Origin: Candidatus Endomicrobiellum incisitermitis | GTDB lineage: Bacteria; Elusimicrobiota; Endomicrobiia; Endomicrobiales; Endomicrobiaceae | Direction of reading: 5' to 3' | DNA length: 63,239 bases | Assembly: GCA_031275795.1 (NCBI GenBank) | Contig: JAISOG010000006.1 | Location: 1 to 63,239, forward strand | Shown here: positions 1 through 63,239 of the stretch, piece after piece | How the letters are laid out: each line of letters starts with the position of its first letter | How positions within the stretch are numbered: the stretch's first letter is position 1 | Notes under the pieces: model-generated | Databases searched by the model: none | What the model saw: only the letters and a program-made list of their open reading frames with translations | Told to the model about the DNA's origin: nothing | Made by a program: the position numbers and the translations under genes

Positions 1-156
1 AAAGATAAACATATAAGTAAAATGTTAAAAGAAGCTATGGAACAAATAAGAGGAAATAAGTATTATGAGAAGTATATAAGCACTAATCCAATACTTTTGG
101 CAATAGTGTTTAGTGAAAAGAAAGATATTGGTTGTAGGTTTGAAAGAGTAAATTGA
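1..156 (+). CDS. PD-(D/E)XK nuclease-type protein, C-terminal end (partial)
   Basis: The reading frame is open from the first base to a TGA at 154-156, so only the last 51 residues are inside the window. They contain the block KEAMEQIRGNKYYEKYI and end in FERVN. The protein at the other end of the window (62817-63239, minus strand) has an almost identical tail and also shows the GRIDVV...EMK nuclease core. That places both in the PD-(D/E)XK domain that follows an AAA-ATPase-like domain in a family often present in many copies per genome. The N-terminal part and the catalytic residues of this copy lie outside the window, so it cannot be judged intact. The family's function is not established; transposon-like spread and nuclease activity are inferences. 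Confidence 0.7.
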   Translation, partial: KDKHISKMLKEAMEQIRGNKYYEKYISTNPILLAIVFSEKKDIGCRFERVN

Positions 157-236
157 GTATGAGAGGTGGGCTGGTAAAATATTTAACTAAGGATATTGTA
201 ACATTTCGCAATTGTTTTTGACAAAAATTAACAATG

Positions 237-1136
237 CTAAATGTTTTCTATTGACTCTTCCAAAATTTCTGCCATATCTTTAGGTAAAGGCGCTGTAAAA
301 GTAATTTCTTTTGAAGTTGTTGGATGAGTAAACGTTATATTATAAGCGTGTAACATTTGTCTTGTATACCTTCTACCATTTATTGTATCTGGACCACCAT
401 ATTGAAAGTCTCCTACAACTGGATGATTTATATATTTCATATGACTTCTTATCTGATGAGTTCTACCTGTAATAATCCTTACCTCCAAGAGACTATAACC
501 GTCTTTCCTAGAAATAACTTTAAACTCTGTTATTGCCATCTTTTTTGCCAAAGAATTTACCGATATCAATTTTCTATTCTGTGGCGATCTCCCAAGAGGA
601 GCTTCTATACGACCTCTGTTTTCAACAATTGTTCCTTTTACTACCGCATAATATATTTTTTTTACAGCTCTATTTTGCAATTGTTTAGAAATACTTATTT
701 TAGACTTTTCATTTTTAGCAAAAACTATAAGCCCTGAAGTGTCTTTATCAAGCCTATGAACTAAATAAGGATTATATTTCCCCTTTGAATGAGCAACTAT
801 TGCATTAAGAAGAGTTCCAGAAATATGCCCGTATGATGGATGTACTACAATACCAGGTTGCTTGTTTATTATTACTATATCGTTATCTTCATATACAATA
901 TCAAGTTTTATATTTTCTGGCTCTATTTGAACAATTTTTTCTTTCCCAAATTCAAAAGCAATAATATCGTTATGTTTTAATTTGTAGCTCGGCAAAACAG
1001 GCTTACCATTTACAAAAATTTTCTGTTCTCCTGCAACTTTTTGAAAGTATGAACGCGAATAATCTTTATACACAGAAGCTAAATAAGAGTCCACTCTTTC
1101 TCTTTCAAGCTTTTCGTAGTATAGCTTTTCTTGCAT
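237..1136 (-). CDS. rluD: RluA/RluD-family ribosomal RNA pseudouridine synthase
   Basis: Converts specific uridines of ribosomal RNA to pseudouridine in the cytoplasm; in the RluD subfamily these are in helix 69 of 23S rRNA. An N-terminal S4-like RNA-binding domain (about the first 65 residues) is followed by the catalytic domain with the signature HRLDKDTSG, whose Asp is the expected nucleophile, and later by GRTHQIRSHM. The open frame extends to 1151, but a GGAG lies about 9 bases before the ATG at 1136, so I prefer that start (299 residues). The start lies inside the 3' end of lgt, so the two are probably translationally coupled as the last genes of the ileS-lspA-lgt operon. RluA, RluC and RluD are hard to separate by eye; RluD is favoured by the S4 domain and the length. 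Confidence 0.88.
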   Translation of the reverse strand: MQEKLYYEKLERERVDSYLASVYKDYSRSYFQKVAGEQKIFVNGKPVLPSYKLKHNDIIAFEFGKEKIVQIEPENIKLDIVYEDNDIVIINKQPGIVVHPSYGHISGTLLNAIVAHSKGKYNPYLVHRLDKDTSGLIVFAKNEKSKISISKQLQNRAVKKIYYAVVKGTIVENRGRIEAPLGRSPQNRKLISVNSLAKKMAITEFKVISRKDGYSLLEVRIITGRTHQIRSHMKYINHPVVGDFQYGGPDTINGRRYTRQMLHAYNITFTHPTTSKEITFTAPLPKDMAEILEESIENI

Positions 1137-1875
1137 ATATAAATACTCCAATTATTAACAAAATTATAGATATATTTTGAGAAATTGATAGTCCAAAATA
1201 TTGCATACCTCTATCATCACCTCTAAAACATTCCACTATAAACCTTAAAATAGCGTATAAGATTAAATAAACAGCAAAAACATTTCCAACTTCTCTTTGT
1301 TTTTTTGCATAGAAAAATAATATAAGAAATATACAAAAGTTCCCTAAAGACTCGTAAAGTTGTGTTGGATGTAAATGCTCACCTAAAACTGCCAAAGATT
1401 GTTTATCTTTAAAAACAACAGTCCAAGGCAAGTTAGCTTCTTTACCATAACAACATCCCGCAAAAAAGCATCCTATCCTACCTATAGAATGTCCTAAAGC
1501 AAGAGCTGGAGCAAAAAAATCGCCAAAATATAAAACCTGCATATTTTTAACCTTACAATATATTATTGCAAAAATAGCTACAGCTACAAATCCACCATAA
1601 TATACTAATCCGCCTTGCCAAACTTTAAAAATATCTAAAGGATTATCAATATATTCTTTTATATTTGTAAAAATATAAAAAATCCTAGCACCAACAATAC
1701 CAAAAATTATCAAATATAATAAAAAAGAGTACAGCTCATCTTGAGAAAAAATTTTTGATTTTGATTTATTTAAAGAATAAGAAAGATAATAAATCGAAAC
1801 AATAAAAGCTAAAGCTACAAAAAATCCATATGAAAATATTTTAAAATTACCAAAACTAAAAAGAATTGGGTACAT
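1105..1875 (-). CDS. lgt: Prolipoprotein diacylglyceryl transferase
   Basis: Inner-membrane enzyme that moves a diacylglyceryl group from phosphatidylglycerol to the lipobox cysteine of prolipoproteins, the first step of lipoprotein maturation. The 256-residue protein is strongly hydrophobic with about seven membrane segments. It carries the family signature at residues 129-144 (HSIGRIGCFFAGCCYG), containing the conserved His, Arg and Gly-Cys motif, and a conserved HPTQLYES stretch near residue 170. It follows lspA, the next enzyme in the same pathway, by about 20 bases, and its end overlaps the start of rluD. Length and motifs are normal, so it looks functional. Confidence 0.96.
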   Translation of the reverse strand: MYPILFSFGNFKIFSYGFFVALAFIVSIYYLSYSLNKSKSKIFSQDELYSFLLYLIIFGIVGARIFYIFTNIKEYIDNPLDIFKVWQGGLVYYGGFVAVAIFAIIYCKVKNMQVLYFGDFFAPALALGHSIGRIGCFFAGCCYGKEANLPWTVVFKDKQSLAVLGEHLHPTQLYESLGNFCIFLILFFYAKKQREVGNVFAVYLILYAILRFIVECFRGDDRGMQYFGLSISQNISIILLIIGVFIYARKAILRKA

Positions 1876-1897
1876 AATCTATACCTTCTACTGCCTA

Positions 1898-2353
1898 TTA
1901 CTTAAGTATAAGAATATCAAAAACCAAAATACAAACAGCTATAAAAATGCAAGAATCTGCAACATTAAAAGAAGGCCATCTTAAAGAACCAATCCCAAAA
2001 TCTAAAAAATCCACAACTGCTCCCCTAAATATTCTATCTATAAGATTGCCCACCCCTCCTGAAAGTATAAGACAACACGAATACTGCCATATTTTGTTCA
2101 TTTTATTGCAAGATTTACAAAAAAACATAACCATAAAAGTTAAAGCAATAAATATTATTAAAGAAAATATAAAATTTTGACCTTGGAACATACTAAAAGC
2201 TGTACCTGTATTTCTAATATTTACAATATTAAAAAAATCAAAAAAAGATATTATGTTCACAAAATGACCATAATCAATAAACGTACTCACAAGATACTTT
2301 GTGATTTGATCTATACTAAGTAAAAGTATGCACAAAATAATAGGTTTTTTCAT
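1898..2353 (-). CDS. lspA: Lipoprotein signal peptidase II
   Basis: Membrane aspartyl protease that removes the signal peptide of lipoproteins after Lgt has acted. With the ATG at 2353 the protein has 151 residues and four hydrophobic segments. The two catalytic aspartates are visible as GNLIDR (Asp106) and FNVADS (Asp133), and the NTGTAFS block near residue 50 is typical. The open frame continues upstream to 2371 inside ileS, but the ATG at 2353 forms an ATGA overlap with the ileS stop and has a GAG about 9 bases before it, so I take it as the start. Coupling to ileS is common in bacteria. Confidence 0.96.
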   Translation of the reverse strand: MKKPIILCILLLSIDQITKYLVSTFIDYGHFVNIISFFDFFNIVNIRNTGTAFSMFQGQNFIFSLIIFIALTFMVMFFCKSCNKMNKIWQYSCCLILSGGVGNLIDRIFRGAVVDFLDFGIGSLRWPSFNVADSCIFIAVCILVFDILILK

Positions 2354-5136
2354 TTTATTAACTCTAAACATCTAGGACACAAATCTTCAATTACATTATT
2401 TATATGCCTCCAACATCTTGCACATTTTTCATACTCTGACTTTTTTGCTTTTACAACTAACTCGTCTTCACTATTTGATTGTTTAAGGCTTATATCCCAA
2501 CTACCTAAAACTAAACTCACAAGATTTTTATCTTTAAAAAAATCTAAATATTTTTTACCATAAGTTATGTCTAAAGCAGCCTCTAAATTTGAACCTATAA
2601 TTTTATCTTGTCTTAACTTTTCATAAACAGACAAAACTTCCCTTCTTACGTCAAGAATTTTATTCCATTTATCCAATATTTCAGCCTGAAGAATAAATTT
2701 ACTATTCTCTACAGGAAAATCTGAAAGAAAAACCGACTCAGGCAAAGAAGAATCTATTTTTTTTAGTTCTTTAAAAGCTTCTTCACAAGTAAAAGATAGA
2801 ATAGGAGCCACTAGACTTATTATAACAGAACATATTATAAACATAGCAGACTGTGCACTTATTCTTTCTATACTATCTTTTTTATTACAATATAAAACAT
2901 CTTTAAGAACGTCTAAATAAAATCCACTTAAAAAGATAGTACAAAAATTATTAATTGCTGTAGCTGCTTTATGAAACTCATAAGTTTCATAAGAAGACGA
3001 AACTACAGAAATCAAATGTTGTAACTTACTAAGAGCGTATGTGTCTATTTCTTGCATATCTTTAAATGCCAAAGATTTATCTAACTTGAAATCTCCTAAA
3101 TTTCCAAGCAAAAATCTTAAAGTATTTCTAACTTTTCTATAACTATCACTTAACCCTTTTATAATCTCATCAGATATTCTAATATCTTCCTTATAATCAC
3201 TTGAAGCTATCCATAAACGTACAACATCTGCACCATATTTATTTATTAATTGTTCACTAGAAACAACATTACCTATAGACTTAGACATTTTTTTACCTTG
3301 TCCGTCTACAGTAAAACCATTTGTTAAAACATTTCTATAAGGAGCAAAGCCTTTAAGAGCAACCGATGGGATCATAGACGTTTGAAACCAGCCACGATGT
3401 TGATCGCTACCTTCAAGATATAAATCTGCAGGAAACTCCAAATCTTTATAATTTCCACTTGATAAAACAGCTTCATAAGAAACGCCTGCATCAAACCAAA
3501 CGTCAAGAATATCTTGTTCTTTTTTAAATGCAGAAGAACTACAAACAGGACATTTTGCATTTATACCACTTAAAAGTTCTTCTTCAGACATTTCAAACCA
3601 TGAATCTGACCCTTTTTGTCCAAAAAGAGTTGATACTTTATTTATAACTTTAGGATCAACAAGTGGTTCTCCACATTCCTTACAATAAAAGACCGGAATT
3701 GGCACTCCCCATAAACGTTGACGACTTAAACACCAATCAGGACGACTATCCAACATAGAACTAATTCTATTTTCACTATATTTTGGCATCCAATTTACAT
3801 CTTTAACACAGTCCAACAACTTCTTTCTCAACTCATTGTGATCTACAGACAAAAACCATTGAGGAGTAGCTCTAAAAATTATTGGCTTCTTACATCTCCA
3901 ACAGTGAGGATAAGAATGTTCCATTTTAACTTTTGCAAGAATTTTACCCTCTTTTTCAAGCTTTTCAATAATTATTGGATTAGCTTTAAAAATATGAATG
4001 TTTTCTAATTCTGGAACTTCCTTCGTATACAATCCTTTACCGTTAATAGGAGACAAAATTTCTAAACCATATTCTAATCCTGCGTGATAATCTTCTGGAC
4101 CATGCCCAGGAGCAATATGCACTATACCAGTACCATCTTCCATACTTACAAATTCTGCAACAATACCTTGAGATTGTCTATATTCAAGCAAAGGATTTTG
4201 GCATTTTATATTCACAAAATCAATCCCTTTAGATTCCATAAGTATTTTATAATCAACTGCTTCTATTTTATTTTTAACATTTTCTATTAACGCTTTTGCA
4301 ACTATAAGATTTTCATCTCTACCATCTTGCATTTTATAAACAACTGCTGCATATTCAGACTTTTCACTAAAAGCTAAAGCAACATTTGAGGGAAGCGTCC
4401 AAGGTGTTGTTGTCCAAATCAAAACAGAAAAGCCTCTTAACAAAGACTCTCTTGTCTTAAGGATATCTGAAACAGACACAACTTTAAATTTTACAAAAAT
4501 AGAATCTGAAGAATGATCAGCATATTCAACTTCTGCCTCAGCTATAGCTGTTTCACATGTAGGGCACCAATACACAGGCTTTTTTCTTCTGTAAATAAAA
4601 CCTTTTTCTACTAAATCTCCAAAAACTTTAACTATAGAAGACTCATACTTTGGATCTAAAGTTAGGTATGGATTGTCCCAATCTGCAAGAATACCAAGTC
4701 TTTGAAATTCTACTTTTTGTATCTTAACAAACTTTTTTGCAAAATCTGCAGCTTGTTTTCTAAAAGTTAGTTTATCAACTTTATTTTTGTCAGTATTAAG
4801 CTCTTTTAAAGCAAGTTGCTCTATTGGGAGTCCATGGCAATCCCATCCCGGAGTAAATGGTACATAATTGCCTGACATAGAACGATACTTAATTACAAAA
4901 TCTTTTAACACCTTATTAAGAGCTGTGCCTATATGTATATGAGCATTTGCATATGGAGGTCCATCATGAAAAATAAATTTTTCTTTATTTTTATTTTTTA
5001 TGCAAAGTTTTTCATAAAGTTTATTCTCATTCCATTCTTTCACAAAAAAAGGTTCCCTTTGAGATAGATTTGCCTTCATTTGAAAATCTGTCTTGGGAAG
5101 ATTCACAGTTTTTGAATAATCTTTTTGCTCTGACAT
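2350..5136 (-). CDS. ileS: Isoleucyl-tRNA synthetase
   Basis: Class I aminoacyl-tRNA synthetase that charges tRNA-Ile in the cytoplasm. The 928-residue protein has the ATP-binding signature PPYANAHIHIGTAL at about residues 60-73 (HIGT in place of HIGH) and the KMSKS loop at residues 616-620. Between them lies the editing domain with TTTPWTLPSN and GTGIVHIAPGHG. The C-terminus carries a zinc-binding pair of CxxC motifs (CARCW and CPRCL), the bacterial-type layout. It sits between yggU and lspA in a seven-gene minus-strand operon. No damage is visible. Confidence 0.98.
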   Translation of the reverse strand: MSEQKDYSKTVNLPKTDFQMKANLSQREPFFVKEWNENKLYEKLCIKNKNKEKFIFHDGPPYANAHIHIGTALNKVLKDFVIKYRSMSGNYVPFTPGWDCHGLPIEQLALKELNTDKNKVDKLTFRKQAADFAKKFVKIQKVEFQRLGILADWDNPYLTLDPKYESSIVKVFGDLVEKGFIYRRKKPVYWCPTCETAIAEAEVEYADHSSDSIFVKFKVVSVSDILKTRESLLRGFSVLIWTTTPWTLPSNVALAFSEKSEYAAVVYKMQDGRDENLIVAKALIENVKNKIEAVDYKILMESKGIDFVNIKCQNPLLEYRQSQGIVAEFVSMEDGTGIVHIAPGHGPEDYHAGLEYGLEILSPINGKGLYTKEVPELENIHIFKANPIIIEKLEKEGKILAKVKMEHSYPHCWRCKKPIIFRATPQWFLSVDHNELRKKLLDCVKDVNWMPKYSENRISSMLDSRPDWCLSRQRLWGVPIPVFYCKECGEPLVDPKVINKVSTLFGQKGSDSWFEMSEEELLSGINAKCPVCSSSAFKKEQDILDVWFDAGVSYEAVLSSGNYKDLEFPADLYLEGSDQHRGWFQTSMIPSVALKGFAPYRNVLTNGFTVDGQGKKMSKSIGNVVSSEQLINKYGADVVRLWIASSDYKEDIRISDEIIKGLSDSYRKVRNTLRFLLGNLGDFKLDKSLAFKDMQEIDTYALSKLQHLISVVSSSYETYEFHKAATAINNFCTIFLSGFYLDVLKDVLYCNKKDSIERISAQSAMFIICSVIISLVAPILSFTCEEAFKELKKIDSSLPESVFLSDFPVENSKFILQAEILDKWNKILDVRREVLSVYEKLRQDKIIGSNLEAALDITYGKKYLDFFKDKNLVSLVLGSWDISLKQSNSEDELVVKAKKSEYEKCARCWRHINNVIEDLCPRCLELIK

Positions 5137-5162
5137 TTTTTATCCTTAAAATTCATATTAAA

Positions 5163-5426
5163 TTATGGTATTGTATCTAAAACTTCATTTAACTCTTCTT
5201 CTGAACGGCCTATGATTTCAATAGTCTTTTCTCTTCCACGTTCGCCTTTTCTTAAAAAAATCATTGACCTTTTCACATCAAAAAAATCTGCTAAAAAACC
5301 ACAAAGCTCCTCATTTGCTCTCCCGTCAACAATAGGAGCTGCAACTTTTACTCTTAAAATAGAACCTACTCTACTTATCACTTCGTTCCTTTTTGAGTTA
5401 GGGATAACTCTTACCTTTATAATCAT
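5163..5426 (-). CDS. YggU family (DUF167) protein
   Basis: An 87-residue protein of the YggU/DUF167 family. The family block PIVDGRANEELCGFLADFF near the middle and the basic RKGERGREKTIEI that follows are typical. The biochemical role of the family is unknown. It is very often encoded beside yggS and proC, as here, where it is 15 bases downstream of proC and 26 bases upstream of ileS. Length is normal for the family. I see no reason to doubt that it is expressed as part of this operon. Confidence 0.85.
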   Translation of the reverse strand: MIIKVRVIPNSKRNEVISRVGSILRVKVAAPIVDGRANEELCGFLADFFDVKRSMIFLRKGERGREKTIEIIGRSEEELNEVLDTIP

Positions 5427-5441
5427 TACAATTTCCCTCCA

Positions 5442-6254
5442 TTACTTACTAAGTTCTTTTGACCTTTTCATCGCTTCAAGCATAGCATTATAAACTATAC
5501 CTGAAAGATTTTGAGATTCAAAATATTTTAAAGCAGCTGCTGTTGTGCCTTTTTGAGATTTAACTCTCTCTTTTAAAGCTACTGCAGATTCATTTGTTAT
5601 ATCTAACATTTTACCAGAACCATAAACTGTTTGTACTGCAAAACTTTTTGCCATTTCTTTACTCAAACCTAACTTAAAAGCAGCTTCTTGTAAAAGCTCA
5701 CAAAAATAAAATATATAAGCAGGACCAGAGCCTGATAATGCTGTTATAATATCAAATTTCTCTTCGTCAAGAATTTCTGCTTTACCTATAGAAACAAACA
5801 AATTTTTTGCTCTTTGCAGTTGCTCACCTGAAACAAATCTACCCTTACATAAAGCAGTAGCCCCACATCGCACTAAAGCCGGTGTATTAGGCATAGCCCT
5901 AATAACTGCAACATCTTTTTTTATATTCTCTTCAATAAATCTTGTGGTTATTCCAGCAGCTATTGAAATAATAATTGTATTCTTTTTTACAAAATTTCTT
6001 ATTTCATCAAAAACTTTCAACATGTTTTGAGGTTTTACAGAAAGAAAAATAATATCAGCATCTATTAAAGCTTCCCCTTTATCTTCTGCTATAGATACAC
6101 CAAACTTTTGTTGAAGATTTAAAACTTTCTCATTTACAATATCATTACAAATAATGTTTTGAGCTTTTACAAGCTTGGTTTCTAAAAGACCACTGATAAT
6201 GGCTTGGGCCATATTACCTGAACCAATAAAAAAAAGTTTTTTACTTATTTCCAT
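5442..6254 (-). CDS. proC: Pyrroline-5-carboxylate reductase
   Basis: Catalyses the last step of proline synthesis, the NAD(P)H-dependent reduction of 1-pyrroline-5-carboxylate. The Rossmann motif GSGNMAQAI lies about ten residues from the start, and the signature near the C-terminal half includes LSGSGPAYIF and the TAAALKYFE region. The frame is open to 6284, but the ATG at 6254 follows GGAGAAAGAGACT and gives a normal 270-residue protein, so I use it. It overlaps the last 14 bases of yggS in another frame, which suggests coupling. Confidence 0.95.
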   Translation of the reverse strand: MEISKKLFFIGSGNMAQAIISGLLETKLVKAQNIICNDIVNEKVLNLQQKFGVSIAEDKGEALIDADIIFLSVKPQNMLKVFDEIRNFVKKNTIIISIAAGITTRFIEENIKKDVAVIRAMPNTPALVRCGATALCKGRFVSGEQLQRAKNLFVSIGKAEILDEEKFDIITALSGSGPAYIFYFCELLQEAAFKLGLSKEMAKSFAVQTVYGSGKMLDITNESAVALKERVKSQKGTTAAALKYFESQNLSGIVYNAMLEAMKRSKELSK

Positions 6255-6936
6255 AGTCTCTTTCTCCAAATATTGCTGAACCAATTCTAACCATTGTTGA
6301 ACCCTCTTCTATAGCAATCTTGTAGTCTCTAGACATGCCTATAGAAAGAATATTAAAATCGTTATCAGCAAAAAAATTTTTTATATCTTTAAATAAATTA
6401 TATATTTGTTTAAAATACGGTCTTGAATCACAAGGATTATCACTGTAAGGTGCTATAAGCATAAGCCCCTTAATGTTAACGTTAGAAAGATTCCTACAGT
6501 CATTATAAAAATCCACAACAAAATCTGGATTAATGCCAGTTTTAGAAATCTCTTTAGAAACTTTTACTTCTATAAGACAATCTTGAATTTTACTAATATC
6601 TTTGGCATGATGATTTATATTATAAGCAAGTTTAACACTATCTAAAGACTGTATCAAATCAAATGTTTCTACAGCTTTTTTTACTTTATTGGACTGTAAA
6701 TGCCCAATAAAATGTTTAGTCACTCCAATAAGGGGATCTCCAATTTGGTCAAATTTAGCAATTGCTTCTTGAACTTTGCTCTCACCTATATGTTTAATTC
6801 CACATTTTAGTGCTTCTAAAACAAAAGGATACGTAAAAGTTTTTGTTACTGCAACTAAGTCAACAGTACCAGCAACGTTTTCTAACAAATTTATAGTATT
6901 ATTAATACTTTTTATATTTTGGCAAATATGTTTCAT
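6241..6936 (-). CDS. yggS: YggS/PROSC-family pyridoxal phosphate homeostasis protein
   Basis: PLP-binding, fold-type III barrel protein that keeps free pyridoxal phosphate balanced and has no known catalytic activity. The PLP lysine is Lys32 in VAVTKTF. The phosphate-binding end is recognisable as GMSRDYKIAIEEGSTMVRIG followed by FGER. At 231 residues it is full length. It is the first gene of the minus-strand operon that continues into proC, yggU and ileS, a conserved neighbourhood. A TACAAT with a TGC extension lies about 20-30 bases upstream and may be its promoter. Confidence 0.94.
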   Translation of the reverse strand: MKHICQNIKSINNTINLLENVAGTVDLVAVTKTFTYPFVLEALKCGIKHIGESKVQEAIAKFDQIGDPLIGVTKHFIGHLQSNKVKKAVETFDLIQSLDSVKLAYNINHHAKDISKIQDCLIEVKVSKEISKTGINPDFVVDFYNDCRNLSNVNIKGLMLIAPYSDNPCDSRPYFKQIYNLFKDIKNFFADNDFNILSIGMSRDYKIAIEEGSTMVRIGSAIFGERDYGNK

Positions 6937-6956
6937 TTTTTATTTATTTTGTTTAT

Positions 6957-6965
6957 ATTGTAGCA
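6957..6965 (-). promoter_or_regulatory. Candidate extended -10 promoter for the yggS-ileS operon
   Basis: On the minus strand the sequence reads TGCTACAAT, an extended -10 element, about 20 bases before the yggS start codon. No convincing -35 hexamer is present at the right distance, which is tolerated for extended -10 promoters. The assignment rests on sequence match only. Confidence 0.35.
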
Positions 6966-7064
6966 TATTTTCAAACAAATCGTTTTCTTAAGCACTATAA
7001 CACTTGTTTTCTATATCCAAACATTACAAATTTTTTATTAAATTATTATTTTTTAAATATTTTT

Positions 7065-7094
7065 TTGAATTATAGTGTATTTATTTAGTAATAT
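7065..7094 (+). promoter_or_regulatory. Candidate sigma-70 promoter of the Kef-type antiporter gene
   Basis: TTGAAT at 7065-7070 and TAATAT at 7089-7094 are separated by 18 bases, about 45 bases before the ATG at 7138. The surrounding 200 bases between the divergent yggS and antiporter genes are extremely AT-rich, so chance matches are easy. Confidence 0.4.
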
Positions 7095-7137
7095 ATGCTC
7101 ATATTAAAATATACTGAAAAAATATAGGTAGATTAAA

Positions 7138-8904
7138 ATGCACGATTATCAACTATTGCAAATAATGGCAGTTGGTTTTACTCTTTCTTTAACATTTGGT
7201 TTTATAACACAAAAACTGGGACTTTCTTCTATTGTGGGATATCTTCTTGCAGGATTTTTGATAGGGCCTTCATCTCCAGGCTTTGTTGCAGACTATAGTC
7301 TAGCATTTCAACTTTCAGAAGCTGGCGTTATACTTTTGATGTTTGGAGTAGGCTTGCATTTTAAAACAGATGATCTTTTTGCAGTTAAAGGTGTCGCTAT
7401 ACCTGGAGCTATAATACAAAGCACTGTTGCTACAATCTTTGGAGTTTTCCTTGGTACACTGCTTGGAATTGACTTTAAATCTGCATTAATTTTAGGATTA
7501 GGACTTGCCGTAGCAAGTACTGTCGTGCTTTTAAGAGTCTTGGAAGACAACGATGTTTTAAATACAGTTCATGGCCATGTAGCTGTTGGCTGGCTTGTTG
7601 TAGAAGATATTTTGACTATAGTAATTTTAGTCGTACTTCCTAGTCTTTCTGTAGTACTTTCAAATTCTCACACAGCATCTTTAGGAACAATAGAAATATT
7701 TAAAGCTATAGGAATCGCCTTAATAAGAATAATTTTATTATGGTTATTAGTTATAAAAGGTGGCGAACGGGTTGTGCCTTGGTTTTTGTCAAAAATAGTT
7801 AAAACACGTTCTCAAGAACTTTTCACTTTAGCTGTTTTAGTTATAGCTTTTGTAACTGCAGTCATTGCAGCGTTTGTGTTTCAAACTTCATTTGCTTTAG
7901 GTGCATTTTTAGGAGGGATGGTCGTAGGTAAAAGCAAAGTAAGTCACCAAGCAGGAGCAGATATTTTACCATTAAGAGACGCTTTTGCAGTTTTGTTTTT
8001 TCTGTCAGTTGGAATGCTTTTTGACTGGAAATTTATTATCGAGTATCCATTACTTGTATATACTTGTTTACTTGTAGTTTTATTAATTAAACCTTTAACA
8101 GCGTTGGTTGTTGTCTCTATTTTAGGATACTCTACAAGAACAGCACTTACTGTAGCTGCAGGACTGGCACAAGTTGGAGAATTCTCTTTTATATTAGCAC
8201 AAGAAGCTAAACGTTTAGATCTTGTTGGTGATCTAGTCTACAATTCTATAGTTATATGCGCTATCGTATCTATAACTTTAAACCCCTCAATATTCAAAAA
8301 AATACCTTCTTTTGAAAGATTTTTACGCTCAAAAAGCAAAATATGGAAAATATTAAATTCTTCAGTAAACAAGAAATGTAATAAAGTTAACGAAATAGCA
8401 AAAAATTTACTTCCTACAGAAGAATTTCTTTCTGAAAAAGTTGCCATAGTTATAGGATATGGACCAACAGGCAAAGAAGTTACTCAAGCCTTAATAAAAC
8501 AAGGAATAAAACCTGTTATAATAGAAATAAATATAGATACTGTAAATTCATTAAGTTCCCAGGGACAAGCTGTAATATATGGAAATTCAACAAGAAAAGA
8601 TATTTTAATTGCCGCCGGCATAAAAAAGGCAAATTACCTAATAATCACTGTTCCTTCTTTAAATATAACATTAGAAACAGCATCTTTAGCTTCTTCACTA
8701 AATCCTAAAACCCGCATTATTGTTAGAGCTCGTTTCTTAGATCACAAAGAAAATCTTAAACAGCTTGGCATTTCTGCAATCGCCTTTGAAGAAGAGGAAG
8801 TAGCAAAAGCTTTAACTTCTTTAGTTTTAGACGACTTAGAACAACAAAGCTTACTTGCCGCTGCTTCAGAAATAGCGTCTCAAACAGCTCAAGAAAATAA
8901 TTAA
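7138..8904 (+). CDS. Kef-type cation/proton antiporter with TrkA-N domain
   Basis: Inner-membrane monovalent cation/proton antiporter of the CPA2 (Kef/RosB/YbaL) group, expected to exchange K+ or Na+ for protons. Residues 1 to about 385 form some twelve membrane segments, including the conserved VGYLLAGFLIGP at the start and ALGAFLGGMVVGKS in the middle. After a basic linker, a cytoplasmic RCK/TrkA-N Rossmann domain follows, with GYGPTG at about residues 440-445, where NAD(H) or another nucleotide would regulate the channel. At 588 residues it is full length. It stands alone, divergent from yggS and convergent with rpoD. Substrate cannot be decided from sequence. Confidence 0.88.
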   Translation: MHDYQLLQIMAVGFTLSLTFGFITQKLGLSSIVGYLLAGFLIGPSSPGFVADYSLAFQLSEAGVILLMFGVGLHFKTDDLFAVKGVAIPGAIIQSTVATIFGVFLGTLLGIDFKSALILGLGLAVASTVVLLRVLEDNDVLNTVHGHVAVGWLVVEDILTIVILVVLPSLSVVLSNSHTASLGTIEIFKAIGIALIRIILLWLLVIKGGERVVPWFLSKIVKTRSQELFTLAVLVIAFVTAVIAAFVFQTSFALGAFLGGMVVGKSKVSHQAGADILPLRDAFAVLFFLSVGMLFDWKFIIEYPLLVYTCLLVVLLIKPLTALVVVSILGYSTRTALTVAAGLAQVGEFSFILAQEAKRLDLVGDLVYNSIVICAIVSITLNPSIFKKIPSFERFLRSKSKIWKILNSSVNKKCNKVNEIAKNLLPTEEFLSEKVAIVIGYGPTGKEVTQALIKQGIKPVIIEINIDTVNSLSSQGQAVIYGNSTRKDILIAAGIKKANYLIITVPSLNITLETASLASSLNPKTRIIVRARFLDHKENLKQLGISAIAFEEEEVAKALTSLVLDDLEQQSLLAAASEIASQTAQENN

Positions 8905-8997
8905 GCTTTTATGGGAACTCTTCAAGTCAGATTTTAATCACTTTTTTTTCTATTTAATGTATACACCTGGCGCTTTGGAATGTGACAAGTTGTAATG

Positions 8998-10725
8998 TTA
9001 AATGAGTTGATCCAAATATTCTCTTAAAGATTTACTCCTACTAGGATGCCTTAACTTCCTTATGGCTTTTGATTCTATTTGTCTTACTCTTTCTCTTGTA
9101 ACACCAAACTTCTTGCCAACCTCTTCTAGAGTGCTAGGATAACCAACACCTACACCATACCTTAAACTTATGATTTGGGCTTCTCTTGGGGTTAAAGTAT
9201 TTAAAACTTTTTCTAGTTCAAGTTGAAGCCTATATTGTTGTGTTTTAACAACAGGGCTTGGACTATTGAGATCCTCAACAAAATCTTCAAGACGAGAGTC
9301 ATCTTCTTCACCAACAGGGGTTGCAAGAGAAACCGGCTCTTGCATCATTTTCAATATTTTCCTAATTCTATCTGTAGAAAACTTTAAAACTTTCGCATAT
9401 TCCTTAATAGTTGGATCTCTACCTATATCTTGCTGAAATTTCTTTTTAACTTTTGTAAGTTTTGAAATAAGTTCTTTCATATGGACAGGAATTCTAATAG
9501 TCCTTGCTTGATCTGCAATAGCGCGGTTAATAGATTGTCTTATCCACCATGTTGCATAGGTTGAAAATTTAAAACCTCTTTTCCATTCAAACTTTTCAAC
9601 TGCTTTTGAAAGACCAAGATTTCCTTCTTGAATTAAATCTGATAACTCTAAGTTACTTATTCCAACATGCTTTTTAGCAATAGAAACAACAAGCCTAAAA
9701 TTGGCTTCAATAAGTTTCATTTTGTCTCTATGGATAATATCTTCAAGCTCTCTAATTTTTCTATCTGTTTCTATCATCTCTTCTGTGCTTATAACAAAAC
9801 TTTCTTGCATATTAGCTTTTTTATCTAAAAGAAATTGTGCTCTTTCCATATCTTCTTTTACATCTTTTAAAGGAGCTCCTGTATGTTTTTTAAAATCTGC
9901 TGCAGAAATTTTACCTATCTCATAACTCTTATACAAAGTTTTAATTTTTGAAACTGGATTTTTGTATTTACGCTCAAATCTTCTTAGATTATCTTTTATT
10001 TCATTGAGTTTTTGAGCTATCGTTTTAATTTTATTAATAAGCCTTTTTATTTTATCTTGGTTTAAGTTAAGACCTACTATCAACTTAACAATTTTTAAAC
10101 GTAATTCTTTTATTTTGTTTAAATAGTTTTCTTTATCTTTAACTGAAATTTCCTCTTTTAGTTTCTTTTCATAAGTATTTATGTTCTTTTCTATGACATT
10201 TATTTTTTTAACAACAGTTTTAATTTTTACTCCCATACCCCTGAGCTGAGCTTGAGATTTTCTACCTCTAGGCATAAGCTCTTTTGTTGTCATTTCTTGT
10301 TGCCCTATAAGAGTTTCCCAGTTTCTTATCTCTTTTATAATAAGAGGAGATTCTAAAACTATTAATTTTAATTTTTTTTCATTCTCTCTTATGTTTTTTG
10401 CAAGCTCAACCTCTACACTTCTTTCTAAAAGAGGCACCTTCGCCATTTCACTTAAGTACATTCTAATAGGATTTATATCTTCTTCCTCATTAGGACCTTT
10501 AACGGATTGTTCTATAGCTCCGGTATCTTTTTGCATCTTTTCTTCTAAATATTCTTTATTATCTACAACTTTAATACCTAAATCATCTAAAGTCACAAAA
10601 AAACTGTCTATTTTTTCTGCAACAATAGATTTTTGAGGAAGACTATTACTTATGTCCTCATAACTAAGATAACCTTGCTTCCTTCCAAAATCAATTAAAT
10701 TTTTAAATGAATCTTTTTTTGTCAT
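8998..10725 (-). CDS. rpoD: RNA polymerase primary sigma factor RpoD
   Basis: Directs RNA polymerase to housekeeping promoters. The 575-residue protein has a short region 1.1-like N-terminus ([13 protein letters not shown]), region 1.2 ([17 protein letters not shown]), a long non-conserved insert rich in Lys and Glu (about residues 150-300), and region 2 from about residue 335, with [16 protein letters not shown] in the -10 recognition part. Region 4, with the helix-turn-helix [20 protein letters not shown], begins at about residue 528. The primary-sigma pattern and the position directly after dnaG make it the housekeeping factor rather than an alternative one. It is the last gene of the rpsU-dnaG-rpoD operon. 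Confidence 0.97.
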
Positions 10726-10726
10726 T

Positions 10727-12475
10727 TTATTTCCCTGATCCTTTTAAAAAGACTGTTAGTTTTTTATATTCGTCAAACAACTCATTGTCTTTTTCTTTTT
10801 TACCTTCTGTCATAAGGAGAATGTCCTTTTCTAGTACCGCTCTTCTTCTTTTAAAAATACTTAATTCAATATCTCTTAAAATAGTGTTAAAAGCTTCGTT
10901 TACATTATTGTACTTAATACTATTTAAGGTAACATCTGAAAACCAATTTGCGTCATCTTGTGAAAGCAAATTTATAATTTCAGCATCGTTTAAACCTGAA
11001 GAAATAAATTCAAAAACCTTTTTACATCTAGCATCAAAAAAACAATCCACATTGATTCTTTCAACAAATTCTCTATTATTTAAAACAATACTTAACAGAC
11101 TTTCTTCTAAAGACATAGAAAACTTTTTATTTTTATTAAGTGTTTTAGTTAAACTTATACTTTCTTCTTTTGTATATCCATTAAATTTTAATTTTTTTTT
11201 CTTTTTAAACTCTTTATAAATAATTGCTTCATCAATATTTAGATATTGTGAAATACTTTTTATCCACTCACTTTGAACTACAGCATTACCACTTTTTGAT
11301 ATAAAATCTAAAAGATTTGATACAGCTCTTGCTTTAATTTCAGGTGATTTATCTTTTTGACTGCCATAAACTCTGGCAATCATAAAATCTATTGCACTTT
11401 TAGAAGTAGTATCAAGAAGCCTTATAAACGCTTCTTTACCATATTGATTTAAATATTCGTCTGCATCAACATTTTCTGGCAAAGAGGACACTCTTGTCTC
11501 TATACCTTCCTCAACTAAAATTTCAAGAGATCTTTGAGCTGCAGTTCTCCCCGCACTATCTGAATCAAAAAGCAAAGTAACACTATCTGCATACCTTGAA
11601 ATTAACTTAGCATGTTTTTGTGTAAAAGCTGTACCTAAACTAGCAACAGCGCCTACAACACCAAACTGTTGCGGAACAATAACATCCATATAACCTTCAA
11701 GTATAATAATTCTTCTTTCCTTGCGTAATTGGGGCAAAGTTTGAAACAAACCATACAAATTAGACGATTTTGAATAAATACTTGTTTCAGGAGTGTTTAT
11801 ATATTTTGGCTGCTGATCTGTAAGAGTTCTCCCTCCAAATGCTACAATTCTACCTTGAACATCAAAAATCGGAAACACAATTCTTTCCGACATATATTCA
11901 AAAAAATTTCCTTTATCTGTTTTTGTTATTATACCTGCTTTAATAAGATTTTCAACTGTAAAACCTTTTTTTGTGGCTGCTTGTATAAGTTGTCCCTTTG
12001 AACAAAAACCTATTTTAAACCTAACCATCGTATCGCGAGTAATTCCACGCTTTATAAGATAGTCCATAGCTTTTTTTGCACTAGCATTTTCCATTAAACA
12101 TCTATGGTAAAATATAGCTGAATTTTCCAATATGTCAAGTAGCAAAAGTCTTTGCGAAGGAATACCAGAGCTTTGTTTTACATCTTGTATTGTGATATTT
12201 GCTTTTTTAGCAAGTTTTTTTACAGACTCAATCCAAGATATATTGTCAGCAAGCATAACAAACTTAAAAACATCGCCAGAAACATTACAACCAAAACATT
12301 TAAAAATACCTTTTTCAGGACTTATAATAAAAGAAGGTGTTTTTTCATTATGAAAAATACAACACGCTTTCCAATTACGCCCAACTCTTTTCAAATCAGG
12401 TATATATTCTCTTACTACTGACTCTATATTATTAGATAATCTTATTTTTTCAATTATATCATCAGGTATTGCCAT
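10727..12475 (-). CDS. dnaG: DNA primase
   Basis: Synthesises RNA primers at the replication fork. The 582-residue protein begins with a CHC2 zinc ribbon (Cys39, His42, Cys60, Cys63, with FHNEKTPSF). It continues with the catalytic core and has a TOPRIM motif EGYMDVI near residue 257 and DSDSAGR further on for metal binding. The C-terminal third is a weakly conserved helicase-binding region. It lies 2 bases before rpoD and 2 bases after the NIF3-like gene, the classical macromolecular synthesis operon arrangement. Confidence 0.97.
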
Positions 12476-12477
12476 TT

Positions 12478-13437
12478 TTATCTTCTAAATCTTCTAAAAC
12501 CTGAACATTCCACAAACTCAAGTTTTTGAACAAATTTGTTTTCCAACTTATCAAAAAGCAAATTTAATCCTAAATTATCAGAAGAAATATGCCCTGCTAA
12601 AATAATATTTAAATGATGCTTTTCAGCTTCTTTTACAGCTTTTGGACTCAAATGCATTACAACTACAGTACTTATTCCTGCTATAGCAAGTTTTTCAAAA
12701 GACTTTATAGGTCCTTCTGTGCCACCTGTCATATCAACAAAAATTTTTCCACACCTAGAATAACTATTCCCACTAAGAATAAATGGTGCATGTCCTATTT
12801 TTATTGCATGCTGATATTCCGGAAAACTTTCAAACAGTTCAACAATCTCTTTTAAATATACAGGATTTAAACTGTTAATTTTGTCTTGTAAAAATGAGGC
12901 TACATGATTATCTGCAACAGTGTGAGCTGTCATCAAAGGAATATTTAACAACTTTGCAGCATCATAAACTCTTTCATTATTTTGAGGTAAAACGCTTCTA
13001 TAAACTTCTTTTATTCTTTCAGAAACAATTTTTTCTGTAATATTAATAGGTATACCTTGTTTGTTTAAAATGTCTGCCTGCATACCTATAACATTACTAA
13101 ACGTAGAATATGCATACCCCTCAGGATGATGAGCTATAACTAAATCTATTTTAACGCCAGAATTTATTAAACTCTTTGCAAGTAAAAGCTCTTGCGTTTC
13201 TATGTCTATGCCAACCATAACTCTTTTGACTTCTAAGTTTTCATCACCATATAAAATTCTAGAATCATAATATGGATTTGTTAAGCTTTCTATATCAAAA
13301 TTTGTTTTTTTTGTATCAGTAAGAGCATCATAGTCTTCTTTACGTTTTAACAAATCCAATTCTACAACGGATTTATCTCTTGGGTCTGTCTTTTTACCTT
13401 CACGAACAAATAAATCCTGTATATCTTTTAATTTCAT
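12478..13437 (-). CDS. NIF3/DUF34-like putative metal-binding protein
   Basis: A 319-residue protein that I assign to the NIF3-like (DUF34) superfamily. It has the histidine-rich AHHPEGYAYS at about residue 120, where the family binds metal, IPLMTAHTVADNHV in the middle, and a late AGHISSDNLGLNLL, another typical ligand site. About 75 N-terminal residues (KKTDPRDKSVVELDLLKRK and onward) are not part of the usual fold. The biochemical role is unknown; family members have been linked to GTP cyclohydrolase-like or metal-homeostasis functions without proof. Here it sits inside the rpsU-dnaG-rpoD operon, 2 bases before dnaG, so it is likely co-expressed with the replication and transcription genes. 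Confidence 0.68.
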   Translation of the reverse strand: MKLKDIQDLFVREGKKTDPRDKSVVELDLLKRKEDYDALTDTKKTNFDIESLTNPYYDSRILYGDENLEVKRVMVGIDIETQELLLAKSLINSGVKIDLVIAHHPEGYAYSTFSNVIGMQADILNKQGIPINITEKIVSERIKEVYRSVLPQNNERVYDAAKLLNIPLMTAHTVADNHVASFLQDKINSLNPVYLKEIVELFESFPEYQHAIKIGHAPFILSGNSYSRCGKIFVDMTGGTEGPIKSFEKLAIAGISTVVVMHLSPKAVKEAEKHHLNIILAGHISSDNLGLNLLFDKLENKFVQKLEFVECSGFRRFRR

Positions 13438-13447
13438 AATTTACCTT

Positions 13448-13490
13448 AACAAAATAAAAGGGAGCACATGAAGATTAACACAACTCCCTT
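13448..13490 (-). terminator. Candidate intrinsic terminator or attenuator after rpsU
   Basis: On the minus strand AAGGGAG (from 13490) pairs with CTCCCTT (13458-13464) around a loop of about 19 bases, followed by a TTTTATTTTG tract. It lies just after rpsU and before the NIF3-like gene and dnaG, so it could lower primase and sigma expression relative to S21, as known for this operon type. The stem is short and the loop large. Confidence 0.45.
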
Positions 13491-13492
13491 AT

Positions 13493-13705
13493 TTATACAT
13501 TTCTAGATTTTTTGTTATCTTTAAGCATTTTACGACGTATTTTTCTTTTAGTTTCAGCAAGTTTTTCTTTTTTTAATACGCTTGGTGCTTTATAAAATTC
13601 ACGTTTTTTTATTTCTTGCATTATTCCATTTTTTTCACATTCTCTTTTGAAACGCCTAATAGCTTCGTCTATAGATTCACCTTCACGAACTTTAATATTT
13701 ACCAT
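13493..13705 (-). CDS. rpsU: 30S ribosomal protein S21
   Basis: Small basic protein of the 30S subunit, needed for initiation. The 70 residues from [19 protein letters not shown] onward contain the family's [16 protein letters not shown] block and a Lys/Arg-rich tail. The frame is open to a GTG at 13717, but the ATG at 13705 follows AAAGGCGGTG at good distance and matches the family N-terminus. It heads the rpsU-dnaG-rpoD group, followed by a hairpin that may limit read-through. Confidence 0.95.
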
Positions 13706-13770
13706 TTTTAAAAACACCGCCTTTCTTAAAGAAAGATTATTTTATACAAAAACTTACTGATTACACATTT

Positions 13771-14118
13771 TCAACCTGGAGGCCAACCAAAAACTCTTCC
13801 CCCAAGTAAATGGTAATGTATATGAAAAACAGTTTGACCACCATCTATGCCACAATTATTTATAAGTCTAAAACCGTTTCTCATCTCTTTAAACTGTTTA
13901 CTTATTTTGGAAGCAACAATTTGTATATGCCCCAATACTTGCTCTTCTTGACAAGAAACATCTCCTAAACAAGCTATGTGTTTTTTAGGGATAATTATGA
14001 TGTGAACAGGTGCTTTGGGATTTATATCCTTAAAAGCAAAAACAATTTCATCCTCATAAACTTTATGAGAGGGAATTTTTCCTTTAGCTATATTACAAAA
14101 AATGCAATTTTGTGACAT
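13771..14118 (-). CDS. HIT-family (HinT-like) nucleotide hydrolase
   Basis: Histidine triad protein of the HinT branch, likely to hydrolyse nucleoside phosphoramidates such as aminoacyl-AMP. The 115-residue protein starts CIFCNIAKGKIPSHKVYED and ends with the triad HIHYHLLGGR, in which the middle histidine is the nucleophile. Length is normal for bacterial HinT. It lies upstream of rpsU on the same strand with a gap of about 65 bases, so co-transcription is possible but not shown. Confidence 0.93.
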   Translation of the reverse strand: MSQNCIFCNIAKGKIPSHKVYEDEIVFAFKDINPKAPVHIIIIPKKHIACLGDVSCQEEQVLGHIQIVASKISKQFKEMRNGFRLINNCGIDGGQTVFHIHYHLLGGRVFGWPPG

Positions 14119-14306
14119 TTAAAACCCAGTTTTAATATCAAATTATGGTTAGATATTATCAAAATTTTAACAAAATAGCAAATTCTAAAGCTATTATACT
14201 TTCTTTGCAATATTGCTAAAATATTTGATCTAAAAATTATGTCTTTAGATATACTTTTCTTTGAAATAAGTATGTATAATTAAAACTATTGAAAGGAATT
14301 TTTCGT

Positions 14307-15035
14307 ATGCCACATTTTTATGTTAAGCCTGAAAATATTAATAACAACATTTTTTCCATGCAAGAAGAACAGGCGCATTATTTATTTAATGTACGTCGTT
14401 TTAAACAAAATGACGAAATAATGCTTTTTGATGGAAAAGGAAACTCTTATAAAGCAAAAATTGATTCTATAAATAAAAACAAAGTTTCTGGACATATTTT
14501 ATCTTCTTCTTATAAAATGCCTAATTTTATATTAAATCTTTATACTTGTATACCAAAAGGAGACAAATTTGAATGGTTAATAGAAAAATGTGCCGAAATA
14601 GGCGTATTTAAAATAATACCAATAAACACTAAAAGAAGTATAATTACAAACATATCAAAAAACAAACTAGAACGATATAAAAAAATATCAATATCTGCAA
14701 GCTCTCAATGTGGTAGAAACGATATTATGCAAATAGAAGAATCTATTAACTTTAAAGAGGCTTGTATAAACACTACAAAAGACAAAAACTTTATAACCAT
14801 ATTACCTTGGGAAAAGGAAAGTAGCAACACATTGAAATCTTTAATACCAAAATCAAAACCTAATGGTGCAAATATTCTTATAGGTCCTGAAGGCGGTTTT
14901 GAAAACGAAGAAGTTGAATTTGCTAGATCTTTAAATATTAGAACACTAGTCCTTGGAGAAAATATTCTAAGAACAGAAACTGCAGCAATAGCAGCAAGTA
15001 TTTTAGCAATTCAGTTCATAAATGGGACAATTTAA
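14307..15035 (+). CDS. rsmE: 16S rRNA (uracil-1498-N3)-methyltransferase
   Basis: SPOUT-fold methyltransferase that methylates U1498 of 16S rRNA. The knotted SAM-binding region is visible as LIGPEGGFENEEVE followed by LGENILRTETAAIAA near the C-terminus, and EEQAHYLFNVRR near the N-terminus is the PUA-like part. A TTG at 14289 is in frame, but the ATG at 14307 has AAAGGAA 8 bases upstream, so I use it (242 residues). The stop codon abuts the start of mtaB, so the pair is coupled. A TATAAT at 14275-14280 may be the -10 element. Confidence 0.94.
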   Translation: MPHFYVKPENINNNIFSMQEEQAHYLFNVRRFKQNDEIMLFDGKGNSYKAKIDSINKNKVSGHILSSSYKMPNFILNLYTCIPKGDKFEWLIEKCAEIGVFKIIPINTKRSIITNISKNKLERYKKISISASSQCGRNDIMQIEESINFKEACINTTKDKNFITILPWEKESSNTLKSLIPKSKPNGANILIGPEGGFENEEVEFARSLNIRTLVLGENILRTETAAIAASILAIQFINGTI

Positions 15036-16214
15036 ATGACAAAATTTTATATTTATACTTTTGGCTGTAAAGTAAACCAATACGAATCTCAACTTATATC
15101 TGAAAAATATAAAAAAGACAACTTTGTACATGTAGAAACTCCGGAAGAAGCAGATATTATTATTTTTAATTCTTGTACACTAACAAAACAAGCAGATAAA
15201 GAATGTCAATATTTTTTAAGAAAAGCTTCTAAATTCCCAAATAATCCTAAAATAATACTTACAGGATGCTTAGCAAAAAATAAAAATATTGACATAAAAC
15301 AAAACCTAAAAAATGAGAACATAATAATTGTACAAGACAAAACAACACTGTTTCCTGAACATACAAAACAAACAATTACAAGTTTTGATAAACGTTCTCG
15401 CGCTTTTTTAAAAATACAAGACGGATGTGACAGCTTTTGCAGTTATTGCATAGTTCCATATGTTAGAAATATTCTTTGGAGCAAACCTGACAATGAAGTT
15501 ATTTCAGAAATCACAAACCTTGTAATAAACGGTTATGCTGAAATAGTCTTAACTGGAATACATATAGGCAAATATAATGGAGGTTGCTCAAACTTACTTA
15601 ATAAAATAATTAAAATTCCTCTAGAGTTTAGAGTAAGAATTTCGTCAATAGAGATAAACGAAATTGACAACAAACTAATAGAACTCATGCAAAACTACCC
15701 TGAAAAAATATGCCATCACCTGCATATTCCTTTACAGTCAGGTAATGACGATATTTTAAAATACATGAATAGAAAATATCTAACCAAAACTTTTGAAGAA
15801 AAAATCAAACACATAACAAACATTTTACCAGATCTAGCACTCACAACAGATATTATCACTGGGTTCCCTGGAGAAAACCAAGAACATCACAAAGAAACTT
15901 GTAATTTTATAAAACAAAATCCATTTTCAAGACTTCACGTTTTCAGATATTCTGATAGAAGCGGTACAAAAGCATCATCATTTATAAACAAAGTACCACA
16001 AAACATAATTAAGAGCCGAGCAAAAGATTTATTTGAAATAGACTTAGAAAAGAGAAAAGAATTTATAAATAAAAATATCGGTAAAAAAAGAAAAACTGTA
16101 AAAATAGGAAAAGATAAAGTACTTACCGATAACTATATAACAATAATAACAGACACTACAAAAATTAGCAAAAAAATTTTTGAGGTTATAGTCCCAGAAA
16201 ATGCAGGAATTTAA
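15036..16214 (+). CDS. mtaB: tRNA (t6A37) methylthiotransferase MtaB
   Basis: Radical-SAM enzyme that adds a methylthio group to N6-threonylcarbamoyladenosine at position 37 of tRNAs. The N-terminal UPF0004 domain has three cysteines for one iron-sulfur cluster (YTFGCKVNQYE, NSCTLTKQ and TGCLAKN). The radical-SAM cluster is Cys131-Cys135-Cys138 (GCDSFCSYCIVPYVR). The TFGCKVNQYES start and the 392-residue length separate it from MiaB and RimO. A C-terminal TRAM-like part seems short. It begins immediately after the rsmE stop codon. Confidence 0.92.
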   Translation: MTKFYIYTFGCKVNQYESQLISEKYKKDNFVHVETPEEADIIIFNSCTLTKQADKECQYFLRKASKFPNNPKIILTGCLAKNKNIDIKQNLKNENIIIVQDKTTLFPEHTKQTITSFDKRSRAFLKIQDGCDSFCSYCIVPYVRNILWSKPDNEVISEITNLVINGYAEIVLTGIHIGKYNGGCSNLLNKIIKIPLEFRVRISSIEINEIDNKLIELMQNYPEKICHHLHIPLQSGNDDILKYMNRKYLTKTFEEKIKHITNILPDLALTTDIITGFPGENQEHHKETCNFIKQNPFSRLHVFRYSDRSGTKASSFINKVPQNIIKSRAKDLFEIDLEKRKEFINKNIGKKRKTVKIGKDKVLTDNYITIITDTTKISKKIFEVIVPENAGI

Positions 16215-16422
16215 TTATAAAAACACTAATTTTTAAAATCCAACTTGCTCGACACAGTTTACTAGAACTAACAATTTTATAAGTAAATTTCACATGCTTC
16301 ATTAAAGCTGGCCCAATCAGGAGGGCCAACCACCTCCAAACCCAAAATATGCTACAAAGATATCTAAACTTCCCTCGTATCCAGAATATTCTATGTACCC
16401 CCCCCCAACTCGATATTTCGGG

Positions 16423-17589
16423 TTATTGTAAGCTTTTGATACTACTTTTTAAAAACTTATCTAGTGTATAAAACAAATATTTTGAAGCTTGTGCAATAGC
16501 ACTTTCATCTATATTAAATTTATTATGGTGCCAAGGGTTAGACGTAGCCTTATCTTTAGATGTCCCTATATACATAAAATTTCCAGGAACAACATGTAAA
16601 TATTCCGAGAAATCCTCACCTCCCATAGATGGTTTTTGTAATATTTCAACATTGTTTTTCCCATAAAATTCTTCTGCTGTTTCTATACAATATTTTGTTA
16701 TTTCTGGAGTATTAATTAATGGGTCTCCTATTGAATTGTACTCTGCAATACATTTTACTCCATAAGATTTTTCTATACTTTTTAACTTATTTAAAATACT
16801 GTTCTTTATAAATTTTCTAGCTTTATTGTTAAAAGTTCTTACTGTCCCATAAAGAGTTATTTGTTTGCATAGCACATTGTATGCATCTCCACCCTCAATT
16901 TTGCCAAATGTTATAACAGAATTTTCTAATGGATCTAACTCCCTTGAAATAATACCTTGAACCATACTTATAAAAGTACTACTAGCAACTAAAGCATCTT
17001 TCCCTTCGTGAGGATAAGCACCGTGCGCAATTTCTCCAATAATTTCTATTTTAAGTTGATCAACGCCAGCCATCATTTCATTGTACTTAAAAGCAATTTT
17101 GCCAGACTTTACCCACGGACTTACGTGTGTTGCTAATATAAAATCGACATCGGGATTTTTTAAAGCTCCATTAAATATCATATTTTTTGCGCCATCTGAC
17201 GTTTCTTCACTAGGTTGAAAAATTAACCTTACATTACCTTGTAAATTATTTTTTTTATCTTTGAGCAACTTTGCAGCTCCAAGCACTATAGCAACATGAG
17301 CATCGTGACCACAAGCGTGCATAACGCCCCTATTAAGTGACTTATATTCTATATTGTTTTTCTCATAAACCGGTAAAGCATCTATATCTGCCCTCAAAGC
17401 TATTGTTTTACCTTTTGGATCTCCTACAATAGTGCCAATTACGCCAGTTTTATTTATACGTTTAAAAGGTATATCATAACTTCTAAGTTTTGATTCAATA
17501 AATTTTGCAGTATTAAACTCATTTCCACCAACTTCAGGATTTTTGTGAATATACCTTCTAATATCAATAACTTCTTTATCAAAAGTCAT
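16423..17589 (-). CDS. M20-family amidohydrolase (N-acyl amino acid hydrolase type)
   Basis: Metallo-amidase of the M20D group, which includes hippurate hydrolase, N-acetyl-diaminopimelate deacetylase and IAA-amino acid hydrolases. Metal-binding residues are seen in MHACGHDAHVA (about residue 97), PSEETSDGA (about 129) and the C-terminal MGGEDFSEY and WHHNKF. The 388-residue length is normal. The true substrate cannot be told from sequence; a role in peptide or cell-wall precursor turnover is plausible. It is the last gene of the long minus-strand series, 40 bases after acpS. Downstream lies a run of nine G on the coding strand and no clear terminator. Confidence 0.87.
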   Translation of the reverse strand: MTFDKEVIDIRRYIHKNPEVGGNEFNTAKFIESKLRSYDIPFKRINKTGVIGTIVGDPKGKTIALRADIDALPVYEKNNIEYKSLNRGVMHACGHDAHVAIVLGAAKLLKDKKNNLQGNVRLIFQPSEETSDGAKNMIFNGALKNPDVDFILATHVSPWVKSGKIAFKYNEMMAGVDQLKIEIIGEIAHGAYPHEGKDALVASSTFISMVQGIISRELDPLENSVITFGKIEGGDAYNVLCKQITLYGTVRTFNNKARKFIKNSILNKLKSIEKSYGVKCIAEYNSIGDPLINTPEITKYCIETAEEFYGKNNVEILQKPSMGGEDFSEYLHVVPGNFMYIGTSKDKATSNPWHHNKFNIDESAIAQASKYLFYTLDKFLKSSIKSLQ

Positions 17590-17632
17590 AATTTATCACC
17601 TATAATATATATTTAAATAAAATTCTAGATTT

Positions 17633-17965
17633 CTATAAAAATATTGCAACCGCAACTGCATATTTGTCAGTATGTGAAATTGATAGGTCCATTTTTGTAT
17701 TTTTTTTGTTTTTAATAAAAACTTCTGGTTTGCCATACTTATTATTTATTATTTTAATATCTGTAATACCAATTTTTCTATTTTTACAACTAAGAGCTTT
17801 CCAAGCAGCTTCTTTTGCAGCAAACCTAACAGCTAAATGTTGAGCAACATTTTTTTTAGAATAAGAGTAGTCTATTTCTTCTTGAGAAAAAATACGTTTA
17901 ATAATTTTTGAGTTCTTTAAATATTTGTTAAATCTTTTAACTTCTTCTATATCTATGCCTATCAT
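17633..17965 (-). CDS. acpS: Holo-[acyl-carrier-protein] synthase
   Basis: Transfers 4'-phosphopantetheine from coenzyme A to acyl carrier protein. The 110-residue protein has the two Mg-binding blocks of the family: MIGIDIEEVKRF at the start and FAAKEAAWKAL at about residue 49. The late SISHTDKYAVAVAIF is also typical. It lies about 105 bases downstream of glmS in the same direction, and its product acts with the panB-panC pathway (coenzyme A supply) encoded elsewhere in the window. Confidence 0.95.
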   Translation of the reverse strand: MIGIDIEEVKRFNKYLKNSKIIKRIFSQEEIDYSYSKKNVAQHLAVRFAAKEAAWKALSCKNRKIGITDIKIINNKYGKPEVFIKNKKNTKMDLSISHTDKYAVAVAIFL

Positions 17966-18070
17966 ATCTACCGACTCCCAAGTTATTGCAAAACCTTAAA
18001 TACGTTTTATAAAAATAAATCTAAACTCTATGTTGCAACTAGAAATAATATATAGGAATTACATTTAAAT

Positions 18071-19909
18071 TTATTCAACTGTTACAGATTTGGCCAAATT
18101 CCTTGGTTGGTCAACATCACAACCCAAATTAACAGAAATATAATAAGCTAACAATTGCAAAGGAACAACAGAAATTAGAGGCGAAACAAATTCGTCAGTT
18201 TCTGGAACGTAAATAACATGCTCACTTTTTGTTAATACTTCTCTATTATTGGAACTGGCTATCACAATAATAGTTGCTCCTCTTGCTTTAGCTTCTTCCA
18301 TATTGGAAATCATTTTTTCATAAACCTTACTATTTGTGGCTATAGAAACTATAGGTATGGATTCGTCGATTAAAGCAATTGGACCATGTTTCATTTCACC
18401 AGCAGCATACCCCTCTGCGTGTATATACGAAATTTCTTTGAGCTTTAATGCACCTTCAAGAGCTACAGGATAATTTACATGTCTACCCAAATATAAAAAA
18501 TCTTTTTTTTGGTCAAACAATTTTGCTATTTTGTTTAGTTCTTGTGCATTTTCTAAAAAATCTCCTATTTTTACAGGTATCTCCCACAACTCTTGTAAAT
18601 ACTTTTTTATGTCTTCTTTAGATAAAGATTCTTTTTTAGATGCAAAATCTAAAGCAAGAATATAAAGTGCTGTTAGTTGTCCTGTAAAAGCTTTTGTTGA
18701 AGCTACTCCTACTTCTATACCACAATGAGTGTAAACTACATGGTTAGTTTCACGACTTATACTTGAACCTACAACATTACATATTGCAAGCGTTTGGCAA
18801 CCTTTACTTTTTGCAAGTCGTAAAGCAGCTAAAGTATCTGCAGTCTCACCAGATTGTGAAATAGCTATAACTAAAGTTTTTTCACTTAAAATAGGATTCC
18901 TATACCTAAACTCTGATGCAATGTCCACCTCTGTAGGAATTTTTGCAAAATTTTCAAATAAAAATTTTGATACAAAACCAGCATGGTAAGATGATCCACA
19001 AGCAATTACATAAATATTTGAAATGTTTCTAACATCTTCTTTATTTAACTTTACTTCTTCTACGTGTATCTTGCCCTCATTTGGATAAATTCTTCCTCTT
19101 AGCGTCTCCTCTATAGTACGAGGCTGTTCAAAAATTTCTTTTAGCATAAAATGCTTATATCCCGCTTTTTCTGCTAAAACTGGATCCCAATTTATAGTTT
19201 TTATTTCACGATTTTGTTCATTACCTTCTTTATCAATAATTACAATTTTGTCTTTTGTTATTTTAGCTATATCACCATTTTCAAGAAAAATCATATCTCT
19301 TGTATAGGTAAGCAAAGCAGGTATATCTGAAGCGATAAAATTTTCTTTTACTCCAACACCAATTATTAGTGGAGCTTCTTGTCTTGCACAAATTATTGTG
19401 TACGGATCATCTTTACATATTACACCTAAAGCATAAGAGCCTTTAACTTTACTTAAAGTTTTTTTAACAGCATCCAATAAGTCACCTTTATAATATTTTT
19501 TTATAAGGTGAACTATAACTTCTGTATCTGTTTGTGACTTAAAATCTTTTAAGTTTTCTTTTAATTGACTTTTCAAATCTGCATAATTTTCAATTATTCC
19601 ATTGTGCACAATAACAATGCTGTTACTAGCATCTGTATGAGGATGCGCATTATTTTCAGAAGGTTTACCATGTGTTGCCCAACGCGTATGTCCTATAGCA
19701 ATGTTTGAGCTAATAGGATCTTGCGCTATCTTGTCTGTTAAATTACAAAGTTTGCCAACGCTTCTTCTGATATGCAATAAATTATTACAAACTACAGCTA
19801 TACCAGCTGAATCGTAACCTCTGTACTCAAGTTTTTTTAAACCTTTTAGCACAACTTCAACAGCATTTTTAGCATTTTTTTTGCCAACATAGCCAACTAT
19901 CCCACACAT
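18071..19909 (-). CDS. glmS: Glutamine-fructose-6-phosphate aminotransferase (isomerizing)
   Basis: Makes glucosamine-6-phosphate, the entry step of amino-sugar synthesis for peptidoglycan and lipopolysaccharide. The 612-residue protein begins MCGIVGYVG with the catalytic Cys2 of the glutaminase domain. It continues with GHTRWATHG and has two SIS domains (ISQSGETADTLAAL is in the first). It ends DQPRNLAKSVTVE, a standard C-terminus. An AAAGGA six bases before the ATG overlaps the pdxJ stop. No glmS ribozyme fits in the 3-base gap upstream. glmM, the next enzyme, is two genes upstream in the same operon. Confidence 0.98.
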   Translation of the reverse strand: MCGIVGYVGKKNAKNAVEVVLKGLKKLEYRGYDSAGIAVVCNNLLHIRRSVGKLCNLTDKIAQDPISSNIAIGHTRWATHGKPSENNAHPHTDASNSIVIVHNGIIENYADLKSQLKENLKDFKSQTDTEVIVHLIKKYYKGDLLDAVKKTLSKVKGSYALGVICKDDPYTIICARQEAPLIIGVGVKENFIASDIPALLTYTRDMIFLENGDIAKITKDKIVIIDKEGNEQNREIKTINWDPVLAEKAGYKHFMLKEIFEQPRTIEETLRGRIYPNEGKIHVEEVKLNKEDVRNISNIYVIACGSSYHAGFVSKFLFENFAKIPTEVDIASEFRYRNPILSEKTLVIAISQSGETADTLAALRLAKSKGCQTLAICNVVGSSISRETNHVVYTHCGIEVGVASTKAFTGQLTALYILALDFASKKESLSKEDIKKYLQELWEIPVKIGDFLENAQELNKIAKLFDQKKDFLYLGRHVNYPVALEGALKLKEISYIHAEGYAAGEMKHGPIALIDESIPIVSIATNSKVYEKMISNMEEAKARGATIIVIASSNNREVLTKSEHVIYVPETDEFVSPLISVVPLQLLAYYISVNLGCDVDQPRNLAKSVTVE

Positions 19910-19912
19910 AGA

Positions 19913-20647
19913 TTATCCTTTATTTATAAGTTTTTTCATGTCTTTTACTGCAGTTCTAAGACCAGTAAAAACACTTTTTGCAATAATTGAAAAACCTATA
20001 TTAAACTCTTTCAAGTTTGGAACTTTGCACATATGTTTTACATTATCATAATCTAGCCCATGACCAGCATTTAATAAAAGATTATTTTTTGCAGCCTCTT
20101 GTGAAACTTCTAAAATTTTTTTAAATTCTTCTCTAAAATCTAAAGAGTTTCCACCATTTTCTTTATAAAATCGTGCATATCTACCAGTATGAATTTCTAC
20201 AGCATCTGCACCTATTTGACTACACGCTAAGATTTGATCTATATCAGCCTCAATAAACATACTAACTATTATTCCTGCTTTTTTTAATTTATCTACACAA
20301 TTTGCTAAACTTTTTTTATTCTTTTTAACATCTAAACCACCTTCTGTTGTAAGTTCTTGCCTTTTTTCTGGAACTATACAAACAGAATCCGGTTTCACAT
20401 TTAATGCCACTTTAATTATTTCATCTGTGGCAGACATTTCAAGATTCAATTTTGTCTTAATAGACTTTTTTAAATCGTAAACATCACTATCTTGAATGTG
20501 TCTTTTATCTTCTCTTAAATGTACAGTTATACTATCTGCCCCAGCCTTTTGGCATACTAATGCAGCATCAACAACAGATGGTATATCATCTTTTCTTGCT
20601 TGTCTTATAGTTGCTATATGATCTATATTTACACCTAATTTTATCAT
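19913..20647 (-). CDS. pdxJ: Pyridoxine 5'-phosphate synthase
   Basis: Condenses 1-deoxy-D-xylulose 5-phosphate and aminoacetone 3-phosphate in the last ring-forming step of vitamin B6 synthesis. The start LGVNIDHIATIRQAR is highly characteristic, as are DSITVHLREDKRHI and NAGHGLDYDNV. The ORF opens at 20668, but the ATG at 20647 has AAAGAGGT just upstream and matches the family N-terminus (244 residues), so I use it. It lies between glmM and glmS; it may be kept there for joint expression rather than a joint pathway. Confidence 0.96.
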   Translation of the reverse strand: MIKLGVNIDHIATIRQARKDDIPSVVDAALVCQKAGADSITVHLREDKRHIQDSDVYDLKKSIKTKLNLEMSATDEIIKVALNVKPDSVCIVPEKRQELTTEGGLDVKKNKKSLANCVDKLKKAGIIVSMFIEADIDQILACSQIGADAVEIHTGRYARFYKENGGNSLDFREEFKKILEVSQEAAKNNLLLNAGHGLDYDNVKHMCKVPNLKEFNIGFSIIAKSVFTGLRTAVKDMKKLINKG

Positions 20648-20661
20648 CAAAACCTCTTTTT

Positions 20662-21999
20662 TTAACAATTAACCTCTGCACAAATACTATTGGTTAAATC
20701 TTTTGCAATTTTCTTAATTGTCTTCAACTTTTTACCTTCAACCATAACTCTTAGAAAGTTTTCTGTACCAGAATATCTTATAAGAATGCGCCCATCTTTC
20801 CCTAATAACTGTTCGGACTCCTTTAGCAATTTATAAGATTTTGAAAGTTGTTCTATAGGGACTTTCTTTTTAATTTTGTTATTGATAAGGACCTGTGGGG
20901 ACTTCTCAATACCTTCCATAAATTCAGACATCGTTTTGTCTAACTGGCATAATGCTCCAAGCAACATAATAGAACTAAGAAGCCCATCTCCTGTAGTTAA
21001 AATATCTTTAAAAATGAAATGCCCTGACTGTTCACCCCCAAACGTGGACTTATATTTTTTCATATCTTCAATAACATACCTGTCACCAACTTTAGATAAA
21101 ACAATATTTATTTTTGCATCTTCCATGGCACGCGTAAGCCCTAAATTTGCCATAACTGTAGAAACTAAAATATTATTTTTTAATTTATTATTATTTTTTA
21201 GCCATTTTGCCATTGCAGCAAGGAAATAATCTCCATCTTTAATTGCACCTTTTTCGTCCACACATATTAGTCTATCTGAATCACCATCAAAAGCAAAACC
21301 ACAAAAAGCATTATGCTTTTTTACATGTTCTGCTACAACTTCTGGATATAAAACCCCACATTTAAAATTAATGTTTTTTCCATTCGGTTTAATATTTAAA
21401 GCAACAATTTTTGCACCAAGTTTTTTTAGTACATAAGGTGCAACTTTATAAGAGGCCCCATTTGCACAATCAACAACTATAGTTTTCCCTTTAAGGGATT
21501 TGCCTATAAAATTTTTTATTAAAAAATCTTCATAAATTTTTATAAGACTTAAATCTTCTTTAACAGATAATTTATTGTTTTCAATATCAACTTTTAAATC
21601 TAGATACTTATTAATTTTACGTTCTATTTTTTCTTCAACACTATCAGCAAGTTTAAACCCTTTTGAATTAAAAATTTTAATTCCATTATCTGTATAAGGG
21701 TTATGACTTGCAGATATCACAATTGCCGCAGAATAGTTGCCTTGTTTAACAACTAAAGAAGCCGCAGGGGTAGGCATAACACCACTAAAAATAGGCTTTA
21801 CACCCACTTTAATAATACCTTTTGCAAGTTCCTTTTGTATTCTCTTTCCAGATTCTCTTGTATCTCTAACCATTAAAATATTTTTACTGTTTCCTAAAAC
21901 TTCTGCAATTGCCATCCCAACAATATTAAGCGTTTTGTTGTCAAATGGAAAGCTCAAACTACTCCCTCTTATACCATCTGTACCAAATAACTTTGTCAC
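20662..21999 (-). CDS. glmM: Phosphoglucosamine mutase
   Basis: Interconverts glucosamine-6-phosphate and glucosamine-1-phosphate on the way to UDP-GlcNAc. The active-site phosphoserine is Ser98 in ISASHNPYTDNGIK, the metal-binding loop is AFDGDSDR, and the C-terminal phosphate loop is RYSGTENFLRVM. I choose the GTG at 21999, which gives VTKLFGTDGIRG, the normal family start, with GGGG just upstream. The longer ORF to 22062 would read through a different gene. The GTG overlaps the stop of a 32-codon cdaR-like ORF in a GTGA junction, so translation is probably coupled. Order cdaA-cdaR-glmM is widely conserved. Confidence 0.96.
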   Translation of the reverse strand: MTKLFGTDGIRGSSLSFPFDNKTLNIVGMAIAEVLGNSKNILMVRDTRESGKRIQKELAKGIIKVGVKPIFSGVMPTPAASLVVKQGNYSAAIVISASHNPYTDNGIKIFNSKGFKLADSVEEKIERKINKYLDLKVDIENNKLSVKEDLSLIKIYEDFLIKNFIGKSLKGKTIVVDCANGASYKVAPYVLKKLGAKIVALNIKPNGKNINFKCGVLYPEVVAEHVKKHNAFCGFAFDGDSDRLICVDEKGAIKDGDYFLAAMAKWLKNNNKLKNNILVSTVMANLGLTRAMEDAKINIVLSKVGDRYVIEDMKKYKSTFGGEQSGHFIFKDILTTGDGLLSSIMLLGALCQLDKTMSEFMEGIEKSPQVLINNKIKKKVPIEQLSKSYKLLKESEQLLGKDGRILIRYSGTENFLRVMVEGKKLKTIKKIAKDLTNSICAEVNC

Positions 22000-22094
22000 A
22001 TATACCCCGCATATAACCAAACAAAAAGAGCAAGAACTAAAGCCAATAATTTTAATTGCCAATTCTTTTTTATTTTGGCATAAATTTTTTTCAT
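21996..22094 (-). CDS. Truncated YbbR/CdaR-like protein: membrane leader only
   Basis: A 32-codon ORF starts 1 base after the cdaA stop codon and ends in a GTGA overlap with glmM. It reads MKKIYAKIKKNWQLKLLALV and ends LFVWLYAGYM. This is the typical N-terminal basic patch and single transmembrane helix of YbbR-domain proteins (CdaR), which normally continue with several YbbR domains outside the membrane and regulate the c-di-AMP cyclase CdaA. All YbbR domains are missing, yet the frame, start and junctions are clean. It may be a decayed cdaR kept for translational coupling to glmM, or a functional membrane micropeptide. I judge identity from the leader pattern and operon position only. Confidence 0.6.
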   Translation of the reverse strand: MKKIYAKIKKNWQLKLLALVLALFVWLYAGYM

Positions 22095-22095
22095 T

Positions 22096-22848
22096 TTAGT
22101 CCAATGCCTCACCATTTGTTTTTATTATTTCTTTAAGCTTTGCAGCAGAAATATTGCCATGCAATTTACCCTTATAAGCTACAGATATTTTCCCAGTCTC
22201 TTCAGAAACCACAATTACTAAAGCGTCTGTAACTTCACTTAATCCAAGTGCTGCTCTGTGCCTTGTGCCAAAAAGTTTAACACTAGTCTCATGACTTAGC
22301 GGAAGTAAACACCCTGCAGCCATGATTTTACCATTAAATATAACTACTGCTCCATCATGTAAAGGAGCAGACTTGTTTTTAAATATTGACAACAAAAGTT
22401 CTTTTGAAATGTTGGCGTTTAAAGCTATACCGGTTTCTATAAAATTTTTTAAACCCACTTCATTCTCAAGAGCAATAAGCCCACCCATAACAGATTTACT
22501 TAAATCTTCAACAGCTTCAACAATTTCTGTTACATAAAAATCTTCTACCTTAGATTTTGAACACCAAAGTTGGCTACCTATTTGCGCTAAAACATTTCGT
22601 ATTTCAGTTTGAAATATTACAGCAAATATAATAACAGCAGCAAGCCAAAAATTCCCTAACAACCAAGACAGAGCTTTAAGATGTAAAACATCTCTTGCTA
22701 CTATAGTAAGGCCTAAAATAAATAAAATGCCAATAACAATTTGTATAGCTCTTGTGCCTTTAATAATTAAGATAAGCCTATAAAACATTATGGTAAGTAT
22801 AAGGATGTCTAAAATATTAACCATGTAGGTATTATAAATATAAAACAT
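22096..22848 (-). CDS. cdaA: Diadenylate cyclase CdaA (c-di-AMP synthase)
   Basis: Membrane enzyme that makes the second messenger cyclic di-AMP from two ATP. The 250-residue protein has about three N-terminal transmembrane segments, then the DAC domain with PLHDGAVVIFNGKI and FGTRHRAALGLSE, which carry the catalytic DGA and RHR motifs. The ATG at 22848 has GCGGA a few bases upstream; an internal ATG at 22824 is possible. It precedes the cdaR stub and glmM, the conserved cell-wall cluster. Its target systems, such as potassium uptake, are not seen here, though a Kef-type antiporter is present at 7138. Confidence 0.95.
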   Translation of the reverse strand: MFYIYNTYMVNILDILILTIMFYRLILIIKGTRAIQIVIGILFILGLTIVARDVLHLKALSWLLGNFWLAAVIIFAVIFQTEIRNVLAQIGSQLWCSKSKVEDFYVTEIVEAVEDLSKSVMGGLIALENEVGLKNFIETGIALNANISKELLLSIFKNKSAPLHDGAVVIFNGKIMAAGCLLPLSHETSVKLFGTRHRAALGLSEVTDALVIVVSEETGKISVAYKGKLHGNISAAKLKEIIKTNGEALD

Positions 22849-22857
22849 AGTTTCCGC

Positions 22858-24024
22858 TTAAACTCCTTTAAAAGCTTGAATTATTTTTAACACATCTACT
22901 GTTTCTTTTGCATCGTGTACTCTTAAAATATCTGCTCCACAAAAAGCTGTAAGACAATTTGCTACTATAAAAGAGGCCTTATCTTCTCCTGTTAAAAGCC
23001 TGACAAACCTTTTTCTTGATACTGCACCAACAACTGCTCCTAGAGACGAAAAAGTGTCTATATTTTTTATTAGTTCCAAATTATGTTCAACACTTTTACC
23101 AAAACCTGGACCTGGATCTACTGATATATACTCTTCTTGCACCCCAAAACTTAATGCATAATTTCTTCTTTCTAAAAGGAACTTAAAAACTTCAGAAGTA
23201 CAATTTTTATATTTTGGTAATTTCTGCATATTTTTAGGGAGTCCTTTCATATGCATTAATATAAGACCAGCCTTAACATTTGCAACAAGTTCTGCTAACT
23301 TTTCTTTACCTACTCTTAAAGCAAAAATATCGTTAACAATATCTGCTCCTTCATCAAGAGCAGCTTTTGCTGTTTCATACTTATACGTATCTACAGAAAT
23401 TGGTATTTTAACTTGCTTTCTTATCTTTTTTAAAGCAGGTATCAACCTTTTTATCTCTGTTTTTGCATCTACAAGATTTGCGCCAGGCCTAGAGGATTCT
23501 GCACCAATGTCTATTATACTAGCACCAAACTTTTCAAATTCTAAAGCTCGTTGTTTAGCTTTATCCGGACACGTTAACCCATCTCCTGAAAAAGAATTTG
23601 GGTCCATATTTATAATGCCCATAACAACTGGCTTTGATAAATCTAACGATTTATTTTTATATTTAAAAACTTTTTTATTATTAACTAATCGTTCCAAATT
23701 AAAAGAAACTTCTTTTAATCTAAAAGGTTGTACTTTAAGTTTATCAACTAGTTTTAAAACTTGAGCAACATTTGCAAACAAAATCAAATCTGAAAAACCT
23801 TTTTTAAACCTACTTACATCCTCACTTACAGAAACGTCTGCACCGACGGAAATTGCTTCTTGCTTTAATATGTTTGCAGCTCTATTATCTATTTGTTCTA
23901 TAATAACAGGAAAATTTACACCTTTTTGAGCAAGATGCTCATGAACGACATTTCTACTACCTGTTTTTTTTACGAGTTCTAAAGCATCTTTAAAATTATT
24001 TATAATAGCTTTTCTTACTATCAC
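22858..24024 (-). CDS. folP: Dihydropteroate synthase (long form)
   Basis: Joins p-aminobenzoate to the pterin pyrophosphate in folate synthesis. The catalytic TIM barrel starts at about residue 133 with VMGIINMDPNSFSGDG, followed by GAESSRPGA and ending with the conserved loop VGAVSRKRF. In front is an extra domain of about 130 residues, also found in DHPS of some anaerobes, whose role is unknown; total 388 residues. It is 3 bases after folE, and folK lies divergently at 30775, so three folate enzymes are in this window. Confidence 0.93.
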   Translation of the reverse strand: MIVRKAIINNFKDALELVKKTGSRNVVHEHLAQKGVNFPVIIEQIDNRAANILKQEAISVGADVSVSEDVSRFKKGFSDLILFANVAQVLKLVDKLKVQPFRLKEVSFNLERLVNNKKVFKYKNKSLDLSKPVVMGIINMDPNSFSGDGLTCPDKAKQRALEFEKFGASIIDIGAESSRPGANLVDAKTEIKRLIPALKKIRKQVKIPISVDTYKYETAKAALDEGADIVNDIFALRVGKEKLAELVANVKAGLILMHMKGLPKNMQKLPKYKNCTSEVFKFLLERRNYALSFGVQEEYISVDPGPGFGKSVEHNLELIKNIDTFSSLGAVVGAVSRKRFVRLLTGEDKASFIVANCLTAFCGADILRVHDAKETVDVLKIIQAFKGV

Positions 24025-24027
24025 CTT

Positions 24028-24603
24028 TTATTTTCCTAATAAATACATTGCTTCTTTCCTTATTTTTTCATCCTCTGCAAAGTTACCACGCACAGATTGA
24101 GTAATAACAAGCGACCCTGTTTTTTTTATGCCCCGCATAGTCATACACAAGTGTTCAGCTTCAACAAGAATCATAACGCCATGAGGTTTTAATAAATCCA
24201 TAATAGTATCTGCTATTTGTTTTGTGAATCTTTCTTGAAGTTGAAGTCTGTTTGTAAAAATTTCTACAAATCTTACCAGTTTTGAAACTCCAGCAATTTT
24301 GTCTTTTTTAGGGACATAGGCTATATGTACTTTACCAAAAAAAGGTAACAAGTGATGCTCACAAAGAGAATAAAAAGCAACATCTTTTATACATACTATT
24401 TCTTCGTGTTCTTCACTAGAATATGAATTCAGAACTAAATCCAAAGGGTTTATATTATTTCCAGACAAAGCCTTTTTATAAAACTCTGAAACTCTTTCTG
24501 GGGTACGCTTTAACCCCTCCCTGTTTAAATCTTCTCCAAAAGATTCTAACAAGAGTTTTATTGCTTTTTTTGCTTTTTTCTCATCAAAATTAAACTTTTT
24601 CAC
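24028..24603 (-). CDS. folE: GTP cyclohydrolase I
   Basis: Converts GTP to 7,8-dihydroneopterin triphosphate, the first step of folate synthesis. The 191-residue protein has the zinc site residues in SLCEHHLLPFFGKVHIAY and AEHLCMTMRGIKK, and LQERFTKQIAD for the active site. It is immediately upstream of folP and about 30 bases after ftsH in the same operon. All expected catalytic residues are present. Confidence 0.97.
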   Translation of the reverse strand: MKKFNFDEKKAKKAIKLLLESFGEDLNREGLKRTPERVSEFYKKALSGNNINPLDLVLNSYSSEEHEEIVCIKDVAFYSLCEHHLLPFFGKVHIAYVPKKDKIAGVSKLVRFVEIFTNRLQLQERFTKQIADTIMDLLKPHGVMILVEAEHLCMTMRGIKKTGSLVITQSVRGNFAEDEKIRKEAMYLLGK

Positions 24604-24633
24604 TTTCTATATTGTCACCTAAAAAATTTTTTA

Positions 24634-26520
24634 TTAATCCTTACCTAACAAAACATCTAGATTTTTTAATGTTTCTTTTTTGTCTGTTTCTACATTACCA
24701 CCCTGTAATATAGGAGACAATTCTTCACCTTTCATAATTATATCTATATCCTGGCCAGTTAAATTTTCTCTTTCTAAAAGATAATCTACAATTTTATTTA
24801 AAATAGATATATTCCCTTTTATAAGAGTTACGGCCTTATCTTTGGCACTATTTATAATATTTTTAATCTCTTCATCTACAATTTCAGAAGTTTTTCCAGA
24901 ATGTCTATCTGAACTTGAAATATCTCTTCCCAAAAACACTTCTTGATTTGGTTTTTGGAGAGATATTGGACCTACTTTATCACTCATGCCAAATTCAGTA
25001 ACCATCCTAGTAGCAATATCTGTAGCTTTTGCTATATCATTTTGGGCGCCTGTTGTAATTTCAGAAAATATAACTTCTTCTGCAACACGCCCTCCAAATA
25101 ATATTGAAAGCCTGTCCAAAAGCTCTGTTTTAGAAGTTAAATACTTATCTTCTTCAGGTAGCTGTAAAGTGTATCCTAAAGCAGGCCCTCTTGGAACTAT
25201 AGAAACTTTATGAACTGGGTCAGCAGATGGAAGAAGTTTTGCAACAAGAGTATGTCCTGCCTCATGATATGCAATAAGTTTCTTTTCTTTTTCAGACATC
25301 AAGCGTGACTTTCTCTGGGGACCAGCAAGTATTCTATCTATTGCCTCTTCCATATTTTTCATACTTACACTCTGTTGGCTATGCCTTGCAGCTAAAAGAG
25401 CTGCCTCATTTACAAGATTTGCAAGATCAGCTCCAACAAAACCAGACGTTCTCCTTGCTATAACATTTAAGTTTACATCTTCGCCTAAAGTTATTTTTCT
25501 TGAATGTACAGCTAATATTTCTTCTCTATCTTTTAAGTCTGGACTCGGAACAATAACTTGCCTGTCAAATCTACCAGGTCTAAGCAATGCTGGATCTAAA
25601 ACGTCTGCCCTGTTAGTTGCAGCAATTAGGATTACACCTTCTTTAGTGTCAAAACCGTCCATTTCAACAAGAAGTTGGTTTAAAGTTTGTTCTCTTTCAT
25701 CGTGCCCGCCGCCTATACCAGCAAATCTATGTCTTCCAACAGCATCTATTTCATCTATAAAAAGCAAACAAGGGGCAGACTTCCTACCCTTATCAAACAA
25801 ATCTCTAACTCTAGAAGCTCCAACACCAACAAACATTTCAACAAACTCTGAACCACTTGAAGAAAAAAATGGGACTCCGGCTTCACCAGCAACTGCTTTT
25901 GCAAGTAAAGTTTTTCCTGTTCCAGGAGCACCAAAAAGTAATACCCCTTTTGGAATTTTCCCACCCAATTTTTGAAATCTTGCAGGATCTTTTAAAAACT
26001 CTATTATTTCTTGTAACTCTTCTTTAGCTTCATTACAACCAGCAACATCTTTAAAAGTAACTTTTTTTGCAGCATTATTGCCTGCAAGTTTTGCTTTTGT
26101 TTTGCCAAAAGACATGGCCTGTTTACTGCCACCAGCCATACCACGCATCATCCAAAGCCAAAATAAAATTAAAAGAATTATAGGTCCCCAATTAAGCACA
26201 ATCGGTGCAAGCCAGCCATTCCTTTGAGCAGAAGAAAATTCTAAAACATTGTTGTCTTCCATATCCTTTATTAAGTTAGGATCATCCATAGGTGTTGTTT
26301 TAAACTTTTTCAAAACACCATCTGTATCTCTAAATTGTCCTTTTATAAAATCTGAAGAAACAACCACTTTAGACACACTTTTAGCTTTTATATATTGTTT
26401 AAATTGAGAATATTCTAAATCTACTTCTTGACCTCTTTGCTTTGCAGAGTTTATTAGCATAAAAACAATTATAAAAAGCATTATCCAAAAAAATACAAAC
26501 CACGGATTTTTCTTTTTCAT
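24634..26520 (-). CDS. ftsH: ATP-dependent zinc metalloprotease FtsH
   Basis: Membrane-anchored AAA+ protease that removes misassembled membrane proteins and regulatory proteins. Two N-terminal transmembrane helices (about residues 7-25 and 107-126) flank a periplasmic domain. The AAA module has Walker A GAPGTGKT at 197-204, Walker [12 protein letters not shown] and the second region of homology. The protease domain carries the zinc motif HEAGH near residue 418. At 628 residues it is full length. The ATG overlaps the hpt stop in an ATGA junction; tilS-hpt-ftsH is a widely conserved order. Confidence 0.98.
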
Positions 26521-27059
26521 TTATCAAACTCCTTTATTCTTCCTACATAAGGCAATTGTCTAAAAAATCCGTTATAGTCTATACCATACCCTACAACAAA
26601 ATCATTACCCATTTCAAAACAACTATAATTAACAGCAACCTCTTTTTTACGAGCACACTTTTTATCTAGGAGAACACAAGCTTTAATACTCTTAGGTTTT
26701 TTTGAAAATATTTCGCTAATTAAAAAGTCCAAAGTTATACCAGTATCAACAATATCCTCTACTATCAAAACATCTTTTCCTGTTAAGTCTTCTTTAAAAC
26801 CAGAAATTACATGCACTTTCCCTTGAGATTGAGTACCAACATAAGAACTAACTTGTATAAAATCTATAGCACATCTAACATCCAAATTACGCACCAAATC
26901 CGCACAAAAAATAAAACTGCCATTTAAAACCGCAACTATTACAAGATCTTTATCTTTATAGTCTTGAGATATTTTAGAAGCTATTTCAAAAATCTTTTTT
27001 TGTATTTGCCGTTCCTGAAAAAGAATTTCTACCGTGTAGTTTTGTTTATTATTTATCAT
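26517..27059 (-). CDS. hpt: Hypoxanthine phosphoribosyltransferase
   Basis: Purine salvage enzyme that makes IMP or GMP from hypoxanthine or guanine and PRPP. The PRPP-binding motif is VLIVEDIVDTGITLDF; VAVLNGSFIFCADL and the late KKEVAVNYSCFEMGNDFVVG are also typical. It has 180 residues, the normal length. It lies between tilS (2-base gap) and ftsH (ATGA overlap), the conserved arrangement known from Firmicutes and others. Confidence 0.95.
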   Translation of the reverse strand: MINNKQNYTVEILFQERQIQKKIFEIASKISQDYKDKDLVIVAVLNGSFIFCADLVRNLDVRCAIDFIQVSSYVGTQSQGKVHVISGFKEDLTGKDVLIVEDIVDTGITLDFLISEIFSKKPKSIKACVLLDKKCARKKEVAVNYSCFEMGNDFVVGYGIDYNGFFRQLPYVGRIKEFDK

Positions 27060-27061
27060 TA

Positions 27062-28027
27062 TTATTCCTTTAAAAAATACGCTTTTTTTGCTTTTATCTT
27101 AAAAAGCCAATCTCCAGACAATCTATATACAGACTTGTGTAACGATAAAATTTTATACATTATTAAATTTATACACGAATTATATTTTTTTTGAGGTAAA
27201 ATATCTCGCAAAATTCTAAACCTAACTGCTTCATTATATCGTAAAAACATTGTTAAATCAAGCAAAATTTGATTTTTTTGGAATCTAACACATTTTTTTA
27301 AATACTTAGTTGAAATTACATCTAAAAAACGGTTTTCTCTACTTTGTATACAACTTAAAGAAAATATATGTTCAACTGCCATTGAATTTATTTTTTCACA
27401 AACAGGGATAAGCAAACGTCTTATTTTATTTCTTGTGTAAACATCTGTAAAATTAGAACTGTCTGTACAAAACGGCAATTTGTGCTTTTTTACATAGTCT
27501 TCAATAAAATCTCGTTTAATTGGAAGAAGAGGTCGAATTATTGCAACATTTTTAGAAAGAGTTCGTTCTTGAGGTATGCCTGAAAAATTTCCACTACCTC
27601 TAAGTAGCCACATTAAAACAGTTTCTGCATTGTCGTTTGCATTGTGTGCTGTTGAAATTTTATCAAACTTATATTTTTTTGCTATTTTATGCAAAATTTC
27701 ATACCTTAAATTATGGCCAGCAGTTTCTATAGAAATATTATTACTTTTAGAATATTTGCTTACATTAATAGATTCCAAAATACAATTTACACCCAAGTTT
27801 TCTGAAAAATTCTTAACAACTAAAGCCTCTTTTTTAGACTCTTCTCTTAAATTATGGTCAAAATTTACTGTTAATAGCTCAATATTTATTTTTTTTTTAA
27901 GTCGCCAAAACATGTGTAACATGCACATAGAATCCATACCACCAGACACAGTCAAAATTATCTTATCTTTACAACAAACAAATTTATTCTGAGTAATATT
28001 TTTATAAAACAGTTCCCAAGCTTTCAT
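27062..28027 (-). CDS. tilS: tRNA(Ile)-lysidine synthetase
   Basis: Modifies C34 of the CAT-anticodon tRNA-Ile to lysidine, which lets it read AUA and carry isoleucine. The ATP PP-loop is SGGMDSM at residues 28-34, and AHNANDNAETVLMWLLRGSG is the second conserved block. At 321 residues it is shorter than the roughly 430-residue type and appears to lack most of the C-terminal anticodon-arm domain, a known short form. Its ATG overlaps the mprF stop codon by an ATGA junction. Confidence 0.94.
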   Translation of the reverse strand: MKAWELFYKNITQNKFVCCKDKIILTVSGGMDSMCMLHMFWRLKKKINIELLTVNFDHNLREESKKEALVVKNFSENLGVNCILESINVSKYSKSNNISIETAGHNLRYEILHKIAKKYKFDKISTAHNANDNAETVLMWLLRGSGNFSGIPQERTLSKNVAIIRPLLPIKRDFIEDYVKKHKLPFCTDSSNFTDVYTRNKIRRLLIPVCEKINSMAVEHIFSLSCIQSRENRFLDVISTKYLKKCVRFQKNQILLDLTMFLRYNEAVRFRILRDILPQKKYNSCINLIMYKILSLHKSVYRLSGDWLFKIKAKKAYFLKE

Positions 28028-30597
28028 TTCCTTAAAAACCTTTTAAAGAAAAACTTTGACTGTACATGTTTTGATGGATAAATAAGCGTTGTAAAATTTT
28101 TAATAAATGCCAATATATACTTGTCCGGATGAATAGCTATATACTTATTACGCCATAGTGGACAAAACTTTTCTTTAAAGTTCCTTAAAAGCTCTAAATC
28201 ATAGTTAAAATGTTCTGTAAACATAAAAGTTTTTGCAAAATACTTTATAACTTCTTCCTGAGAACCGCTTTCATAAAAATAAGCAAACCCCAAATTAAAC
28301 CATATGTACTCTTTACTTTTTGCCCACAAAATATTTTTAAAAATTATGTAAGAAAAAATATCCTCTTGCAAAGGTATATATCTAACAATACCTGAAGAAA
28401 TTTCATAAACACTATTTGTTTTTTCTAACACAGAAAAAGCACATACTTTACCATCTTTTTCCACAATACTAAAATCCATATCTTTCATATAAGTAGGCTC
28501 GTAGTTGCCAGGTATAAAATTTATCGGAACAAAGTTTGTAGTTTTTCTCCACTCTTTGTCTACATTTGCAAATATTTCTTTATATTCATAAAACTGCTCA
28601 GAATGTAAAATTTTATATTTAAAACCTAAACTTTCCATATTTTCTTCTAACTTACAAAAATTGTTTAAGCGTTGATCATATTTATTAAAAGTTTTTAATT
28701 GAATTTTTGCTTCTTGCCCAATATTAAAAATATCTAAACCAATATCATCATATATCTGTACATATTTATGATCTATCCCTACAAAAGCAGGTTTTGCAGA
28801 TGCATTATCAGCAAGCTCTTTAAATTGCCATAAAAGCTCATTTTTGTGAGATTTATTACCCACAGGATCACCAAAAACAATCCAACTATTGCCAGATTTA
28901 CCATACATTACAAAAGCATCTTTTTGCTCGTTAACCACGTAACTTTTATCTTTAGATAAAGCTGTTAAAGAATAAACATAATCTGAAGAATATACTATCC
29001 TTTCTATATCTTTTTTTGTAAATAATACAGGTTTTTTGAAAAAGTTTCTAAAAATTTGCTCTAAAATAACTATTATAACTATAACACCCACACCAAAACT
29101 TGCTCTTAAAAACCGTGCAGCATCTGTTGTACTTACTAAAAGATTCCTAAAAAATACATCTAAATGAATCCAAGAGTAAATGTCCTGTTTATTTATGAAA
29201 AAGCCTATCCAAGCAGAAAGAACGAAAACACCACCAACTGCACTAAACCACCAAGTACTAAAAGCAGTGTTAAGTATAGAGATATCCCTATAAAAATAGT
29301 GTCTTGAAGATACAAGAGCAACAAGTAAAACAACAAAACCTAAAAGAACTAAAAATGGCTCTCCTACAACAAGTATTAAAACAATTGCAAATATTACTAA
29401 AGTACAAGCTATAGACCAAGCTTTCTTGATTCTAAGATGTAAACCTCTAGAAATAAAAAGTAATGCAATTGAGGTAACACTGAGCAAAAAGTGAGACAAA
29501 TCTGCAAACCATGAAGGTAACAAATTAATAATAAATTTTAATTGTGCAACATCAAAAGGAGTTGCAGTAGAAAACATCGCAACCATACCAGCAACAAATG
29601 AAGACAAAGCAAATACTTGCACTATAACAGAAGATATTGTTTTTCCAAAAATCTTTGCCTTATCTTGAAACTTTTTAGTAAGTATCATTAATTCAAAAGA
29701 ACCCAAAAGAACAAGGGCAATAAGTAATGGGAAAAAATAAAATATTGCTCTATAGGCAAGAAGTGCTCCTATAACCCCAGGATTACTTGCAGACTCTGGC
29801 ATTAACAAAGTAATAGAGGTCTCAAAAATACCCATACCGCCAGGAACTTGGCTTATAATTACAGCAAATTGCGCAACAAGAAAAACTTTAAGTAGAATAA
29901 AATAAGAAACAAATCCTTCTGGCATTAAAATATATAAAGTTAATGATGCTACTAACCAGTCTAATGTTGCAAGTAAAATTTGCCAAAATACTATCTTGAT
30001 ATTTGGAAAAGTTATTGTCCACTTAAACACCTTTATTGGACGAGAATGTAAAGTACTTAAAAAAATATATAGTAATAAAATTATAATTGAAAAAAATCCT
30101 ATCGTTTTTGTAGACAAACTTATATTTAATACACCTTCAAGAGAGACTGGAGCAAACGTAAAAATGATACCACCAACCGCAAGTAAGCCAAGCCATATTG
30201 TAGCTGAAGAAAACAGAAGCACTTTTGTAACATCAACCATTGAAACATTATATAGCGAATAAAGTCTATACCTGAGAGAACCACCAAAAAGCATTGAATA
30301 GCCTGTATTATTTGCTAAAATATTGCTTATAAAGCACGTAAATAAAATGTCTTTAGGACTTAAAGAAACTTTTGAGTTTATATATTTAAAAGCAACTATA
30401 TCATAACCACCTAAAATAATATAGTAAGCTAAAGCCAGTAACATAGCTAAAGATATTTTTAAAAACGGGATAGCTTTTAAAGCATTAATTATATCTGTAT
30501 AACTTAAATTCTTTAGTTGATTATGTAAAAGTATTAACGCTCCAACAAAAATTAAAAACCCTATAAGTAAAAGAAAAAATTTTATCCAACTTTTCAT
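28024..30597 (-). CDS. mprF: MprF-type phosphatidylglycerol lysyltransferase/flippase
   Basis: Bifunctional membrane protein that attaches lysine (or another amino acid) from aminoacyl-tRNA to phosphatidylglycerol and moves the product across the membrane, lowering surface negative charge. The N-terminal flippase half (to about residue 490) has some 12-14 hydrophobic segments with the conserved SQVPGGMGIFE. The cytoplasmic DUF2156/GNAT-like synthase half includes MYGKSGNSWIVFGDPVG and IWFNLGFAYF. Total 857 residues, the normal length. It is the first gene of the long minus-strand series. The aminoacyl donor cannot be decided from sequence. Confidence 0.9.
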   Translation of the reverse strand: MKSWIKFFLLLIGFLIFVGALILLHNQLKNLSYTDIINALKAIPFLKISLAMLLALAYYIILGGYDIVAFKYINSKVSLSPKDILFTCFISNILANNTGYSMLFGGSLRYRLYSLYNVSMVDVTKVLLFSSATIWLGLLAVGGIIFTFAPVSLEGVLNISLSTKTIGFFSIIILLLYIFLSTLHSRPIKVFKWTITFPNIKIVFWQILLATLDWLVASLTLYILMPEGFVSYFILLKVFLVAQFAVIISQVPGGMGIFETSITLLMPESASNPGVIGALLAYRAIFYFFPLLIALVLLGSFELMILTKKFQDKAKIFGKTISSVIVQVFALSSFVAGMVAMFSTATPFDVAQLKFIINLLPSWFADLSHFLLSVTSIALLFISRGLHLRIKKAWSIACTLVIFAIVLILVVGEPFLVLLGFVVLLVALVSSRHYFYRDISILNTAFSTWWFSAVGGVFVLSAWIGFFINKQDIYSWIHLDVFFRNLLVSTTDAARFLRASFGVGVIVIIVILEQIFRNFFKKPVLFTKKDIERIVYSSDYVYSLTALSKDKSYVVNEQKDAFVMYGKSGNSWIVFGDPVGNKSHKNELLWQFKELADNASAKPAFVGIDHKYVQIYDDIGLDIFNIGQEAKIQLKTFNKYDQRLNNFCKLEENMESLGFKYKILHSEQFYEYKEIFANVDKEWRKTTNFVPINFIPGNYEPTYMKDMDFSIVEKDGKVCAFSVLEKTNSVYEISSGIVRYIPLQEDIFSYIIFKNILWAKSKEYIWFNLGFAYFYESGSQEEVIKYFAKTFMFTEHFNYDLELLRNFKEKFCPLWRNKYIAIHPDKYILAFIKNFTTLIYPSKHVQSKFFFKRFLRK

Positions 30598-30740
30598 GTA
30601 TATATCTCTTTTAAATGGAATAATTACAAGCGAAGCTAATGAAAGTTATTTCACTAATAAAATAAATGTAATATAATAATCCAACTTAATAATTTTAACC
30701 TCTATACAAGAATATAATATAAAATTTAGTTAAGCAAGTA

Positions 30741-30769
30741 TTGATTAAAGTAGCACTAAAAATTATAAA
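30741..30769 (+). promoter_or_regulatory. Candidate promoter very close to folK
   Basis: TTGATT at 30741-30746 and TATAAA at 30764-30769 are 17 bases apart. The folK ATG begins 6 bases after the -10 box, so transcription from here would give an almost leaderless mRNA. No Shine-Dalgarno sequence is visible before folK, which would fit. Weak evidence in such AT-rich DNA. Confidence 0.3.
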
Positions 30770-30774
30770 AAGTA

Positions 30775-31278
30775 ATGAAATATACAATTTATTTAGGTTT
30801 GGGATCAAACATTGGCAATAGACTAGAAAATATACTTTCTACTCTCTCATTTATACAAAGTAGTTTGCTTATAAAAATTGTTAAATTATCTTCTTTATAT
30901 GAAGCATCTCCAGTTGGACCAACGCAAAAATTTTTTTATAATATTATACTTAAAGCAAAAACTAATCTACATCCTTACGATTTGTTATTTTTTTTAAAAC
31001 AATTAGAACAAATTTTAGGACGCAAAAAAACTATTAAGTGGGGACCTCGCATAATAGACATTGACATTTTATTTTTTGGGAACAAAGTTTTTAACAACTC
31101 TTTGCTATCTATACCTCATAAAGAACTACAGAATAGACTTTTTGTTTTAATTCCCCTTAACGAAATTGCAAAAAATTTAGTACATCCTACACTAAACAAG
31201 ACAATACATGTAATATTAAAAGAAAAATTGTTGACTCTTAAACAACAAAAGGTTAAAATTATAAAAATATACACTTAA
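30775..31278 (+). CDS. folK: 2-amino-4-hydroxy-6-hydroxymethyldihydropteridine pyrophosphokinase
   Basis: Activates the pterin with pyrophosphate from ATP, providing the FolP substrate. The 167-residue protein has the N-terminal YLGLGSNIGNRLENI and the signature GPRIIDIDILFFG, whose aspartates bind magnesium, followed by IPHKELQNRLFVL. It is divergent from mprF and heads the plus-strand group with panB, 20 bases downstream. No ribosome-binding site is evident before the ATG. Confidence 0.95.
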   Translation: MKYTIYLGLGSNIGNRLENILSTLSFIQSSLLIKIVKLSSLYEASPVGPTQKFFYNIILKAKTNLHPYDLLFFLKQLEQILGRKKTIKWGPRIIDIDILFFGNKVFNNSLLSIPHKELQNRLFVLIPLNEIAKNLVHPTLNKTIHVILKEKLLTLKQQKVKIIKIYT

Positions 31279-31298
31279 ATAATTTGTAAGGATTACAA

Positions 31299-32096
31299 AT
31301 GAATAAAACAACTGTTGCAACAATTTTAGAAAAGAAACAGAAAAATAATAAATTAACAATGCTTACTTGCTACGACTACATTATGGCAAAACTTATTTCC
31401 AAAGATGTCGATATGTTGCTTGTTGGAGACTCGCTTGGCAACGTACAACTTGGCTACGAAAATACAATTCCTGTAACAATAGAAAACATAATATACCACA
31501 CTAAAGCTGTAAAAAGAGGAAATAGTGGTGCTCTAATTGTTGCTGACATGCCGTTTATGTCTTATGAAGCAGACATAAAAAGTGCTGTTATAAATGCAGG
31601 ACGAATTATTAAAGAAGGTAGAGCCCAAGTTGTAAAAATTGAAGGTGGTAGCGAAATCATAAAACAAGTACAAGCTATTGTTAATGCAAAAATACCAGTA
31701 ATGGGACATCTAGGACTAACTCCTCAAGCAATTAACAAGTTTGGAGAATTTAAAGTTCAAGGTAGAAATAAAGAAGACGCTCTAAAACTTATAAATGATG
31801 CAAAACTTTTACAAGAAGCTGGGGCTTGCGCTATTGTACTTGAAGCAATACCAGAAGATTTAGCTAAAGAAATTACAAAAACTTTAACTATACCTACAAT
31901 AGGTATAGGTGCAGGGCGCTATTGTGATGGACAAGTCTTAGTTGTTTATGATATGTTAGGGATGTTTGTTGACTTTACTCCAAAATTTGTAAAAAAGTAT
32001 GCAAATGTTGGGCAAATTATACAAGAAGCCGTAAAAAATTATATAGATGAAGTAAAAGAAGGTAAGTTTCCAGAGGAAGGTAATATATATAAATGA
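31299..32096 (+). CDS. panB: 3-methyl-2-oxobutanoate hydroxymethyltransferase
   Basis: Makes ketopantoate from 2-ketoisovalerate and methylenetetrahydrofolate, the first committed step of pantothenate synthesis. The 265-residue barrel has the signatures [26 protein letters not shown] (metal-binding Asp) and [10 protein letters not shown]; the catalytic Glu lies in [13 protein letters not shown]. An AAGGAT precedes the ATG. The stop overlaps the panC start in an ATGA junction. Confidence 0.97.
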
Positions 32097-32932
32097 AAGT
32101 TATTAAAATAGCATCACAGTTACAAAAAATTGCGTTTAAACATTTAAAAAATGGGGACAATATAGGTCTTGTCCCAACTATGGGCGCATTACACCAAGGA
32201 CATGAATCTTTAATTTTAAAGTCTAAAAAAAATGATGATGTCACTATAGTTTCAATTTTTGTTAACCCTGTACAATTTGGGCCAAACGAAGATTACTTAA
32301 AATATCCAAGACCTATAAAAAAAGATTTAGAGCTATGCAAAAAAAATCATGTTGATTACGTTTTTATGCCAACTGTAAATGAAATGTTTCCAAACAATTA
32401 TAAAACTTTTATAGAAGTGACAGTTTTGCAAGACATTATGTGTGGAAAATTCAGACCTACTCATTTTAGAGGTGTTGCAACAGTAGTAGCTAAACTATTA
32501 AACATATCTTGCGCTTGTAATGCTTATTTTGGAATAAAAGATTTTCAACAATTAAAAATAATAGAAAAGATGGTCAAAGATCTAAATTTCAAGACAAAAA
32601 TTGTACCATGCCCTATCGTAAGAGAAAAAATTGGGCTAGCTGTTTCAAGCAGGAACTTGTACCTGTCAGCCCAAGAAAAAGAAACGGGCTCTAAAATCTA
32701 TAAAATTTTAAAAGAAGTATCTATAGATTTCAAAAATAAGAGCCCTCATATTTTGAAACAAAGCACTATAAGCAAATTAAATAAAATCTCTAACATTAAA
32801 ATAGATTATGTAGATATTGTAAATTTTAATGATTTATCTTCTGTTAATAAAAGTACAAAAAAAGTTGTCTTAGCAGTTGCCGTATGGATAGGAAAAACAA
32901 GATTGATAGATAATATAATACTTGCAAGATAG
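32093..32932 (+). CDS. panC: Pantothenate synthetase
   Basis: Joins pantoate and beta-alanine using ATP to form pantothenate. The nucleotide-binding motif is [15 protein letters not shown], followed by [15 protein letters not shown] and the KMSKS-like [10 protein letters not shown] near residue 185. The 279-residue length is normal. panD (aspartate decarboxylase, the source of beta-alanine) and panE or ilvC are not in this window. Confidence 0.97.
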
Positions 32933-32943
32933 AGAATATCCTA

Positions 32944-34512
32944 ATGATAAAATCAGATTATTTAATAATAGGCAGTGGAATAGCAGGTTTAAGCTTAGCT
33001 TTAAAAGCTGCGCAAAATTCAACAGTTTCATTGATTACAAAAAAGAAATTATTTGACTCTGCTACAGGAAAGGCCCAAGGTGGTATTGCCTGCGTTATGG
33101 ACAAGCATGACAGTTTCAAAGAGCATATACAAGACACTTTAGTTTCTGGAGATGGTCTGTGCAATAAAAACATGGTAAAAAAAATGGTCGCCGAAGCTCC
33201 AGCTAGAGTAAATGAGCTGATAAACCTTGGCGTTAAGTTTACAAAAAAAGAAAATAATCAAGATGAATTTGATTTAGGTTTAGAAGGTGGGCATAGCAAA
33301 CGTAGAATTTTACATGCTGCAGATTTTACAGGTGAAGAAATAGAAAACGTTTTAATAAAAAACGTTTTAAAAAATAAAAATATAACTGTCTTTGAAAATC
33401 ATCCTGCTATAGATTTGATCATTAATAAAGACAATATTTGTGTTGGCGCTTACGTTTTTGTAAGCAAAAAGAATTATATTGAAACTTTCCAAGCAAAAAT
33501 AGTAGCTCTAGCTTGCGGAGGGGCAAGTAAAACTTATCTTTACACATCAAATCCAGATGTTGCTACAGGAGATGGGATTGCTATGGCCTATAGAGCTGGA
33601 GCTGATATAGCAAATATGGAGTTTGTACAATTTCATCCTACATGTTTATACAATAAAGATGCAAAATCTTTCTTAATATCAGAAGCAGTACGTGGAGAAG
33701 GTGCTATACTGCGTTCAAAAGACGGAAATCCGTTTATGAATAAATATAGCACTAAAAAGGAATTAGCTCCTAGGGATATAGTCGCAAGAGCAATTGATAA
33801 AGAGCTTAAAACAAGAAGAGACGAATGTGTTTATTTAGATATTACTTCAAAAAGTAGAAGTTTTCTTATGAAACGTTTTCCTAATATTTATGCTAAATGT
33901 TTGGAATACGGTATAGACATGGCAAAAGATATGATACCTGTAATTCCTGCAGCACACTTTTTTTGTGGAGGAGTAAAAATAGACGTAACTGGAAGAACTA
34001 ACATAAAAAATTTATACGCCCTGGGTGAAACTGCATGTTCTGGTATACACGGAGCAAACAGGTTAGCTTCAAATTCTCTACTTGAGGGTATTGTATATGC
34101 AGATAGAGTTTATAATGATTCACTACACTATTTAAATGAAAAACATTACAATCTAAAAGACTTTTCTTATAAATACAAAAGTTCAAAAGAAAATGCTCTT
34201 ATATACATGCAAGAATGGGAAGAAATAAGACGCACTTCTTGGAACTATTTAAGTATAGTACGCTCAAACGAAAAATTGGTTAAAGCTAAAAAAAGAATAG
34301 ATTTATTAAAAAGTGAAATTAATACATTTTTTGAATGTTCTCCAATAACAGTAGAAAATATAGAATTGAGAGATATAGTTTGTATTGCAGATCTAATTGT
34401 AAATTCTGCCATGCAAAGAAAAGAAAGCAGGGGTTTACACTATAATATAGACTATCCTAAAATGTTACCTACCGCAGAAGACACAATAATTAACATAAAG
34501 GATACATTTTAA
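32944..34512 (+). CDS. nadB: L-aspartate oxidase
   Basis: FAD enzyme that oxidises aspartate to iminoaspartate for NAD synthesis; it can use fumarate as electron acceptor in anaerobes. The FAD-binding GSGIAGLSLA is at the N-terminus and AQGGIACVMD follows at about residue 40. The substrate-binding HPTCLYN and the arginine-bearing APRDIVARAID are also present. At 522 residues it is full length. The partner quinolinate synthase NadA is encoded at 46070, about 12 kb away; nadC is not seen here. Confidence 0.95.
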   Translation: MIKSDYLIIGSGIAGLSLALKAAQNSTVSLITKKKLFDSATGKAQGGIACVMDKHDSFKEHIQDTLVSGDGLCNKNMVKKMVAEAPARVNELINLGVKFTKKENNQDEFDLGLEGGHSKRRILHAADFTGEEIENVLIKNVLKNKNITVFENHPAIDLIINKDNICVGAYVFVSKKNYIETFQAKIVALACGGASKTYLYTSNPDVATGDGIAMAYRAGADIANMEFVQFHPTCLYNKDAKSFLISEAVRGEGAILRSKDGNPFMNKYSTKKELAPRDIVARAIDKELKTRRDECVYLDITSKSRSFLMKRFPNIYAKCLEYGIDMAKDMIPVIPAAHFFCGGVKIDVTGRTNIKNLYALGETACSGIHGANRLASNSLLEGIVYADRVYNDSLHYLNEKHYNLKDFSYKYKSSKENALIYMQEWEEIRRTSWNYLSIVRSNEKLVKAKKRIDLLKSEINTFFECSPITVENIELRDIVCIADLIVNSAMQRKESRGLHYNIDYPKMLPTAEDTIINIKDTF

Positions 34513-37322
34513 TGGATATAATAAAAATTCGTGGTGCAAGACAACACAATTTGAAAAATATAGATATAGATATACCTAAAAACAAGCTAGTCGTTATTAC
34601 TGGTCTGTCAGGTTCAGGTAAATCTTCTCTTGCTTTTGACACAATTTATGCCCAAGGGCAAAGAAAGTATGTTGAGTCTCTTTCAGCTTATGCCAGACAA
34701 TTTTTAGAGCTTATGGATAAGCCTGAGGTAGATATTATTGAAGGACTTTCTCCTGCAATTTCAATAGAACAAAGAAACCCATCTCACAATCCACGATCTA
34801 CAGTTGGGACAGTAACTGAAATTTACGATTATTTAAGGTTACTATTTGCAAAAATAGGTGTCATACATTGCCCAAAATGTGGAAAACTAGTTAAATCTCA
34901 ATCTGCACAACAAATAATTGATGAAGTTATGAAACTTCCTAATGAAACTATGATTAACATAGTTGCCCCTTTAATTAAAGGGAGAACAGGTACTTATGAA
35001 GAGTTATTTTCTAGACTATTAAAAAGTGGATATTCTAGAGTTAGAGTCAATGGAAATATCTATATGCTAGATGAAAAAATAAGTTTGGATAGATATAAAA
35101 AGCATACCATAGACATAATTATAGATAGGATAAAACTTAAAAAAGATTTAAGGCAAAGAGTAGCAAGTTCTATTGAAATTGCTTTAAAAGAATCTAAAGG
35201 TACAGTAGCAGTTGCTATAATAAAAGACGGGCATACTTCTTCGGAAACAATCTATAGCGAACAATACGCATGTATTGATTGTGGCACAAATTTTTCTGAG
35301 TTAGAACCTAGACTCTTCTCTTTTAATTCCCCTTTTGGCGCCTGTCCTGAATGTAGTGGACTTGGTGAAAAAATAGAAATAGATGAAAATTTAATAATTC
35401 CAGACGTAAAACGTTCCATAAAACAAGGAGCAATACTAGCATGGTCAGATCCAATAACAACTAGAACAAACAGATGGAAAAACAGTTGGAGTGGATATTA
35501 CGGACAATTGCTTAAAGAAGCTGCAAAAAAGAATAAGATTCCATTAGATGTACCATGGAAACAGTTAACAAAAAAACAACAAACTATTCTATTGTACGGT
35601 AGTCAAGATTTTGAAGGTGTTATAACAAACATGCAAAGGCGTTATAATGAAACAGAATCTGAGTTTGTAAAAAATGAAATTTATAATAAGTATATGACAA
35701 AAAAGATTTGCCCTTTATGTAAAGGCAAAAGATTAAAAAGTGAAGCTTTATCAGTTCTAATTGAAGGACAATCTATAGCTGACATTACAAAAATGTCTAT
35801 AGAACAATCTTACGATTTCTTTAAAAATATAAAGTTTAACGAAAAAGATAATTTAATAAGCAAAACTATCTTAAAAGAAATTTGTGATAGATTACTATTT
35901 TTAAATAATGTTGGGCTTGGATATTTAAGCTTAAAACGAGAAAGTTCTACCCTTTCTGGTGGAGAAGCTCAAAGAATACATTTAACTAAACAAATTGGTT
36001 CTGGTCTTACAGGTATACTTTACGTTCTTGATGAGCCTTCTATTGGCCTACATCAAAGAGATAATAATAAATTGTTAACTACTTTATTAAAACTTAGAGA
36101 TTTAGGTAACACTTTGATTGTTGTTGAGCACGATGAAGATACTATAAGAGCTGCAGATTATATACTAGATTTAGGCCCAGGTGCAGGTATCCATGGTGGC
36201 CATATAGTAGCTAAAGGGACTGCTAAAGAAATAATGAAATCTAAAATTTCTTTAACTGGTAAATATTTAAAAGGAACTTTAGAAATACCTGTACCTAAAA
36301 AAAGAAAAAAGCATCAAGACAAATGGCTTACTATAACCGGAGCTCAACAATTTAATCTAAAAAATATAGATGTTAATATTCCTTTAACTTTATTTGTTTG
36401 CATTACAGGGGTCTCTGGCAGTGGCAAGTCTACTTTAATACATGAAATACTATATAAGAACTTAGCAAACAAACTATATGGTGCTAAAGAAAAACCCGGC
36501 AAATTCAAAACTATGGAAGGGATTTCAAATATAGACAAAGTGATCATAGTTGACCAATCTCCTATAGGCAGGACTCCTCGCTCAAACCCAGTAACTTACA
36601 CAGGAGCATTTTCAGTCATAAGAGATTTGTTTGCTCAAACACCTCAAGCTAAAGCAAGAGGATATTTACCTGGAAGATTCTCTTTTAACGTCAAAGGAGG
36701 TCGATGTGAAAACTGTCAAGGTGACGGAACTTTAAAAATTGAAATGCAATTTTTGCCAGACGTATATGTTAAATGCGATGTCTGTAATGGGAGAAGGTTC
36801 AATGAAGAAACACTACAAATAAATTATAAAGGCAAAAATATAGATGAAGTTTTAAATATGACTGTTGAAGAAAGTGTAGTGTTTTTTGAAAATATTCCTA
36901 ATTTAAAAAGGATTTTATCTACACTTAAAGATGTTGGGCTTGGATATATAAAATTGGGACAAGCTGCTACAACTCTTTCAGGAGGTGAAGCGCAAAGGAT
37001 AAAGCTTGCTAGTGAACTTGCAAAAAGAGCTACTGGAAAAACTTTGTATATTCTTGACGAACCTACAACTGGACTACACTTTGCAGATGTAAGTAAACTT
37101 ATAGAAGTCTTACAAAAACTTACCTATACAGGAAATACTGTACTAGTTATAGAACATAACTTAGATGTTATAAAAACTGCAGATTGGGTTATAGATTTAG
37201 GGCCAGAAGGTGGCAAGCGAGGTGGCAGTATCGTAGCAGAAGGTACACCTGAAGATATTATTAAAAATAAAAAGTCTTTTACTGGACAGTATTTAGGTGA
37301 ACATATTATACGTAACAAATAA
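34512..37322 (+). CDS. uvrA: Excinuclease ABC subunit A
   Basis: Damage-recognition ATPase of nucleotide excision repair, acting as a dimer that loads UvrB. Both ABC modules are complete: Walker A GLSGSGKSSLAF near the start and GVSGSGKSTLIHE in the second half, each with an ABC signature (STLSGGEAQRIHL and TTLSGGEAQRIKL). Zinc-finger cysteines appear as CPECSGLG and as CENCQGDG with CDVCNGRR. The 936-residue length is normal. The ATG shares its A with the nadB stop codon, so the pair is coupled. Confidence 0.98.
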   Translation: MDIIKIRGARQHNLKNIDIDIPKNKLVVITGLSGSGKSSLAFDTIYAQGQRKYVESLSAYARQFLELMDKPEVDIIEGLSPAISIEQRNPSHNPRSTVGTVTEIYDYLRLLFAKIGVIHCPKCGKLVKSQSAQQIIDEVMKLPNETMINIVAPLIKGRTGTYEELFSRLLKSGYSRVRVNGNIYMLDEKISLDRYKKHTIDIIIDRIKLKKDLRQRVASSIEIALKESKGTVAVAIIKDGHTSSETIYSEQYACIDCGTNFSELEPRLFSFNSPFGACPECSGLGEKIEIDENLIIPDVKRSIKQGAILAWSDPITTRTNRWKNSWSGYYGQLLKEAAKKNKIPLDVPWKQLTKKQQTILLYGSQDFEGVITNMQRRYNETESEFVKNEIYNKYMTKKICPLCKGKRLKSEALSVLIEGQSIADITKMSIEQSYDFFKNIKFNEKDNLISKTILKEICDRLLFLNNVGLGYLSLKRESSTLSGGEAQRIHLTKQIGSGLTGILYVLDEPSIGLHQRDNNKLLTTLLKLRDLGNTLIVVEHDEDTIRAADYILDLGPGAGIHGGHIVAKGTAKEIMKSKISLTGKYLKGTLEIPVPKKRKKHQDKWLTITGAQQFNLKNIDVNIPLTLFVCITGVSGSGKSTLIHEILYKNLANKLYGAKEKPGKFKTMEGISNIDKVIIVDQSPIGRTPRSNPVTYTGAFSVIRDLFAQTPQAKARGYLPGRFSFNVKGGRCENCQGDGTLKIEMQFLPDVYVKCDVCNGRRFNEETLQINYKGKNIDEVLNMTVEESVVFFENIPNLKRILSTLKDVGLGYIKLGQAATTLSGGEAQRIKLASELAKRATGKTLYILDEPTTGLHFADVSKLIEVLQKLTYTGNTVLVIEHNLDVIKTADWVIDLGPEGGKRGGSIVAEGTPEDIIKNKKSFTGQYLGEHIIRNK

Positions 37323-37333
37323 AAGGAGTTGTT

Positions 37334-37507
37334 ATGTTTTTTAATTTAATTATTTATTCTATTATTTTTGGAATTTTTTATACATTGTTATTTTTAATTT
37401 TTCATAAATTAAAAATAGTTAAAATAAAATTTATTGCGTTATTTATGTTTACATCTATAACATATTTCGTTTTAGCTCTTCTCTTCAAAAAGTATATAAA
37501 TTTATAA
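37334..37507 (+). CDS. Small two-helix membrane protein of unknown function
   Basis: A 57-codon ORF with a strong AAGGAG six bases before the ATG. It consists of two hydrophobic stretches (about residues 2-22 and 32-49) separated by a basic loop (HKLKIVKIK) and ends KKYINL. It lies 11 bases after uvrA and one base before the alkD-like gene in the same operon, so it is probably translated. I do not recognise the family. The strong ribosome-binding site and tight spacing argue against a chance ORF; topology with both ends in the cytoplasm is an inference from the positive loop and ends. Confidence 0.6.
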   Translation: MFFNLIIYSIIFGIFYTLLFLIFHKLKIVKIKFIALFMFTSITYFVLALLFKKYINL

Positions 37508-37508
37508 C

Positions 37509-38222
37509 ATGAATTTAAATTTTACAAAACAAATTTTACAAGACTTAACTAAGTTAAAAAATAAAGATTTTGCCAATTGGAGTAAAAAACTTCTCAATGT
37601 AAAAAAAGGCAAGTACGCGCAAAACGATATTTTGTGGGGAATTAGAGTACCTCAAATACGTAATATTGCAAAAAAATACTTTAAACTAATCAATTTGAAA
37701 GAAACAGAAAAGTTGTTGCAGCATAAAGTACATGAAGTAAGACTTACATCTTTACTAATTTTAACTGAAAAATATAAATTAGCAAACCAAAGTAAACAAT
37801 TAGAAGTAGTTAAAATGTATTTAAAAAACTCAAAACACATTAACAATTGGGATTTGGTAGATCTAACTTGCTATAAAATAACAGGACATTATTGGTACAA
37901 CCACTTTTTAGTAAACTTTTGGGGATTTGCAAAATCTAAAAATCTTTGGAAAGAAAGAATTGCTATAGTTTCAACTTTATATTTTATAAAACGTAACAGA
38001 TTTGATGAAACTTTAAAACTTTCTGAAATGTTTTTAACACATAAGCATCCCTTAATACATAAAGCTGTTGGTTGGATGCTTAGAGAAGTTGGCAAACAAA
38101 AAAAACAGATCCTTATATCTTTTCTAAATAAATATTCTCCTCTTATGCCAAGAATAATGTTAAGGTACTCTATTGAAAAATTTTCCATTGGAGAAAAAAA
38201 ATATTATTTACAGAGGCACTAA
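37509..38222 (+). CDS. AlkD-like DNA alkylation repair protein
   Basis: HEAT-repeat-like DNA glycosylase family that removes alkylated purines without flipping the base. The 237-residue protein has the typical early block GIRVPQIRNIAKKYFK, then the conserved NNWDLVDLTCYKITG with the aspartate used for catalysis in AlkD, and HPLIHKAVGWMLREVGK near the end. It is next to uvrA (nucleotide excision repair), consistent with a repair role. The next gene starts immediately after its stop codon. Confidence 0.87.
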   Translation: MNLNFTKQILQDLTKLKNKDFANWSKKLLNVKKGKYAQNDILWGIRVPQIRNIAKKYFKLINLKETEKLLQHKVHEVRLTSLLILTEKYKLANQSKQLEVVKMYLKNSKHINNWDLVDLTCYKITGHYWYNHFLVNFWGFAKSKNLWKERIAIVSTLYFIKRNRFDETLKLSEMFLTHKHPLIHKAVGWMLREVGKQKKQILISFLNKYSPLMPRIMLRYSIEKFSIGEKKYYLQRH

Positions 38223-39401
38223 ATGATAACAAAAGATTTAATCTTAAAAATCTTTTCTGCAGCAAACATTTCAAGGTGGAATGACCACATTCGCCCTCTT
38301 GATTTTTTTGAAATTGATAAACAAGCACATAAAATTATAATTGCTTACATCCTTGCAAAATTTGAAGAAGAAAACAAAAAAAATATTGACTGGATAAAAC
38401 TTATTGAAGGTGGAATTTTTGAGTTTTTCCAAAGAATAATGCTTACAGACTTAAAACCTGAAATTTTTAGAGAAATAATGTCTAAAAAAGAATTAGAATT
38501 AAACAAATGGGTGCTAACAAATTTAAAAGATAACTTATACGCTATTGGAAATGATTTTGCTAAAAGATGTGAAAATTATCTCTTAGATAAAGAGTACGCA
38601 AAATTTGAAAGAAGAATTCTAAGCGCTTCTCATTGTCTCTCAACAAGATGGGAGTTCAACATAATTTACCCTTGGAACTCTATGCTGTACGGCATAGAAA
38701 AAACCCAAAAAAAAATAGAAGATACTGTAGTTTCTTTTGAAGATTTGATAGGAATAAGAAAGTTACTAATAAATAGGAACTATTATGGTTTTTTAGATTT
38801 ATGCGGTCAGTTAAGATTTCAACAAAGATGGGCACAAGCATTCAGGATACCCAAAACAACAGTTTTAGGACATATGCTAACAGTTGCAATTTTTGCATAT
38901 CTACTTTCAATGGAAATGAATGTTTCTAATACTAGGAAATATAACAATTTCTATTCTTCACTTTTTCATGACCTTCCAGAAATACTTACAAAAGATATAA
39001 TCTCTCCTGTAAAATCTTCCATACCAGGATTAGATGACATAATAAAACAATACGAAAATAAGCAAGTAGACGAAAAAATATTACCCTTAATACCTGACAG
39101 TTGGCATAAAGAAATACAGTATTTTATAAAAGACGAATTTTCAGACAAAATTATTGAGAATGGCACATCTAAAAGAATAGAAAATATCGATAATTTTAAT
39201 GATGATAAATATAATGCTATAGACGGTTCATTAGTAGAGATATGCGATAAATTTTGTGCCTATACAGAAGCATCGATTTCAATAAAATATGGTATAAAGT
39301 CATCAATTTTAACAAAGGCCAAGAAAAAACTTTACGATAAATATACTCAATTAACAAACACTAAATTTAACTTAAAACAAATGTTTGATTATTTTCAATA
39401 A
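38223..39401 (+). CDS. HD-domain phosphohydrolase, YfbR-like
   Basis: A 392-residue protein with an HD metal-dependent phosphohydrolase domain in the middle. The first metal ligand is His217 (LGHMLTV), the HD pair is His249-Asp250 (LFHDLPEIL), and a later Asp lies in EICDKFCAYTEA. This pattern matches the YfbR-type 5'-deoxynucleotidases and related HD hydrolases (COG1896-like). The first 190 residues are not recognised, which makes it about twice the size of YfbR. A role in nucleotide turnover or dNTP-pool cleansing beside repair genes is plausible; the substrate is unknown. Confidence 0.7.
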   Translation: MITKDLILKIFSAANISRWNDHIRPLDFFEIDKQAHKIIIAYILAKFEEENKKNIDWIKLIEGGIFEFFQRIMLTDLKPEIFREIMSKKELELNKWVLTNLKDNLYAIGNDFAKRCENYLLDKEYAKFERRILSASHCLSTRWEFNIIYPWNSMLYGIEKTQKKIEDTVVSFEDLIGIRKLLINRNYYGFLDLCGQLRFQQRWAQAFRIPKTTVLGHMLTVAIFAYLLSMEMNVSNTRKYNNFYSSLFHDLPEILTKDIISPVKSSIPGLDDIIKQYENKQVDEKILPLIPDSWHKEIQYFIKDEFSDKIIENGTSKRIENIDNFNDDKYNAIDGSLVEICDKFCAYTEASISIKYGIKSSILTKAKKKLYDKYTQLTNTKFNLKQMFDYFQ

Positions 39402-39519
39402 TACCTGACTTGGATAGTTTTAAGGAAAATGTAAGCTTTTATTTGTAAATTTGCCAGTTTATATGAAGCCAAATAAAAAAGTCAGCAGACAAGGGAAAAT
39501 GTTATATTTAGTCTGCTAT

Positions 39520-39706
39520 AGTTTAGAATCTTATCGGAGTTACCTCTAAGAGCGGTCTATGAGCAACAAACATTTAATATTTCAAATTAGCAGTGTCTGA
39601 AGCAAAATTCATTTAAGTCTTTCTTGTCTTTTCATTTTGCAAGTTTGCTAATTTGTTTAAATGTTTATTTGCGATTGCTCTAGTAACGTAGATAAGGTTC
39701 TAAACT
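39520..39706. repeat. Palindromic (MITE-like) repeat, copy 1
   Basis: Starts TAGTTTAGAATCTTATC and ends GATAAGGTTCTAAACTG; the two halves are imperfect inverted repeats of about 70 bases. The shared internal blocks are AAACATTTAA and CAAATTAGCA. There is no ORF. A second copy follows at 39745-39934 and an inverted third at 56355-56537. The 618-base stretch 39402-40019 between the HD gene and eno contains only these copies and a small hairpin (AGCAGAC at 39484-39490 with GTCTGCT at 39511-39517). Looks like a non-autonomous mobile repeat. Confidence 0.8.
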
Positions 39707-39744
39707 GGACCAAGCTAACTATTTCTGTGTCACTGGATATTGAT

Positions 39745-39934
39745 CTAGTTTAGAATCTTATCGGAGTTACCTCACAGAGCGGCCTATGAGCAATAAACAT
39801 TTAATATTTCAAATTAGCAGTGTCTGAAGCAAAATTCATTTAAGTCCTTCTTGTCTTATTATTTTGCGAGTTTGCTAATTTGTTTAAATGTTTATTGCGA
39901 TTGCTCTAGTAACGTAGATAAGGTTCTAAACTAG
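39745..39934. repeat. Palindromic (MITE-like) repeat, copy 2
   Basis: Nearly identical to copy 1, in the same orientation, separated from it by about 38 bases. It begins CTAGTTTAGAATCTTATC and ends with GATAAGGTTCTAAACTAG. The pair is bracketed by TTTAGTCTGCT (39507-39517) and its complement AGCAGACTAAA (39935-39945), so the whole block is itself an inverted repeat. This suggests either duplication of one element or insertion of one copy into or next to another. Confidence 0.8.
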
Positions 39935-40019
39935 AGCAGACTAAACTTTTAACACTTGCAAAACTCACATTCACTGAAAGATTACCATATCATTATGCGT
40001 AAACCCTTCAGCACTATAA

Positions 40020-41327
40020 TTACTTGGCAATAGAAGAAAAAGCAGACTTACCTAAATAACTAGCTTTAGCACCTAATTCTTCTTCTATCCTTAAAAGCTG
40101 ATTATACTTGCACATTCTATCTGTTCTTGAAGCAGAACCTGTTTTAATTTGACCTGTATTTAAAGCTACCGCTAAATCAGCAATTATAGTGTCTTCCGTC
40201 TCGCCAGAACGATGAGATATAATTGCAGTATACCCTGCTTTATATGCCATTTGGACAGCTGCAACAGTTTCTGAAAGAGAACCTATCTGATTTACCTTTA
40301 TAAGGATAGAGTTCCCTATACCTTTTTCTATCCCCTCTTTAAATATTTTTGTATTAGTAACAAAAAGATCATCGCCTACAAGTTGGAGTTTTGATTTAAG
40401 TTCTTCTGTTAAAAATTTCCAACCGTCCCAGTCAGATTCACTAAGACCATCTTCTATAGATATAATTGGATATTTTTCTAACCACGCACTATAAAGAGAG
40501 ATCATATCTTTTGAGGATTTTTCTTTACCTTCTATTTCTCCTTCCAAAACATACTTGTTATTGTCATACAACCCACTTGCTGCAACATCTAAGGCAAAAA
40601 CTATATCTTGGCCTACTTTATATCCAGTCTTTTTTACAGCTTCAACTATTACTTCTAAAGCTTGCGAATTTGATTTTAAGTTAGGGGCAAAACCACCCTC
40701 ATCACCAACTCCAGTAGCGTACCCCTTTTCATTTAAAACCTTTTTTAAACCATGAAAAATTTCACAGCCCATTCTTAAAGCTTCTCTAAAATTTGGAGCA
40801 CTTACAGGAGCTATCATAAACTCTTGCAAATCAACATTGTTGTCTGCATGCTCTCCACCATTTATAATATTCATAAGAGGTACAGGTAAAATATATTTAT
40901 CATCTTCAATATTATAAATTTCTCTTATATATTTATAAATTGGCATTTTTTTAGAACTTGCACCAGCTTTTGCACAGGCAAGTGATGCCCCTAAAATTGC
41001 GTTAGCACCTAAATTACTCTTAAAGTCCGTACCATCTAATTTTATCATTATATTGTCAATTTCTTGTTGGTTTGTAATTTCAAGGCCTAAAAGTTTTGGA
41101 GCAATTATATTATTAACATTTGAAACCGCCTTTAGTACACCCTTGCCATCAAATCTTTTTTTGTCGCCATCCCTAAGTTCTAAAGCTTCTCTTGAACCAG
41201 TTGAAGCTCCTGACGGAACAGCAGCTCTTGCAAAAGAACCATCATCAAGAGTAACATCAACTTCTACTGTAGGATTCCCACGAGAATCAATGATTTCTCT
41301 ACCAATAATCTTTACAATTTTTGCCAT
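40020..41327 (-). CDS. eno: Enolase
   Basis: Glycolytic enzyme converting 2-phosphoglycerate to phosphoenolpyruvate. The 435-residue protein has the standard start [19 protein letters not shown], the substrate loop [14 protein letters not shown], and the signature [17 protein letters not shown] near the C-terminus. A GGGGGA nine bases upstream of the ATG lies in the end of the previous gene. It is transcribed after a predicted secreted protein, with no room for a promoter between them. Confidence 0.98.
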
Positions 41328-41330
41328 ACT

Positions 41331-42797
41331 TTAGTCCCCCTTTTGTTCCTTTTTATCTTTATTTAACATTTGAAATAGTTCTTTAGATAATGCATCAGCT
41401 AACAAGCTATTATTTGAAACAACTTCAACATTTACATTTACATTTTCTAAATCTTTTATATAAATACAGACTTCCGTTGAATCTAAACAAAAATCTTGAA
41501 AATTTTTTGAAAATTCAAAAGCTGCTATATATCCCTTTTTAAAACTTTTATGTGTAACTTTTCCATTTAAATCTTTTATAATACCTAACACTTTAAAAAA
41601 ACATTCTTTTTTAGAAAAAGAAAAAACCTTATTAAATCTACCAACTTTTTCATTTTCAAATTTTTCTAAAGAATATCCTGCAAAACGTTCCAAATAATTA
41701 AAAAATGCAAAAGATATTTTAAATGTACCTGAAAAACCTTCTCTTACCCCCAAATAACTCTGCATAGACAACTCTGCACTACAACTTTTGGATTTACCCA
41801 ACACTCCAAATTCAATAGTTTCTGTATAACCTTTTAAGTTTTCAGCAGTTATAGCTTTATTTATAAAAGTTGCTTTAACATCTCCAAAAAACTCGTACTC
41901 AGCAGACAATCCTCCATAAAAACTAAAAATAGTATTTGTTTGTTTAGAAACTCTTAAACCACAAAGTAAACGTTGAGAATTTAATTCAGAAAAATTTAAA
42001 ATTTCCCCAGTATAAAGAGTTACATTTTCTTTACCATCTTGATGAGCAAAAAAACATTTGGAAAAAATATCCATTCCAAATTGTTTAGAAAAAGCTAACA
42101 TACAACCTAACCCCGCGTGGGAACTAAAATATTGTAAATCACAGTCACAATATGCAGATTTGCCATATATATCTGTCAGATCTAAACTATAAAAATTACT
42201 TTTTAATAGTCCTTTTCGACCAGAAAAATCTAAATAAAATTTGTCAAAAAAGTCTAAACGACACAATAAACCTCCACCAACACATTTTTTATCACCTCTA
42301 CCTTTAACCGCTGGAAAACTTTCAAAACTATTTAAAATATCATCATACTTCCCATTACTATATTCAAAAAATGCACCTGCTGTTAACATCTTAACTTTTT
42401 GCGCAAGTCCAGATATTAAAACAACACCGTTAACATCTAAACCTGAACCTACTTTATACTTTGATGTTTCTAAAGAAAACGACCCAAAATATGAAGTACC
42501 AAACATACTATTTTTACCAACAGCACTTACAGCAGAAAGTAAGGCCTTATCTGCCACTAAATCTTGACCTCTATTTATAAAAACTAAATTTGATGCTAAA
42601 TACTCAGAAAAAATTGGAGTTTGTTTATCATTGATCAATATATTTTGAGGCTGAATTTTAATAACACTTAACAAACTACCAAAATTTTTATAAACATCAT
42701 TTTGAGTAGCAAAAACATTGCTAAAGTTAATTATGACAACAAAAAAAACTATAAAACAATGCAATATCAATACATTTTTTATATATAGTTTAATCAT
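41331..42797 (-). CDS. Predicted secreted protein, probable outer-membrane beta-barrel
   Basis: A protein of unrecognised family. With the ATG at 42797 it has 488 residues and a clear signal peptide (MIKLYIKNVLILHC...NVFA, cleavage likely after residue 30). The rest alternates polar and aromatic/hydrophobic residues in short strands, as in outer-membrane or autotransporter barrels, for example FYGGLSAEYEFFGDVKA and GTFKISFAFFNYL. Four cysteines near CDCDLQYF are unusual for a barrel. The C-terminus is charged and lacks a terminal aromatic residue. A longer ORF to 42821 is possible. Four bases separate it from eno. No function can be stated. Confidence 0.6.
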   Translation of the reverse strand: MIKLYIKNVLILHCFIVFFVVIINFSNVFATQNDVYKNFGSLLSVIKIQPQNILINDKQTPIFSEYLASNLVFINRGQDLVADKALLSAVSAVGKNSMFGTSYFGSFSLETSKYKVGSGLDVNGVVLISGLAQKVKMLTAGAFFEYSNGKYDDILNSFESFPAVKGRGDKKCVGGGLLCRLDFFDKFYLDFSGRKGLLKSNFYSLDLTDIYGKSAYCDCDLQYFSSHAGLGCMLAFSKQFGMDIFSKCFFAHQDGKENVTLYTGEILNFSELNSQRLLCGLRVSKQTNTIFSFYGGLSAEYEFFGDVKATFINKAITAENLKGYTETIEFGVLGKSKSCSAELSMQSYLGVREGFSGTFKISFAFFNYLERFAGYSLEKFENEKVGRFNKVFSFSKKECFFKVLGIIKDLNGKVTHKSFKKGYIAAFEFSKNFQDFCLDSTEVCIYIKDLENVNVNVEVVSNNSLLADALSKELFQMLNKDKKEQKGD

Positions 42798-42829
42798 TTC
42801 AGCATATCCCAATTTATGCATAATTTTTA

Positions 42830-42859
42830 ATTATACTATTCTTTAGCAATTTAAAACAA
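42830..42859 (-). promoter_or_regulatory. Candidate promoter of the secreted protein-eno unit
   Basis: On the minus strand TTGTTT (42854-42859) and TATAAT (42830-42835) are 18 bases apart, about 33 bases before the preferred start codon at 42797. If real, it would also drive eno. Confidence 0.4.
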
Positions 42860-42965
42860 TAGAATGGTAAAAGCTTACAGTATGCTAGATTTTACAGTAT
42901 TGCTTACCATATTTAGTACAAATATATACTAAATGATATAATATTATAAACTTACGTTATAACAT

Positions 42966-43222
42966 ATGTTAAACTTGTCACCAAAAGAATGTATATCAGG
43001 TTGTGGAAATGTTGGATGCGTTATGCATATTCTATGATTTAAGTGGCGTTGCAAGAGAAATGGTACTCGTAGATTACAACAAAGACAAAACTGAAGGTGA
43101 GGCTATGGATTTGTCTCATGGGGTTCTTTTTGTGTCTCCTATTACAAATATATGCTGGCGACTATCCGGACACCGATAATTCTGACCTTGTTGTTATAAC
43201 TGCAGGTAGAGGACAAATTTAA
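42966..43222 (+). pseudogene. L-lactate dehydrogenase remnant (N-terminal part)
   Basis: Only about the first 85-90 codons of a lactate/malate dehydrogenase-type gene remain. An ATG at 42966 is followed by MLNLSPK and GCGNVG, the NAD-binding glycine motif. After a stop, pieces in shifted frames read [30 protein letters not shown] and then [20 protein letters not shown]. All are hallmarks of L-lactate dehydrogenase, with several frameshifts between them. The remaining two thirds, including the catalytic histidine, are gone, and the MATE gene begins 20 bases later. A malate dehydrogenase origin is less likely but not excluded. The rest of the gap 42822-43242 is AT-rich and holds nothing else I can name except a possible promoter. 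Confidence 0.8.
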
Positions 43223-43242
43223 TAAAAGCGAGTGGATTTTAA

Positions 43243-44601
43243 ATGAAAGAAGAGTTTTCTATATTATCATTAGGAACATCAAATGCAGGAAAACTTCTTA
43301 TAAAATATTCTCTTCCTGCTATTGTGGCTGCAACAGCAATGTCTTTATACAGTATAATTGATAGTATTTTTATCGGACATGGCGTTAATTCTATGGCTTT
43401 ATCTGGACTTGCAATATCTTTTCCTCTTATGTCTTTACAAAACGCATTTGGAACACTAACTAGCATAGGAGGAGCATCCATATTATCTATAAGACTTGGT
43501 CAAAAAGATTATAAAGCTACAAACTATATACTTTGTAATGTTGTGATAATAAACATAATCGTTGGATTACTAACTACGATTTTAGTATTACTTTTTTTAA
43601 AACCAATTCTTTTGTGTTTTGGCGCAAGCAATCAATCGCTTCCTTATGCCTATAGTTTTATGAGCATAATAATGATTGGTAATACCATTACTAACACATA
43701 CATGGGATTAAATGCGCTTCTACGAGCTAGCGGCCATCCGAGAAAAGCAATGAATGCGACGCTTATTACAATATTTATGAACATCGTATTAAATTATATA
43801 TTTATCTTCCAACTTCATTGTGGTATAGCTGGAAGCGCTTGGGCAACTGTTATATCACAACTTATAATGTTAATTTGGCAAGTATTGTTTTTTAACAAAA
43901 AAACTAATGTTATAGTTTTTCAAAAACAGTTTTTTTGTTTTAAGAAAGATATAGTAAAAGATATTTCTTCTATAGGATTTTCTCCATTTCTATTACATTG
44001 CGTTACATGTTTAATAATTATACTTATAAATAAAAATTTGTCTTTCTATGGAGGCGATGTTGAAGTCGGCGCTTATGGCATAGTAAACAGAATGTGCTTT
44101 TTATTTATCATGATAACTATTGGTATTAACCAAGGCCTTCAGCCTATAGCAGGGTACAACTATGGAGCCGGTTTATACGCTAGAGTAAACGAAGTTTTTA
44201 AAAAAGCGGCCACCGCCGCAATAATAATAATGTTGTTTGGAACAATTTTGGTAGAGTTTTTCCCATATATGATATCTTCTTTGTTTACAAATGATAATAA
44301 TCTTATAAAAGCTGCTGCAAAGGGTCTTAGATATATATTTATTTTTGCGCCGTTTGCAGGATTTCAACTTGTCTCTATAGGGTTCTTCCAAAGTATAGGA
44401 AAAGCATATAAAGCTATTATACTTACTCTAACTAGGCAAGTGGCTATAATTATTCCACTGCTTATAATTTTACCTAAATATTTAGGCTCTACGGGTGTTT
44501 GGGTAAGTTATCCTATTTCAGATTTTTTATCAGCGCTTTTAGCTATATATATGACATTTATGCAATATAAATCATTTTCAACTAAAAAATTTACAAAATG
44601 A
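43243..44601 (+). CDS. MATE family multidrug/organic cation efflux transporter
   Basis: Inner-membrane antiporter of the MATE family that exports drugs or metabolites against Na+ or H+. The 452-residue protein has about twelve transmembrane segments in two homologous halves. It shows the family blocks SIIDSIFIGHGVNSMALSGL and LNALLRASGHPRKAMNATL in the first half and GINQGLQPIAGYNYGAGLY in the second. It starts 20 bases after the ldh remnant. Its stop overlaps the next ORF, suggesting an operon with the kinase-like gene, thiM and nadA. Substrate is unknown. Confidence 0.93.
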   Translation: MKEEFSILSLGTSNAGKLLIKYSLPAIVAATAMSLYSIIDSIFIGHGVNSMALSGLAISFPLMSLQNAFGTLTSIGGASILSIRLGQKDYKATNYILCNVVIINIIVGLLTTILVLLFLKPILLCFGASNQSLPYAYSFMSIIMIGNTITNTYMGLNALLRASGHPRKAMNATLITIFMNIVLNYIFIFQLHCGIAGSAWATVISQLIMLIWQVLFFNKKTNVIVFQKQFFCFKKDIVKDISSIGFSPFLLHCVTCLIIILINKNLSFYGGDVEVGAYGIVNRMCFLFIMITIGINQGLQPIAGYNYGAGLYARVNEVFKKAATAAIIIMLFGTILVEFFPYMISSLFTNDNNLIKAAAKGLRYIFIFAPFAGFQLVSIGFFQSIGKAYKAIILTLTRQVAIIIPLLIILPKYLGSTGVWVSYPISDFLSALLAIYMTFMQYKSFSTKKFTK

Positions 44602-44609
44602 GGTGCTCC

Positions 44610-45206
44610 ATGAACAAATTTGTAATAACTATATCGCGCCAATACGGCAGTGGAGGTCTTCTAATAGCTGAAAAATTGTCAAAATGTTTAAACATAAAAT
44701 ACTATGATAAAAATCTTCTTTTAATAGCAGCTAAAAAAAGTGGACTTAAGGAAGAAATACTAGAACAATTTGATGAAAAAAAACGTCTATTCTTTTTAGA
44801 AAACTTAACGGAATTTTATAACAATATTAAAAATCTTGTTTTAAATGACACTATATTTCAAATTCAAAGTGACATAATAAAAGCTCTTGCTAGAAAAGAT
44901 TCAGCCATTTTTGTTGGAAGATGTGCAGATTATGTTTTAAGAGATATGCGAAACTGTGTAAATATCTTTATATATGCAAATCTACAAGATCGCATAAAAC
45001 GTATATCAGAAAAAAGTAATATTAGTGAAGAAGAAGCTCTAAAACAAATAAATATTACAGATGAAGAACGGTCCAAATATTACAAGTACTATACTGGAAA
45101 AGTTTGGAAAAATATAGATTCTTATGATTTATCTATAAATTCTTCAATTTTAGGTATTAATGACACTGCAAATGTTATAGCTTCCTTTGTAAAAGAATTA
45201 AAATAA
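44610..45206 (+). CDS. Cytidylate kinase-like family protein
   Basis: P-loop protein of the cytidylate kinase-like family (often named AAA_26), about 198 residues. The N-terminal ITISRQYGSGGLLIAEKL carries a modified P-loop, and the later AIFVGRCADYVLRD and the conserved ERSKYYKYYTGKVWKNID are typical. The reaction is not known for most members; nucleotide phosphorylation is the expected chemistry. The ORF opens at 44598 in overlap with the MATE stop, but the ATG at 44610 is preceded by GAGGTG at good spacing. Confidence 0.8.
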   Translation: MNKFVITISRQYGSGGLLIAEKLSKCLNIKYYDKNLLLIAAKKSGLKEEILEQFDEKKRLFFLENLTEFYNNIKNLVLNDTIFQIQSDIIKALARKDSAIFVGRCADYVLRDMRNCVNIFIYANLQDRIKRISEKSNISEEEALKQINITDEERSKYYKYYTGKVWKNIDSYDLSINSSILGINDTANVIASFVKELK

Positions 45207-45247
45207 TGTATACTATATAAAATAATTGCAATCTAAGAGGTAGCAGA

Positions 45248-46042
45248 ATGGACAAAATTTATGAAGTTTTAGAAAAAATTAGAAAAGTTTCCCCATTGGT
45301 ACACCATATAACAAACTGGGTCACAATAGCAGACTGTGCTAATATAGTTAAAGTATTTGGTGGGTCACCAGTAATGGCACACGCTCCTGAAGAAACTTCA
45401 GAAATGGCATCTATAGCCGACGCTGTCGTTTTAAATATAGGCACATTAAATAATTCCACTGTAGAAGCAATGAAACAAGCCCTAAAAGCCGCAAATAAAA
45501 AAAATATTCCAGTTATTATTGACGCTGTAGGAGTTGGTGCTACAAAGTATAGAAATGAAAAAATTAAAGAACTTTTAGAACATAAAATTGCAGTCCTTAA
45601 AGGGAATGCATCAGAAATTGCAAGCACTGCTGGAATCAATGTTACTACAAAAGGTGTAGATACTGGTGATGTTATGGGAGATATAGCAAGTATTGCAGCA
45701 ACACTTGCAAAAGAACGAGAATGTGTTGTAGTAGTAACAGGTAAAGAAGATATCTGTACAAATGGAGCAGAGATAATCAAAGTAAAAAACGGCTCTCCAA
45801 TGATGGCACAAATTGTAGGTACAGGTTGCATGGCAAGTTCTGTAATAGGTACTTTTTGTGCCGTTGAAAAAGATTATTTTTTTGCTGCAATAGCAGGCCT
45901 TGTTTGCTTTGAAATAGCAGCAGAAGATGCAGACAAAACTTCCGAAGGGCCAGGCACCTTTAAAACAAAAATATTTGACAAAATAATAACTCTAAACGAC
46001 GTATCAATTAATAAAATGAAAAAAATAGAAAAAATAAAGTAA
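45248..46042 (+). CDS. thiM: Hydroxyethylthiazole kinase
   Basis: Salvage enzyme that phosphorylates 4-methyl-5-(2-hydroxyethyl)thiazole for thiamine synthesis. The 264-residue protein shows HHITNWVTIADCANIVKVFG, LNIGTLNNSTVEAM, DAVGVGATKYRNE and the ATP-site GTGCMASSVIG with its conserved cysteine. There is no room for a TPP riboswitch in the 41 bases upstream. Other thiamine genes are absent here, so scavenging of the thiazole from outside is a reasonable inference. Confidence 0.95.
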   Translation: MDKIYEVLEKIRKVSPLVHHITNWVTIADCANIVKVFGGSPVMAHAPEETSEMASIADAVVLNIGTLNNSTVEAMKQALKAANKKNIPVIIDAVGVGATKYRNEKIKELLEHKIAVLKGNASEIASTAGINVTTKGVDTGDVMGDIASIAATLAKERECVVVVTGKEDICTNGAEIIKVKNGSPMMAQIVGTGCMASSVIGTFCAVEKDYFFAAIAGLVCFEIAAEDADKTSEGPGTFKTKIFDKIITLNDVSINKMKKIEKIK

Positions 46043-46069
46043 TTTCTGATGAATAAATGAGATCTTATA

Positions 46070-46990
46070 ATGAATTCAATAGTTAATAAATTAAACGATT
46101 TAAAAAAAGAAAAAAACGCAATAATTTTAGCACATATATACCAACGTCCAGAAGTACAAGATATAGCGGACTTTGTTGGGGATTCGCTAGATTTAAGTAA
46201 AAAAGTATTTATAACTGATGCAAAAACAATAGTATTTTGTGGCATACATTTTATGGCAGAAACTGCATATATATTAAATCCTAACAAAACAGTTTTAATA
46301 CCAGATATAAGTGCAGGCTGTCCTATGGCAGATATGATAACTGTGCAACAACTAAAAGAATTTAAGTCAAAATTTAAAAATCCGTTTGTAATAGCTTATG
46401 TAAACACATCAGCAGAAATAAAAGCTCAAAGTGATATTTGTTGTACTTCTTCTAATGCTATAAGTATTTTAAACCATACTTATTCTACTAATAAAGACAT
46501 GGACATACTATTTATTCCCGACAGAAATCTTGGGCACTATATTCAAAAAATGTCTGGCATAAAAATTAATCTTTGGAATGGTTTTTGTCCAACTCATAAC
46601 AATTTTATTTTATCAGAACATGTCTTAAAAATGAAAAACGAGCATCCTCAAGCAGAAATTCTTGTACACCCAGAATGCAGACCTGAAGTTATAGAAATAG
46701 CAAACCATGCAATGTCTACAGGAACTATGTGTAAGTATGTAAAAAATAGTGACAATAAAGATTTTATAATAGGCACAGAAATAGGAATTTTGCATAAACT
46801 AAAAAAAGAAAATCCAAACAAAAACTTTTATCCTGTTACAGATTTAGCTGAATGCCCAAACATGAAAAAAACTAACATTGAAAAAATAATTGACGTTCTA
46901 CAAAATACAAAAAATATTGTTTCTGTTAATGATGAAATAAGAAAAAAAGCTTATTTGCCAATCTCTAAAATGCTAAATATATCTTGTTAG
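46070..46990 (+). CDS. nadA: Quinolinate synthase
   Basis: Iron-sulfur enzyme that condenses iminoaspartate from NadB with dihydroxyacetone phosphate to quinolinate. The three cluster cysteines are visible as Cys84 (AGCPMADM), Cys173 (NGFCPTH) and Cys262 (LAECPNMK), and YVNTSAEIKAQSD is the substrate-binding block. The 306-residue length matches the short NadA type. Its position behind thiM and the MATE gene, away from nadB at 32944, is unusual. nadC, needed to finish the pathway, must be elsewhere if present. Confidence 0.96.
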   Translation: MNSIVNKLNDLKKEKNAIILAHIYQRPEVQDIADFVGDSLDLSKKVFITDAKTIVFCGIHFMAETAYILNPNKTVLIPDISAGCPMADMITVQQLKEFKSKFKNPFVIAYVNTSAEIKAQSDICCTSSNAISILNHTYSTNKDMDILFIPDRNLGHYIQKMSGIKINLWNGFCPTHNNFILSEHVLKMKNEHPQAEILVHPECRPEVIEIANHAMSTGTMCKYVKNSDNKDFIIGTEIGILHKLKKENPNKNFYPVTDLAECPNMKKTNIEKIIDVLQNTKNIVSVNDEIRKKAYLPISKMLNISC

Positions 46991-47030
46991 TCTTGTTTTA
47001 CGTGTTTACAAAAAATGTTAAAATTTTTTA

Positions 47031-47059
47031 TTGACATTTTATTGCAAACAATGTAATAT
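47031..47059 (+). promoter_or_regulatory. Strong sigma-70 promoter for the anaerobic ribonucleotide reductase operon
   Basis: TTGACA at 47031-47036 and TAATAT at 47054-47059 with an ideal 17-base spacer. It is the best promoter match in the window. Initiation about 7 bases later would leave a leader of about 205 bases before nrdD. I see no known riboswitch in the leader and no NrdR box that I can vouch for. The region 46991-47272 otherwise holds no gene; a 91-codon ORF starting with the TTG of the -35 box is a chance frame. Confidence 0.7.
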
Positions 47060-47272
47060 ATCTTGTGTTATTGATGCTTTATTGATACTACATATAGTAA
47101 TCTTGATTCCTACTGCAGGACTAACAGATATTTCCGTTAAAGTTGGAAGTATTCCCAATCAAGCTATAAAACTTGTCAAAAGATTTTTGATATGTATTAT
47201 TAAAGTAGTGCATCTATTTTTAATATTGTTGTTTAAAAATGACCAAAACTTTTTATTTTTAAGAGGGATAAA

Positions 47273-49321
47273 ATGGGGAATGAAGAATTTTTTAATTCAA
47301 TTCTAAAAAGAAATGGTTTAAAAGAAACATTTAATCCTAAAAAAATTGCAAAAGCTATAGAAAAAGCAGGCAACTCAACTGGAGAATTTGGTAAAGATGT
47401 TGCAGACAAACTTACCTTGAAAACATTGTCTATATTACATAGTACAATTAAAGATAAAATTCCTTCTGTTGAAGAAATTCAAGATATAGTAGAAGAAGTC
47501 TTACTTTCTTCTACATATAAAAAAACTGCAAAAGCTTATATTCTATATCGCGATCAGCATAACAAAATAAGAGAAATTACATCTTCATTTAACGTAGACT
47601 TAGTTGACCAATATTTACAAAAAATAGATTGGCAAGTAAATGAGAACAGTAATATGTCTTATTCCTTACAAGGACTTAATAATTATGTTTCTTCTGAAAT
47701 TAGCAAAATATATTGGTTAAACAAGATCTACCCAGAAAATATACGAAAAGCTCACTCTGAAGGAGACTTGCACATACATGATTTAGGCCTTTTAGGAGCA
47801 TATTGTGTGGGATGGGACTTGCAAGATTTACTTGTTAACGGTTTTAAGGGTGTTTCTGGAAAAGCTGAAAGTAAGCCTGCAAAACACTTTAGGACAGCTC
47901 TTGGACAAATTATAAATTTCTTTTATACTCTTCAAGGTGAAAGTGCTGGAGCACAAGCTTTTTCAAACTTTGACACTTTGCTTGCACCATTTATTTACTA
48001 TGATAAGCTCACATATAAAGACGTCAAACAATCTTTACAAGAGTTCTTGTTTAACATAAATGTTCCTACAAGGGTAGGATTTCAAACTCCTTTTACAAAT
48101 TTAACAATGGATTTAACAGTTGCTCCACATTACAAAGATGAACCTGTAATAATAGGCGGTACGCGCCAAGATAAAAAATATGGTGACTTCCAACAAGAAA
48201 TGGACATATTAAATCAAGCATTTTTAGAACTAATGCTTGATGGAGACGCTAAAGGAAGAGTATTTACGTTTCCTATTCCAACTTATAATATTACAAATGA
48301 CTTTGACTGGAATAACAAAAACATAACTGCACTTTGGGACATAACAGCAAAATATGGTATACCTTATTTTGCAAATTTTATTAACTCCGATATGAAACCA
48401 GAAGATGCAAGAAGTATGTGTTGCAGACTTAGAATAGATAACCGTGAACTTCAAAAACGCGGAGGAGGTCTTTTTGGAGCTGCGCCTTTAACAGGATCTA
48501 TTGGGGTTGTTACAATTAACCTTCCCAGAATAGGTTATATCGCAAAAAACGAAACAGATTTCATGGAAAAACTTAAAAATAATATGGACATAGCAAAACA
48601 AAGTTTAGAAATAAAAAGACGTGTTTTAGAAAAATTTACTGAAGGTAATTTGTATCCATATATGAGTTTTTACCTTAGAAGTGTAAAACAACGCTTTAAT
48701 CAATATTGGAAAAATCATTTTTCTACAATTGGGCTTGTAGGATTAAATGAAGCTTGCCTAAATTTATTTGGGCAGAATATAGGAACTCACAAAGGCAAAG
48801 AATTTGGCAATAAAGTTTTAGATTTTATGAGAAATACTCTTATACATTATCAACAGGAGACAGGAAATAATTATAATTTAGAAGCCACACCTGCTGAAGG
48901 TACTTCGTATAGACTTGCCAAGATTGACGCCAAATTGTTTCCAGACATAATTTCTGCCAGTCTTGTCAAAGAAACTCCTTTTTATACAAACTCTAGTCAA
49001 TTACCTGTAAACTATACAGACGATATTTTTGAAAATTTAGATCTTCAAGATTCTATGCAATCTAAATATACAGGTGGTACAGTTTTGCATATGTTTGTTG
49101 GAGAAAAAGTTAAAGATACGCAAGCTTTAAAAACGTTTATAAAAACTGTATGTGAAAATTATAAATTGCCTTATTTTTCTATAACTCCAACATTTAGTAT
49201 CTGTCCAAAGTGTGGTTATATTGAAGGTGAGCATGACGAATGTCCAAAATGTAAAAATGAAAGTATAGAAGAAATAGACAAACAAATAAAAAATCTTGAA
49301 AACAGACTGTATGCAAATTAA
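47273..49321 (+). CDS. nrdD: Anaerobic (class III) ribonucleotide reductase, large part without glycyl-radical tail
   Basis: Reduces ribonucleoside triphosphates to deoxyribonucleotides in the absence of oxygen. Of the 682 residues, about 1-90 form an ATP-cone regulatory domain (RNGLKETFNPKKIAKAIEKA). The ten-stranded barrel follows, with DLHIHDLG, GGTRQDKK, the active-site MCCRLRI and GSIGVVTINLPRIGY. The C-terminus has the zinc site ICPKCGY...DECPKCKN and then a helix, IDKQIKNLENRLYAN. The glycyl-radical motif normally expected next is absent and is encoded by the separate gene at 49372. AGAGGGA precedes the ATG. Confidence 0.95.
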   Translation: MGNEEFFNSILKRNGLKETFNPKKIAKAIEKAGNSTGEFGKDVADKLTLKTLSILHSTIKDKIPSVEEIQDIVEEVLLSSTYKKTAKAYILYRDQHNKIREITSSFNVDLVDQYLQKIDWQVNENSNMSYSLQGLNNYVSSEISKIYWLNKIYPENIRKAHSEGDLHIHDLGLLGAYCVGWDLQDLLVNGFKGVSGKAESKPAKHFRTALGQIINFFYTLQGESAGAQAFSNFDTLLAPFIYYDKLTYKDVKQSLQEFLFNINVPTRVGFQTPFTNLTMDLTVAPHYKDEPVIIGGTRQDKKYGDFQQEMDILNQAFLELMLDGDAKGRVFTFPIPTYNITNDFDWNNKNITALWDITAKYGIPYFANFINSDMKPEDARSMCCRLRIDNRELQKRGGGLFGAAPLTGSIGVVTINLPRIGYIAKNETDFMEKLKNNMDIAKQSLEIKRRVLEKFTEGNLYPYMSFYLRSVKQRFNQYWKNHFSTIGLVGLNEACLNLFGQNIGTHKGKEFGNKVLDFMRNTLIHYQQETGNNYNLEATPAEGTSYRLAKIDAKLFPDIISASLVKETPFYTNSSQLPVNYTDDIFENLDLQDSMQSKYTGGTVLHMFVGEKVKDTQALKTFIKTVCENYKLPYFSITPTFSICPKCGYIEGEHDECPKCKNESIEEIDKQIKNLENRLYAN

Positions 49322-49371
49322 AAAATAGAGTCTGTTTTAAAGTAAAAAAACTAAAGCTAGTGGAGGCTAAA

Positions 49372-49560
49372 ATGAATACAAATGAAATTCAAGAAAAAAT
49401 TAAACAGTTGCAAGCAGAAAAAAACACAGTCAGCGGTACAAAATGTGAAGTTTATTCAAGAGTTGTAGGGTATTTAAGACCTGTTTCTTTATGGAATGAA
49501 GGGAAAAAAGAAGAATTTAAAATACGTAAAACATATTGCCCTTGCAGCAATAACAATTAA
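49372..49560 (+). CDS. Detached glycyl-radical subunit of anaerobic ribonucleotide reductase
   Basis: A 62-residue protein containing the NrdD C-terminal radical motif CEVYSRVVGYLRPVSLWNEG and then EEFKIRKTY. The radical glycine is Gly33 in RVVGY. The N-terminal part (NEIQEKIKQLQAEK) is a short amphipathic helix that could pair with the helix ending the large protein. It has its own GGAGG (49362-49366) and ATG, 50 bases after the NrdD stop codon, and nrdG follows by 18 bases. A stand-alone radical domain recalls the YfiD/GrcA partner of pyruvate formate-lyase. A GTG at 49360 is a less likely start. Together with NrdD it should form a split enzyme; this is inference. Confidence 0.9.
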   Translation: MNTNEIQEKIKQLQAEKNTVSGTKCEVYSRVVGYLRPVSLWNEGKKEEFKIRKTYCPCSNNN

Positions 49561-49578
49561 CAAAAAAGGCGGTAGGAT

Positions 49579-50154
49579 ATGAAAATCGCTGGATTACAAA
49601 AATTATCATTAATAGACTACCCTCAAATTCCTGCCGCAATTATTTTTACACAAGGGTGCAATATGAAGTGCCCTTATTGTCATAATCGGCAGTTAGTTTA
49701 TCCTAATCTGTTTGAAAATTTATTAAATGAAGAAGAAATTTTTAAATTTTTGAAGAAGAGAACAGGTCTTTTGAAAGGTGTTGTTATAACAGGTGGAGAA
49801 CCAACCATACAAAAAGATTTAGTTGAGTTTATATTAAAAATTAAAAACCTTGGATTTCTTGTTAAACTTGACACAAACGGTACAAATCCAAATGTTTTAC
49901 AAGAACTTATATCAAAAAAACTTATTGACTTTATAGCTATGGATATAAAAGCTGACTTTACAAAATATTCTACTTTTTTTAATGGAGATTTAAATTTAAT
50001 TAAGCTATCAATACATATAATTAAATTTTCCGGTATAAGGCATTTGTTTAGAACAACCTATGATAGAGATATATTACAAGATAAAGATTTACTTAATATT
50101 AAAAATTTTATAGACCAATCTAATTATATTGTCCAAGAATGTAACAAAACATAG
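49579..50154 (+). CDS. nrdG: Anaerobic ribonucleotide reductase activase
   Basis: Radical-SAM enzyme that creates the glycyl radical needed by class III ribonucleotide reductase. The iron-sulfur cluster cysteines are Cys27, Cys31 and Cys34 (GCNMKCPYCHN), followed by the SAM-binding TGGEPTIQKD. The 191-residue length fits the activase that starts IAGLQKLSLIDYP. GGCGGTAGG lies just before the ATG. Its substrate here would be the separate 62-residue radical protein encoded immediately upstream. Confidence 0.94.
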   Translation: MKIAGLQKLSLIDYPQIPAAIIFTQGCNMKCPYCHNRQLVYPNLFENLLNEEEIFKFLKKRTGLLKGVVITGGEPTIQKDLVEFILKIKNLGFLVKLDTNGTNPNVLQELISKKLIDFIAMDIKADFTKYSTFFNGDLNLIKLSIHIIKFSGIRHLFRTTYDRDILQDKDLLNIKNFIDQSNYIVQECNKT

Positions 50155-50324
50155 CGCACAAGTATTGCAAGACTACTTAACCTAACCTTTTTATACAAAA
50201 TATGAAGTATTGTAGTTTAGTTTCTACCTGGATTGACTGGTTTTTAGGAGAAACAAGGGATTTACACATAAAAATATTAGTTTGGAGGAACCCAAAAGGA
50301 CAAGTGAAGAATTAGGAAAGAATA

Positions 50325-51587
50325 TTATTTTTCAAAAGTAAATTCAAAATCACAAATTCTTACAGTGTCGCCAGGTTTTGCACCCATTTTTTCTAACTCA
50401 ATTTCTAAACCCATCTTTTTAAGAATATTTTGATAACGACGTAAAGAGTCATCTTCGTTAAATTTTGTCATCTCTGTAAGAGTTTGAACTTTTGATCCTG
50501 TAACCACAAAAACACCATTTTTATCAACACTAATTTTAAACTCAGTCTCATAAATATACTTTTTTATTGGTATTGTTTCAATTTCCTCTTGAGGATTAAA
50601 AACAATTGGTTTTAAGAGTATTTTTACTACCTCTTTGAGCAAAATATCTATGCCTTGGCCTGTTAGAGAAGAAATTTTAAAAAACTTTTTATCTTTTAAA
50701 TTTTTTTTAAAGGTTTTAATATGGTTATCTGAATCTGGCAAGTCAATTTTATTTAATACTACTAACACTTGTTTTTTTAAAATATACTTTGAATATTTTT
50801 TTAACTCGCTATTTATAATTTTATAATTATTATAAGGATTTTTACCATCAAAACCACTTACATCTACTATATGTAAAAGTACTTTTGTACGTCTAATATG
50901 CCTTAAAAACTCAAGGCCCAGCCCCTTGCCCTCATGTGCACCTTCAATTATACCAGGGATATCAGCTGCTACAAAATGTGTCCCTTTATAATCTACTACA
51001 CCTAGATTAGGAGATAAGGTCGTAAAAGGATAATCTGCAATTTTTGGCCTAGCAGCTGAAATTTTTGATAAGAGTGTAGATTTACCCGCGTTAGGAAAGC
51101 CAACAAAACCGACATCTGCAATTAAACGTAACTCTAAGTTAATTTCTGCTGTTTGGCCTGGCTCGCCTTTTTCTGCAATTCTTGGAGCTGTATGTCTGCC
51201 TGTTTTAAAAGAAGCATTTCCCCTGCCACCTCTTCCGCCTTTAACAATTAAAACTTTTTCTCCAACATTTTTGATATCTGCAAAAAGTTCACCATTTTTA
51301 AACACTAAAGTACCTAAAGGTACCTTTATTACTAAATCCTGACCATACTTACCAAACTTATCATTTGGCAGGCCTTTATGTCCATCTTCAGCATTAAATT
51401 TTGGTTTATATGATAAATCTAAAAGAGTTGTTTTGTGCGGGTCACCTTCGAAATAAATATCGCCACCTTTACCGCCGTTTCCACCGTTTGGACCACCGTA
51501 AGAGACGTACTTTTCACGTCTAAAAGAAATACAGCCGTCGCCACCGCGTCCGGCTGTAAGAAAAACATTAACTTTATCTATAAACAT
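50325..51587 (-). CDS. obgE: Obg-family GTPase (CgtA)
   Basis: Essential GTPase in late 50S assembly and the stress response. The glycine-rich Obg domain starts FIDKVNVFLTAGRGGDGCISF. The G domain follows with G1 GFPNAGKSTLL, G3 DIPGIIEGAHEG and G4 NKID. A C-terminal OCT domain ends in ICDFEFTFEK. At 420 residues it is the long form. It comes after rpmA and rplU in the classic rplU-rpmA-obg order. The gap 50155-50324 before it, convergent with nrdG, holds nothing I can name. Confidence 0.97.
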   Translation of the reverse strand: MFIDKVNVFLTAGRGGDGCISFRREKYVSYGGPNGGNGGKGGDIYFEGDPHKTTLLDLSYKPKFNAEDGHKGLPNDKFGKYGQDLVIKVPLGTLVFKNGELFADIKNVGEKVLIVKGGRGGRGNASFKTGRHTAPRIAEKGEPGQTAEINLELRLIADVGFVGFPNAGKSTLLSKISAARPKIADYPFTTLSPNLGVVDYKGTHFVAADIPGIIEGAHEGKGLGLEFLRHIRRTKVLLHIVDVSGFDGKNPYNNYKIINSELKKYSKYILKKQVLVVLNKIDLPDSDNHIKTFKKNLKDKKFFKISSLTGQGIDILLKEVVKILLKPIVFNPQEEIETIPIKKYIYETEFKISVDKNGVFVVTGSKVQTLTEMTKFNEDDSLRRYQNILKKMGLEIELEKMGAKPGDTVRICDFEFTFEK

Positions 51588-51609
51588 TTAGGTAATTTAC
51601 TCTCAAAAT

Positions 51610-51861
51610 TTACTGTTCAACATTCACATAACACTGGTCACCAGCTTTCTTAACAAACTTAACAGTACCTGCAATCTTTGCAAATAAAGTGTTATCTTTA
51701 CCCATGCCTACATTAACGCCAGGATGGTATTTTGTTCCTCTTTGGCGAACAATTATTGCGCCAGCTAAAGCTTTTTGATTTCCATATATTTTTACGCCTA
51801 ACCTTTGACCATGTGAATCACGGCCATTAGTAGAGGAGCCTTGTGCTTTGACGTGTGCCAT
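51610..51861 (-). CDS. rpmA: 50S ribosomal protein L27
   Basis: Large-subunit protein whose N-terminus reaches the peptidyl-transferase centre. The 83 residues start [20 protein letters not shown], and [18 protein letters not shown] is the family signature. The ATG at 51861 follows GGAGATAG and matches homologues; the ORF to 51879 adds six residues that do not. The N-terminus lacks the cleavable extension found in some Firmicutes. Confidence 0.97.
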
Positions 51862-51888
51862 TTTACTATCTCCTAACAAATTTAACGC

Positions 51889-52203
51889 TTAAGCATTAAT
51901 CTTTGTAATTTCTAACTCCGTCACATATTGACGATGTCCCTGAAGTTTTTTATAGCCTTTTTTTGGTTTTCTCTTAAACACCAATATCTTTGAAGCTCTT
52001 TTTTGAGATACAACTTTAGCAACTACACTAGCACCTTCTACTAAAGGGTTCCCAACTGTCGCCTTATCTCCATCTGCAAGCAAAAGCACATCATTAAGAA
52101 CCACTTCTTGGCCAACTTCTGCTTCTTTAATCTTCTCAACAACCAAATTTAAACCTTCTTCTACTCTGTACTGCTTACCACCTGTCCTTATAATTGCATA
52201 CAT
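51889..52203 (-). CDS. rplU: 50S ribosomal protein L21
   Basis: Large-subunit protein binding 23S rRNA. The start MYAIIRTGGKQYRVEEG and the late LVFKRKPKKGYKKLQGHRQ are characteristic. An AGGAG seven bases before the ATG at 52203 decides the start; upstream ATG codons at 52209 and 52257 would be too near or too far from it. The protein has 104 residues. It heads the rplU-rpmA-obg operon. Confidence 0.97.
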   Translation of the reverse strand: MYAIIRTGGKQYRVEEGLNLVVEKIKEAEVGQEVVLNDVLLLADGDKATVGNPLVEGASVVAKVVSQKRASKILVFKRKPKKGYKKLQGHRQYVTELEITKINA

Positions 52204-52228
52204 TGACATACTCCTTTCTGGTTCGTAT

Positions 52229-52257
52229 AATTTACAAAAATCATAAGTGTTTGTCAA
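52229..52257 (-). promoter_or_regulatory. Candidate promoter of rplU-rpmA-obg
   Basis: On the minus strand TTGACA (52252-52257) and TAAATT (52229-52234) are 17 bases apart, giving a leader of about 20-25 bases with the AGGAG site. A good -35 and a moderate -10 box. Confidence 0.5.
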
Positions 52258-52318
52258 ACACCCGTTAAGCTCATTTATGCTTATACGTTTTTATTACTTA
52301 GGAGTAGGAGAAATTGCG

Positions 52319-53509
52319 ATGATTTCAAAAAGAGTACAATCTATCAAACCATCACCAACACTTGCGATTGATGCAAAAGTTAAAACCTTAAAACAGAAAG
52401 GTGTAGACATAATAAATTTTGGAGTTGGAGAACCAGATTTTGATACACCTAAAAACATAAAAGAGGCCGCAATAGTTGCCATAAATAGCGGTTTTACAAA
52501 ATATTGTCCTGTACCCGGCACACCTGAAATAAAAAATGCAATCATAAACAAATTACAAAGAGACAACAACACTGTATATCTTCCTGAACAAATAATCGTC
52601 TCAAGTGGAGCAAAACATTCTTTATATAATTTATTTCAAGCTATAATTGACCCAGAAGATGAAGTTATAATACCTGCTCCTTATTGGGTTTCTTACACAG
52701 ACATGGTTATTCTTGCAGGAGGAAAACCTGTAATAATTAACAGTACAGACAAAACTAACTTCAAAATAACCGGTGACTGCATAAAAAAACTTATAACAGA
52801 TAAAACAAAAGCAATTATTATTAATTCTCCATCAAATCCTACAGGTTCAACATATTACTCTAATGAACTTAAAGAAATTGTACAAGTATGTTTAGAAAAT
52901 AAAATTCTTATTATTTCAGACGAAATATACGAAAAATTAGTATATGATAATTTTAAATTCACATCTGTTGTTCAAGTTTCTCCACAAGCAAAAGATATAA
53001 CTATTCTAATAAATGGCATATCTAAAGCTTACGCTATGACAGGCTGGAGAATAGGGTATGCAGCAGGTAATAAAGAAATAATATCTGCTATGACTAAAAT
53101 ACAAAGCCAGTCCACATCTAACGCTTCGTCCATATCAATTAAAGCTGCAGTAGAAGCATTAAATGGAACACAAGAATACTTAGAAATTATGAGAAAAGAA
53201 TTTGAAAAAAGAAGAGATTATATTGTTGATAGATTAAATGCTATAAAGGGTATAAATTGCCAAAAACCAGAAGGTGCGTTTTATGTTTTCCCAAACATTA
53301 GCGCTATTTTAAATAAAAGTTTTAACGGTAAAATTATTGGTTCTGACATAGAATTTACAGACTATTTACTTGACCAAGCTAAAATTGCAGTCGTGCCGGG
53401 CTCTGCTTTTGGAGCTAAAGAACATATAAGAATATCTTATGCAAATTCTATCGAAAATATAAAAAAAGGTATTGACAGGTTAGAAACCGCTTTAAAAAAC
53501 CTAATTTGA
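52319..53509 (+). CDS. Class I/II PLP-dependent aminotransferase (aspartate type)
   Basis: Transfers the amino group of aspartate or a related amino acid. The PLP lysine is in NGISKAYAMTGWRIGY, the cofactor-binding IINSPSNPTGSTYY and SDEIYEKL come before it, and the C-terminal arginine lies in HIRISYANS. From the ATG at 52319 the protein has 396 residues and begins ISKRVQSIKPSPTLAI, the usual start of AspB/AspC-type thermophile-like enzymes. AGGAGTAGGAG lies upstream. The longer ORF to 52247 would overlap the rplU promoter. Prephenate or aspartate use cannot be separated by eye. Confidence 0.9.
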   Translation: MISKRVQSIKPSPTLAIDAKVKTLKQKGVDIINFGVGEPDFDTPKNIKEAAIVAINSGFTKYCPVPGTPEIKNAIINKLQRDNNTVYLPEQIIVSSGAKHSLYNLFQAIIDPEDEVIIPAPYWVSYTDMVILAGGKPVIINSTDKTNFKITGDCIKKLITDKTKAIIINSPSNPTGSTYYSNELKEIVQVCLENKILIISDEIYEKLVYDNFKFTSVVQVSPQAKDITILINGISKAYAMTGWRIGYAAGNKEIISAMTKIQSQSTSNASSISIKAAVEALNGTQEYLEIMRKEFEKRRDYIVDRLNAIKGINCQKPEGAFYVFPNISAILNKSFNGKIIGSDIEFTDYLLDQAKIAVVPGSAFGAKEHIRISYANSIENIKKGIDRLETALKNLI

Positions 53510-53534
53510 CGCAACTACGTTTTTATGGTACACT
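53505..53534 (+). promoter_or_regulatory. Candidate promoter of the tRNA-Arg/tRNA-His pair
   Basis: TTGACG at 53505-53510 overlaps the aminotransferase stop codon, and TACACT lies at about 53529-53534, spacing about 18. This would start transcription about ten bases before the tRNA-Arg acceptor stem. Confidence 0.4.
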
Positions 53535-53552
53535 ACGTTATGTTATGCGTAT

Positions 53553-53626
53553 GTCTCCGTAGCTCAATTGGATAGAGCAACTGCCTTCTAAGCAGTAGGT
53601 TGCGTGTTCAACTCACGCCGGAGACG
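53553..53626 (+). tRNA. tRNA-Arg (anticodon TCT)
   Basis: Complete cloverleaf. The acceptor GTCTCCG pairs with CGGAGAC, and the anticodon stem ACTGC/GCAGT encloses the loop CTTCTAA with TCT in the middle, reading AGA/AGG. The T-loop is TTCAACT. The discriminator G follows and CCA is not encoded. AGA is the codon favoured by AT-rich genomes. Confidence 0.95.
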
Positions 53627-53636
53627 CTTCGTGTTT

Positions 53637-53714
53637 GGTGGTTGTAGCTCAACTGGTTAGAGCGTCGGTTTGTGGAGCCGAAGGTTGCGGGTTCAAGTCC
53701 CGTCAGCCACCCCA
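53637..53714 (+). tRNA. tRNA-His (anticodon GTG)
   Basis: Complete cloverleaf with acceptor GTGGTTG/CAGCCAC, the extra G(-1) at 53637 facing C73, a hallmark of tRNA-His, and an encoded CCA at 53712-53714. The anticodon stem TCGGT/GCCGA holds the loop TTGTGGA with GTG. It lies 10 bases after tRNA-Arg, so the two are probably co-transcribed. Confidence 0.95.
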
Positions 53715-53749
53715 ATAGAGACCACTCTTCAAGTTAGTTATCAAAAATT

Positions 53750-53777
53750 TTGATTTTCTAAAAAATTATGGTATAAT
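53750..53777 (+). promoter_or_regulatory. Candidate promoter upstream of tRNA-Met
   Basis: TTGATT at 53750-53755 and TATAAT at 53772-53777 with a 16-base spacer. The start would be about 100 bases before the tRNA, leaving a leader with two hairpins. Confidence 0.45.
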
Positions 53778-53780
53778 AAA

Positions 53781-53879
53781 ACTGCTTCCGGCAGTAGTTT
53801 CAGTCGGAAAAACATAGTCAGGTCTTGTTTTAGGGTTTAAGATAGAAATGAGACTTGACCCCATTGAAGATATTTTTTT
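53781..53879 (+). other. Structured leader or small RNA before tRNA-Met
   Basis: Directly after the promoter candidate comes a small hairpin (ACTGC at 53781-53785 with GCAGT at 53791-53795). A larger one pairs GTCAGGTCT (53817-53825) with AGACTTGAC (53851-53859). A run of seven T follows at 53873-53879, a few bases before the tRNA. It may be a processed leader or a short independent RNA. I recognise no known RNA family. Confidence 0.25.
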
Positions 53880-53883
53880 GAGT

Positions 53884-53955
53884 GGCGGCGTAGCTCAGCG
53901 GTAGAGCAGAGGACTCATAAGCCTTTGGCCGTAGGTTCAATTCCTGCCGCCGCCA
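53884..53955 (+). tRNA. tRNA-Met (anticodon CAT)
   Basis: Acceptor GGCGGCG/CGCCGCC with discriminator A, D-arm GCTC/GAGC, T-arm GTAGG/CCTGC with loop TTCAATT, and anticodon loop CTCATAA with CAT. The anticodon stem GAGGA/GCCTT has one A-G mismatch next to the loop. Features of an initiator (three G-C pairs in the anticodon stem) are absent, so it is an elongator tRNA. The lysidine-modified Ile type cannot be excluded by sequence alone. CCA is not encoded. Confidence 0.88.
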
Positions 53956-54000
53956 TTGTTACAAGTCTTTAAATATAAACTTTCCTTTTACTACCAAAGT

Positions 54001-56271
54001 ATGCAAACTCTTTTAATATCATTAGCAGGCTTTTCAACGGCTTTACTACAGTTGTTATTTTTTAGAGAAGTTTTATCTATATTTAACGGAATAGACCTTG
54101 TTATTGGATTTTTTGTATCTAGTACAATTTTTTCTTTCACTTTAGGTATTTATACATTGTTTCATTTTAAACTAGTTAAAAACGAAATTAAATATGTTTT
54201 TTCTAGTACTTTTCTTCTTATGCTTTTTTCTTTAACATCTTTTATTTTTTTGCAAAATATTAGGTTTATTTTTAATATCCCTTTAGGTTCAGAAATTTCT
54301 TTAAAAAATACTTTTATTTCTATATTTTTTACATTATTTCCAATTAGCTTTCTGCAAGGCTCTCTTTTATTTTCGATAACAAAACTATGTTGTTTAATCC
54401 AAGAAACCTCAACAAAAAACAAATTTTGTAACCAATCATCTCTCGATACGCTTGATAATAGCACAAATACCAAGTTAATTGACAACAACAAAAAGTTACA
54501 AAATGTAGAACCAATAATAAAAGACAAAAACTATTTGAAATATTTTTTTTCTTACTCATTTAGCTTTATAGTTGCAAGTTTATTATACTCATACTTATTT
54601 TACACATTTATTGGGACAAGAATACTTATAATAGTTTTTATTTCTTTGATAACAATCACATTTATTATATCTAAAAGTAAAACTATGATAAGTCTTGTAT
54701 TATTATCAATATGTATATTATTTTCTTTATTTTTATCAAACCTGCCTGAAAGAATTGATAAACAGATCTTAAATAAAAATTTTTCAAATACTGAAATTGG
54801 AAGCTATCATCACACACCTTATGGACAAATTGTTTTAACGCAAAAAAATAACGAGCATCATTTTTTAGTTAATAACTCTCTTCTATTTTCTTTACCAGAC
54901 AATAACATTATAGAATCAGAAGATTTTGTACACATTTCAATGTTGCACCATCAAAACCCTAAAAATATTTTGATAATAGGCAAAATCTTAAAATGTCTAC
55001 CTATAATACTTAAATATAATATTGATACTATTGACTACGCAATAAACAACAAAAAAATTATAGAAAATATTAAACCCCAAATTACTAATCTAGATATTAT
55101 GTTAAACGACAAAAGATTACATATTTATAACCAGAACACAAAATACTTCGTCGCACACAATAAAAATAAGTATGATTTAGTGTTTATTGCTCTTGATACT
55201 CCAACAAATTTATATATAAATAGTTTTTATTCTAAAGAATTTTTTGAAATCGCTAAATACTCTTTAAAAAAAGACGGATTTTTGGCATTACAACTACCAG
55301 GGAAAATGGTTTTTCACTCTTATGTTACAACACAATTAAACCAATCTATAATAGAAGCATTAAAAGCAAATTTCAAAGAAGTAAGAATAGTGCCTGGCAC
55401 AAAAAACATTATACTAGCATCACAAACTCCAATGCCTTATAGAATGTTTATAAAAAGACATTTAAAAAAAGTACAAGACAAAACATTAGTATTAACAAAA
55501 TACCATATTGACGAAAGAATGGACACAGAAAAGACAAAATGGTTAACAGCCGAACTAAAAAAACTAAATTATAGAAGCATTACAAATACAATATGTACAC
55601 CATATGCCATGATTTTTTCTGTATTGTACGAGCAAGCCAAATTTTCCCCATATTTGAGTATTATTTTAGATAAAATATCACAGTATTCTTATTTTATTAT
55701 TTTTGGGATAATAATTATCTTTTTTTTATCAAAATCTATATATAAAACTTCATCTTTTACATGCATGTCAACATCTTGTTGGCTTAATTTTATTATTATT
55801 TTTATCTTACAAAGTTATAATGGGCAAACCTACAAATTAGTTGGACTGTTTTTATCTCTATTTATTTTAGGTGCTGTTTTTGGAACATTTCTAGCAAAAA
55901 ATACATTAAAATCTGTATTAGCAAAAAGAAAAATTCTTTTTACAGAAGTTCTATTTTTAATTATAATTTCTACATTGTTTATATTTTTAAAAACAAGTAA
56001 AGAAAATTCATGGTTATTGTATATATTCCTATTTTTTTCAGGATTCGCGTTAGGTATTGAGCTTTTACTTCTTATAGAAATATCTGAAATCCATCAAAAC
56101 ATAAAAAAAATATTATTGTCAGGGGTCTTTGGAGCATTTGTTACGTTCACATTAGGAGGAAGTTTTTTAATTTTAGTTTGGGGAATACAGAATTCAATTT
56201 TATTTATACTATTCTTCAAATTTTTAATTTTTTGTCGTTGGGCAGATTTAACAAAATACAAAATCATATAA
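54001..56271 (+). CDS. Spermidine synthase-like membrane protein with degenerate methyltransferase domain
   Basis: A 756-residue integral membrane protein. It starts MQTLLISLAGFSTALLQLLF with several transmembrane helices, a layout known from membrane proteins with a fused spermidine-synthase-like domain. The central soluble part (about residues 260-480) resembles that domain (YGQIVLTQKNNEHHFLVNN, then VHISMLHHQNPKNILIIG), but the usual SAM-binding glycine motif is reduced to IIGKIL and the acidic catalytic residues are not evident. The C-terminal third has about six more helices. The ATG at 54001 lacks a Shine-Dalgarno site. Function is unknown; polyamine synthesis is doubtful. Confidence 0.6.
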   Translation: MQTLLISLAGFSTALLQLLFFREVLSIFNGIDLVIGFFVSSTIFSFTLGIYTLFHFKLVKNEIKYVFSSTFLLMLFSLTSFIFLQNIRFIFNIPLGSEISLKNTFISIFFTLFPISFLQGSLLFSITKLCCLIQETSTKNKFCNQSSLDTLDNSTNTKLIDNNKKLQNVEPIIKDKNYLKYFFSYSFSFIVASLLYSYLFYTFIGTRILIIVFISLITITFIISKSKTMISLVLLSICILFSLFLSNLPERIDKQILNKNFSNTEIGSYHHTPYGQIVLTQKNNEHHFLVNNSLLFSLPDNNIIESEDFVHISMLHHQNPKNILIIGKILKCLPIILKYNIDTIDYAINNKKIIENIKPQITNLDIMLNDKRLHIYNQNTKYFVAHNKNKYDLVFIALDTPTNLYINSFYSKEFFEIAKYSLKKDGFLALQLPGKMVFHSYVTTQLNQSIIEALKANFKEVRIVPGTKNIILASQTPMPYRMFIKRHLKKVQDKTLVLTKYHIDERMDTEKTKWLTAELKKLNYRSITNTICTPYAMIFSVLYEQAKFSPYLSIILDKISQYSYFIIFGIIIIFFLSKSIYKTSSFTCMSTSCWLNFIIIFILQSYNGQTYKLVGLFLSLFILGAVFGTFLAKNTLKSVLAKRKILFTEVLFLIIISTLFIFLKTSKENSWLLYIFLFFSGFALGIELLLLIEISEIHQNIKKILLSGVFGAFVTFTLGGSFLILVWGIQNSILFILFFKFLIFCRWADLTKYKII

Positions 56272-56354
56272 CATTTCAACTAAGACACATTAACGTATAT
56301 AAAACCTTACAACATATTAGATTTTTGATATATAAGTTAATTTGTTACTACAAT

Positions 56355-56537
56355 GTTAGTTTAGTATATTATCTAGGTTACTAGACCAATCGCAATAAAC
56401 TTTTAATCAAATTAGCAAACTTGCAAAATAATAAAACAAGAAAGACTTAAATGTATTTAGCTTCATACATTGCTTAATTGCAATATTAAGTGTTTATTGC
56501 TCATATGCGGCTCTTTGTGCAAAGACACTAAACTAAC
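56355..56537. repeat. Palindromic (MITE-like) repeat, copy 3, inverted
   Basis: Reverse complement of the repeats at 39520-39934. GTTACTAGACCAATCGCAAT and the AAATTAGCAAACTTGCAAAA block match the right arm of copy 2, and GTGTTTATTGCTCATATGCG matches its left arm. About ten bases are missing near the right end, and point changes are more frequent than between copies 1 and 2, so it is older. It fills most of the 364-base gap between the spermidine-synthase-like gene and aroB. The rest of that gap holds nothing I can name. Confidence 0.8.
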
Positions 56538-56635
56538 TTCTTTAATGTCTAAATTTATATTTGAAATTTGTAAACAAATGTGTCAGTTAGATAAAAAAAT
56601 TGAAAAAAAGATTGCAAAAGTGTAGTATAACATTA

Positions 56636-57715
56636 ATGAAAAAAATAACTGTAAGCTTAAAAGATAATAAATACGATATTTTAATTTCACAAAATCAAAA
56701 CAAATTTCTTTCAGCTTTAAAAAAAGCTATAAAAACAAACACTTTTTTTATTATTACAGACAATAACGTAAAGAAAGTACATTTAAACTTTATTTTGAAA
56801 TTATTAAAAAAACAAGGATATAGTGTTAAAATAGCAGTTATAAACGCTGGAGAGTCTGAGAAAAATATAAAAAATTTATCATTTTTGTACGACAAAGCCC
56901 TAAAGGACCGCATAGACAGAAAAAGTTGCGTAATAGCTTTAGGAGGTGGAGTTGTAGGTGACATTGCTGGTTTTTTTGCTGCAACGTTCATGCGTGGAAT
57001 TAGTTTTATACAAATTCCTACCACTTTACTTGCAATGACAGACTCTTCAATCGGAGGCAAAACTGCAATAAATACTGCTAAAGGTAAAAACATAGCTGGT
57101 GTATTTTATCAACCAAAACTTGTTTGGATTAATGTACATTTTTTAACTACTCTCCCAATACAGCATCTAAAAAATGGACTTGCCGAAGTTATCAAATATG
57201 CACTAGTTTTTGACAAAAAATTTTACACACATATAAAAAGTGAATTAACTAATGGATTTTTAGAAGATTTTGATTATTTAATATACAAGTGCTGCTTTTA
57301 TAAATCACAAATCGTAAAAAAAGATGAGAAAGAAATATCTAGACTTAGAATTATTTTAAATTTTGGGCACACGTTTGCACATGCTTTAGAAACTTATAGT
57401 GCTTATAAAAAGTTCTTGCACGGAGAAGCTGTAGCAATTGGCATGTTATTTGCAAGTTTAGTTTCATTAAAGTTAAAGTTATGTTCTAAAAAAACTTTTA
57501 AAGAAGTAAAACAAATTTTAAATCTTGCAGGTTTTAAATTACATGTTAAAATAAACATAAAACAATTTTTTAATTTAATGAAGAACGATAAAAAAACCAT
57601 TTCTGGCAACATCAATCTTATTTTAATATCTGAAATAGGTAAAACAAAAAATATTTTGGTAAAAGATAATATTATTTTAAATGTATTAAAAAATTTTTCT
57701 GGAGCAAAAAAATGA
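56636..57715 (+). CDS. aroB: 3-dehydroquinate synthase
   Basis: Second enzyme of the shikimate pathway, forming 3-dehydroquinate from DAHP with NAD and a metal. The protein (359 residues from the ATG at 56636) shows ALGGGVVGDIAGFFAATFMR, IPTTLLAMTDSSIGGKTAIN and the metal-binding FGHTFAHALE and HGEAVAIGM. A TTG at 56600 is in frame but lies in AT-rich DNA beside the repeat; no clear ribosome-binding site is seen for either. The stop codon overlaps the start of the broken aroQ, the next pathway gene. Confidence 0.95.
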   Translation: MKKITVSLKDNKYDILISQNQNKFLSALKKAIKTNTFFIITDNNVKKVHLNFILKLLKKQGYSVKIAVINAGESEKNIKNLSFLYDKALKDRIDRKSCVIALGGGVVGDIAGFFAATFMRGISFIQIPTTLLAMTDSSIGGKTAINTAKGKNIAGVFYQPKLVWINVHFLTTLPIQHLKNGLAEVIKYALVFDKKFYTHIKSELTNGFLEDFDYLIYKCCFYKSQIVKKDEKEISRLRIILNFGHTFAHALETYSAYKKFLHGEAVAIGMLFASLVSLKLKLCSKKTFKEVKQILNLAGFKLHVKINIKQFFNLMKNDKKTISGNINLILISEIGKTKNILVKDNIILNVLKNFSGAKK

Positions 57716-58152
57716 AAAAAGTTCTTATAATAAATGATCCAAACATCAGCATGTTAGAAATCAGAGAACCTGAAATTTATGGGAACAACTCTATAGGCAA
57801 TGTTGAAAAACAAATTGAAAGTCTTGCTAAAAACTTAACTTTAGAAACTGAATTTTTTCCGTCAATCCATGAGAGCCAAATTATATTATAGACAAAATCC
57901 AAAACAGTTCAAACAGATATCGCTGGCCTTATTATTAATATTAACCCTGCAGTCATTTACATATACATCTATAGCAATAAGAAACGCTTTGTCTTGCAAA
58001 AGTACCTATAATCGAAGTGCACATTTCAAATATATAAAAATGAAGAGCTTAGACACAAATCATATATTGCCCCTGTAGTAATGGGACAAATCACAGGATT
58101 TGGAACTGATGGGTACTTGTTTGCTCTAGAAAAGATTAAATCTTTAATTTAA
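57712..58152 (+). pseudogene. aroQ: 3-dehydroquinate dehydratase (type II), frameshifted
   Basis: The full length of a type II dehydroquinase can be followed, but in several frames. It opens MKKVLIINDPNISMLEIREP and continues EFFPSIHESQII. A frameshift follows, then DKIQNS, GLIININ in another frame, TYTSIAIRNAL, PIIEVHISNI, and finally EELRHKSYIAPVVMGQITGF, with GTDGYLFALEKIKSLI to a stop at 58150-58152. I count at least four small indels, mostly in runs of A, T or AT. Catalytic residues (Tyr region, His101-like HIS) survive in pieces. The ATG overlaps the aroB stop and has GGAG upstream. Many indels argue against sequencing error. Confidence 0.85.
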
Positions 58153-58156
58153 GTAC

Positions 58157-58200
58157 AAAAAAACAAAAAAGCGCATCAAAGATATCTTTCGATGCGCTTT
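58157..58200 (-). terminator. Intrinsic terminator of cspA
   Basis: On the minus strand AAAGCGCATC and GATGCGCTTT form a perfect 10-base stem around an AAAGATATCTTT core, followed by TTTTTTGTTTTTTT. It lies 14 bases beyond the cspA stop codon. It could also stop transcripts coming from the aroB side. Confidence 0.9.
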
Positions 58201-58213
58201 AGTTGTTAGTTGG

Positions 58214-58417
58214 TTAGATCTTTTTTATGTTTGCTGCTTTAGGACCTTTGTCAGAATTTACAACTTCAAATTCGACAGCGTCACCTTCTGCTAACGACTT
58301 GAAACCTTCAGACTGAATAGCTGAATAGTGTGCAAAAACATCACCTGATCCGTCATCATTAGAAATGAATCCATACCCTTTCTGGTCGTTAAACCACTTA
58401 ACTTTACCTTGTGCCAT
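58214..58417 (-). CDS. cspA: Cold-shock domain protein
   Basis: Small single-strand nucleic-acid binding protein acting as an RNA chaperone. The 67-residue OB-fold protein has both RNA-binding motifs, KGYGFI (RNP1) and DVFAHY (RNP2), after the start [16 protein letters not shown] precedes the ATG at 58417 by eight bases; the GTG at 58423 is less likely. It is monocistronic, with its own promoter and terminator. Which member of the family it is cannot be decided. Confidence 0.95.
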
Positions 58418-58486
58418 TACCACAACTCCTTACTTTATCCGTCTAGCGGATTATTGATTACAACCTACTTTAATGGTTGTGTTGTT

Positions 58487-58516
58487 ATTGTAACAAAATA
58501 ATTATATAATTGTCAA
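58487..58516 (-). promoter_or_regulatory. Candidate promoter of cspA
   Basis: TTGACA (58511-58516) and TACAAT (58487-58492) on the minus strand are 18 bases apart. The transcript would carry a leader of about 60 bases, shorter than the cold-sensing leaders of E. coli cspA. Confidence 0.55.
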
Positions 58517-58575
58517 CTATATAAATCACAAAACAAATATTTATCGTCATAAAAATTAAATTTTGAAGGATTAAG

Positions 58576-59625
58576 ATGGATAAAAAGATTTTGCAAATTT
58601 TTCACAATTACAAAGTTGACTCTGTACTTTTTACAAGTCAAAAAGATATATTTTATTTAACAGGAGTCACATTTGACGGTTTTTGGTTTCTATGTACAAA
58701 AAGCAATTATTACGCAATATGTTCAAAAATGATAGAAACACAAGTTAAAAACTTTTTCTCAAAATCAAAAATTAAAGTCTATCCTTATACCCCTTTTTAT
58801 AAAGCAGTAGCAGCCATCTTAAAACAAAACTCTATTAACAACACTATAATAGATCCAAACTATATAAACGCTTCCGATTTTATTTTATTAGATACTATTT
58901 TAACAAAAGAACAAATTAAACTAGAAAAAAAAGTTGGTGTTTTAACAAGTAGTCGCATTGTTAAAAATGACACTGAAGTTGCAAATATAAAAAAAGCTTG
59001 CCAAATAGTATCTAAAGTCTGTAATACTATAAAAACAGAATTAAAACCCGGGCTTAGCGAAATTGACATCTACTACAAAATTCTAGAGTTATTTGCAAAA
59101 AACCAAGTTACAGAAAGTTTTCCCCCTATAGTAGCCTTTGGACAACATTCGGCAAACCCACATCATAAAAGTTCTAACACAAAAATAAAAGAAAACGATA
59201 TAGTACTTATAGATATTGGCTGCTCTTATAATGGGTATTGTTCTGATTTGACACGTACATATTTTTTAGATAAAATCAGACGTGAAGAAAGTATAATTTG
59301 GAATACAGTAAAAGCGGCTCAAGATGCCGTTTTAAACAATATAAAAGCTGGGGAAAAAATATCTTGGGCAGACAAAACAGCAAGAGAAGTTATAAAAAGG
59401 GCTGGTTTTGAAAACAACTTTATCCACAGTACAGGACATGGAGTTGGTGTGGAAATTCATGAAATGCCTTCGTTAACATCTAAGACCGAAGGTATTTTTT
59501 TGTCTAATATGGTTGTAACAGTAGAGCCTGGTATATATATAGAAAACAATTTTGGAGTAAGAATAGAAGATACTATATTAATAAAAAACAATGGTTGCGA
59601 AATTTTAACTTTTGCAACATATTAA
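58576..59625 (+). CDS. pepP: Xaa-Pro aminopeptidase-like M24 metallopeptidase
   Basis: Removes N-terminal residues next to proline. The 349-residue protein has an N-terminal creatinase-like domain and the pita-bread M24 domain. Five metal ligands can be seen: the aspartates in LIDIGCSYNGYCSDLTR, the histidine in STGHGVGVEIHE, and the glutamates in TVEPGIYIENN and GVRIEDTIL. AAGGATTAAG precedes the ATG. It overlaps the ORF of efp and belongs to the conserved pepP-efp-accB-accC order. Confidence 0.92.
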   Translation: MDKKILQIFHNYKVDSVLFTSQKDIFYLTGVTFDGFWFLCTKSNYYAICSKMIETQVKNFFSKSKIKVYPYTPFYKAVAAILKQNSINNTIIDPNYINASDFILLDTILTKEQIKLEKKVGVLTSSRIVKNDTEVANIKKACQIVSKVCNTIKTELKPGLSEIDIYYKILELFAKNQVTESFPPIVAFGQHSANPHHKSSNTKIKENDIVLIDIGCSYNGYCSDLTRTYFLDKIRREESIIWNTVKAAQDAVLNNIKAGEKISWADKTAREVIKRAGFENNFIHSTGHGVGVEIHEMPSLTSKTEGIFLSNMVVTVEPGIYIENNFGVRIEDTILIKNNGCEILTFATY

Positions 59626-59644
59626 AGTAATATTAGGAGAAAGA

Positions 59645-60202
59645 ATGGTTTCAACATCAGATTTTAAAAATGGACTTAATATTTTAGTTGACGGAGAACC
59701 GTATCAAATAACATGGTTTCAAAACCATAAACCCGGCAAGGGTGGAGCTGTTATGCGCGTAAAATTAAGACATCTTAAAAAAGGTGGGACAATAGAACGC
59801 ACATTTAAATCTGGAGAGAAATTTGACACGTTAAGTGTTACAAGACAAAAAAAGCAATTTTTATACAAGGAAGGTAAAAATTTTAACTTTATGGATATGA
59901 ACACATACGAGCAAATCACTGTTTCTCCAGAACTGTTAGGAAACAAAGTAAAGTTTCTTAAAGAAAATCTTGAAATTGAAGCTATTTATTTAGAAAATGA
60001 ACTTATTGACATTGACCTTCCAATAATATTAGAAATGGTAATAATGCAAGCTGAACCTGGAATAAAAGGTGATTCTGTTTCCAATCTTACAAAAATGGCA
60101 AAACTAGAAACTGACGCTGACATAAGAGTGCCTCTTTTTATTAAAGAAGGTGATAAAATAAAAGTTGATACTAGAACTGGAGAATACGTAGAAAGAGTTT
60201 AG
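59645..60202 (+). CDS. efp: Translation elongation factor P
   Basis: Relieves ribosome stalling at proline stretches. The 185-residue protein begins MVSTSDFKNGLNILVDGEP, and the tip loop is HKPGKGGAVMRVK with the lysine that is modified in many bacteria. Three beta-barrel domains end in RVPLFIKEGDKIKVDTRTGE. An AGGAG lies eight bases before the ATG at 59645; the ORF upstream to 59612 is the end of pepP in another frame. No modification enzyme (EpmA or similar) is seen in the window. Confidence 0.97.
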   Translation: MVSTSDFKNGLNILVDGEPYQITWFQNHKPGKGGAVMRVKLRHLKKGGTIERTFKSGEKFDTLSVTRQKKQFLYKEGKNFNFMDMNTYEQITVSPELLGNKVKFLKENLEIEAIYLENELIDIDLPIILEMVIMQAEPGIKGDSVSNLTKMAKLETDADIRVPLFIKEGDKIKVDTRTGEYVERV

Positions 60203-60249
60203 TATTTGCTATTGAATCTAACATTTGTTACGTTAATAATGGAGCTAAA

Positions 60250-60684
60250 ATGAATCCTCAGGAAATTAAAGATTTTTTAAAGTCAATAAAAAATACCGAC
60301 ATTGAGGAAATGAAATATCAAAGTGGTAATAGTTCTCTATATTTAAAAAAAACAAATGTAGAACCTGTTACTAACAAAAACAATTTCACAGAAACTATCC
60401 CTCAGAAAATAGAAGAAAAAAAGCCAGCGCTTATAGCAATTAAGTCTACAATGGTTGGAACTTTTGCAAGTTCTCAAAGCAATGATAAGCCTCCATATGT
60501 TAAAGAAGGCGATATTATAGCTAAAGGACAAAAAGTCGGACGAATAGAAGCAATGAAAATTATTAAAGACGTTTTATCGTCTGTTGAAGGAAAAGTAATA
60601 AAAGTTCTTGTTTCAAATGGACAATCAGTAGAATATGGACAACAGTTATTTTTGTTAGAGCAACTTAAACAAAGTAACAAGTGA
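60250..60684 (+). CDS. accB: Biotin carboxyl carrier protein of acetyl-CoA carboxylase
   Basis: Carries biotin between the two half reactions of acetyl-CoA carboxylase. The 144-residue protein has a short N-terminal helix region, a Pro/Lys linker and the biotinyl domain with IEAMKI, whose lysine is biotinylated, followed by GKVIKVLVSNGQSVEYGQ. GGAGC precedes the ATG. The ORF ends just before accC, which starts 20 bases later. Confidence 0.95.
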   Translation: MNPQEIKDFLKSIKNTDIEEMKYQSGNSSLYLKKTNVEPVTNKNNFTETIPQKIEEKKPALIAIKSTMVGTFASSQSNDKPPYVKEGDIIAKGQKVGRIEAMKIIKDVLSSVEGKVIKVLVSNGQSVEYGQQLFLLEQLKQSNK

Positions 60685-60704
60685 CATGGTTAATAGGAGA
60701 ACTC

Positions 60705-62054
60705 ATGTTTAAAAAGGTTTTGATTGCAAATAGAGGAGAGATTGCGTGTAGGATAATTAGAGCCTGCAAAGAACTGGGTATCAAAACAGTCGCCATTCAC
60801 TCAGAAATAGATAGAGAAAGTATGCATGTAAAAATTGCAGACCAATCTATATGCGTAGGTCATGCAAGCGCTGCTGAAAGCTATTTAAACATACCTAGCA
60901 TTATAGCAGCCGCAGAAATTTCCGGAGCCGATGCAATTCATCCTGGGTATGGTTTTTTGGCTGAAAATACATATTTTGCAGAAGTTTGTGAAGCTTGTGG
61001 TATAAAATTTATAGGCCCTTCAAAAGAATCTATAGAGCAAATGGGTGACAAAATTTCTGCAATAGAACTTATGAAAAAGTCAGGACTGCCAACTCTGCCA
61101 GGATCTAATGGGCCAGTAAATCCTGACGACTCTAAAGTTTTTACAATAGCAAAAAAAATAGGATACCCTGTAATAGTTAAAGCAACTGCTGGCGGTGGTG
61201 GAAGAGGTATGAGAATAGTAAATTCCCAAGAGGAGCTGCAAAACGCTATTGTAATGGCACAAACAGAAGCAAAAGTTGCTTTTGGCAACCATGACGTGTA
61301 TATTGAAAAATATATAGAAGAACCTAGACATATAGAATTTCAAATTCTTGGAGACAAGTATGAAAGAACAGCTTATTTGCCTGAGAGAGACTGCTCCATA
61401 CAAAGAAGACATCAAAAACTTGTTGAAGAAAGTCCTTCTCCTTTCATATCGCCCGCTTTAAGAAAAAAAATGGGTAAAGCTGCAAGGAATGCAGCTTCCG
61501 CAATTAAGTATGTTACCGCAGGAACTGTAGAATTTCTTGTAGATAAAAAAGGCCATTTTTATTTTATGGAAATGAACACAAGGATTCAAGTAGAACATCC
61601 AGTTACAGAAATGATTACAGGCATAGATTTAGTAAAAGAACAAATTAAACTTGCTGCTGGAGAAAAACTTTCTGTATATTCTGAAAAAGTTAAAATTTTA
61701 GGACACTCTATAGAATGCAGAATTAATGCAGAAGACCCTGATCACGATTTTATCCCCTCGCCGGGAATTATAAACACACTATTTTTGCCAGGCGGCCCTG
61801 GAATAAGAGTTGACAGTCACGTTTATAGCGGCTATACAATCCCTCCATTTTATGACAGTTTGATAGCTAAAATTATATCTTTTGGTTTTGATAGACAAGA
61901 AGCCATAGTTAGAATGCAAAGAGCTTTAAGAGAGATAAAAATAGACGGAATTAAAAACACTTCTTCTTTACATTCTAAAATCATTGAAAATGAAGCTTTT
62001 CGTAAAGGTAATATAACTACAGACTTTCTACAAAAAAATATATTTGTAAAATAA
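60705..62054 (+). CDS. accC: Biotin carboxylase subunit of acetyl-CoA carboxylase
   Basis: Carboxylates the biotin on AccB using ATP and bicarbonate, the first step of fatty-acid synthesis. The protein (449 residues) starts MFKKVLIANRGEIACRIIRA and has the ATP-grasp loop KATAGGGGRGMRIV and the catalytic MNTRIQVEHPVTE. The AGGAG before the ATG at 60705 decides the start; the ORF to 60681 adds eight residues. AccA and AccD, the carboxyltransferase subunits, are not in the window. Confidence 0.97.
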   Translation: MFKKVLIANRGEIACRIIRACKELGIKTVAIHSEIDRESMHVKIADQSICVGHASAAESYLNIPSIIAAAEISGADAIHPGYGFLAENTYFAEVCEACGIKFIGPSKESIEQMGDKISAIELMKKSGLPTLPGSNGPVNPDDSKVFTIAKKIGYPVIVKATAGGGGRGMRIVNSQEELQNAIVMAQTEAKVAFGNHDVYIEKYIEEPRHIEFQILGDKYERTAYLPERDCSIQRRHQKLVEESPSPFISPALRKKMGKAARNAASAIKYVTAGTVEFLVDKKGHFYFMEMNTRIQVEHPVTEMITGIDLVKEQIKLAAGEKLSVYSEKVKILGHSIECRINAEDPDHDFIPSPGIINTLFLPGGPGIRVDSHVYSGYTIPPFYDSLIAKIISFGFDRQEAIVRMQRALREIKIDGIKNTSSLHSKIIENEAFRKGNITTDFLQKNIFVK

Positions 62055-62084
62055 TACCTTTAATATAACCAAAGAGGTAAAATA

Positions 62085-62663
62085 ATGGACAATAAAGAAA
62101 TTATTTCTAGCTTAATATCTGATAGTCTAGAAGCAAAAAAGAAAATGCTCGAACAAAATCAAATAGAATTCATTGAAAAAATAACAAATAAAATTGTCGA
62201 AACTTATATAAACAAAAATAAAGTTATTATTTGTGGAAATGGAGGATCAGCTTCAGATGCTTTACATTTTGCAGCGGAAATGGTTGTTAGATTTGAAAAA
62301 AATAGAGCTGCACTTCCATGTATAGCACTTTCTTCTAATGTATCATCATTAACAGCTATAGGCAATGATTTTGGCTATGATGCATCTTTTAGCAGACAGC
62401 TAGAAGCTTTTGCGAAAAATGGTGATATTTTTATTGCAATATCCACTAGTGGTAATTCAAAAAACATTATAGAAGCTTTAACTCTTGCAAAAAAACTTAA
62501 TATATTTACTATAGGCTTTACAAATATCAACGGTGGAAAAATGAAAAATATGTGCGACTTATGCTTTTGTGCCCCGTCAAACATAACAGCAAGAACTCAA
62601 GAATGCCACATTCTTTTGATCCATATAATTGCAAAATTAGTAGAAGAAAAAGTTTTTAAATGA
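62085..62663 (+). CDS. gmhA: Phosphoheptose isomerase
   Basis: Makes D-glycero-D-manno-heptose 7-phosphate from sedoheptulose 7-phosphate, for the heptose of lipopolysaccharide core. The 192-residue SIS-domain protein has GNGGSASDALHFAAEMVVRF, IAISTSGNSKNII and TARTQECHILLIH with the active-site residues. This supports an outer membrane with heptose. AGAGGTAAAATA precedes the ATG. A DiaA-type role is possible for related SIS proteins, but the motif pattern fits GmhA best. Confidence 0.9.
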   Translation: MDNKEIISSLISDSLEAKKKMLEQNQIEFIEKITNKIVETYINKNKVIICGNGGSASDALHFAAEMVVRFEKNRAALPCIALSSNVSSLTAIGNDFGYDASFSRQLEAFAKNGDIFIAISTSGNSKNIIEALTLAKKLNIFTIGFTNINGGKMKNMCDLCFCAPSNITARTQECHILLIHIIAKLVEEKVFK

Positions 62664-62816
62664 CAAAAAAACAACAGTGCGTTGCTAACTAGTATATAAA
62701 TTGACGTTTGATCGAATTCAAATACTTTGGAACAAAAATTTATAAAATCTATTTTGTATTTTACACAAAATTTTTCACAGGCTCTTTTTATGTCAAATTT
62801 TTTCAGGAAAATAACT

Positions 62817-63239
62817 TTATATATTCTCAAACCTACAAGTAATATCTTTGTTTTCACTAAACACTATTCCCAAAAGTGTTGGATTAGTGCTTATATACTT
62901 CTCATAATATCTAGTATTTCTTATTTGTTCCATTGCTTCTTTTAACTTCTCTTCTACTTTATTATTATCTTTACTGTACTTCATCTCTACTACTACTACA
63001 AAATCCTTGTGCTTTAATACTACATCTATCCTTCCTATATTTGTCAATACTTCCCCTTCTACTTCTATCCCTGTCGCCTTTGCCAACATTAAAAACAATG
63101 AATGATAATACGCTTCTTTTCCTATATGTAAAGTATACGGTATATCTGCATATAGACTTTTAAGTATTTCTTCTAACGTTCTAGAATCTTTACTCCTTAT
63201 AGCTTTTATTAACTTTGTCCTTAATGTTTGTACTTCGTT
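62817..63239 (-). CDS. PD-(D/E)XK nuclease-type protein, C-terminal end (partial)
   Basis: The frame is open to the window edge, giving the last 140 residues. The PD-(D/E)XK core is complete: GRIDVVL with its Asp and, after a strand, VVVVEMKYS with Glu-x-Lys. It is preceded by LYADIPYTLHIGKEAYYHS and followed by KEAMEQIRNTRYYEKYIST. This is the domain found behind an AAA-ATPase-like module in a family multiplied in some host-associated anaerobes. The tail is close to that of the copy at 1-156 on the opposite strand, also at DNA level. The N-terminal ATPase part is outside the window. Whether it cuts nucleic acid is unknown. Confidence 0.8.
   Translation of the reverse strand, partial: NEVQTLRTKLIKAIRSKDSRTLEEILKSLYADIPYTLHIGKEAYYHSLFLMLAKATGIEVEGEVLTNIGRIDVVLKHKDFVVVVEMKYSKDNNKVEEKLKEAMEQIRNTRYYEKYISTNPTLLGIVFSENKDITCRFENI

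Follow-up and report, generated by a model that had tools for sequence, protein, structure and literature searches.

The 63,239-nt stretch analysed here (hereafter, the window) belongs to a 1.24-Mb draft genome, G000, of Endomicrobiellum (Elusimicrobiota), a genus of endosymbionts living in termite-gut flagellates. It carries two long palindromes in tandem between an HD-domain gene and eno, and a third, inverted, upstream of aroB, which raises the question of what these sequences are, how they spread and what they do to the genome around them. We consider it probable that they are new MITE-like palindromes, which spread mostly before the species carrying them split and now provide recombining repeat homology that moves gene blocks.

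The three copies in the window

The earlier note on this DNA had described two tandem copies and an inverted one at 56355-56537; blastn and profile matches, together with the hairpin fold, place them as follows.

38223..39401, (+): HD-domain gene (PF13023), left of the tandem pair
39507..39516, (+): left bracket arm TTTAGTCTGC, an inverted repeat specific to the window site
39519..39707, (+): element copy 1, core of 189 nt (blastn/profile matches and hairpin fold)
39708..39745, (+): spacer between the tandem copies
39746..39932, (+): element copy 2, core of 187 nt (blastn/profile matches and hairpin fold)
39936..39945, (-): right bracket arm GCAGACTAAA, an inverted repeat specific to the window site
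40020..41327, (-): eno, right of the tandem pair
53956..56271, (+): gene with a spermidine-synthase domain (PF01564), left of the third copy
56357..56535, (-): third copy, decayed, in the opposite orientation
56600..57715, (+): aroB (DHQ_synthase), right of the third copy

The tandem copies share 95% identity and form, core and spacer together, a 227-nt repeat unit, whose spacer type is also found between copies on contigs C15, C32 and C13. The third copy has a short deletion and shares 86-87% identity with them, and none of the window elements contains a long ORF. The ends TAGTTTAGAA...TTCTAAACTA are present as had been stated, and so is the inverted sequence that brackets the pair. The bracket is not a family trait, as complementarity between the outer flanks at 38 clusters does not exceed that of shuffled pairs (p = 0.15); insertion into pre-existing palindromes was rejected on the same ground. 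Close to its two contig ends (24-143 and 62827-62946), the window also holds the arms of a 120-nt inverted repeat, 90% complementary, whose sequence looks like the 3' portion of a multi-copy gene that may have broken the assembly.

An intergenic family in four close species

A profile made from full copies, and applied to the G000 stretches fetched around blastn matches, gave 73 matches in 40 clusters, 28 of them near full length. With this number and blastn E-values reaching 1e-95, the repeat is not a product of chance, and the expectation of many copies in the genome, drawn from only three, is borne out. The same holds for the description of a dispersed, non-coding, multi-copy family, since none of the 40 clusters overlaps an ORF of 90 aa or more, every one being intergenic. 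Many copies are truncated, and an extra decayed half copy lies at C15:64236. Among 42 genomes of the genus, the family is present in four, which are about 94% identical to one another, namely G000, Em. roisinitermitis (G017), Em. cryptotermitis (G043) and Endomicrobium sp. Gx481 (G023). It is absent from the next relatives in this set, at about 84% identity, and has no match in viral contigs; the main text of a survey of Endomicrobia genomes is silent on repeats of this kind.

The consensus core, of about 189 nt, runs from GGTC followed by TAGTTTAGAA to TTCTAAACTA followed by GACC, with ends GGTCTAGTTTAGAA/TTCTAAACTAGACC. Orientation is uniform in about 14 of the 15 multi-copy clusters, which form head-to-tail arrays with recurrent spacers. 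The first arm of the element has an open frame (SLEPYRSYLKERSMSNKHLIFQIS), and a spacer at C31 reads as coding; a coding origin was nevertheless rejected because many copies carry stops, and the open frames were taken as chance or as captured gene fragments. Copies at L022, L031, L035 and L041 border fragments resembling repeat-rich surface-protein genes, a possible source of the spacers in some arrays. Furthermore, the element is accompanied by the same neighbour of about 300 bp (promoter and gene start) at two G000 loci (C48:25327-25519 and C32:15848-16040), and the whole looks copied as one piece.

In the long form of the repeat, a second palindrome, about 164 nt long and with ends GGGTCTCTCTAAAAACC (for example L119:10639-10799), is inserted between positions 68 and 77. 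An insertion at the hairpin apex was rejected, as 68/77 falls in the stem. All of the approximately 15 G000 copies of this second palindrome appear nested in the first element, one contig-end copy being less certain. At G023:C24:96836-96999 and G043:C4:59263-59426 it is free of the first element, and standing alone it shows 4-bp duplications such as AAAT/AAAT. It also occurs outside the first element in G023, in G020 and in another genus of the family; its range covers several species of the genus and that one other genus. With regard to insertion sequences, the end of an IS110-type element (transposase, PF01548) adjoins element position 77 at C16, and its end sequence recurs at C32:46513, so that a target preference of this IS for the repeat is possible. 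An IS110-type transposase end adjoins one and the same element position at L045:2493-3055 and at L005:748-1465.

Old sites with probably exchanged cores

In sister species, the sites C15:39075, C26:11698, C32:5830 and that beside eno either carry the element or retain remnants of it, and the outgroups G020 and G004 are short at C15:39075 and C26:11698. The site of the third window copy is occupied in G017 too, and in G004 the adjoining gene and aroB meet without an element; related species differ in length at the window sites, in support of the earlier note. Since most tested sites are common to all four species, the spread of the family largely predates their split. Two candidate empty sites in G023 were discarded, that for C48 because the left flank is non-homologous and that at C32:5830 because an end remnant is kept. 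A 445-bp stretch of C32 (L121:7811-8254), found in G000 and missing in G017, G023 and G043, was likewise set aside as not being the element; it resembles a putative nucleotidyltransferase/HEPN-type gene pair.

The flanks of orthologous loci mostly share 95-97% identity and their cores 84-96%, while paralogous cores are about 89% identical. The core is flipped at two orthologous loci, one of which is the window site compared with G017. Furthermore, the copies group by genome on a tree (19 changes vs 26.9 with shuffled labels). Low core identity, flips and grouping by genome fit exchange between copies, the exact process being presumptive. Recombination between copies would replace and flip cores at fixed sites, and would also build head-to-tail arrays.

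Mode of spread and alternative readings

The repeat resembles a MITE in being shorter than 500 bp, non-coding and multi-copy, with terminal inverted repeats. The earlier note had proposed a non-autonomous element, and the non-coding multi-copy palindrome stands; the two further marks that it had suggested looking for did not appear. True flank pairs show no target-site duplication above shuffled ones (p = 0.16), and no transposase with matching ends was seen among the end-pattern matches listed or in the fetched loci. As duplications failed to emerge and no parental element was found, we call the repeat MITE-like and stop short of classing it as a proven MITE, and its mode of spread can be proposed rather than read off: a transposase acting in trans would have carried it through intergenic DNA, mostly before the four close Endomicrobiellum species parted. 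According to a review, target-site duplications of MITEs fade with age (PMC10969869).

It is unlikely that the family is an actively transposing MITE which a resident insertion sequence, sharing its ends, continues to mobilise. Its terminal inverted repeats, many copies and intergenic placement agree with such activity, as do the grouping of copies by genome, a variant carried by 22 of 28 G000 copies vs 1 of 28 in G017 and G023, and a single exact 8-bp flank pair, TTTATAAA; on the other hand, target duplication is not general, the tested sites are common to several species, and no lone ends surround a transposase among the matches listed. If a tyrosine transposase of the RAYT or IS200/IS605 type moved the palindrome, the lack of a target duplication would be accounted for, but the core of about 189 nt is far above the size of REPs, defined as 20-40 bp palindromes with a GTAG or CGTC tag (PMC3733652), and we regard this route as quite unlikely.

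The earlier note had also raised the possibility of hairpin RNAs. The predicted fold is strong, the tandem pair reaching -154 kcal/mol (z = -12.0, 0/100 shuffles) and a single copy -69.4 kcal/mol (z = -7.6), with a mean of -63.6 kcal/mol for the 28 near full-length copies. A structured RNA located at the ends of genes, with a regulatory or processing role and its hairpin under selection, would accord with this stability and with the exclusively intergenic placement. However, none of 28 predicted pairs shows a compensatory change among 46 copies, Rfam gives no match for the repeat, and many copies are truncated. The genes around copies (21 tandem, 5 convergent and 2 divergent) resemble the window in their orientations, and no orientation preference of the repeat relative to genes is evident. 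Without covariation or an Rfam match, an RNA function is unsupported here, and we judge it very improbable.

Gene blocks apparently moved at copies

In the window, the tandem pair alone separates eno from the HD gene. In G004 and G020, ftsB and tRNA-Leu(CAG) directly follow eno, without an element, while G017 has the order eno-copy-ftsB-tRNA-Leu-copy-HD, with which the G043 contigs are consistent, its order being read from two contigs. In G000, the block lies on contig C19, in the order copy-ftsB-tRNA-Leu-copy-M42 peptidase; in G017, a copy is already found beside the M42 gene, with the same outer flank as in G000. The ftsB-tRNA-Leu(CAG) block has apparently moved away from the window pair site to another contig. 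The earlier note had thus seen the element, while the block missing beside it was invisible from the window. Recombination between copies would move such blocks, but a simple deletion between two copies leaves one, not two, so that the window pair requires either an array already in place or some additional step.

A second case concerns the left flank of C15:53270, which neighbours the right flank of C26:24979 in G043, G020 and G004. In G000, these flanks are apart, each ending at an element cluster (C15:53270 and C26:24785). The G043 junction carries an element remnant, so this locus was not element-free there. In both cases, the differences in order have their breakpoints at copies; that recombination caused the moves, like the flips and core replacement, is what we infer.

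The compared genomes are drafts in which many contigs end inside copies, and C19 itself starts within one, as would be expected if the relocation were a repeat-caused assembly artefact and the G000 order were that of its sisters. Against this, no exact match between the window site and the C19 copies exceeds 73 nt, which lowers the chance of a false join, and the C19 junction beside the tRNA has lost about 85 nt vs G017 and G043. We hold an artefact to be unlikely. A stronger claim, that the palindromes are recurrent recombination cassettes relocating blocks with essential genes (ftsB, tRNA) and a main source of synteny change in the clade, is one that we put forward tentatively and hold to be doubtful.

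Known systems and meaning for reduced genomes

Compared by description, the repeat would behave as MITEs and palindromic repeats of other bacteria do. The closest analogue appears to be QMITE2 of Coxiella burnetii, of 150-190 bp, with about 50 copies lying chiefly between genes or 3' of them, which predates strain divergence, is the target of an IS1111 element and has been proposed for rearrangement tracking (PMC5896051). The likeness, in description and not in sequence, concerns size, copy number, intergenic placement, age and IS targeting, the palindromic core here being an IS110/IS1111-type target (C16, C32:46513); QMITE2, however, has 7-11 nt direct repeats and a GTAG REP, whereas the present repeat lacks general direct repeats. 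The Correia/NEMIS elements of Neisseria similarly have stem-loops and a long form that differs from the short one by an internal stretch (PMC2229807), but here that stretch is an independent palindromic element, which stands alone elsewhere, in other genomes. Rickettsia palindromic elements are likewise long stem-loop repeats of an intracellular bacterium (PMC2229807), which also occur in-frame within genes, unlike the clusters described here. MITECca01 of Cardinium resembles the family by description as a lineage-specific, mostly intergenic MITE of a reduced endosymbiont genome (PMC9769881), but its parental IS982-family element is known, whereas none was found here.

MITEs have hardly been reported in vertically inherited endosymbionts (PMC9769881). 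The four close species of Endomicrobiellum let shared and moved sites be compared directly, so that the role of small repeats in rearranging reduced genomes becomes testable.
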